Source: Bacillota bacterium (GTDB lineage Bacteria; Bacillota; Dethiobacteria; DTU022; UBA8154). Taken from it: a DNA stretch of 35,116 bases. How positions within the stretch are numbered: position 1 is the first letter of the stretch; the number at the start of each line of letters is the position of its first letter. A program made the position numbers and the translations under genes. Shown in pieces: positions 1 to 35,116 of the stretch. The notes beneath the pieces were generated by a model that made no database searches, was not told where the DNA came from, and worked only from the letters and a program-made list of their open reading frames with translations. The DNA is taken from assembly GCA_012728375.1 (NCBI GenBank), contig JAAYFF010000031.1, forward strand, positions 1-35,116, in the 5' to 3' direction.

Positions 1-68
1 CCTGTTTCTTGACACTCCTTAATAATCAGCTCTTTGAATTCATCACTATACTGTTTGTTGTTTTTCAT
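1..68 (-). CDS. IS3-family transposase OrfA, N-terminal fragment running off the window
   Basis: Reading leftwards from the ATG at 68-66, the 22 complete codons before the window edge begin MKNNKQYSDEFK. This matches the usual start of IS3/IS911-type OrfA proteins, whose helix-turn-helix domain binds the element's ends. A strong ribosome binding site (GGGGGGTAGG) lies just upstream, at about 75-84. The rest of the gene, and any OrfB, would lie beyond position 1. The gene sits directly behind the truncated permease gene in the same orientation, so the element probably inserted into that permease. The family call rests on about 22 residues only. Confidence 0.6.
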   Translation of the reverse strand, partial: MKNNKQYSDEFKELIIKECQET

Positions 69-135
69 TAAAACCTACCCCCCAATAAAATGTTAACATA
101 TTAAACGTGTTTTCTCCAAGTTCTTTGGGGGGCTA
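69..135 (-). mobile_element. Probable left end of the IS3-type element and insertion junction
   Basis: The permease reading frame loses its family resemblance after about position 135 and stops at 93-95. The transposase start codon follows at 68. The element's left terminal repeat and the junction with permease DNA must therefore lie within roughly 69-135. A TGTTAACA palindrome at about 90-97 is compatible with the TG start of IS3-type ends. The exact boundary and target duplication cannot be set without the right end. Confidence 0.4.
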
Positions 136-311
136 AAAAGCGCCGCGACCAGAATGATAAACAATACAACAGGAATAAACATTAATAGAGCTTCAAAATT
201 AATGACAAAGCCTTCTATATATCCGCTAAACCAGCGGAAAACAGGACGAAAATTAGTGCGTAAAAACAATACGATAAAATCTGCCCAATCACTAATCGGA
301 ATACGATACAT
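93..311 (-). pseudogene. Glycine betaine/proline ABC transporter permease, N-terminal remnant (OpuAB/ProW-like)
   Basis: The preserved part begins MYRIPISDWADF, followed by a hydrophobic segment. This is the characteristic start of ProW/OpuAB permeases, which form the membrane channel of the betaine importer. Only about 72 residues remain, against roughly 280 in the family, and none of the core transport helices or the EAA loop is present. The last dozen or so residues look foreign and end at the stop at 93-95, next to a transposase gene. I choose the ATG at 311 because it gives the normal family start. It overlaps the 3' end of opuAA by 20 bases, typical of translational coupling. Two earlier in-frame ATGs, at 323 and 335, are possible. 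The importer should be non-functional unless another permease copy exists elsewhere. Confidence 0.75.
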
Positions 312-1503
312 TGTTGTTCTCATCTCCCTTGGCAATTAAACCTGACAGGACGGATACACGAACAATAATGCCCAACAGTTTCCTGTTTTCATTGACAACA
401 GCTATGGGCACCTTAGCTGTAATAGCCATGGGGATTAGATCCAGCAAGGTGACATCCGGCGATGTGAGCGGTATATCTTCGTCGATAATATTTCTTAAAT
501 CTTTCTCCTTCTTATTCACAGCTTCAACAGCCCGGTCAACTGTAACAATACCCCGCAGGGTTCGCCCTTCCCCAACAACAAAAATGCTGGACAACTCTTC
601 TTCTTTCATCTTCCGCAAAGCAAGCCGCGGCCCGTCGGTTTCTTTGACAAGAGCGCTCGGCCGAATCATGATATTTTCTGCCTTTAACACCCGGGAACGA
701 TCCACACCATTAACAAAGTTTGCCACATACTCGGTGCAAGGAGTGGTTAATATCTCCTCCGGGGTGCCGAGCTGGACAATCTGCCCGTCTTTCATAATAG
801 CGATGCGATCGCCCAGTTTAAGCGCCTCATCCAAGTCGTGCGTAATAAAAACTATTGTTTTTTGCATATTGGATTGCAATTCCGACAGCTCTTCCTGCAT
901 CTCCTTGCGAATTAGCGGGTCCAGAGCACTAAAAGGCTCATCCATCAACAAAATATCCGGATCAACAGCAAGTGCCCGCGCCAAACCGACCCTTTGCTGC
1001 ATCCCCCCGCTCAGCTGGTCGGGATATACTGATCCCCACTCTTTAAGTCCAACAGTTGCCAACACATCAAGGGCCCTTTCTTCACGTTCCTGCTTAGCCA
1101 TACCTTGTATCTCCAGCCCATAAGCAACATTTTGCAGAATTGTGCGATGAGGGAAAAGGGCAAATCTTTGAAAGACCATAGACATCTTTTTCTGTCTAAA
1201 AAGACGCAATTGTTCTGGAGATAAGTCGGTAATAACCTCACCGTCAATTAAAACCTCGCCGGCCGTCGGCTCAATTAGACGGTTCAGGCAACGCACCAGC
1301 GTTGATTTCCCGCTTCCGGAAAGGCCCATTACCACAAAAATTTCCCCTTGCTCCACCGAAAAAGAAACATCGCAGACCCCCACGGTATGACCCATTTTCT
1401 GCAGTAAATCTTCCTTGCTCATACCCGCCTTTAGTTTCTCCAGGGCTTTACCCGGCTCAGGACCAAAAATCTTATACAGTTTTCTTACCTCAATTTTGGA
1501 CAT
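292..1503 (-). CDS. opuAA: Glycine betaine/proline ABC transporter ATP-binding protein with CBS domains
   Basis: This is the cytoplasmic ATPase of an osmoprotectant importer of the OpuA/ProU type, about 403 residues and full length. Visible motifs are Walker A (GLSGSGKST), signature LSGGMQQRVGLARAL, Walker B (ILLMDEPFSALDP) and the switch histidine (FITHD). A C-terminal pair of CBS-like repeats (about residues 275-395) follows; in OpuA these sense ionic strength or bind nucleotides. The N-terminal stretch with GPEPGKALEKL is typical of this subfamily. The ATG at 1503 has AGAGGGG about seven bases upstream. A GTG two codons earlier is less well placed. The partner permease is truncated, and no substrate-binding protein is visible. 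Expression is probably controlled by the leader and terminator upstream. Confidence 0.93.
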   Translation of the reverse strand: MSKIEVRKLYKIFGPEPGKALEKLKAGMSKEDLLQKMGHTVGVCDVSFSVEQGEIFVVMGLSGSGKSTLVRCLNRLIEPTAGEVLIDGEVITDLSPEQLRLFRQKKMSMVFQRFALFPHRTILQNVAYGLEIQGMAKQEREERALDVLATVGLKEWGSVYPDQLSGGMQQRVGLARALAVDPDILLMDEPFSALDPLIRKEMQEELSELQSNMQKTIVFITHDLDEALKLGDRIAIMKDGQIVQLGTPEEILTTPCTEYVANFVNGVDRSRVLKAENIMIRPSALVKETDGPRLALRKMKEEELSSIFVVGEGRTLRGIVTVDRAVEAVNKKEKDLRNIIDEDIPLTSPDVTLLDLIPMAITAKVPIAVVNENRKLLGIIVRVSVLSGLIAKGDENNNVSYSD

Positions 1504-1531
1504 ATGCACCCCTCTCTTTAAAAAAGAAATC

Positions 1532-1572
1532 TTAAAAAAGAAAGCACTCTAACCAACAAGAGGTTAGAGTGC
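1532..1572 (-). terminator. Attenuator-like intrinsic terminator between the leader and opuAA
   Basis: On the minus strand a perfect 11-bp stem (GCACTCTAACC pairing with GGTTAGAGTGC, seven-base loop) is followed by TTTCTTTTTT. The terminator ends only about 30 bases before the opuAA start and about 230 bases after the promoter. A read-through decision here would therefore control opuAA expression. It carries no T-run on the plus strand, so it acts in one direction. Confidence 0.85.
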
Positions 1573-1799
1573 CTGAGCTTCGCCCCAATCCGACTCGCCC
1601 TAAGCCACAACAATTGTAGCCTACCACTGGCCCGCTTGAGCCAGCGGAAGCCCCAGTTCTCTTAGAGTTTTTCACTTGTAGTTTCCGCACGTTGACGGAA
1701 GTTTACTGCTATCCACCTCAAGAAAAAGAGACGTATAACAGCTCACAACCGGGCGTACTGCTACAAGCTACTTTACTTTAAGCAAACCGTTTTTTTTAT
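1573..1799 (-). ncRNA. Structured 5' leader of opuAA, class not recognised (candidate riboswitch or attenuator)
   Basis: About 225 transcribed bases between the promoter and the terminator carry nested pairings: 1626-1630 with 1653-1657 enclosing 1632-1636 with 1643-1647, and 1683-1687 with 1696-1700. The segment at 1760-1767 can pair over seven bases with either 1675-1681 or 1614-1620, two mutually exclusive long-range helices. This layout is expected of a regulatory RNA. I could not match it to the c-di-AMP (ydaO), cobalamin, glycine or T-box consensus. An alternative is that the segment derives from the 3' end or guide-RNA region of an IS200/IS605 element, which can look similar. Confidence 0.45.
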
Positions 1800-1805
1800 A
1801 AAAAA

Positions 1806-1834
1806 AGTCTATCATATTCTTTTTTACCTGTCAA
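1806..1834 (-). promoter_or_regulatory. Promoter for the opuAA leader
   Basis: On the minus strand a consensus TTGACA (1834-1829) is separated by 17 bases from TAGACT (1811-1806), a standard vegetative sigma-factor promoter. Transcription would start near 1799 and run through the leader. Confidence 0.7.
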
Positions 1835-1957
1835 AACGAAAAAATAGTATTTTAAAAAGGAAAAAGAAAGCCAGATAAAATTTTTTAGAGGTTTTTATCG
1901 GCAAGTGTCAAATTGTTTAATAATATTATCAATATTTTAACGCCGGGGGAATCCGTT

Positions 1958-2584
1958 ATGTCACAGAGCAGAAAAAATTATTGTCCGCTGGTAGAAAATT
2001 TTCCCGATGCTTTTGCCTGCTGCCGGACAGTCCTGGACTGCACCGGAAACCCGGTGAAATACATTATTCTCGAGGTAAACAAAGCCTTTGAAACTCTGAC
2101 CGGGATCACCGGAAGCAAATTAATAGGCAGCGAGATCGTTGAGGTACTTAAAACAATTGAAAACGCCGGCGTCGACTTTGATTGGAAAGGCCTGTTTGAC
2201 GGAATTTTTTTAAGCAAAAAAACCGTGCGGCAGGAGCTTAACCTTAAATCCCTTGACCGGTGCTATGAAGTGACTGCATATCTCGATACAGAGGATCGTT
2301 TAATAACTATCTTCAGGGACATTACCCCTTACAAGCTGACGGTAAAGGAATTACAGGAAAAAACACAGCACTTAAAAAAGCTTCTCAATTCACTTGATGT
2401 AGGGGTGTGGTCCCATTCATTGCCTGACGGCCGCCAATTGTTTGATAACCTTGCCTGCGAAAAAATATTTGGACGTCCTTACAAGGATTTCCTTGACGAT
2501 CCTTCTTTATATGAAAGAGTTATTCACCCGGATGACCAAAACCGCAACTTTATCAGCGAAGTGATTAAAAAGAAAAAACTATAA
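1958..2584 (+). CDS. Truncated PAS-domain protein without an output domain
   Basis: About 208 residues. Residues roughly 10-130 form a PAS domain ending in the usual FRDITPYK motif. A short coiled segment follows, then the first half of a second PAS domain (PAS_3-like, ending near IHPDDQ). The protein stops after a lysine run where that fold should continue. No kinase, GGDEF, EAL or sigma-54 interaction domain follows. PAS domains sense small molecules, redox or partners. I choose the ATG at 1958 because GGGGGA lies eight bases upstream; the frame is open a little further upstream. It could be a stand-alone sensor, but ending mid-domain suggests the decayed remainder of a larger sensor. The downstream sequence codes for an unrelated gene. 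Confidence 0.7.
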   Translation: MSQSRKNYCPLVENFPDAFACCRTVLDCTGNPVKYIILEVNKAFETLTGITGSKLIGSEIVEVLKTIENAGVDFDWKGLFDGIFLSKKTVRQELNLKSLDRCYEVTAYLDTEDRLITIFRDITPYKLTVKELQEKTQHLKKLLNSLDVGVWSHSLPDGRQLFDNLACEKIFGRPYKDFLDDPSLYERVIHPDDQNRNFISEVIKKKKL

Positions 2585-2612
2585 ATAGAAGGCGGAAGGA
2601 GACAACAACATT

Positions 2613-2936
2613 GTGCATCCCGTTAATCAGCTCAATTTACCCGGCACGGTCCTGATCATTTTCTTTATAGCCTTAAATATTTACAGTTTTTTTATCGTTT
2701 ATTTTGACAAAAAAAAAGCCATATATCACCGGTGGAGAGTATCTGAACGCAAGCTTTTTCTCCTGGCCCTGGCAGGAGGAGCAATAGGAATTTTTCTGGG
2801 GATGAAAGCGTTCCGCCATAAGACGAAACACTTCCTTTTTACTCATGGAATACCATTACTTATGATGCTCAATATTGTTATTTTTTATCTGTTAATAATA
2901 AACTCCTTCAATATCTTGCTTTTCCTTTTTTCATGA
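2613..2936 (+). CDS. DUF1294-family small membrane protein
   Basis: A 107-residue protein with about four hydrophobic segments. It carries the DUF1294 hallmark: a first helix ending in FDKKKA, then the W-R-SER-K-LFLLAL-GGA-G-LGMKAFRHKTKH pattern. The molecular function of the family is not established. The GTG at 2613 is preceded by GGAAGGAG at 2594-2601. It lies 28 bases behind the PAS gene in the same orientation and may share its transcript. It is complete in length for the family. Confidence 0.85.
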   Translation: MHPVNQLNLPGTVLIIFFIALNIYSFFIVYFDKKKAIYHRWRVSERKLFLLALAGGAIGIFLGMKAFRHKTKHFLFTHGIPLLMMLNIVIFYLLIINSFNILLFLFS

Positions 2937-3000
2937 ATCCGGTCAGCATTTTCCGGTTTTAAACCTGTATTTAATCATAAAATTTTTATACGGTTCATTA

Positions 3001-3029
3001 TTGACGGGGGCAGATTCCTGTGCTATAAT
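3001..3029 (+). promoter_or_regulatory. Promoter for the T-box leader and TRAP operon
   Basis: TTGACG at 3001-3006 and TATAAT at 3024-3029 are separated by 17 bases, giving a near-consensus vegetative promoter. Predicted transcription start is near 3036, immediately before the T-box stem I. Confidence 0.85.
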
Positions 3030-3039
3030 TTGAGTCAAA

Positions 3040-3412
3040 TTATAAATTAAAAGCAAAGATGATGACGGAGAGAAGTAGGCAGTTGACGGCCTTAAGAGAG
3101 CCGGGGGAACGGTGCGACCCGGCGGCCTAGATTGTTGAAATACACTCCTGAAGAGCAAACCGAAAGCCAGGGTTGTTTTTACCGGTCAGTAGGCTTTGAC
3201 GGAAACCTCCACCGTTACAAGGAGGGGGGTATAAGGCTGGATTGTTTCAGTCCGTACCTGGCACTGCAGAAAGAGAGCTGCTCTGTTATCAAGGGTACTA
3301 GGACATAGAAATTCCGGTCCGTACCCTTTAATGAGAGGGGCACATATGTGCTCAATCAGGGTGGTACCGCGTGAAGCCAAAGCTTCCGTCCCTAAGGGAT
3401 GGAAGCTTTTTT
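3040..3412 (+). ncRNA. T-box leader (tRNA-sensing riboswitch), probable tyrosine specificity
   Basis: The conserved T-box AGGGTGGTACCGCG is present at 3358-3371 and would pair with the acceptor end of uncharged tRNA. Upstream is a full stem I: the 5' strand with AGAGAAGUAG (about 3069-3078), the AGAGAG / GGTGCGA distal elements (about 3095-3117) and the specifier loop. The loop reads GAAATACACTCC. Other T-boxes place the codon directly before ACUCC, so the specifier here is UAC (3141-3143), tyrosine. Uncharged tRNA-Tyr should favour the antiterminator and switch on dctPQM. The T-box identity is firm; the codon assignment is read by eye. Confidence 0.92.
3380..3412 (+). terminator. Regulated intrinsic terminator of the T-box
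   Basis: AAGCTTCCGTCCC pairs with GGGATGGAAGCTT (one G-U pair, three-base loop) and is followed by TTTTTT. It lies directly after the T-box sequence, so antiterminator formation at 3358-3371 should prevent it from folding. Confidence 0.9.
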
Positions 3413-3441
3413 AATTAGATAGAATTGTAAAGGAGAGAGGA

Positions 3442-4539
3442 ATGATGAAAAGAAAGCATTTTAAAACTATAGCCTGTCTAACTTTGTTAATATTGCTTTT
3501 TGTCTTATCCGCGGGCTGTTCCCAGCCGGAAAGGGAACTTAGCGGGAGGGACCAGGAAAATGAAAATGCAGAAAGGATATCTCTGAATCTTCGCCTGGCG
3601 CATTTTTGGCCGGCGACACATCCTGCAGAGACAATTCTCGTTCAAGGCTGGGCTGATTTAGTTGATGAAGTGACAGATGGTCAAATTACCATAACCAGCT
3701 ATCCCGGTGAAACGCTGCTTACTTCAGCGGAAATATATGACGGAGTATGCACCGGAATAGCGGATATCGGTTTATCCTGTTTTTCCTATACAAGGGGCCG
3801 CTTCCCCTTGCTGGAGGTTTTTGAACTTCCAGGCATTGTTTACAACAATTCCAAAGCAGCTAGCAAGGTGGCCTGGGAGGGCATCAAGGAACTGAACCCT
3901 GCTGAAGTGCAGGATACAAAACTGTTGATGGTTCTTACGACAGGCCCGGGGGATCTTTTTACAAAAACCCCGGTAAAAACCCTGGAAGATTTAAAAGATC
4001 TCGAGATCAGGGCAACAGGATTGTCGGCTAAAACTCTGGAGATGCTCGGGGCTACCCCCGTAGCCATGCCTCAAGCGGAAGCTTATGAAGCTTTATCAAA
4101 GGGGGTTGTTCAGGGAAACCTAGCTCCCCTGGAGGTCCTGCAGGGTTGGAGACACGCGGAAGTTATCGATTATATCACGCTGACTCCCTTCCTCTACAAT
4201 ACCCTCTTTTTTGTTACGATGAATTTGGATGTTTGGAATTCAATACCTCCCCACCTGCAGGAGGCTATCACAGAAGCAACCGAAAAATTTTTTGACGAAA
4301 AGGCCATCGGCCTTTGGGATATGCAAAATGAATCCGGGCTTGAATTTGCTGTTAATGAATGCAACTGTGAAATAATTGAACTTACTGACGAAGAACAGGC
4401 AAAGTGGATAGATCTCGTCAAGCCCGTCCAGGAAGATTTTATTAAAGAAATGGCCTCGAAAGGTCTAGATGGCGCAGGAGCCCTGCAACTGGTGAAAGAA
4501 CTGGCAGATAAATATAACGGCCTTTATCAAGGCAGATAA
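3442..4539 (+). CDS. dctP: TRAP transporter substrate-binding lipoprotein (DctP family)
   Basis: The extracytoplasmic receptor of a TRAP transporter, about 365 residues. It begins with a basic N-terminus, a hydrophobic segment and a lipobox-like SAGC with Cys26, so it should be a membrane-anchored lipoprotein. The mature part shows the DctP fold pattern (HFWPATHP near residue 54), and IRATG contains the conserved arginine (Arg190) that usually binds a carboxylate. Two adjacent ATG codons at 3442 and 3445 follow AGGAGAGAGG. It is the first gene behind the tyrosine T-box. DctP receptors bind organic acids, including some amino and aromatic acids. With this regulation, tyrosine or an aromatic precursor is the best guess, but the ligand is inference. 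Confidence 0.92.
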   Translation: MMKRKHFKTIACLTLLILLFVLSAGCSQPERELSGRDQENENAERISLNLRLAHFWPATHPAETILVQGWADLVDEVTDGQITITSYPGETLLTSAEIYDGVCTGIADIGLSCFSYTRGRFPLLEVFELPGIVYNNSKAASKVAWEGIKELNPAEVQDTKLLMVLTTGPGDLFTKTPVKTLEDLKDLEIRATGLSAKTLEMLGATPVAMPQAEAYEALSKGVVQGNLAPLEVLQGWRHAEVIDYITLTPFLYNTLFFVTMNLDVWNSIPPHLQEAITEATEKFFDEKAIGLWDMQNESGLEFAVNECNCEIIELTDEEQAKWIDLVKPVQEDFIKEMASKGLDGAGALQLVKELADKYNGLYQGR

Positions 4540-4588
4540 TTAATGAAAGAAAACATTTTAATTTAAAAAGGAGAGAAGGAGAACAGTT

Positions 4589-5080
4589 ATGGATAAATGC
4601 GAAAAATTTATCGGCAAAATAACAGAGTTTCTGGATCAAATTGCCGGACTGGCAATACTGGCAGTAATGCTTTTGACCGTGGCCAATATTCTTTTAAGGG
4701 TAACCGTGGGAACTCCCATCCTCGGTACCTATGAATATATCGGTTTTCTAACGGTAATAATTATCGGTCTGGCCCTGGCCCACTGCGCCTTCCAAAACGG
4801 CCATATTGCCGTAGAGTTTATTATGGATAAATTTCCTGAAAAAGCAAGATTGCCTATCGACTTTTTTACCCATCTGCTGTCCGTTATCTTTTTAGCGCTC
4901 GCTTCGTTTCACATTGCCCTGTATGCAAGGAGCATGGTCTTGACGGGCGTGGTTTCCCCGACGACCCAAACGCCCTTCTATCCGTTTGTTTATCTGGCTG
5001 CTCTGGGTCTGGCAGCGCTGTGCGCAGTCTTATTGGTCAGGATGCTCAAAATAACTCAAAAGGTGAAAACCCATGAATGA
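4589..5080 (+). CDS. dctQ: TRAP transporter small permease (DctQ family)
   Basis: A 163-residue membrane protein with four predicted helices (roughly residues 17-37, 51-71, 90-110 and 130-152). It shows the DctQ pattern, including TYEYIGFL and the HCAFQNGHIAVE region after helix 2. DctQ pairs with DctM to form the Na+- or H+-coupled permease. The ATG at 4589 is preceded by AAGGAGAGAAGGAG. It follows dctP by 49 bases and overlaps the start of dctM by eight bases, so the three genes form one operon. The final MKTHE-like tail is cytoplasmic. Confidence 0.93.
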   Translation: MDKCEKFIGKITEFLDQIAGLAILAVMLLTVANILLRVTVGTPILGTYEYIGFLTVIIIGLALAHCAFQNGHIAVEFIMDKFPEKARLPIDFFTHLLSVIFLALASFHIALYARSMVLTGVVSPTTQTPFYPFVYLAALGLAALCAVLLVRMLKITQKVKTHE

Positions 5081-6383
5081 GATAACTACAGGTATTTTAT
5101 CAATTATACTCTTTTTCGTCTTGCTCGGTTTTAAAATGCCTATTGCTTATGCCATGGCCCTGGCGGGGTTTTTAGGTTTCAGTTATATCGTCTCCCCTGC
5201 GGCAGCATTCAGGGTCGTATCCAAGGATATTTATACTACTTTTTCCTCATATACCTTAAGCGTTATCCCCATGTTCGTATTTATGGGTTTTATAGCCTAC
5301 TATTCGGGTATTGGCTCGCGCATCTACAACTTTGCCTACAAATTAATCGGCCATCTACCCGGCGGGCTTTCCATTGCCACTCAGGTAACATGCGGGCTGT
5401 TCGGCGCGGTATGCGGCTCCAACACGGCAACAGCAGCAACTATCGGTGCAATTGCCATACCTGAAATGAAAAAGTATAAGTATAACGACAGCTTATCCAC
5501 AGCCAGCGTTGCAGCAGGAGGAGCACTGGGAATTCTTATCCCGCCAAGCGTTATTTTCATCGTTTATGGGATTGCCACGGAACAATCCGTCGGCAGCCTC
5601 TTCCTGGCAGGAATACTTCCAGGAGTGCTGCTCATGGGTTTATACATGCTGACAGTATATATTCTGGCAAAGAAAAATCCCCTTCTCGCCCCACCCGGGC
5701 CAAAATATTCCTGGAAGGAAAGACTTGAGTCTTTACAGGGTGGGATCTGGGAAGTTGCTATAATCTTTGCCCTTGCACTGGGGGGGCTTTTCCTGGGATG
5801 GTTTACACCGACCGAATCCGGGGCTGTGGGAGCTTTTGGCATATTGATCCTTACTTTACTGGAAAAACAGCTCACTTTTGAAGGATTGAAAAAAGCGTTA
5901 TCAGATTCCACGAGGACAACGGCAATGATCATGCTGCTCGTGGCGGGAGCGGTAATTTTCGGCAGATTGATGGCTGTTAGCCGTATTCCTTTTGAACTGG
6001 CCAATTGGGCGGGAAACCTGCCGTTGCCGCCCTATGCGATTATGACTATCATCCTGGCAATCTACTTTGCCCTGGGCTTTTTCATCGATGCTTTAGCCCT
6101 CGTCCTGTTAACCATCCCTATTTTTTATCCGGTAGCGGTCAATGTGCTTGGCTACGATCCTATCTGGTTCGGGGTAATTATTGTCCTGGTGGTGGCAATG
6201 GGAGTTATAACCCCTCCGGTGGGAATGAATGTCTACGTTATTAAAGGAATAGTTCCCGACATAGCCCTTGAGACAATATTCCGGGGCATCTGGCCTTTTG
6301 TGGGGGCGCTGGCAGTGTGCATTTTTCTTTTAATCGCTTTCACGCCCATCGCCACCTTTTTGCCGGAACTATTATCCAAGTGA
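5073..6383 (+). CDS. dctM: TRAP transporter large permease (DctM family)
   Basis: A 436-residue polytopic protein with about twelve helices, full length for DctM. It carries family motifs such as GFKMPIAYAMALAG near the start, GLFGAVCGSNTATAATIG around residues 105-125, GGALGILIPPS around 150, and the internal second repeat ending in MGVITPPVGMNVYVI. It provides the ion-coupled transport path for ligand delivered by the DctP lipoprotein. It starts inside the end of dctQ (eight-base overlap). The operon ends here, facing the convergent phosphatase gene only 12 bases away. No strong terminator is visible in that gap. Confidence 0.95.
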   Translation: MNEITTGILSIILFFVLLGFKMPIAYAMALAGFLGFSYIVSPAAAFRVVSKDIYTTFSSYTLSVIPMFVFMGFIAYYSGIGSRIYNFAYKLIGHLPGGLSIATQVTCGLFGAVCGSNTATAATIGAIAIPEMKKYKYNDSLSTASVAAGGALGILIPPSVIFIVYGIATEQSVGSLFLAGILPGVLLMGLYMLTVYILAKKNPLLAPPGPKYSWKERLESLQGGIWEVAIIFALALGGLFLGWFTPTESGAVGAFGILILTLLEKQLTFEGLKKALSDSTRTTAMIMLLVAGAVIFGRLMAVSRIPFELANWAGNLPLPPYAIMTIILAIYFALGFFIDALALVLLTIPIFYPVAVNVLGYDPIWFGVIIVLVVAMGVITPPVGMNVYVIKGIVPDIALETIFRGIWPFVGALAVCIFLLIAFTPIATFLPELLSK

Positions 6384-6395
6384 CGAACTATATAT

Positions 6396-7190
6396 TTAAC
6401 CATCCTTTTTTTTCTCATCCACGCTTTTTATTCCGGCCAAAATATGCCTGCAGATCTCTCTGTTACCGGCGATAAGGGAAACACCCCTTTTTTCCGTTAA
6501 AAAGATAACTTCGCCCCCTGCCTCCCTGACCAACAAAACGCCTGCCTCCACATCCCATGGGCTCAGGTTCAGTTCCCAGTACCCGTCAAGCCTACCGGCG
6601 GCAACGCAGGCCAAATCGTACGAAGCTGCTCCCATTCGCCGCAGTCCCCTGACCAGAGGGACAAAGTATGAAAAGTAGTCGGCATTGTTATCTTTGTGAA
6701 CGGCCCGGTCGTAAGGAAAGCCCGACGCCAGAATGCTGTCCTGCAGCCGGGTTTTCGAGGAAACGTGAATTTCAGAGCCGTTCAGACGGGGTTTTTGTCC
6801 TTTAATTACTGCAAACATTTCATCAAGCATCGGCTGGTAGATGACTCCAAGGACTGTTTCATCGCGAAAGCGCAGAGCAATGGAGATGGTAAAAATGGGA
6901 ATACCCTGATTGTAATTGACCGTCCCGTCCAGGGGATCGATCACCCACGTATATTCCGATTTTCTTCCCGTCCTGCCGCTCTCTTCCGCATAAATTTCGT
7001 GGCCGGGATACTTCTCGTTCACCCGGGACAAAAGATATTGTTCCGACAGTTCATCCACCTCAGTAACCAAATCAATAGCAGAGCTCTTTGTGTGCACAGT
7101 ATGTTTTTCCCCAAATTTTTCCTTTTGAATTTTCCCAATTTCTCTGGCCCAGCGACATGCATCCGCCAAAACTTCTTGCAAATCGAGCAT
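6396..7190 (-). CDS. Inositol monophosphatase family protein
   Basis: A 264-residue Mg2+-dependent, Li+-sensitive-type phosphatase. Visible motifs are the EESG metal ligand, the family signature WVIDPLDGTVNY (Asp ligands and catalytic Thr), and the C-terminal WDVEAGVLLVREAGG. Members hydrolyse inositol-1-phosphate, fructose-1,6-bisphosphate, NADP or PAP; the sequence alone does not decide which. I choose the ATG at 7190 because GAAGGAG sits eight bases upstream. The frame is open for a further 63 codons upstream, but those codons lie in a typical intergenic region. The gene is divergent from the ymdB-like gene, with about 130 bases of shared promoter region. Confidence 0.9.
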   Translation of the reverse strand: MLDLQEVLADACRWAREIGKIQKEKFGEKHTVHTKSSAIDLVTEVDELSEQYLLSRVNEKYPGHEIYAEESGRTGRKSEYTWVIDPLDGTVNYNQGIPIFTISIALRFRDETVLGVIYQPMLDEMFAVIKGQKPRLNGSEIHVSSKTRLQDSILASGFPYDRAVHKDNNADYFSYFVPLVRGLRRMGAASYDLACVAAGRLDGYWELNLSPWDVEAGVLLVREAGGEVIFLTEKRGVSLIAGNREICRHILAGIKSVDEKKKDG

Positions 7191-7323
7191 TTTCATTTCT
7201 CCTTCATGTAATATCCCGTTACAAATATTGTTGTAATAAGGAAAGTTTCTATACTGCACTGGCTTTCTCAAATACTTTTCTGCTACAATAGAGAAAATTT
7301 CTTTCAAAAAAGGCGGGATTTGT

Positions 7324-8106
7324 TTGCAGATCTTATTTTTAGGAGATATTTTCGGAAGACCGGGGAGGCAGATCGTCAAAAAAATGCTGCCAGAGCTGAA
7401 AGCGCGCTTTCAAATAGACCTGACCATTGCCAACGGAGAAAATGCTGCCGGAGGTCTCGGGCTGACACCGGCTGTTGTGCAGGAGCTATTTGAAATGGGC
7501 GTTGATATTTTAACTTCAGGCAATCATATCTGGGACAAAAAGGATATACTCAAAGTAATTGACACAGAAAAAAGAGTTCTCCGGCCGGCAAATTTCGCAC
7601 TTTCCGTTCCCGGGAGGGGAGCGGAAATTTTTCAAGTGGGAAATGTTCAGGTAGGGGTGCTGAACCTTGCCGGCCGCCTCTTTATGCCTCCCCAATGCGA
7701 CTGCCCTTTTAGCGCAGCCACGAGAGAAATGGAAACCCTCCTCAAAACAACTCCTCTTATTATTGTAGATTTTCACGCGGAGGCGACTTCCGAAAAAATG
7801 GCCATGGGATGGCTCTTGAGAGATAAGGCCAGTGCCGTTATCGGTACGCATACCCATGTTCAAACCGCGGATGAGAAAATCTACCCTGAAAAAGCCGCTT
7901 ATATCAGCGATGCCGGCATGGTAGGAGCCTATACCTCTATTCTTGGGCTGGATCCTGACGAGATACTAAACAAATTCATGACCGGGCTGCCCATGAAGTG
8001 GAAGCCGGCCGAAGGAAAAGGGATGCTGAACGGCGTTGTTATCACCCTTGATGAGCACAGCGGCAAAGCTTTAGAGATCCGGAGAATCTTTGAAATAACG
8101 GAATAA
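7324..8106 (+). CDS. ymdB: YmdB-type metallophosphoesterase (TIGR00282 family)
   Basis: A 260-residue dinuclear metal phosphodiesterase. Its residues match the family: FLGDIFGRPGR at the start, NGENAAGG, SGNHIWDK, FHAEATSEK and GTHTHVQTADE, which carry the Asp, Asn, His and Glu metal ligands. In Bacillus subtilis, YmdB hydrolyses 2',3'-cyclic nucleotides and influences the choice between motility and biofilm. The start is a TTG at 7324, behind AGGCGGGA; it gives exactly the family N-terminus, and no ATG is better. In many Firmicutes this gene lies beside rny, but that partner is absent here. The product is cytosolic. Confidence 0.9.
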   Translation: MQILFLGDIFGRPGRQIVKKMLPELKARFQIDLTIANGENAAGGLGLTPAVVQELFEMGVDILTSGNHIWDKKDILKVIDTEKRVLRPANFALSVPGRGAEIFQVGNVQVGVLNLAGRLFMPPQCDCPFSAATREMETLLKTTPLIIVDFHAEATSEKMAMGWLLRDKASAVIGTHTHVQTADEKIYPEKAAYISDAGMVGAYTSILGLDPDEILNKFMTGLPMKWKPAEGKGMLNGVVITLDEHSGKALEIRRIFEITE

Positions 8107-8134
8107 TGGCTCGTAAACGCCCGTTGGTTTTTTT

Positions 8135-9469
8135 CTAAGAGTTGCCTGGCGCGGGGATAATCCCCTTTTCCATGAGAATCCTGACCTGTTCCTGGGCGCG
8201 GCCTATCTTCTCTCTGGCCAGGGAGAAAACTTCCTCCCGCGTCAGGATCAGGCGTGCCACATTCTCCTCGATGGCTTTCATCGCGGTTGCAGTTGCCACC
8301 CTGGGGAATACCTCCGGGTTATCCATCGTCGGCAAAATTTTTTCGGGATTTAAGCCTTTTTCCGCCGCGCAGGCAGCCAACTCCTCTGCCGCAGCAATAC
8401 ACATTGTATCGGTAATGGTCCTGGCCTGGACATCCAGGACGCCGCGGAAAATTGCCGGAAAGCCCAGGGAGTTGTTTACCTGATTGGGAAAATCGGATCG
8501 CCCCGTGGCTACAATTGCCGCTCCCGCTTCTTTGGCCTCCCACGGCCAAATCTCGGGAACAGGATTGGCGCAGGCAAAAACAATGGCATCGCTGGCCATA
8601 GCCTTTATCCATTCCTTTTTAATCGTATCCGGTCCCGGCTTGGATAGGGCGATAACGGCATCGGCACCTTCCATGGCCTCCGCCATCCCGCCTGTTTTCT
8701 GTTCCCCATTGGTCAGTTCCATAATTTTAAGCTTCTCCCGGTGCTTTTCTGTTATGTCCTTTCTTTGCCTGTGCAGGATTCCCTTGCTGTCGCACATGAT
8801 AATGTTTCCCGGGGGAACTCCGGCAGCCAGCAGCAGCCTCAAGGTAGCAACATTGGCAGCTCCGGCTCCGATCATGGCTATGCGGGCATTTGATAACTCT
8901 TTCCCCACAATCTTCATAGCATTAATCAACCCTGCCAGCGTCACGCAGGCTGTTCCCTGCTGGTCGTCGTGCCAGACGGGAATTTGACATTCCTGGCGCA
9001 GGCGCTCCAAGATGTAAAAACACTTGGGGTTTTCGATATCCTCCAGGTTAATGCCGCCAAAAGAAGGCTGTAAAATTTTTACGGTCCTGATGATCTCCTC
9101 CGGGTCCTTCGTATCCAGGCAGATGGGAAAGGCATCCACACCTCCCAGATACTTAAAGAGAAGGGCTTTCCCCTCCATGACCGGCAGGGAGGCTTCAGGA
9201 CCAATGTCCCCCAGGCCGAGAACCCGGGTTCCATCGGAAATTACAGCAACAAAATTGCCTTTATTGGTATGTTTATAAACACTCTCTTTGTGTTCGTAAA
9301 TATCGCGGCAGGGTGCCGCTACCCCGGGGGTGTACCACACGGCAAAGTCATTGTAATCCCTCACAGGAGCTTTCAGAGTAACCTCAACCTTCCCCCGGTA
9401 AAAGGGATGCAGCTTCATGGCATCTTCTGCCGGCTTTACTGCTTTGTTCAACAATTCATCTTTATTCAT
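8135..9469 (-). CDS. NAD(P)-dependent malic enzyme
   Basis: A 444-residue cytosolic enzyme that oxidatively decarboxylates malate to pyruvate. Visible features are YTPGVAAPC (about residue 50), the catalytic Tyr/Lys region with VISDGTRVLGLGDIGPEA and EGKALLFK, metal-binding NLEDIENP, WHDDQQGTA, and the Rossmann motif GAGAANVA. Malic enzyme fits a syntroph that cycles C4 acids, for example through methylmalonyl-CoA or in reverse for anaplerosis. The ATG at 9469 (MNKDELL) lies 11-12 bases behind AAAGGAG. Another ATG at 9481 abuts that site, and the frame remains open into the neighbouring gene's end, which I regard as chance. It lies 88 bases downstream of the SpoIIE-type gene and may be cotranscribed. 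Confidence 0.93.
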   Translation of the reverse strand: MNKDELLNKAVKPAEDAMKLHPFYRGKVEVTLKAPVRDYNDFAVWYTPGVAAPCRDIYEHKESVYKHTNKGNFVAVISDGTRVLGLGDIGPEASLPVMEGKALLFKYLGGVDAFPICLDTKDPEEIIRTVKILQPSFGGINLEDIENPKCFYILERLRQECQIPVWHDDQQGTACVTLAGLINAMKIVGKELSNARIAMIGAGAANVATLRLLLAAGVPPGNIIMCDSKGILHRQRKDITEKHREKLKIMELTNGEQKTGGMAEAMEGADAVIALSKPGPDTIKKEWIKAMASDAIVFACANPVPEIWPWEAKEAGAAIVATGRSDFPNQVNNSLGFPAIFRGVLDVQARTITDTMCIAAAEELAACAAEKGLNPEKILPTMDNPEVFPRVATATAMKAIEENVARLILTREEVFSLAREKIGRAQEQVRILMEKGIIPAPGNS

Positions 9470-9557
9470 GTAAATGGTCATCTCCTTTGTTTTTCTCCTG
9501 CCGCTCACCCTTAATCCATATTCCCTCTTCCACCGTTCCATAAAACCTGCCTCCAGC

Positions 9558-12500
9558 CTATAACAGCCTGACGATCGTCGCCCTATTGCCTCTGCTGTTA
9601 TAAGATAAAAAGTCGGATGCCATTTTTGCCAGAAAAATGCCCCGCCCTCTTTCTTCCAGGCTCTCCGGGTTAAGGCTTTTTTCAAGTTCTTTTTGCCAGT
9701 TGAAACCCTCACCCTGGTCTTGAACAATCATTTTAACATATCTATCCGTTTCCGTCACATTAAGAATAACTTGTTTGTGGGGATCAAACCTGTTTCCGTG
9801 TTCAATGGCATTGGTCAGCACCTCACGGAGAGGCAGCAGGTCAAATCCCGAACCCTTTCCCAAAAATAATTCGACTTTCCGGGTTGCCTCTTCAACGCTC
9901 TGGAAAGTACTTTCCAACTCCAGCTGAAGACTTTTCGCCTTTGGCAAGGACTTCAGAACCAGGAAAGTGATATCATCATCACCTTGCAACCCTCCGTTAA
10001 ATTCCATAAAATCATTGTTAATCACGCTGACAATTTGTTCAGGAGTAAGGTGGCAATTCTCAAGAAAAATTCTTCTTAATCTGTCTCCGTATTCCCGGCC
10101 GTTTTGAACCTGTTCCACGAGCCCGTCAGTTGTAAAAAGAATTGTTGTTCCGGGAGAAAACTTGCGACAAACAACCTGATAATCTGTCAACTCAGGAGGC
10201 AGCGCAGAGGAAATCGGCATCCCTTTACTGATTAACTGTACGCACTCTCCTCCGGGCAATACGGCAATAGGAGGGTTTTGGAACCCTGCCCCGGAAAAAT
10301 AACACATATTGGTATCCAGGTTTAAAATCCAGAGAAAAACGCAAAGAAAATATTCCTCAGGGTAATTTTCCTTGTAAAATTGCTCTGTGAGATAATGTAA
10401 AATCTCCTCCGGCATAAAAAGTTTCCCTTCATCATGCCTTAAAAACAAATAATTGTCAATGGTATTTTTGATAAAAACGCTTAACATAGCTCCATCCAGG
10501 CCGTGCCCGGATACATCGGCCAGATAAACAATCAGTTGATTGCCTTTGTGTATAACCCGATAAAAATCTCCTCCCAGGACCCGGGCAGGCTGATAATGGG
10601 CGGCAAAATCATACCCCTCCACCTGGGGAAAGTCTTTCTGTAGAGAACGCTCGTGCACCAGCCTCGCCTTTTCTATTTCTTCGTCCAAAGCTTTTTCAGT
10701 CTTTTTGCGCGCGTCTTCTTCCAGGCAAAGGGAAACATACGTAGCCATGAGCAGGGCAAGCCTTTGATCGTCATTGGACCATTCCCTGGGATAACCTACA
10801 TGCTCAAAGCTAAAAACTCCGACAACTTTTCCCCTGAGCCAGATGGGAGCGTCCAAAAGGGACACAATCCCCGTTTTTCTGAAATAATCAGGCGGAAAAA
10901 CTTTGGTGTGGGGATCGGTAAAAACATCTACAGCAGCGACCGAGTTTCCTTCCTTGTGATTGCGGGAATACCGGCAAAACTCCTTACTGGAGAGCTTCTG
11001 CCCGCTGGAATGGGTATTTTTACTTCTTTCGTAGAGATCAAAACAGGACATCCCGGCATAATCATCGTCATACCACCAGACACCGACGCGCTCCGCAGGG
11101 ATAAGAAGGGATGTCGCTTCAACAATCTCTTTAACCGCGTCAGCCAGGCTTTCCTTAATCCATGCACCATGCATGGCCAAATCTAAAAGAATCTTGTTTT
11201 GACGGTAGAGCCTTATTTCATTTTCCTGCAGCAGCTCTTCGACCTTTTTATATTCTGATATATTTTCAAACATGCCTAGGGCATAACGAAACTCCCCTGC
11301 TGAATCTTTCACCAAAGTCAAGGACATGCGTCCCCAGACCAGTTGACCGTCCTTGCGGACAAATCTGCTGTCTATCCCGCAATAATTGCGCTTACCTGCC
11401 AGCAGTTCTTCCACCATAGTAATTCCCGGCAAAAGATCACCGGGATAAATCCTCTCAAATAACGTGCTGCGATGCAATTCTTTTTCCCTTAATCCCAAAA
11501 GCTGTTGCAATGAAAAATTACTTTTTAAAAAACGCCCGTCCCTATCCAACAAGGCAATTCCAACCGGAGATCTCTCAAAAACAATCTTTAACTGCTCCTC
11601 GCTCTCTTTTATTTTTATTTGTGAATTTTCCAGTTTACCCAGAATTGTTTTTATCTCCTCCGCTACTAGGGAAAGCTCGTCAGGTTCCGGCGTGCTCCCT
11701 GAATGTACAGAGAAGTCTTTCTTTTCTCTTACCGAACGAATGAGGCGGTTCAGCCGGGAAAGGATCGTTTTTTTCAAAAAGGAAAAAACTCCGCCCCAAA
11801 AAACCAGAATTATAAAACAAAGGGAAAGAAAGAAAAAAGTAAGGCCTTTTTTTCCAATCCTGTAGACGTCGCGGGATAGTGCGGTTTTAATCAAAAGAGC
11901 AGGTTTTCCGTAAATATCTTGCAGAAAAGTATATCCTTCAATTTTTTCACCGCTTTCGTCGCGGATAAAGAAGATCTCTTCGGGTGAAGATAAGGCATGT
12001 TCTTTTAATTCGGGAGTATCCACCATATCCAGGGGTTGAATGGTAAAGTCCAAATACAATTTTTCAGCTAATCTGGATATATTCGCGGGATTTAAAAAAA
12101 TCCCGGCACAGAATGTCCCAATAGGCAGGCCTTCATAATAGTTGGGCAAAATCGGTGAGGCAGCTATTAAAACAGGACCTTCCGGGAGAAGGACAATACC
12201 GGAAAATACTCCTCCCTTTTCAAGATTAAGCTCCCCGGCATCTGAGGGAAAAGGGCGATACACAAGGGGGCTGCCCGGCTGGAGGTGCTCATTCAGGCTG
12301 AAGAAAACGGGTATTTTTTTTCCTGCCAAAAAGTCGAAACCCTTTTTTAAAACCAACCTTCCCCTTGAATCAAGAAAAACCATAAAACCAACCTTCAAAT
12401 CTGAAAAAACTTCATCGCTGAGGTTCTTTTCAATAAACCGCTGGGTGGGTTCGGCCAAAAAAGCATATGTTTCAATTGAATTTGCCCAGTCTCTGGCAAT

Positions 12501-12683
12501 GCTCTCCAGACGTCCGAGCTCATCCGCAATAATATTTTTTACGCGCTGCAAATTTTTTTCTGTATTCTTTTCCTCCAAACGTAAAATACTACTACCCAGA
12601 ATAAAGTTCATGGCAAAAAAAATTGTTCCCATCATTACAAGAGAGAGGACAATCATAAAGGACAACATTTTTTTGCGCAGCAT
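9558..12683 (-). CDS. Membrane sensor with PAS, GAF, SpoIIE-type phosphatase and anti-sigma-kinase-like domains
   Basis: A 1041-residue signalling protein. Order: membrane helix at about 8-29, a roughly 240-residue external CHASE4-like sensor, helix at about 281-303, HAMP region 303-355, PAS 361-480 (ending MFENISEYKK), GAF 495-655, SpoIIE/PP2C phosphatase about 690-890 (GGDFY, ADVSGHG, FTTDGLVE), and a GHKL ATPase about 915-1041 with the N-box REVLTNAIEHGN. SpoIIE-type phosphatases dephosphorylate anti-anti-sigma factors, and RsbW-like ATPases phosphorylate them, so the protein may contain both activities of one switch. The ATG at 12683 follows GGGAGG by ten bases. GGDFYRV has Arg where Asp is common, but the metal-binding Asp of GGD is present. 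No STAS partner lies nearby. Confidence 0.92.
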   Translation of the reverse strand: MLRKKMLSFMIVLSLVMMGTIFFAMNFILGSSILRLEEKNTEKNLQRVKNIIADELGRLESIARDWANSIETYAFLAEPTQRFIEKNLSDEVFSDLKVGFMVFLDSRGRLVLKKGFDFLAGKKIPVFFSLNEHLQPGSPLVYRPFPSDAGELNLEKGGVFSGIVLLPEGPVLIAASPILPNYYEGLPIGTFCAGIFLNPANISRLAEKLYLDFTIQPLDMVDTPELKEHALSSPEEIFFIRDESGEKIEGYTFLQDIYGKPALLIKTALSRDVYRIGKKGLTFFFLSLCFIILVFWGGVFSFLKKTILSRLNRLIRSVREKKDFSVHSGSTPEPDELSLVAEEIKTILGKLENSQIKIKESEEQLKIVFERSPVGIALLDRDGRFLKSNFSLQQLLGLREKELHRSTLFERIYPGDLLPGITMVEELLAGKRNYCGIDSRFVRKDGQLVWGRMSLTLVKDSAGEFRYALGMFENISEYKKVEELLQENEIRLYRQNKILLDLAMHGAWIKESLADAVKEIVEATSLLIPAERVGVWWYDDDYAGMSCFDLYERSKNTHSSGQKLSSKEFCRYSRNHKEGNSVAAVDVFTDPHTKVFPPDYFRKTGIVSLLDAPIWLRGKVVGVFSFEHVGYPREWSNDDQRLALLMATYVSLCLEEDARKKTEKALDEEIEKARLVHERSLQKDFPQVEGYDFAAHYQPARVLGGDFYRVIHKGNQLIVYLADVSGHGLDGAMLSVFIKNTIDNYLFLRHDEGKLFMPEEILHYLTEQFYKENYPEEYFLCVFLWILNLDTNMCYFSGAGFQNPPIAVLPGGECVQLISKGMPISSALPPELTDYQVVCRKFSPGTTILFTTDGLVEQVQNGREYGDRLRRIFLENCHLTPEQIVSVINNDFMEFNGGLQGDDDITFLVLKSLPKAKSLQLELESTFQSVEEATRKVELFLGKGSGFDLLPLREVLTNAIEHGNRFDPHKQVILNVTETDRYVKMIVQDQGEGFNWQKELEKSLNPESLEERGRGIFLAKMASDFLSYNSRGNRATIVRLL

Positions 12684-12712
12684 CCCGGCACGGCCTCCCG
12701 ACGAAACAAGTA

Positions 12713-12741
12713 TTGTCTAATGATGGAATAATTGTTATTAT
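12713..12741 (+). promoter_or_regulatory. Probable promoter for pgi
   Basis: TTGTCT at 12713-12718 and TATTAT at 12736-12741 are separated by 17 bases. They lie about 75 bases upstream of the pgi start, in the only divergent gap in this part of the window. Confidence 0.55.
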
Positions 12742-12815
12742 AAGTTCAACGCATTCCTTAAAAAACCTTTTCTGGTAAGAGATAACCCCTTTTGAAATTC
12801 TAATTGGAGGATCCA

Positions 12816-14123
12816 ATGGGAAAAGAAATTCTTTTTCATATGGAAGACGCAAGCTCTGTCCGGCCCCATGAGCTGGATTACCTGGAACCGGCCATAACTA
12901 GGGTCCACAAATTAATCCATTCCCGCAAGGGTCCCGGCGGCGAATTTGCAGGATGGGTCGATTTACCCCTCAACTATGATCGGGAAGAATTTAACAGAAT
13001 TAAGGAAACTGCTCGGAAAATAAGGGAAACATCCGAAGTTTTTATTGTCATTGGTGTCGGCGGTTCATACCTGGGTGCCAGATCCGCCCTGGAACTGCTT
13101 CAACATTCCTTTTACAACCAGCTCCCGGCAAACAAACGGAAAGGACCTGAAATATATTTCGCCGGCTTTAATATTAGCCCGGCATATCTGACACACCTTC
13201 TGGACATCACTAGGGAAAAAGAACTGACCTTAAATGTCATTTCTAAATCAGGAACAACTCTGGAGCCCGCGCTCTCTTTCCGAGTTTTTCGCGATCTGTT
13301 GGAAAAACGGTACGGCAAAAAAGGAGCAAGGGAGAGGATTGTTGCAACAACCGACAAATCCAAAGGCGCTTTGAAAAAACTCGCTGATGAAGAAGGCTAT
13401 ACGACCTTTACCGTACCGGAGGACATCGGAGGGCGCTATTCAGTCCTGACGGCAGTGGGACTGCTGCCGATCTCCGTCGGCGGTATCGATATTGATGAAA
13501 TAATGAAAGGTGCTGCAGTAGGGCACCAACTCTACGGCCGCGAAAGTTTGGCGGAAAATGCCTGCTATCAATATGCTGCAACCAGAAACATTTTGTACCG
13601 CAAAGGGAAAGTGATCGAACTGCTGGCCACCTATGATCCCGCTTTCCTCTATTTCAGCGAATGGTGGAAGCAACTTTTCGGCGAAAGCGAGGGAAAGGAC
13701 GGAAAAGGAATTTTTCCCGCCAGTGCAAGTTTTACCAGGGATCTGCATTCCCTGGGGCAGTTAATTCAGGACGGCTGCCGCAACCTCTTTTCCACCACTC
13801 TTTGGATAGAGAGCCCTGCCGTTGATAAGGAAATTGATAAGCTGGAGGAAGATATCGACGGGTTGGATTACCTCGCGGGAAAATCATTTCATTTTGTCAA
13901 TAACAAAGCATGCCGGGGAGTAATGGCTGCCCATGCTTCCGGTGGAGTCCCCTCCCTTAAAATTACGGTACCTGAACAAACTCCCTTTTACTACGGCCAG
14001 ATGGTCTATTTCTTTGAAAAAGCCTGCGCTGCCAGCGCTTACCTCCTCGGCGTAAACCCCTTTGATCAGCCCGGAGTTGAAGCTTACAAGAAAAAAATGT
14101 TCTCCCTGCTGGCAAAACCATAA
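12816..14123 (+). CDS. pgi: Glucose-6-phosphate isomerase
   Basis: A 435-residue cytosolic enzyme interconverting glucose-6-phosphate and fructose-6-phosphate in glycolysis and gluconeogenesis. Signature segments are [32 protein letters not shown] (phosphate binding), [14 protein letters not shown], the QLIQDG region and the C-terminal [12 protein letters not shown] with the active-site lysine. The length is typical of the shorter Firmicute Pgi group. GGAGG at 12806-12810 sits five bases before the ATG at 12816; a TTG four codons earlier overlaps this site and is rejected. It is divergent from the sensor gene. The roughly 500 bases downstream are very AT-rich. Confidence 0.97.
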
Positions 14124-14643
14124 AACCAGTTGCCCACAAAAACCGACAAAATAGACCCCTAAAAAGAAGATTTTTTAAAAAATTTGTAACTGCTTAGAGG
14201 TTAATGCATAAGTTTATATTAATAATTTACCCTCCATTCAGACTTAGCAAAATGGTCTAAGTTAAATTTTTTTATGAAATTTTTGTTATATTTTTTTTAA
14301 TAGCCCTTGACAAAATTAATCCATATATGGAATAATTCAAAGTAAATTATAAACAATCTATTGGGCGAATATTATCTTTATTTATACATTTAATTATCTT
14401 ACCTAGTGAAAAACCGCACAATTATAACTTAAGTACATTTTTTTAAGCAAAAATTTTAGAAAAATGACAAATTTGCACAAAAAAACATATTAAAAAGTGT
14501 TTTAAATTTACTTTAAAGGGGGAGTTGATGCCGTTTTTTCGTCAGTTAGCAAACGGGTTGGCGCTCTGAGAATGTTGGATGTCCGGTAATTTGTTTCCCG
14601 GGAGCCGCTTTTATAATATTTTTGAAAGGGGTTTGTTTTTACA
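14124..14643 (+). other. AT-rich region upstream of the benzoate-CoA ligase gene
   Basis: About 520 bases without a convincing gene, markedly richer in A and T than the flanks up to about 14515. It holds a promoter candidate at 14307-14336 and a possible 13-codon ORF at 14528-14569 (MPFFRQLANGLAL) with AAAGGGGGAG just before it. The ligase ribosome binding site (AAAGGGG) is near 14624. The leader would be about 300 bases long. I see no recognisable riboswitch or intrinsic terminator with a T-run. Confidence 0.5.
14307..14336 (+). promoter_or_regulatory. Promoter candidate for the benzoate-CoA ligase with an internal palindrome
   Basis: Consensus TTGACA at 14307-14312 is followed after 18 bases by AATAAT at 14331-14336. 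The spacer contains the perfect palindrome CCATATATGG (14321-14330), which lies where a repressor could compete with RNA polymerase. Confidence 0.5.
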
Positions 14644-16217
14644 ATGTTTAAAATGCCTGACATGACAGACTGGTTTAACTTGGGTGATTTCTTGCTTGAC
14701 CGGCATATAAGAGAGGGACGCGGCAACAAAGCGGCTATTTATTACAAAGATAAAGTTATTACTTATTCAGAGCTTCAGGAAGCTGCCAATAAAGTAGGTA
14801 ATGCTTTGCTAGAGCAAGGAATTGAAGAGGAAAACAGAGTTATGATCTGTCTGCCCGATTGCCCTGAATTTCTTTATACTTATTTTGGAGCCATGAGGAT
14901 TGGAGCAGTTCCGGTTCCAATAAGTACCATGGCCCTCCCGGAGGATTATAAATATTACTTAAATGACAGCCGGGCCAAGGTCCTCGTTACAGATGACACG
15001 CTGGCCCCGAACTTTATGGAAGTGGCCGGAGAACTCAAATATCTGCGCCATTTCATCGTTGTGGGAAATCCGGGGCCCGGGCAACTCAGCTTTGATGATT
15101 TCATCAAGAACGCTTCTACCTCCCTGGAGGTTGCCCGGACCTCCAAGGACGATATGGCTTTTTGGCTGTACAGTTCCGGAACCACAGGCACTCCCAAGGG
15201 AGTCGTGCACCTTCATCACGATATGCTTTACTTCATTCCCTCCTATTGCGAAAATGTCCTGCAAATCACGGAAAACGACATCGTCTATTCCGTTTCCAAA
15301 ATGTATTTTTCCTACGGCAGGAATTCCATGGAATCGGTCTTTTTTAGCGGTGCTGCAGTAGTTCTGGTACCGGATCTGCCAAAACCCTTTAAAGTCGCTG
15401 AAATTATTGACCGCTACAAACCTACTATTCTCTTCAGCATTCCCACATCCTACATGGGGGTCCTGGATTTTTTAGACGGGGAAGCGAAAAAATATGACTT
15501 TTCATCCCTGAGAAAATGTATTTCTGCCGGAGAAGCCCTACCTAAAGTAATATTTGAGCGCTGGAAAGAAAAAATCGGGGTGGAAATATTGGACGGCATC
15601 GGCTCCACCGATGTGGGAGGGATCTACATTTCCAACGTGCCCGGAAAAATTAAAAGCGGGAGCTGCGGTATCCTTCTTCCCGGTTTTGAAGTCAAGCTTA
15701 CCGATGAAGACGGAAAGGAAGTGCCGGAAGGGGAAATTGGGGTTCTCTGGATGAGAAACGACGGAACTACTCCCTTTTACTGGAGAAAGCATGAAAAATC
15801 AAAAGAAGCCATTCATGGTGAATGGTTTAATACCGGCGACCAGTTTTATAAGGACAGCGACGGGTTTTACTGGTTTAGCGGCCGGGCTGACGATATGCTG
15901 AAAGCCGGGGGCATCTGGGTTTCTCCCGTAGAGGTTGAGGGTATTCTCCTCGAACATCCGGCAGTCCTGGAATGCGGCGTTGTCGGCAATCTGGACGAGT
16001 CCAATCTGGAAAAACCCCTTGCTTTTGTAGTCCTCCGGGAAGGGTACAAAGGTTCACCCGAGAGCTGCAGGATTTCGTCCGCAGTAAAACCGCGCACTAT
16101 AAATACCCCCGCTGGATAAGATTTGTTAATGAACTTCCCCGGACTGCCAGCGGCAAAGTCCAGAGGTTTAAACTCCGCGCCTTGCTGAAAACAGCTAAAA
16201 GCACCTGTGTTTCATAA
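14644..16217 (+). pseudogene. Benzoate-CoA ligase (AMP-forming), interrupted by a single-base frameshift
   Basis: This gene would activate benzoate, or a similar aryl acid, to its CoA thioester using ATP, the entry step of anaerobic benzoate degradation. The first frame has the adenylate motif YSSGTTGTPKG (residues 176-186), the aryl-CoA ligase segment SYGRNSMESVFF, GIGSTDVGGIY and GRADDMLKAGGIWVSPVE. At 16051-16055 (GGTTC) the frame shifts, and the first frame would end at 16119 with a nonsense tail. The -1 frame continues the family C-terminus as TRELQDFV, YKYPRW and ELPRTASGKVQRFKLR. One missing T restores a normal protein of about 524 residues. The shift removes the catalytic lysine of TASGK. 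Either a recent mutation or a sequencing error is possible. The ATG at 14644 follows AAAGGGG by 12 bases. Confidence 0.85.
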
Positions 16218-16239
16218 CTTTATTCATTCGAATAAAATT

Positions 16240-16280
16240 GAAACGGAGGTGGGACATTATTACAGGTCCGCCTCCGTTTC
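16240..16280. terminator. Hairpin between convergent ligase and MFS genes
   Basis: GAAACGGAGG at 16240-16249 pairs with CCTCCGTTTC at 16271-16280, and the stem extends inward with G-U pairs to about 14 bp. T-rich sequence follows on the minus strand, less so on the plus strand. It overlaps the last codons of the MFS gene and probably terminates both transcripts. Confidence 0.6.
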
Positions 16281-17471
16281 CTTAATACTGTTCTTTTGAA
16301 GAAAGGGCAGCTTTGTAAAATAAATGAGCAATACGAGGAGCATGGGGATAATATTCAAATAGAACATTTCCCTGTACCCCGTTGCTGCTGCCACCAATCC
16401 CCAAACCACGGAGCCAATGGCAATCCCTATATCGTAGGCAGTCCAGTAAGTGGCATTGGCAGCGCCCTTTTTCTCCGCAGGTGTATGCATAATGGTAAGT
16501 GCCAGCAAGGCCGGCTGCCCCATTCCGAAACCGACTCCATAAAAAATGCCCCCTGCTACCAAATGGAAAGCTGAAGCAGTTTGCGCCAGTATTCCCAGCG
16601 CCAGGCAAACAGCCAGAGCCCCCAGTGCCACCGCGAGATTGTATCCCCTTTCACCCTGCTTATCAACAAACATGCCGGCAGCAGGCCGGACGATCAATGT
16701 GGAGACGGCCATGGCCGCAAAAAACAAACCTGTGGCCTCGATTCCCTGCTGTTTGGCATAAACGGGTAAAAAGGAAATAACAGAACTGTGAGATATGGTA
16801 AAAAAAAGAATAACCAGGGCCGGCCTGGCGCTTGATCTGTCCCAAAAAACGAATTTTGGCTTTCTTTTCTGTTTTTCCTGCCGGGGAAATTTAATAAAGA
16901 GCACCAATATAAAGGAAAGAAAAATTAAAGAAGAGGAAACAGCAAAAAGAAGGGGAAAAGAGTAATGGTCTACGATCCATAAGCTCACGCCGGGAGAAAT
17001 GGCCATGGGAAGAGCAAGGGTGATCATAAAAATTCCCGTTCCCTCCCCTATCCTTTTAAGGGGAATTATATCTGAAGCAACGGTATTTGAAGCAGTATTG
17101 CCTATACCCCAGCCAATTCCCTGCACAAAGCGCAGAACTATTAACAAATAGGCAGGAATCATCCAGACATAGAGAACAGCCGGCAGCAAAAAGAGCAACA
17201 GCCCCGCCAGAAAAATCCTTTTACGCCCATAGACATCCAGGGCCCAGCCGGCAGCAGGCCGGATGAGCACCGCGCCCAAAGTCAGGGCAGCCATAGGGAA
17301 ACCGGCCGCGCTGCTTTTTCCTCCGTATATCTCCATATAAAGGGGAAGCGTGGGGATCAGGCTGTGAAAGTGTAAAAACATCAGCAAGGATGAAAGACAT
17401 AGCAGCACATAATTTCTTGTCCAAAGCTTCGGTTTTACTTCATCTCTCAGTCCGTCAGCCCTGTTTTCCAT
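16260..17471 (-). CDS. Major facilitator superfamily transporter
   Basis: A 403-residue protein with twelve predicted helices in two halves. The loop 2-3 motif of the first half reads GWALDVYGRKRIFLAG (G-x-x-x-D-x-x-G-R-K-R), and the second half has the matching GMFVDKQGER. The pattern resembles drug- or metabolite-efflux MFS proteins of about 400 residues; the substrate cannot be told. The ATG at 17471 is preceded by AAAGGGAG with eight bases of spacing. It is convergent with the benzoate-CoA ligase gene. A role in aromatic-acid transport is possible but not shown by the sequence. Confidence 0.9.
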   Translation of the reverse strand: MENRADGLRDEVKPKLWTRNYVLLCLSSLLMFLHFHSLIPTLPLYMEIYGGKSSAAGFPMAALTLGAVLIRPAAGWALDVYGRKRIFLAGLLLFLLPAVLYVWMIPAYLLIVLRFVQGIGWGIGNTASNTVASDIIPLKRIGEGTGIFMITLALPMAISPGVSLWIVDHYSFPLLFAVSSSLIFLSFILVLFIKFPRQEKQKRKPKFVFWDRSSARPALVILFFTISHSSVISFLPVYAKQQGIEATGLFFAAMAVSTLIVRPAAGMFVDKQGERGYNLAVALGALAVCLALGILAQTASAFHLVAGGIFYGVGFGMGQPALLALTIMHTPAEKKGAANATYWTAYDIGIAIGSVVWGLVAAATGYREMFYLNIIPMLLVLLIYFTKLPFLQKNSIKETEADL

Positions 17472-17624
17472 TGCACGCGCTCCCTTTGGGTTTTCCGCCT
17501 ATTTTAGCAAACTTATGGGTAGAGAAATTATTACAAAACATTTCCAAAATTATTTGATTTTCAGTTTAACCCGGGCCTTTTATTTTGTCAAGCATGCCTT
17601 TTCTTAACAGAGATAATGGCATAA

Positions 17625-17660
17625 CGGCGGAACTTTTACCATCCGGTAAAAGTCCGCGCC
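17625..17660 (-). terminator. Hairpin downstream of the CHRD gene
   Basis: ACTTTTACC (17632-17640) pairs with GGTAAAAGT (17645-17653) over nine bases, extended by GC pairs outside. It begins about eight bases after the CHRD stop codon. A T-run is missing on the minus strand, so it may be a weak terminator or an mRNA-stabilising 3' end. Confidence 0.4.
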
Positions 17661-17667
17661 GTCACCG

Positions 17668-18090
17668 TTACCAGCGATCTCCAATTTTGCCAGGGCTTAT
17701 TTGGCCGCGAATTTCACCCTCGGGATTTTGTACTGTATGGCAATTTACATAAGTGTTACCTGACCTCATTTCCCTTAATAATGCAGAAAACGGGTGCCCC
17801 TTCAGCGGACCCACCAGGTCCTTTCTGCTGAGGTTTCCCCGGACAATTCCCTGGATAACTGAGATACCCGGATCTACAGGTCCAAACAAAAAAGCTACCA
17901 CAGGCCCGTTTTCACCTCTGCGTCCAAGATGAATATGCGCCTCGGTAAAGTTTAAGAGATTATGGATAATTAAGCGGTACTCCATCGTTCTTTCATCTTC
18001 GTTTATAGTAAAAACTGCGTCGCCCCTGGCGTTTGTTTGAACCGGAGGAACTTCTTCCAAACCAGAAAGGGAAGCAAAAAAATGTCTCAT
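17668..18090 (-). CDS. CHRD-domain protein without a signal peptide
   Basis: About 140 residues, almost entirely one CHRD domain, named after chordin and of unknown biochemical role in bacteria. Visible family features are SGLEEVPPVQTNARG near the start, AHIHLGRRGENGPV in the middle and NCHTVQNPEGEIRGQI at the end. Many bacterial CHRD proteins are secreted, but this one starts MRHFFASLSG and has no signal sequence, so it should be cytosolic unless exported otherwise. AAAGGAGG lies before two adjacent ATG codons; I take the second (18090) for its better seven-base spacing. The gene stands alone, with a hairpin just behind it. Confidence 0.85.
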   Translation of the reverse strand: MRHFFASLSGLEEVPPVQTNARGDAVFTINEDERTMEYRLIIHNLLNFTEAHIHLGRRGENGPVVAFLFGPVDPGISVIQGIVRGNLSRKDLVGPLKGHPFSALLREMRSGNTYVNCHTVQNPEGEIRGQISPGKIGDRW

Positions 18091-18257
18091 CATTTTCCTC
18101 CTTTCTCAACATTCTTTTCTATATTATTAGGATTACCGGTATTTGGTTATCAAGGCCGCAAATTATTTGCAGGGAAAAACACCCTTGCCAAAGGCTTTTG
18201 GTTTCCACTGCCAAGCCCATAGCGGACCGCCGGGCTATCGCCCATGCCGGGCGCACG

Positions 18258-18297
18258 AAAAAAGGGGCGGTTCAAATAATTGAACCGCCCCTTTTTT
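18258..18297. terminator. Strong bidirectional intrinsic terminator
   Basis: A perfect 18-bp inverted repeat (18258-18275 with 18280-18297; core GGGGCGGTTCAA) with a four-base loop has an A-run on one side and a T-run on the other. It lies about 15 bases past the stop of the large activase gene and should terminate that minus-strand transcript. Confidence 0.92.
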
Positions 18298-18312
18298 AGA
18301 AATATCCTTATC

Positions 18313-21300
18313 TTAGATCCGGCTTAGCCTTTGCTTAGCTTGAAATACCAGGCTCTCGATAAATTCATCCCGGTTGGCGTTTTCTTTGCCGTCGTAATAG
18401 ATAGCAACAATGGGAAGATTAAGCTCTTCACGGAGTGCGCTAATGTGGGCCTCTACAACGGAACCGGGCATACAGGTAAAAGGAGCGACGAAGATAACCC
18501 CGCAGACCCCTTCCCGGCGGCCCAGGGCAGCAACGCGGCCGATAGCCATCGGCGGCTCGCCCCCGTAATGTTCGGAAACATATCTCCTGGCATGGTGCAT
18601 AATCTCCTCGGGAGAAGGTTCCTCATGGCCGCTAAGCAGCCCGTTTGTTGCCGCAAAGAGGCGCTTCTCCTCCCTGTGCGCAATACTGTTCATCAATCCA
18701 TAACCCGTTTTCTGCAAAAAGCTCTGCCACTGCCTTCTATCCCGGTGGGCTGCCACAGCTTCATGGTAGTTGATAAACCCCGTATACGAAAAGAGTTCCG
18801 AAGCGGGCGCGAGGCTGGCCTCTCCTCCCTCCGCCTCGATCTTGCGGATAAGATCCTGGTTGCAGCGGTCATCGAGCCGGACATAGAACTCTCCGCCCAC
18901 AAGAATGCGGGGCCTTTTTTCGTCCGAGCGGGGAACTTCTGCAAATTCGCGGGCTGCCTCCTCCAAGCACCGTTTCAGCGGGCGGAGATGCTTCCCTGCT
19001 AAAAATTGCGGGATGCTGAAACGGTTTTTCTCCAGGATATCCATCAGCCTCGCCGAATGTTTCTCGAAAAGACTGTCGCAAACCCCCTTCTCCAGCTCAT
19101 AAGGCCTGGTAGAGTGAAGCATTTTGTAAAGAAGATCAACGGCTACCAGCCCGTCATAAAGACCGACGACAAAAGGAAGCCCATATTTTTTAACAACGTC
19201 ATCTACTCTTACCGAGCAAACCTTTCTTTCCCCGAAACCGGCCTTATTAATGAGCAGCGCTTGGGTGGGAGCATAAAGACCGTAACGGCAGGGACCGCAA
19301 GCCCATCCCTGGAAAAAAACAAGGCCGTCTTCCGGATTATCCCGGTGCTGGTGAAGGTAGTCCAAGAAATCCTGCATGTTTTGGATGAGAGGCAGACATT
19401 CGTTCCCGTTCACATAGCGCCTGGCCAGGGCCAGGTCCCGATCTTTGCTCCGCGGCAGAAGCTCCGCATCCAAACCCATATTTCTCATCATGGCCACAAA
19501 TACCCTGGCGTGATGGGTGGGTTCCGGGATAAGAATTTTGCGCCACTCCCCGTTCCCCACACTACAGGTCCGGGCAGAGTAAAAAACCGGCCTGTCCTTT
19601 TCCTTTTTGGTCCGGCAGGTATTTTTAAAAGCCTCCAGGCGGGTAATCATTCCTGCCGGCGCGGTATGTTCATCCAGGGTGAGGCGCAAATAACCCGTAA
19701 TATTTCCCAGGAAATGCCTCAGCATGGCATTCGGTCCGCATTTAAACGGGTCCTGGAAGACGATATGCAAAAGCGGAAGCCCTGTTTCTCCTGCTCTCTC
19801 ATTAAGAAATTCAGCCCAGAAAACCGTCGAAAGCATTTTTTGCAGTTGAATGGGGTAAATATTATCGACGTGCGTCAAGAGGTTCTGCAGCTTATCATTA
19901 AATTCATCCCGAACCCGGTCCAGGGCCGGATGGGAAATCTCGCCGCTGTACCACCCTGCAAGATATTCAAGTAAAAAATCCTGGGGTATGGCCAGCAGCC
20001 CCCTCTGCCGGGCAAAATCCAAGGAACCCTTGGAAACAAAATCATCGTAAACCGTATAGGGTCTCCCCACGAAAACTGCACAGACCAGGTCCCGGTAGCC
20101 GGCCAGCTCCTCCATAATCGTCCGGCTTTTCTCCCTGAGCAGGGAACGAAATTTATCCTGGGCGCGATATCCCTCTTCCACGGCCTGAGACAAGCGTTCC
20201 CCGCTGAAAGCAGAGCCCAGAATTTTTCTGGCAACCGGTTCCAGTTGAAACAAAACCCTTTTCCTGCCTCCCCGGTAATTTAACTGGGCATAAAGGACTT
20301 TTTCTTCCGGAATGCGCAGGGAATTGACGATTACCCCTTTAGACGTCTGCAAAAGAGAGCAGGTAAAGGCCCGCGGCCACTCCTGCGCCCAAGGCAGGGG
20401 CTCCATATCCACCACTTCGGGAATAAAAAGATAATCCAGATCCATCTCCGCCAGTTCAGCGTAGTGTCCTACCAATACTTCCATGGGAAAACACATTTCA
20501 GTTTTTAATTCCCTTTTACCCTTTTCCAAAATCCCGGTAGAAGTAGGAGGCGAAAGCACGATTTGTACACCCAGACTGCGGAAAAATGCCGACCAAAATG
20601 GATAGAGATCGAAAAACATTCCGCTGCGGGCTATCCCAATCCGAGGACCTTCTTGCAGCGGCTCACCGGCTGCTTCATAAAAAGCCTCATTGCGCCAAAC
20701 TTTATAATCGGGGATGCGTTCGTCAACAACTTTTTTCTCCAGCCCTGAATAACGGCCGCAACGGTCTCCGTAAAGAAATTTGCTGCCGTCCTTAAATTGG
20801 ATCACGTCAAGGGTACAGTTATGTTCGTGTTCGCATTTTGCTTTGCATTTGGTTTTGCTTACGGTAAAACCTTTCAACTTCTGCAGGCTGCGGAAAGCAA
20901 AGTCCGGTTTTTGCCCCTCCAGGTGGAATGCTCTGGCTATGACAGCGCTCCCCAGCGCTCCGGACAGCTCGGGATGGGGAGGGACGGTAATTTCCCGCCC
21001 GCATTCCGCAGCAAAGGCTGCAGCCAAGGCATGGTTCTTGGCCGTTGCCCCGGTAAAGATAAGCCTTCCTTCCAGGGGCCGGCTTTCCACTGTTTTGGTA
21101 ATATAATTTTTTGCAGAAGAATAAGCCAGGCTGGCCAGCTGAGAAGTCAGCGGCAGCCCCCTTGAAGCGGCCGCAACAAGGGACGATTGGGAGAGCAGGG
21201 TGCAGGTATCACCGAGATCAACAGCATACTCCGCCTCAAAAGCCAGACGGGAGAACTCCTCTTTAATCTCCACTCCCAACAAACCAGCCAGGTTTTCCAG

Positions 21301-22650
21301 GAAAGTCCCTGTTCCTGCGGCGCAAACGGGGTTCATATTATAATCGTACAACAAGCCGTTTTTTAACTGCAGAAATTTGGAATCCTCACCGCCGATCTCA
21401 ATAATGGAAAGCGTTCCTTCCTCTCCGCAGAGATATTTTACACCTTCAGCCTGGCAGGTAATTTCGTCCACAGCATATTCGGCATTTAATATTTTCTGGG
21501 ATAAAAACCGTCCTGACCCTGTGGTACAGGCCACAATGGGAACACCGCGCAAAAGGTTGCCGTACCGGCGTTCTACTTCTTTGATCAGTTCCAGCACCTG
21601 CAGCGCAGGACGGCCTGCTGTGGGAAAATAAATTCCGCCGATAAAACGGCCCTTACCATCGAGCAAGGCACACTTAGTGGAAACAGAACCACAGTCTACA
21701 CCCAGGTAAACGGTGCTAAGATCATAATCATCCTTGCGAGGAAGTTCTTCCATATATTTTACTTTTTCCGGTTCAAGGGGGGGCAGGGGGTTTTCCGGAA
21801 GATATTGCTCTCCCAGAAGCTCTCCCAAACTCAACAGGGATGATACGGGGAACCTGTCCCGCACCGAAGATACCCCTATGGCGCTGATAAATTCGTGATC
21901 CGGAGGGATAACAAGTTCTACGCCGCGCTCCGCACAGTACTCCTCTATGTATTTAATTACCGCCTTATTGTTGGACACTCCCCCAACCGCTAGAAGTACC
22001 CCCGGACCGGCAATCCGGTTCAGGGCAACGCCGGAAAGAACCATATCGGCAAGGGCTTTGGCCATTCCGGCAGATACTGCGCCCTGGGTTGCACCCTCGT
22101 TAATAGCATGAGTCATGTCCGATTTGGCAAAAACAGCACAGCGGCCTGAAATTTTTACCGGAGCATCCGCTTCCAGGGCAATCTTAGCCAGATCCCGGTC
22201 ATTATATCCCATCCGGGTTGCCTGCTGGTACCAAAAAGCACCGCTTCCTGCCGCGCATTGCCCGTTGCGGTTAAAGAATGTAACCGCGCCTGCAGGCCCC
22301 AGCTCAAGATAATACATATTTTCATGACCAAGGGAAAGAACGGCACGGCCATCCAGCCCCTGGAACATCAGCCCGCGCTGTAAAGCTTCAATCTCCAGAT
22401 GGGGCTTTACCCCCAGTTTTTTGGCAAGAAGAGGAGCATTAGCCCCCGTCAGGCCAAAACGGACATGACCCTTTCTCCCCCGCAGCAAAGACTCCAGACA
22501 TTTCCTCGCCGCCTCAACAGGGTTTCCCGCCGTTGGAACAGAAACCTTGCGAATCTCTTTCCCTTCAACCAGTACTCCTTTTACGGCAAAAGTACCCAGG
22601 TCAAGCCCGACCCCCGGGAATGTTGCAGCATCCTCGTCATGCAAGTTCAT
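18313..22650 (-). CDS. Giant acyl-CoA dehydratase/benzoyl-CoA reductase-type activase fused to COG3580/COG3581-like modules
   Basis: A 1445-residue cytosolic iron-sulfur protein. Two ASKHA ATPase units lie in tandem: about 12-265 (GVGLDLGT, GQCAAGSGAF, SGRCAVFAKSDMTH) and about 314-575 (YLGVDCGSVSTKCALL, VCAAGTGTFLENLAGLLG, CTLLSQSS). Cys132/Cys171 and Cys443/Cys483 match in motif and spacing the cysteines that hold the [4Fe-4S] cluster of the 2-hydroxyglutaryl-CoA dehydratase activator. A Cys-rich linker (CKAKCEHEHNC, 602-612) leads into a DUF2229/COG3580-like part (about 665-1000) and a COG3581-like part (about 1020-1440). The latter two carry Cys motifs EMCFP, CGPN, NGNECLP, ACGPCRYG and FTCMPG. 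The family may couple ATP hydrolysis to low-potential electron transfer, but the electron acceptor is unknown. AGAGGTGA precedes the ATG at 22650, and a strong terminator follows. Confidence 0.9.
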   Translation of the reverse strand: MNLHDEDAATFPGVGLDLGTFAVKGVLVEGKEIRKVSVPTAGNPVEAARKCLESLLRGRKGHVRFGLTGANAPLLAKKLGVKPHLEIEALQRGLMFQGLDGRAVLSLGHENMYYLELGPAGAVTFFNRNGQCAAGSGAFWYQQATRMGYNDRDLAKIALEADAPVKISGRCAVFAKSDMTHAINEGATQGAVSAGMAKALADMVLSGVALNRIAGPGVLLAVGGVSNNKAVIKYIEEYCAERGVELVIPPDHEFISAIGVSSVRDRFPVSSLLSLGELLGEQYLPENPLPPLEPEKVKYMEELPRKDDYDLSTVYLGVDCGSVSTKCALLDGKGRFIGGIYFPTAGRPALQVLELIKEVERRYGNLLRGVPIVACTTGSGRFLSQKILNAEYAVDEITCQAEGVKYLCGEEGTLSIIEIGGEDSKFLQLKNGLLYDYNMNPVCAAGTGTFLENLAGLLGVEIKEEFSRLAFEAEYAVDLGDTCTLLSQSSLVAAASRGLPLTSQLASLAYSSAKNYITKTVESRPLEGRLIFTGATAKNHALAAAFAAECGREITVPPHPELSGALGSAVIARAFHLEGQKPDFAFRSLQKLKGFTVSKTKCKAKCEHEHNCTLDVIQFKDGSKFLYGDRCGRYSGLEKKVVDERIPDYKVWRNEAFYEAAGEPLQEGPRIGIARSGMFFDLYPFWSAFFRSLGVQIVLSPPTSTGILEKGKRELKTEMCFPMEVLVGHYAELAEMDLDYLFIPEVVDMEPLPWAQEWPRAFTCSLLQTSKGVIVNSLRIPEEKVLYAQLNYRGGRKRVLFQLEPVARKILGSAFSGERLSQAVEEGYRAQDKFRSLLREKSRTIMEELAGYRDLVCAVFVGRPYTVYDDFVSKGSLDFARQRGLLAIPQDFLLEYLAGWYSGEISHPALDRVRDEFNDKLQNLLTHVDNIYPIQLQKMLSTVFWAEFLNERAGETGLPLLHIVFQDPFKCGPNAMLRHFLGNITGYLRLTLDEHTAPAGMITRLEAFKNTCRTKKEKDRPVFYSARTCSVGNGEWRKILIPEPTHHARVFVAMMRNMGLDAELLPRSKDRDLALARRYVNGNECLPLIQNMQDFLDYLHQHRDNPEDGLVFFQGWACGPCRYGLYAPTQALLINKAGFGERKVCSVRVDDVVKKYGLPFVVGLYDGLVAVDLLYKMLHSTRPYELEKGVCDSLFEKHSARLMDILEKNRFSIPQFLAGKHLRPLKRCLEEAAREFAEVPRSDEKRPRILVGGEFYVRLDDRCNQDLIRKIEAEGGEASLAPASELFSYTGFINYHEAVAAHRDRRQWQSFLQKTGYGLMNSIAHREEKRLFAATNGLLSGHEEPSPEEIMHHARRYVSEHYGGEPPMAIGRVAALGRREGVCGVIFVAPFTCMPGSVVEAHISALREELNLPIVAIYYDGKENANRDEFIESLVFQAKQRLSRI

Positions 22651-22696
22651 CTGTTTCTTTCACCTCTGATTTATAAAAATACACGGCAGAATACAA

Positions 22697-23476
22697 TTAC
22701 AGCTCTCCTGCCCCCTTTTGATTAGTTTTCCCAATTTTTTTAGTTTCCCCTTTTTTCCAGAAGAAAAGAGCTGCTCCGGCAAGAATTAAAATTAAAGACG
22801 CAAATTGAGCCTGGGTCATAAAGCCCACAGACGGCTCGCTGATCCTGAAAAACTCCACGATAAAACGGTAGACACCGTAAAAAAGCAAAAATAAGACAAA
22901 AACAAACCCGTCAAAGGACCTGTATTTCTTAAGTAAGCGAAGCAAGATAAAAATGATCAGGGCAGATCCGCAGGCATAAAGCTGCGTAGGGTGCCGGGGA
23001 AAACCGTCCACAGCAGGAAAGACCATACCCCAGGGCAAAGTTGTGATATGCCCATGGCAGCAGCCGTTTAAAAAACAACCGATACGGGTTATGGCATAAC
23101 CCAGGGCGATAAACGGTGTAAAAAAATCAAGGTATTTCAAGAAATTAATTTTTTTCCTGTAACAATAGACAATACCGCCAAAAACAGCCAGGATCAAACC
23201 GCCCAGGAAGGTCAGGCCTCCTTCCCGGAAAGCAAGTACTTTCCACCAGGGCCCTGCCTCGTAAAGATCCCAATTAAGGACAACATAAGCGACCCGTGAA
23301 CCCACCAGGGAAAGAAGCATGACGATGATAAAAAGATCGTACAAATAGTCACGGTTGATTTTTTCAGCGGGAGCCTCGCACAAAGCCCAGACTATGGCCG
23401 TCAAAAAAGCCAGGCAAAGCATCGCTCCGTAGGAGTAAACGGACAACGAACCAATTTTAAACAAAACGGGATGCAT
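22697..23476 (-). CDS. lgt: Prolipoprotein diacylglyceryl transferase
   Basis: A 259-residue membrane enzyme with about seven helices. It transfers diacylglycerol from phosphatidylglycerol to the lipobox cysteine of prolipoproteins; the DctP lipoprotein in this window is one likely client. Diagnostic segments are YSYGAMLCLAF near the N-terminus, REGGLTFLGGL, the signature region TRIGCFLNGCCHG, and HPTQLYACG. The C-terminal helix pattern ends with FRISEPSVGFMTQAQ. GGGAG lies seven bases before the ATG at 23476. The final charged tail (KKGETKKIGKT) is a normal cytosolic end. It lies 46 bases upstream of the large activase gene in the same direction, so the two may be cotranscribed. Confidence 0.96.
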   Translation of the reverse strand: MHPVLFKIGSLSVYSYGAMLCLAFLTAIVWALCEAPAEKINRDYLYDLFIIVMLLSLVGSRVAYVVLNWDLYEAGPWWKVLAFREGGLTFLGGLILAVFGGIVYCYRKKINFLKYLDFFTPFIALGYAITRIGCFLNGCCHGHITTLPWGMVFPAVDGFPRHPTQLYACGSALIIFILLRLLKKYRSFDGFVFVLFLLFYGVYRFIVEFFRISEPSVGFMTQAQFASLILILAGAALFFWKKGETKKIGKTNQKGAGEL

Positions 23477-23546
23477 ACATTATCTCCCTTCCTGTGCGGC
23501 AAAGCCAGAGATTCTAGAAACACCGCATAAAAATCTGTTCTTGTTT

Positions 23547-24032
23547 TTATTCCGTCTTTTGATTTTCAGCCCTCGATTCCCGTGCAGCCACACTTTCCCT
23601 TTGGCTCTCGGCCGCCTTCTGGGCCAGATAATCACACCTATTATTATAAGCATCAGTGCTGTGCCCCTTAACCTTAATCCAATCCACCTTGTGATAACTG
23701 GAAAGGGTAAGGAGTTCTTTCCATAAATCCTTGTTTTCCACCGGTTGCTTGTTCTTTGTTTGCCAGCCGTTTTTTTTCCACTTCTCCAGCCATTGCTGCT
23801 GAAAAGCATTCACCAGGTAGGCGCTGTCAGAGTGGAGGCGAACCCTGCAGGGTTCCTTCAACAAACGCAAGCCCTCCACAGCAGCCGTCAGCTCCATCCT
23901 CTGATTGGTGGTGTGGGGTTCTGATCCTGAAATTTCCTTGATATGTTCTTTATAAGCCAATAGGGCTGCCCAGCCCCCCGGCCCGGGATTGCCTTTGCAT
24001 GCGCCGTCAGTATAGATAACAACTTCTTTCAT
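23547..24032 (-). CDS. rnhA: Ribonuclease HI
   Basis: A 161-residue cytosolic endonuclease cleaving the RNA strand of RNA-DNA hybrids. The acidic active site is complete: YTDGACKGNPGPGGW (first Asp), QRMELTAAVEGL (Glu), LHSDSAYLVNAF (second Asp) and NNRCDYLA (last Asp), with the VKGHS histidine loop. The last 20 residues are a charged extension after the catalytic fold. GGAGG is four bases before the ATG at 24032. The 70 bases between it and lgt hold no obvious terminator, so lgt may be read from the same transcript. Confidence 0.96.
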   Translation of the reverse strand: MKEVVIYTDGACKGNPGPGGWAALLAYKEHIKEISGSEPHTTNQRMELTAAVEGLRLLKEPCRVRLHSDSAYLVNAFQQQWLEKWKKNGWQTKNKQPVENKDLWKELLTLSSYHKVDWIKVKGHSTDAYNNRCDYLAQKAAESQRESVAARESRAENQKTE

Positions 24033-24145
24033 AAATCCTCCAATACAAAAAAATAAAACCAGATGTCATATTCATTTGAGCAGTTACAAATATTGTAACA
24101 CTTTGTACATTGTATTTCTATACCATCGTCCTTGTCAAGGGAATA

Positions 24146-24180
24146 AAAAGCCCCCGGGGTTTCCGGGAGGCTCCCTGCGG
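24146..24180 (-). terminator. Intrinsic terminator of the UPF0182 gene
   Basis: AGCCCCCGG (about 24153-24161) pairs with CCGGGAGGCT (about 24167-24176) with one bulged A. On the minus strand the stem is followed by TTTTTATT. It lies about 20 bases past the stop codon of the UPF0182 gene. Confidence 0.85.
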
Positions 24181-24194
24181 TTATTAGCGAAATG

Positions 24195-26960
24195 TCAGTT
24201 ATTACTGTCGCTTATTCGAACAAGTTCTTCCAATACCCCTTCCAGTTCCGTCAGAAAGCGGCCATAACCTGCCCAGTCTCCCTGCCTTTGGCTCTCCCGT
24301 GCCTGCTGGAAAAGCACCTGAGCCCTCCGGGCCAGATCCGCAACTGTGGAGGGAACCTCCTGCTCTTTTCCCGGTTCCACGATCCCGGGCTCTTCTGCAC
24401 CGGACAAACCAGAACCTGTACCTTCCGGCGGAACTTCGCCAACCGGTCCCTCTCTGGGGCCGAAAATGGAGAGCAAGGCTTCTTCCAGGGTCGGCTCCAT
24501 GACAACCGTCTCCTGGAATCCTACGATTACCCGGGCCAGTTCAGGAAGTTCGCTTTGTTCTGCCTGGAGAAAAACAGGTTCCACATAAAGAACTGTATCA
24601 TCAACCGGCAAAACGAGGAGGTTCCCCCGGAGAACATGGGAACCCCTCTGATCCCAGAGGCTCAACTGTTCTGAAATGAGGGTATCCTGGTCAATGCGCG
24701 TTTCTATCTGCATCGGTCCGAAAACAACCCTCTCCTTGGGAAAAAGGTAGACCAGGAGTTCACCGTAATTGTCCCCATCGGAACGGCCGGCCATCCAGGC
24801 AATCATGTTATCCCGATTCGACGGTGTAAAGGGAAGGATAAGAAGAAATTCCGGCTCCTCTTCCCCGGGCAACTGCAAAATTGAATAATACGGCTCCATT
24901 ACTTGAACCGAATCCCCGTATTTTTCGTTGGGGATCTGCCAAAGGTCCTCCCGGTTATAGAAAACATTGGGATCTGTCATATGATAAGTGGAAAAAACCC
25001 GCGCCTGCGTGCTAAGAAGCATTTCCGGGTAACGCAGGTGCCTGGAGATACCTTCCGGCATCTCTTCCATCTCCTTAAATAAAGCGGGGAAAATCCGTGA
25101 GTACGTCCTGATGATGGGATCTTCGGGATCAACAATATAAAAATATACATCTCCATGATAGGCATCAATAACCGCTTTAACTGAATTGCGCATATAATTT
25201 AATCCGCTGTAAGGCTGGGAATAAGGAAATTTATTCGTGACTGTATAGGCATCCAGGATCCAAAAAAGGCGCCCTTCAGAAAGTACCAGGTACGGATCAT
25301 CATCATATTGCAAAAAGGGAGCGAGGGTAGAAACACGGGAAAGAATACGGCGGTTGAACATAATACGGCTCTGTGGTGTAATCTCCCCGGAGAGAAGCAG
25401 ATTGTAATCGGAAAACTTGAGAGCATAGAGCAGGCGCCTGCCGAAACTGTTTAAAAGAACCCCTCCTTTACCCTCGTAATGAGTAAAAGCATTGGTATCT
25501 CCCACCGGATAGTTGAATTCCTGCGTCTTTGTATTGACAACAACATAATCGCTGCTGATCTCCCCGTAATAAATTTCCGGCCTGTCTAACTCCAGCCCTC
25601 CTGACAGCGCAGGCGGTATGCCCTGGATAGTAAAAACAGGCAAGCCCTGGGCTGACACCCTGGCAACCGGGTTCATGGCCAGACCGTACCCGTGAGTGTA
25701 CTGCAGGCGCAAATTCACCCAAGTCCGGGCCTGGGAAGGTAGTTTCTCCTGGTTCAGCTCCCTGGCGGAGAGCATCACCTGCCTGTATTCCCCGTCAACG
25801 ATGTAACGGTCCGTATCCACATCCACAAATTCATAATACGGCTTGATACCCTGGAGCTGATTGTAAGTCTGGCGCAGCGGACGGTAATCCCAGAGCCGCA
25901 CATTATCCAGCGTTCCCCCATTATCTTCCAGACCATCCCAGCTAAGCTCCGTACTGGCAGGGTACATTTTCACATGCATATCATCCAGCCCAAAAGCTTT
26001 TCGTGTCAGGGCAATATTGTGCTCCAAAAACGGCCGTTCCAGAACAAATTCGTTGGGCCTGACCCGAAACTGCTGAACCAGCGCCGGATAAACGCTTCCC
26101 GCCAGTAGGGACGCCCCGATAAGCAGGCCGATACTGATTAAGATCAAGCGCGTCTGTCGGCGAAAAATATTGACAATAAGCATGGCGACAATCGCCGCGG
26201 TTAGGAACAAAAGTATCCACAAAGCCGGCAGCCTGGCATGCACATCTGTATAACCCGGGCCAAAGGTTACCCCCTCGGGGGAAAGGAGCAGTTCATACAT
26301 TTTGAGGCGGTAATCCCATGCTTTAAAAAGAAAGGAAAGGGCCAGTAAAAAAGAGAGGTGCCCCTGTCCCCTCTGCGGAATAAAAAAGAACCTGTTTCCC
26401 ACCTCAACCGCAGGGTTGGAAAGAAAATAAATAATGCCTGTGCTCAAAAGAGTAAGAAAAGTCATTGTCTGCAAATAGGTGTAAAGGCTGCGCCAAAAGG
26501 GAAGCTGGAAAATATAAAAGGAGGCATCTTTTTGGAAAATGGGTTCTTTAATCCCAAATTCCATCCCCTCCATAAATTGCTGGACCGGCATCCACATGCT
26601 CCCCATATATGCGGAAAAAAAGAAGGAGGCAACAAGGCAGGCCACCAACAAAAAAAGCGTTATTTTTTCCGGAGTTAAAAACCGCCCCAGGCCGCTCAAG
26701 GCCAATTGCCCTCTTAACCCGGAATTTAAAGAAACTAGAAGAGCCTTCCTGGTAAAAAGCAAGTTGATATAGAGGAAAAGAAAGAAAAGGAGCCATGCAG
26801 CCAGACGGACGCCCCAGCGGGACAAAAAAACCTTCATAAAAACTGCTTCATAGCCAAGGTTTTGAAACCACAACCAATCCGTATACAGATTTGTAACCCA
26901 AATACCGATAAGAAAAACAAGGAACAATAAGGCATAAATCCATATTTTATATTTTTTCAT
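24195..26960 (-). CDS. UPF0182 family membrane protein
   Basis: A 921-residue protein of the conserved family UPF0182 (COG1615), whose function is unknown. The N-terminal third has about seven membrane helices, starting with a helix at 8-25 followed by the family motif TDWLWFQNLGY. The long remainder is predicted to be mainly external and contains NDNVRLWDYRPL-like and AYTVTNKFPYSQP segments typical of the family. After about residue 845 come an acidic, Pro/Gly/Glu-rich linker and a short helical tail (ARRAQVLFQQARESQRQG), also seen in relatives. The start at 26960 has no clear Shine-Dalgarno site, so translation may be weak or the start misplaced, though MKKYKIW leads straight into the first helix. 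It stands as a single gene. Confidence 0.92.
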   Translation of the reverse strand: MKKYKIWIYALLFLVFLIGIWVTNLYTDWLWFQNLGYEAVFMKVFLSRWGVRLAAWLLFFLFLYINLLFTRKALLVSLNSGLRGQLALSGLGRFLTPEKITLFLLVACLVASFFFSAYMGSMWMPVQQFMEGMEFGIKEPIFQKDASFYIFQLPFWRSLYTYLQTMTFLTLLSTGIIYFLSNPAVEVGNRFFFIPQRGQGHLSFLLALSFLFKAWDYRLKMYELLLSPEGVTFGPGYTDVHARLPALWILLFLTAAIVAMLIVNIFRRQTRLILISIGLLIGASLLAGSVYPALVQQFRVRPNEFVLERPFLEHNIALTRKAFGLDDMHVKMYPASTELSWDGLEDNGGTLDNVRLWDYRPLRQTYNQLQGIKPYYEFVDVDTDRYIVDGEYRQVMLSARELNQEKLPSQARTWVNLRLQYTHGYGLAMNPVARVSAQGLPVFTIQGIPPALSGGLELDRPEIYYGEISSDYVVVNTKTQEFNYPVGDTNAFTHYEGKGGVLLNSFGRRLLYALKFSDYNLLLSGEITPQSRIMFNRRILSRVSTLAPFLQYDDDPYLVLSEGRLFWILDAYTVTNKFPYSQPYSGLNYMRNSVKAVIDAYHGDVYFYIVDPEDPIIRTYSRIFPALFKEMEEMPEGISRHLRYPEMLLSTQARVFSTYHMTDPNVFYNREDLWQIPNEKYGDSVQVMEPYYSILQLPGEEEPEFLLILPFTPSNRDNMIAWMAGRSDGDNYGELLVYLFPKERVVFGPMQIETRIDQDTLISEQLSLWDQRGSHVLRGNLLVLPVDDTVLYVEPVFLQAEQSELPELARVIVGFQETVVMEPTLEEALLSIFGPREGPVGEVPPEGTGSGLSGAEEPGIVEPGKEQEVPSTVADLARRAQVLFQQARESQRQGDWAGYGRFLTELEGVLEELVRISDSNN

Positions 26961-27109
26961 ATTGATTTAAAAAGCCCGGTTTGCTTTACGCCAGCTTAAC
27001 AAGAAACCTAGCTTTTTGCCTCCTTCCGCCGGGCAAACCCCAGATAAAATTTAAAGCTTATGCCTTTAGTTATATACTTCACCGAATAATAAAATCCTTC
27101 AATAAGCAA

Positions 27110-27131
27110 AAAAAGCGAAAAATCGCTTTTT
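27110..27131. terminator. Intrinsic terminator downstream of comEA
   Basis: AAAAAGCGA and TCGCTTTTT form a nine-base stem with an AAAA loop. The U-run acts on either strand. It lies about 30 bases past the comEA stop codon. Confidence 0.8.
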
Positions 27132-27160
27132 CCGGAAATTTGGCAGATGTTTAAAGGTCA

Positions 27161-27817
27161 CTAATAAATGGTGATCAGCTCTCTAATGCCTTCAAGGGTT
27201 TTTTCCCCAATTCCGCTGACTTTAAGAAGATCCTCAATGCTGGAAAAATAACCGTTTTCCTCCCGGTATTTAATTATGCCCCGGGCTTTAACGGAACCGA
27301 TACCGGGAAGGGTTTCAAGCTGCGACTGCGTAGCCAGGTTAATATTTATCTTTCCACTTTGAGAAGACCCGCTTTCTGAAGGGTTTAGGCCGGTTTCATC
27401 GCCTGAGGCGCCCCCTTGCAGCTGCCGGGGGATTATAATTTGCTGCCCGTCGTAAAGGGGCTGGGCAAGATTAACCCGTTCCAAATCAGCATCCTCAAGG
27501 GCTCCTCCGGCTTTCTCAACTGCCTGATAGACTCGCGACCCTTCCTCCAGAAGATAAACCCCCGCGCGGGCAACAGCTCCGGCAACATGAACTTCAATAG
27601 TCTTTGTCTTTGTTGCTTCAGAGGAAAAATTGCCCTGGTCCGTTTCCTCACCATATAAATTACCGGATAGGGAAGGAGCTTCTTCTACCTCCTCGGAACC
27701 TCTGGTAATTTGCAAAGATTCCTGCTCGGGCAGGACAAATCTCAGCACAAAACCGAGAATGAGGAGACAACCCAGCAGGAGAACCAGTTTCTGTTCTTTT
27801 GGCGTAAGTTTCAGCAA
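27161..27817 (-). CDS. comEA: ComEA-type DNA-binding competence protein
   Basis: A 218-residue membrane-anchored protein. One N-terminal helix (about 11-28) is followed by a low-complexity linker, an SLBB domain (about 73-131; VHVAGAVARAGVYLL, DGQQIIIPR) and a C-terminal tandem helix-hairpin-helix (about 153-218; ININLATQSQLETLPGIG and LLKVSGIGEKTLEGI). In competent bacteria ComEA binds double-stranded DNA outside the membrane and delivers it to ComEC. The start is a TTG at 27817 behind AAAGGGTGGAAAGG; no ATG gives a better N-terminus. The usual partner comEC is not adjacent in this window, and the gene is followed by its own terminator. Confidence 0.92.
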   Translation of the reverse strand: MLKLTPKEQKLVLLLGCLLILGFVLRFVLPEQESLQITRGSEEVEEAPSLSGNLYGEETDQGNFSSEATKTKTIEVHVAGAVARAGVYLLEEGSRVYQAVEKAGGALEDADLERVNLAQPLYDGQQIIIPRQLQGGASGDETGLNPSESGSSQSGKININLATQSQLETLPGIGSVKARGIIKYREENGYFSSIEDLLKVSGIGEKTLEGIRELITIY

Positions 27818-28079
27818 CGCCTTTCCACCCTTTAACAGAATTGTCTTCTAGGTACCGGGCAAATTATTAGCGCAAAAATCCAGAGCACCAGACTGTTTTT
27901 TATCTTTTTCGACAAATCGCTGCGTTCTCCTGCTGGTTAACTGAAAAGTTACCAAAAAAAACAAGGGTTTCCAAATAAGCTTAACACCCTAAGATTAACG
28001 CGGATACTTTGTAAGAAGCAGGGGGATTTTAATTTTTAAGCGAAAAACTATTATAAATAATAGAAAGGGGAAAAGTATC

Positions 28080-28679
28080 TTGGCCCTCCGCAGAAAACAG
28101 CTCGGGACCTTTATCTTTGTCTTGCTGTGGACATTGCTGGTCCTCTATCCCCGTCCGGCAGAACTGCTAACAAGCATGCGCAGGCTGCTTGCACCTCCAA
28201 TTGATCCTCAGGCCGTGGAAAAAATAATTTTCCTTCTTCCCAGCAAGGAGGATCCCGCGCTGGTGGAAAAATTTATCTTACAAGAGTTTCCCTATCTTTA
28301 CGATTGGCAAAACTTTAACCTTCCCTGGTATTTTCCTACTGCTGAGGAGGCCATGGAAAAAGGGGGAGGCGATTGTAAAACCCGCTTTATTATTTTGGCC
28401 TCCACCCTTGAGGCACTGGGCATCTCTTATGAAACCTTCATTTCCCCCTCCCATATCTGGGTTTACTATGAGGGGAAAAAAGATAGCGGCATTGAAAATA
28501 AAGAAGCCGCCCTTATACGTTGGGACGGCGAAAAGCTGAGCCTGAAAGTGCCGGAAGAAGTAAGCTGGCCGGAAAACCTTGAAATTTTTTATGAAGCCTT
28601 CTGGCTTCATATGCCTTTAAGAAAAAAGATTACTCTTCTTTGCGGATTTATTTTTGCTTTTTATCTGTTAAAGAAATGA
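28080..28679 (+). CDS. Membrane-anchored transglutaminase-like protein
   Basis: A 199-residue protein with a hydrophobic segment near each end (about 8-25 and 181-196) and a small transglutaminase-like core between. Catalytic-type residues are Cys99 in GGGDCKTRF and His125 in SPSHIWVYY; the third member of the triad is not obvious. The pattern of a GDC motif followed by helix ILASTLEALG is typical of this superfamily, which includes cysteine proteases and inactive binding proteins. The TTG at 28080 is preceded by AAAGGGG nine bases away. The 3' end overlaps the convergent radical SAM gene by 12 bases. The substrate is unknown. Confidence 0.7.
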   Translation: MALRRKQLGTFIFVLLWTLLVLYPRPAELLTSMRRLLAPPIDPQAVEKIIFLLPSKEDPALVEKFILQEFPYLYDWQNFNLPWYFPTAEEAMEKGGGDCKTRFIILASTLEALGISYETFISPSHIWVYYEGKKDSGIENKEAALIRWDGEKLSLKVPEEVSWPENLEIFYEAFWLHMPLRKKITLLCGFIFAFYLLKK

Positions 28680-30101
28680 AAAAGTAAAGTATGGGAAATG
28701 GCTGTCTAAACCCTGATAATGTTCCCCGCACAGATCAAATCCTCGGCGATCAAAAGAAGCAAGAGGCACCAAAACATGCAGAGGTTCCGCGGGATAGCCA
28801 TATCCGGAAGCGACCTCCTCAAGGTGCGCCCGTAGATCGGCAACCGTCAGCAGCCCGGCACAGCAGATGGAACCGCCAAAAAAAAGATTTTCAACAGGGC
28901 TGATGCGGATCGCCTCCGGCAGAAGGCCTTTTCGTCCTGCTGCCTCCCAGAGGGGAGCAGCTACCCGGGAGGTAAGGAGCAAGACAGGTCTGCCGCGCCC
29001 CTTGGCCGCTGCTTTCCTCACTTCTGTAAACAGCCGGGGGTGAAGGTCGGCATTAAAAACAAGACCGGAAGACCGGCCGGCCTTTTTAGAAATCCTGAAC
29101 GCCAAATCTCCGGCATGCAAAGGCACCTCTTCATTTCTGCCCGGTCGATTGATGCTCACAAGGGGATCAGCCGCGCTTTGGATGCGGTAAAAGGCATCTG
29201 TTCCCGAAACAACCTTTTTCCCGTTCACAGCAACGATCAGATCGCCCCTTTTTATTCCCGCTTCACGGGCAGGCGATGAGCCGATAACTCCTTCCACCTT
29301 GGCCAGGAGGTCCTTTTTCACAGGAGGCTCCAGGGTGAGGGGATGCTCGATCTTTTCCCTTATCCCGGCCAGAAAAGTATCCAGTTCCTCCCACAAAGAA
29401 GGAGCAAAGCGCAGGGAAGGATGGGCATACGCAGTATAACCAGGCAAGAACACACGGGTAGTCATCGCTCCCTCTTCCTCCAGAAAGTAAAGGGTTTCTT
29501 TAAGGTCCTCCCAGCCGCACAGGTGCGGAAGGGCCACCACGCTGCCGTGAAAGGAAAGCCCGTTTTCCCGGCAGAGCGATAAGCTGCGCAAAACATTTTC
29601 CGGATGGGGATCGCCCATAATTCTGGATCGCTGCGCAAGAGATGCGCTGTTCAGAGAAATGATCAGCTCTATTCCCGCCCCTTGCTCTGGACGGTTTAAA
29701 GACGCAAGTTTCCCGACTTTTTCAGCTGTCAGACAGGTGCCGTTGGTGGTGATCTGCAGGGGAGTGCGGGGAAAACGGCGCCGGATCTCTTTTAAAATCT
29801 CGAAAAAGAAGGGGTGGGTAAAGGGCTCTCCTTCGCAGAGCCGGGTCGAAGATTCACCGATAATTATTTTCCGGGAACCGTCAAGAAGAGGAATCAGCTC
29901 TTTCAACCAGTCTTCGGAGAGAGGTGCAAAAGAAAAAGTTTGCACGCCCGGGGGATTCTGGAGGTGGCTGCAGAAAAGACAGCGCAGATTGCAGGAGGAG
30001 GTAAGGGGAAGAACATTATCCCTGGAGACTGCTTCAAGGAGGAGCGTCCAGAGCTGCTCCTTAAAACCTCCTTTTCCCTTCGCGGGCTTTTTCTTACCCA
30101 T
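28668..30101 (-). CDS. Radical SAM protein with internal PDZ domain and DUF512-like C-terminus
   Basis: About 477 residues. An N-terminal radical SAM domain carries the [4Fe-4S] motif CNLRCLFC (CX3CX2C, near residues 37-44), followed by TTNGTCL and ELIISLNS strands typical of the barrel. A PDZ-like module follows at about 270-325 (SPAREAGIKRGDLIVAVNGKKV). The end resembles DUF512, with VENLFFGGSICCAGLLTVADL. Radical SAM proteins with PDZ and DUF512 are common in anaerobes, and their function is unknown, but the usual order places PDZ first. The ATG at 30101 lies 11 bases behind GGAGG; the GTG at 30113 overlaps that site. It stands downstream of leuS with a gap of about 115 bases. Confidence 0.82.
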   Translation of the reverse strand: MGKKKPAKGKGGFKEQLWTLLLEAVSRDNVLPLTSSCNLRCLFCSHLQNPPGVQTFSFAPLSEDWLKELIPLLDGSRKIIIGESSTRLCEGEPFTHPFFFEILKEIRRRFPRTPLQITTNGTCLTAEKVGKLASLNRPEQGAGIELIISLNSASLAQRSRIMGDPHPENVLRSLSLCRENGLSFHGSVVALPHLCGWEDLKETLYFLEEEGAMTTRVFLPGYTAYAHPSLRFAPSLWEELDTFLAGIREKIEHPLTLEPPVKKDLLAKVEGVIGSSPAREAGIKRGDLIVAVNGKKVVSGTDAFYRIQSAADPLVSINRPGRNEEVPLHAGDLAFRISKKAGRSSGLVFNADLHPRLFTEVRKAAAKGRGRPVLLLTSRVAAPLWEAAGRKGLLPEAIRISPVENLFFGGSICCAGLLTVADLRAHLEEVASGYGYPAEPLHVLVPLASFDRRGFDLCGEHYQGLDSHFPYFTFSFL

Positions 30102-30215
30102 TTTTAAGATCACCTCCGAAACCAGCTGAAGTAAAAAATTATAAAAATTATAAAGGACCCCCTAATTTTTTCAGGGGATCCATTCACTGCAAAAGGCGCA
30201 CCTTTATCCGGTTAC

Positions 30216-32720
30216 TTAACGCACGACAATATTAACCAGTTTTCCGGGAACCGTAATCGTTTTAACAATTGTTTTTCCCTCGAGGTAAACGCGTACCTTT
30301 TCATGCCCTTTGGCAATTTCCAGTAGTTCCTCCTCGTTAGAAGTTACAGGAACCATGAGGCGTCCCCTTACCTTGCCGTTTACCTGAAAAACAACTTCCA
30401 CCTCTTCTGCCTGTAAAACATCAGGATTATAGGTCGGCCACGGCTGCATGTGGATGCTTTCACTGTGCCCGCAGAGATGCCAGAGCTCCTCAGTAATATG
30501 CGGGGCAAAAGGAGCGAGAATAACAAGCAATTTTTCCAGTGCGTCCGCCAGGAAAGGCGCAGCGCCAATGGCATCCTTCTTGGCCACCTCATTAAAGTAG
30601 GCATAAAAAGCGTTGACCAGCTCCATAATGGCGCTGATGGCCGTATTAAAATTAAAGCGCTCTTCAATATCAACGGTTACTCTTTTTATCGTTTCGTGAA
30701 GGGTCCGCTGTAGCTTTTCCTCCTCCGCCCCCAGCGCCGAAAAACCGTCTTCTGCCGGTTTACTGCCGGAACTTGCAGCAGTAAAAAGATGCATATTCTG
30801 TTCGAAAAGCCTCCAGACCCGGCGCAAAAAGCGATGGCAGCCTTCCACGCCCTGGTCGTTCCAGTCAAGGTCTTTTTCCGGAGGAGCGGCAAACAAGATA
30901 AAAAGCCGGCCCGTATCCGCGCCGTAGCGCTGAATAATTTCATCCGGGCTGACAACGTTCCCTTTGGATTTGGACATTTTCGCTCCGTCCTTATAAACCA
31001 TTCCCTGGGCCAGCAGCCGCTGGAAAGGCTCTGAAGCATCGACCAGGCCGCAATCCTGCAAAAATTTTGTAAAGAAACGGGAGTAAAGGAGGTGGAGCAC
31101 CGCGTGTTCGATTCCGCCGATATACTGATCTACAGGCAGCCAGTAGTCCACTTTTTCCTTCATAAAGGGACGCTTATCCTGGTGGGGATCAGCATAGCGC
31201 ATGTAATACCATGAAGAGCAGAAAAAAGTGTCCATGGTATCTGTTTCACGACGGGCTTTGCCTCCGCAGCCGGGGCAGGTGGTCTCCACAAATTCCCGGC
31301 ATTCGGCCAGCGGGGACTGCTGCGCTCCTGCCAGGTTAATTCCCGTCGGAAGCAAGACCGGAAGATCTTCCTCCGGAACAGGCAGGGTCCCGCATTCCGG
31401 GCAATAGATAATGGGGATAGGCGTTCCCCAATAGCGCTGCCTGGAGATTAGCCAGTCCCGCAGGCGGTAGCGGACGCGGTAACCGCCTTTCCCTCGTTCT
31501 TTGAGCCATTCGGTGATGGCATCCTTTGCTTTAACGCTGTCCATACCGTTAAATTCTCCCGAATTTACCAGGATCCCCGGTTCTTCGTAAGCCTCCGTAA
31601 GGGGGCCGGCCGTCAGATCCCGCTCGGGAGAGTTGACCACTACCCGCACGGGGAGATTGTAGCGCTTGGCCAGGAGAAAGTCCCGCTGGTCGTGGGCAGG
31701 CACGCCCATTACCGCTCCGGTGCCATAGCTCATAAGCACATAATTGCCCACCAGGATGGGAATCTCCTCCCCATTAGCAGGGTTAATGGCTGTCCCGCCG
31801 GTAAAGAGCCCGACCTTCTCCGTCTCGGCAGAGGTCCTGGTGATCTCGCTTTCCCGCTGCATCTCCCGGATAAATTTCCTAATCTCCTCTTCTTGCGGCT
31901 TGCCGGCAATAAGCTTCTCTACGAGAGGGTGCTCCGGAGCGAGCACCATGTAAGTTACTCCAAAAATTGTATCAGGGCGGGTGGTAAAAACCGTCAGGTC
32001 TTCTCCTGTTTCTTTAACGGTAAAAGTAATATCCGTCCCGTAGCTGCGGCCGATCCAGTTTTCCTGCATAATTTTTACTCTTTGCGGCCATCCTTCCAGA
32101 AGGCTGATATCATCCAACAGGCGGTCTGCGTAATCCGTAATTTTTAAAAACCACTGTTCCAGCTCCCGGGGAGAGACCTCGCTGCCACAGCGCCAGCACC
32201 CGCCGTTGACCACCTGCTCGTTGGCCAGGACTGTCTCGCAAGAAGGGCACCAGTTTACGGGAGATTTTTTCTTATAGGCCAGCCCGTGCTTATAAAAAAG
32301 GAGAAACAGCCACTGGTTCCAGCGGTAATAATCGGGAAGGCAGGTCGTAACCTCCCTTTCCCAATCGTAGCTCAGCCCCAGGGCCTTTTGCTGCTGCTTC
32401 ATGGCCGCAATATTGGAGGCGGTCCACTCGGCAGGGTCCGCACCGTGCTGTATGGCGGCATTTTCCGCCGGAAGGCCGAAAGCGTCCCATCCCATGGGAT
32501 GCAGCACATTAAAACCCTTCATCTTTAAAAAACGGGCCAGTACATCGCCGATAGAATAGACTCTCATATGTCCCATATGAAGTTTACCCGATGGATAGGG
32601 AAACATCTCCAGAACATAATACTTTTTCTTGTGGGGGTCGTTCCCCGTACGGTGAAATTCGTTTTTTTCCCAGTAATCCTGCCATTTAGGCTCTATTTCG
32701 AGCGGGTTGTATTCTTTCAT
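30216..32720 (-). CDS. leuS: Leucyl-tRNA synthetase
   Basis: An 834-residue class I aminoacyl-tRNA synthetase attaching leucine to tRNA-Leu. The HIGH box reads HMGH (residues 48-51, in PSGKLHMGHMRV) and the KMSKS box starts at Lys581 (GAKMSKSKGNVVSPDE). The CP1 editing domain lies between (TTRPDTIFGVTYMVLAPEHP). Cysteine pairs of the zinc-binding regions are visible (CPSC/CWRC and CPEC/CPGC). The C-terminal anticodon-binding and FQVNGKVRGR segments are complete. The ATG at 32720 follows GGGGG with about eight bases of spacing. An ATG seven codons earlier lacks a ribosome binding site. Unlike many Firmicute leuS genes, it has no room for a T-box: the leader is only about 60 bases. Confidence 0.97.
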   Translation of the reverse strand: MKEYNPLEIEPKWQDYWEKNEFHRTGNDPHKKKYYVLEMFPYPSGKLHMGHMRVYSIGDVLARFLKMKGFNVLHPMGWDAFGLPAENAAIQHGADPAEWTASNIAAMKQQQKALGLSYDWEREVTTCLPDYYRWNQWLFLLFYKHGLAYKKKSPVNWCPSCETVLANEQVVNGGCWRCGSEVSPRELEQWFLKITDYADRLLDDISLLEGWPQRVKIMQENWIGRSYGTDITFTVKETGEDLTVFTTRPDTIFGVTYMVLAPEHPLVEKLIAGKPQEEEIRKFIREMQRESEITRTSAETEKVGLFTGGTAINPANGEEIPILVGNYVLMSYGTGAVMGVPAHDQRDFLLAKRYNLPVRVVVNSPERDLTAGPLTEAYEEPGILVNSGEFNGMDSVKAKDAITEWLKERGKGGYRVRYRLRDWLISRQRYWGTPIPIIYCPECGTLPVPEEDLPVLLPTGINLAGAQQSPLAECREFVETTCPGCGGKARRETDTMDTFFCSSWYYMRYADPHQDKRPFMKEKVDYWLPVDQYIGGIEHAVLHLLYSRFFTKFLQDCGLVDASEPFQRLLAQGMVYKDGAKMSKSKGNVVSPDEIIQRYGADTGRLFILFAAPPEKDLDWNDQGVEGCHRFLRRVWRLFEQNMHLFTAASSGSKPAEDGFSALGAEEEKLQRTLHETIKRVTVDIEERFNFNTAISAIMELVNAFYAYFNEVAKKDAIGAAPFLADALEKLLVILAPFAPHITEELWHLCGHSESIHMQPWPTYNPDVLQAEEVEVVFQVNGKVRGRLMVPVTSNEEELLEIAKGHEKVRVYLEGKTIVKTITVPGKLVNIVVR

Positions 32721-32785
32721 GCTCAAAACCCCCAGTTTCATTGTGATTTATGGCATAAAACGCGGATAAAATGCTTTACTGCCTT

Positions 32786-32813
32786 ATTATACCCTATCCC
32801 GGTCAAAAAGCAA
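32786..32813 (-). promoter_or_regulatory. Probable promoter for leuS
   Basis: On the minus strand TTGCTT (32813-32808) is separated by 16 bases from a consensus TATAAT (32791-32786). Transcription would begin near 32780, about 60 bases before the leuS start. Confidence 0.6.
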
Positions 32814-32915
32814 GTTTAGATTCGCTCATAAGCGGCTGATGCTGCATAATTAAAATGGAACTTTAAAAAGGATTTTATTATACGGGTGTCAACATCGCAA
32901 AGGAGGAGAAAAAGG

Positions 32916-33321
32916 ATGAAGACGATTAAGATCCATAAAGAAGATGCAGTACTGCTTCTCATCGATTTTCAGGAACGGCTCATGCCGGCCATGGAAAACA
33001 ATAAGGAGCTTGCCGCGACCGTCATCAAACTTATTAGAAGACGGGCCAGAAGACCGTCATCCTGACCGGCGTGGAATCCCACGTCTGCGTGCAGCAAACC
33101 GCTTTGGATCTATTGGAAAAGGATATCATGTCTCTTTGGCAGCTGGATTGTATTTCATCCCGCCAAAACAGTGACAAAAAAAACGCCCTGAAACGCATGG
33201 CGCAGGCCGGAGAGCCTTCCTGACTACCTGTGAAGCCGTGCTTTTTGAACTTTGCCGCGGTTCTCGCCGGTCGGGCTTCAAGCAAAGCATAATTAAAGCC
33301 CGGGTTAAACCCGGGCTTTAA
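32916..33321 (+). pseudogene. Isochorismatase/nicotinamidase-family hydrolase, degraded
   Basis: Behind a perfect AGGAGGAG site, an ATG at 32916 starts MKTIKIHKEDAVLLLIDFQERL, the family N-terminus with its catalytic Asp, but the frame stops at about 33060. The family sequence resumes in another frame from 33047 as QKTVILTGVESHVCVQQTAL, with the catalytic Cys. It shifts again to GYHVSLAA, then CISSRQNSDKKNALKRMAQAG, and finally AFLTTCEAVLFELC up to the stop at 33319-33321. About 40-50 residues between residue 41 and the Cys segment are missing, including the region of the catalytic Lys. A deletion plus at least three frameshifts show a dead gene rather than a sequence error. Confidence 0.85.
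33295..33319. terminator. GC-rich hairpin between the pseudogene and bamA
   Basis: AAAGCCCGGGT (33295-33305) and ACCCGGGCTTT (33309-33319) form a perfect 11-bp stem with a three-base loop, about 20 bases past the bamA stop codon. The U-tract is short on both strands. It probably terminates bamA. Confidence 0.7.
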
Positions 33322-33339
33322 TATATACCATATTTCCTT

Positions 33340-34488
33340 TTACTTTGGCTTAGGCATAACTTCTTCAAACATTTCGGCATCATAACGACGGCCTTTGGCC
33401 AGCAGCTGCCTTAATTTAATGATATCGGCATCCCTGGTACCTGTTTTCTTGGAGGTATTAAATGCGGTCATACCCATATCGAACTCACCGTACACCGAGG
33501 CATTGGCGGCCCACCAGAAGATAGTCTCAGCTTTGGTTCTTTCCCAAGCCACTTTCTTCTGGGCTCTGATCATGTTCAGTGAATTCCCAACCTGTTGGGG
33601 ATACAGGTTGGCAAATGTCCATACTACTTCGTCAACCGCTTGATCCAGGCGTGAAGTATCCCTTTCCAGCGTCTTGACCAGGGCCTTGGCCTCTTTCAAC
33701 TCATCACCGGTTTTATATTCGCCGTATACAATTTCGCCATCTTCAATCCACTTGTCGGTTATGACTTCCGGGTTCCTGATAAATTTGCCGTCTTTCTTGA
33801 GCACGGGTTCAACCCTGTGGATGTAATTTTTGCGCAGCATCTTGTAAGCACTCATCTGCTCAGCACAGCCGACGGTATTCCATATTGCATCTTCGATAGT
33901 CATAGTAACCGATTTAAACTGAACAGCACCGCCCATGGCTGTAGAACCATGCGCTGGCCCTACCTGACCAAAACTGGCGGTATCGGCGGCAATAGTCAAA
34001 TCGCAGCAGCCGCTGATCTCTTCGCCGCCACCAATACTCATACCCTGCACCCGGCGGATAAAGGGCTTCGTTGAAGTCCAAACAGCATTAAAAGCATCCC
34101 AGTATACCTGCATATATGCCTGGCAATCCAAAGGCCGGCCAATCATATGTTCTGAATACTCCGGAACGTTGCCGCCCGTGCAGAAGAACCTGTCGCCTGC
34201 ACCGGTAAGAACAACGGCAACCACACTAGGGTCGCGGGAAGCCAGTTGAAAAGCGCAGGCAGCTCCGGCTAGCATATCAAGGTTGTAAGAGTTCCCCTGC
34301 TTTTCATTATCCAAAATTACATAGCCAACATACAGCCCATCTACGGTTTCTTTTGTCTTGGGATTAACTAAAGGTCTTTTTTCATATACGGTACGCGGGG
34401 GAGCTGGTTTTTCTAAAAGGTCCTTTCTGGCAGTCGTGAAATCCAATAAGCTTTCTTTCGGTGCTCTCGGTATCCAATCAAATGACAT
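33340..34488 (-). CDS. bamA: 6-oxocyclohex-1-ene-1-carbonyl-CoA hydrolase (ring opening)
   Basis: A 382-residue cytosolic enzyme of the crotonase superfamily. It adds water to 6-oxocyclohexene-1-carbonyl-CoA and cleaves the ring to 3-hydroxypimelyl-CoA, the step shared by anaerobic degraders of benzoyl-CoA. Recognition rests on the long family-specific N-terminus (FDWIPRAPKESLLDF), the crotonase oxyanion segments GDRFFCTGGNVPEYS and GMSIGGGEEISGCCDL, and QVGPAHGSTAMGG. The length equals that of known BamA proteins. The ATG at 34488 is preceded by AAGGAGG with about 12 bases of spacing. It has its own promoter about 400 bases upstream. No bamB-I, dehydrogenase or dehydratase gene is beside it. 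It is intact, in contrast to its pseudogene neighbour. Confidence 0.93.
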   Translation of the reverse strand: MSFDWIPRAPKESLLDFTTARKDLLEKPAPPRTVYEKRPLVNPKTKETVDGLYVGYVILDNEKQGNSYNLDMLAGAACAFQLASRDPSVVAVVLTGAGDRFFCTGGNVPEYSEHMIGRPLDCQAYMQVYWDAFNAVWTSTKPFIRRVQGMSIGGGEEISGCCDLTIAADTASFGQVGPAHGSTAMGGAVQFKSVTMTIEDAIWNTVGCAEQMSAYKMLRKNYIHRVEPVLKKDGKFIRNPEVITDKWIEDGEIVYGEYKTGDELKEAKALVKTLERDTSRLDQAVDEVVWTFANLYPQQVGNSLNMIRAQKKVAWERTKAETIFWWAANASVYGEFDMGMTAFNTSKKTGTRDADIIKLRQLLAKGRRYDAEMFEEVMPKPK

Positions 34489-34683
34489 ATCTTTTTATAT
34501 CCTCCTTCAAATAACAATTTTGTTTGTTCCTTTTAACAGACTGGAAATGCTTAAATTTAGCTCAGTTCTTAAACCACCTCCTTTTTCTATATTTCATACA
34601 TACCTAATTAATTAAAGAGGCTCAAGAAAATTAATCGCTCTGTCATTAAATAATGATCTAGAGCCAATATTTTTTTCTTCTTG

Positions 34684-34740
34684 TTACCTCTTTGTCCCAA
34701 AACACCTCATAACTACGGTGGAGGCGATTCCGTGCTGCAT
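34684..34740 (-). CDS. Possible 18-residue upstream ORF in the bamA leader
   Basis: ATG at 34740 opens a frame reading MQHGIASTVVMRCFGTKR to a TAA at 34684, with GCAGGTGAG about eight bases upstream. The ORF lies between the bamA promoter and the bamA start. It could be a leader peptide, a remnant of an older gene, or chance. Nothing in the peptide points to a function. Confidence 0.25.
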   Translation of the reverse strand: MQHGIASTVVMRCFGTKR

Positions 34741-34901
34741 TATGGGCTCACCTGCTACCCAAAAAATATAAGGCCAGCAAAAAACAGTATTTAATTCTTC
34801 TAAATACGAACGCCATATAATTATGTATGGTACTTTTTATACAAAGAAAATTTTGGATTATAATATTATTTAAATAAGATTTTATTCTATACACATTATA
34901 C

Positions 34902-34930
34902 ATAATAGCACAGAAAAATAATGTAGTCAA
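34902..34930 (-). promoter_or_regulatory. Promoter for bamA
   Basis: On the minus strand TTGACT (34930-34925) and TATTAT (34907-34902) are separated by exactly 17 bases, each with five of six consensus bases. Predicted start near 34895 gives an untranslated leader of about 400 bases. Confidence 0.65.
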
Positions 34931-34951
34931 GTTTTTTTGTCCAAGCCACAG

Positions 34952-34999
34952 CGTTAGTTTGACAACTTAATAAAACGTTAGTTTGACAACTTAATAAAA
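34952..34999. repeat. Two perfect tandem copies of a 24-bp repeat upstream of the bamA promoter
   Basis: The unit starts CGTTAGTTTGACAACTTAAT and ends AAAA; copies lie at 34952-34975 and 34976-34999. Each contains an imperfect palindrome AGTTTGACAACT. The pair begins 21 bases upstream of the bamA -35 box, where activators usually bind, although the repeat could also mark the end of a mobile element. Confidence 0.85.
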
Positions 35000-35015
35000 A
35001 ACGAAAACCTACAAA

Positions 35016-35060
35016 CCCTTGCAGCACAATGCTTCAAGGGTTAATTTTTTTTATTTTTTT
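35016..35060 (+). terminator. Intrinsic terminator on the plus strand
   Basis: AACCCTTG pairs with CAAGGGTT (about 35015-35042), with an inner AGC/GCT pairing, followed by a long T-rich run to about 35060. No plus-strand gene leads into it within the window, so it may be a leftover of a lost gene or mobile element. Confidence 0.65.
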
Positions 35061-35116
35061 ATCTTAAAAAGGTATAGGAATGTATAGGATTTTATGGTAT
35101 AATATAACTGCATTTA

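Follow-up and report, generated by a model that had tools for sequence, protein, structure and literature searches.

A tyrosine-type T-box leader with predicted control of a probable aromatic-carboxylate TRAP importer in a Bacillota bacterium

Our reading of the sequence, to which we give a probability of about 0.8, is that dctPQM encodes a TRAP importer of aromatic carboxylates and is controlled by a tyrosine T-box riboswitch. The substrates of TRAP transporters are hard to predict from sequence; the specifier codon of a T-box shows which amino acid must run short for the importer to be switched on. The window, i.e. the whole stretch of DNA that was analysed (35,116 nucleotides), carries all of the leader and operon features that had been described for it, far above chance, and these are arranged as follows:

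3001 to 3029, plus strand: sigma-70-type promoter, TTGACG-17 nt-TATAAT with TG ahead of TATAAT, matching the consensus at 11 of 12 bases
3053 to 3396, plus strand: T-box leader RNA from stem I to the antiterminator, RF00230, model positions 1-219 of 219
3141 to 3143, plus strand: specifier UAC (Tyr) in the context GAAA-UAC-AC, in the Rfam specifier column and invariant in 11 Tyr leaders
3224 to 3326, plus strand: structured insert in the gap between stem III and the antiterminator, an accessory hairpin that is apparently duplicated
3358 to 3371, plus strand: T-box sequence AGGGTGGTACCGCG, with the UGGU bulge at 3362-3365
3379 to 3409, plus strand: intrinsic terminator hairpin of 14 bp, followed by a T tail
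3442 to 4539, plus strand: dctP, TRAP substrate-binding protein, probable lipoprotein of the aromatic-acid (TarP/Dde_0634) type, PF03480 over cut-off
4589 to 5080, plus strand: dctQ, TRAP small membrane subunit, PF04290, 78.2 bits
5073 to 6383, plus strand: dctM, TRAP large membrane subunit, PF06808, 342.4 bits

The leader is the sole Rfam match within the window, and in a covariance-model search it matched RF00230 over the full-length model at 108.4 bits (gathering threshold 93, E 2.9e-23). The complete T-box of the original prediction is thereby borne out, and its near-consensus promoter, terminator and downstream dctPQM genes were likewise found, the promoter beginning 39 nt before the segment to which it had been assigned. 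The predicted folding energy of the terminator is -22.5 kcal/mol (z -5.6); among 11 relatives 96.7% of its pairs are kept, and at three pairs both partners have changed. In the Rfam alignment, the antiterminator pairs are formed with a CGUCCC segment that is also used by the terminator, and the UGGU bulge is able to pair with the ACCA end of a tRNA. In the alignment of 11 leaders, columns 217-231 of the insert pair with columns 307-324, and in the window the insert folds at -39.9 kcal/mol. The RNA is an ordinary T-box, similar to other Tyr-class members of RF00230, such as those at Bacillus subtilis tyrS and, in the B. cereus group, at the operon for tyrosine biosynthesis, in its stem I with UAC, its T-box sequence, its predicted antiterminator and terminator, and its UGGU for an A discriminator. 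It differs from these in its predicted control of a TRAP importer and in the structured insert ahead of the antiterminator, with its apparently duplicated hairpin. The three genes that follow are contiguous, lie on one strand and are all above their Pfam cut-offs, and thus make up a complete TRAP operon.

The specificity of the leader for tyrosine tRNA holds on four lines of evidence, namely the placing of UAC at the specifier by the Rfam alignment, as originally predicted, the match to the tRNA-Tyr of the same genome, a paralogous leader on a tyrosine operon, and the presence of UAC in all seven TRAP leaders identified. The tRNA-Tyr has the anticodon GUA and ends in CCUCUCC-A-CCA, its discriminator A, and fits both UAC and UGGU. 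The genome holds 14 T-box matches; their specifiers were read by eye from the alignments and the controlled genes were called from the start of the downstream translated protein. The specifiers at ileS (AUC), pheST (UUC), leuA (CUC), argC (CGC), trp (UGG) and ilvE (GUC) name the expected amino acids. The second UAC T-box of the genome precedes aroF-tyrA-aroA-aroC-aroB, which encode DAHP synthase, prephenate dehydrogenase, EPSP synthase, chorismate synthase and dehydroquinate synthase, and the two UAC leaders are approximately 77% identical along their full length, the insert before the antiterminator included. Across the 11 aligned leaders (seven on TRAP operons and four on tyrosine or shikimate biosynthesis genes), AAAUACAC is invariant. 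Specifier frames of T-boxes can be ambiguous according to TBDB, and the present one might be read as AUA (Ile) or ACA (Thr); this is hardly credible, as AAAUACAC is shared with the four sister leaders, which sit on shikimate or tyrosine biosynthesis genes, and as 99% of the Tyr specifiers recorded in TBDB are UAC, whereas AUA accounts for just 1% of those for Ile.

Read as a tyrosine T-box, the leader would act as follows. Uncharged tRNA-Tyr would base-pair at two places, at the specifier UAC through its anticodon GUA and at the UGGU bulge through its free ACCA end. The antiterminator would then replace the terminator, and dctPQM would be transcribed; with charged tRNA-Tyr, transcription would stop at 3379-3409. 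The compound imported would be tyrosine or, with greater probability, an aromatic acid convertible to tyrosine, for instance 4-hydroxyphenylacetate or 4-hydroxyphenylpyruvate.

The pairing of a T-box with this TRAP operon recurs in related genomes. A T-box and a dctP orthologue occur together in 7 of 23 genomes of the family, i.e. the window's genome (G000) and G001, G002, G015, G017, G018 and G022, and the six further TRAP leaders are all over the Rfam gathering threshold and all read UAC. A scan of GTDB genomes, from which the nearest 80 DctP homologues were kept, gave a T-box motif upstream of dctP at five loci only, all matching family genomes already found, and an Rfam search upstream of dctP in ten other GTDB homologues found no T-box. 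Together, these two results rule out that all TRAP relatives carry a T-box. In the leader tree, the TRAP leaders of G000, G001, G002, G018 and G022 form one clade (support 97/92), with those of G017 and G015 elsewhere; a single clade of all seven is rejected (AU p 0.0024), in a tree whose bootstrap had not converged and several of whose branches are weak. The DctP tree contains the same five-genome clade (100/99); in it, G013, which is without the T-box, is the neighbour of G015, and G019 that of G017. A single clade of the T-box-linked DctPs is rejected (AU p 5e-8). As both trees reject a single clade, this one TRAP group probably recruited the Tyr leader two or three separate times; alternatively, the T-box may have been lost in some lineages or passed on by transfer. 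The AU tests on leaders and DctP thus reject a single origin for the pairing; the G019 contig begins 118 nt before dctP, and a T-box may lie further upstream there. The TRAP leader itself was probably copied from the one on the operon for tyrosine biosynthesis.

These observations also bear on the suggestion that the T-box was inserted by chance or is a duplicate in decay, silent on the cargo. T-boxes do move semi-independently of the genes that they control (PMC2494555), and the pair is confined to one bacterial family; this origin is nevertheless very improbable in view of a complete leader conserved in seven species, of terminator pairing kept through double changes, and of the apparent acquisition of a T-box by the same TRAP group more than once. 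The repeated and apparently independent pairing with one TRAP group indicates that the link between leader and importer is more than an accident.

T-box-controlled transporters were surveyed by Wels et al. in 2008 (PMC2494555), who listed the MFS, APC, NSS, DAACS, LIVCS, NhaC and ABC families, the Tyr cases being NhaC and NSS. Our system resembles theirs in that the specifier is used to predict the cargo and in that Tyr leaders have been copied to transporters; it differs in that TRAP is absent from the seven families, and in that the group of DctP is known for aromatic acids without an amino group. Text searches of the open literature for a T-box with a TRAP transporter found none; an earlier mention elsewhere is possible. 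As far as the literature was checked, T-box control of a TRAP transporter is therefore a new target, and T-boxes gain one more transporter class.

The nature of the cargo can be approached from the relatives of DctP. Among solved structures, the closest to it in sequence are 4n6d, Dde_0634 (4nap, 4pgn, 4pgp) and those of TarP, and aromatic-acid receptors make up the first 11 or so distinct sequences and the first 15 structures among its solved relatives. The titles of the 15 best structure matches name coumarate, caffeate, ferulate, cinnamate, 4-hydroxyphenylacetate and 'aromatic acid ligands'. The carboxylate-binding arginine R190 is invariant in 19 homologues, and is lost in the DctP paralogues on C9 and C36 of the same genome. 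The nearest solved structures of the C36 paralogue, which is without the arginine, also belong to the TarP group, so that the ligand cannot be read from membership of this group. The Kd of TarP for cinnamic acids is nanomolar (PMC3610893), the ligands of TRAP receptors include indole acids (review, PMC5812351), and a carboxylate is generally needed by these receptors (PMC4646407). Both TarPQM of R. palustris (PMC3610893) and Dde_0634 are like the present system in their DctP family and conserved arginine, besides being the best sequence and structure matches. TarP was described from a Proteobacterium, at a locus for coumarate metabolism, whereas the tRNA-sensing leader suggests a use in biosynthesis or supply here. 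An aromatic cargo is thus supported independently of the riboswitch, by the sequence and structure neighbours of DctP and by the gene neighbourhoods described below. The original prediction had regarded the riboswitch as a rare direct clue to the substrate of a TRAP system; the specifier does name the amino acid, but it is not the sole clue, since aromatic-acid TRAP receptors were already known.

The same prediction had the importer take up tyrosine or an aromatic precursor when tRNA-Tyr is uncharged. The tyrosine specificity and the aromatic cargo are both supported, and as to which compound is imported, the evidence leans towards a predicted aromatic-acid precursor over tyrosine. That L-tyrosine itself, or aromatic amino acids generally, would be the cargo was the main proposal, and we now consider it somewhat improbable. 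The amino acid of the specifier is the usual cargo of T-box-controlled transporters, and the Tyr T-boxes on NhaC and NSS have been so interpreted (PMC2494555); the structure titles of the DctP group, from coumarate to 4-hydroxyphenylacetate, name acids without an amino group. An alpha-amino group is presumably not barred from the fold, as the Dde_0634 structure 4nap contains D-tryptophan.

An aromatic acid precursor is the likelier cargo because Phe T-boxes in the same genomes control an indolepyruvate:ferredoxin oxidoreductase (IOR), an acyl-CoA ligase and a Na+ symporter. Specifically, a Phe (UUC) T-box stands before iorA, iorB and an AMP-binding ligase gene in G000 and G001, before an SSF-type Na+:solute symporter in G000, G001, G002, G015 and G022, and directly before an acyl-CoA ligase alone in G015 and G017. 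The IOR probably runs in the reductive, biosynthetic direction, because phenylalanine starvation should not turn on phenylalanine breakdown, and an oxidative, degradative IOR induced in this way would be senseless. In methanogens, the synthesis of amino acids from aryl acids by means of IOR is established. We give about an even chance to a cargo that is 4-hydroxyphenylacetate or another aryl acid, which would be imported, activated by the acyl-CoA ligase, reductively carboxylated to the arylpyruvate by IOR and transaminated. This route agrees with the recurrence of the Phe T-box pattern in relatives, with the occurrence of 4-hydroxyphenylacetate in the TarP-type fold (title of 7nqg) and with the general carboxylate requirement noted above. 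It has to be set against the specificity of the T-boxes on IOR and ligase, which is for Phe and not for Tyr, against the presence of the ior T-box in two genomes only, and against the relatives of the acyl-CoA ligase, which do not fix its substrate. The window's genome also has tyrA and prephenate dehydratase, i.e. the standard routes to tyrosine and phenylalanine, so that an aryl-acid path would be an optional salvage route. A loss of the normal phenylalanine route that would force the use of aryl acids is ruled out by the prephenate dehydratase.

Taken together, the Tyr-controlled TRAP may import a 4-hydroxyphenyl acid, and we tentatively suggest, at somewhat less than even odds, that it belongs to an aryl-acid salvage regulon. 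In such a regulon, starvation for charged tRNA-Tyr or tRNA-Phe would induce import by the TRAP transporter and the Na+ symporter, CoA activation and reductive carboxylation by IOR, leading to tyrosine and phenylalanine, and the TRAP arm would have been recruited repeatedly by copying the T-box of tyrosine biosynthesis. Such a route, by which scavenged aromatic acids may be turned back into tyrosine and phenylalanine in anaerobes, is open to direct test. In G001, a second TRAP copy without a T-box, its DctP 84% identical to that of the T-box copy, adjoins genes for an acyl-CoA ligase, IorA (over cut-off), IorB, two 2-hydroxyacyl-CoA-dehydratase-like subunits and a PaaK-like ligase, and a PaaK-like ligase is also found near dctPQM in three Desulfonatronum-type loci. 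Homologues outside the family mostly form stand-alone operons, and their neighbours are uninformative on the cargo. The window also holds a gene of the benzoate-CoA-ligase family.

Between stem III and the antiterminator, the Tyr leaders carry an insert with a hairpin, GGGUAUAAGGCUGG...CCGGUCCGUACC, which is conserved in all 11 and is apparently tandemly duplicated in seven of them. Pairs similar to those of this hairpin, GGGUAU...CCGUAC, are seen in Trp leaders.

Window 3224-3326 (alignment A3 columns 217-324): insert with the conserved hairpin

The window's own genome (G000) and another genome of the family (G001) each have, immediately upstream of their Tyr biosynthesis T-box, a second match to the T-box model that scores weakly; in both, the two form a degenerate tandem.

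G000:C62:18796-18953: weak match, 46.1 bits
G001:C18:28880-28998: weak match, 36.2 bits

Phe (UUC) T-boxes were observed in several family genomes upstream of iorAB together with an acyl-CoA ligase, of SSF-type Na+ symporters and of ABC transporters (T-box loci L098:4745-9135, L102, L099, L116, L105, L111, L114, L094 and L095). The window also encodes the two proteins below.

Window 14644-16119: benzoate-CoA-ligase-family protein, family score over its cut-off
Window 18313-22650: protein of 1445 aa that carries acyl-CoA dehydratase activase domains

At five other loci (L001, L068, L069, L070 and L072) an AsnC/Lrp-like regulator gene stands behind a T-box whose specifier is apparently an Ala codon (GCC or similar); at L001 the regulator gene is followed by an aminotransferase-like gene.
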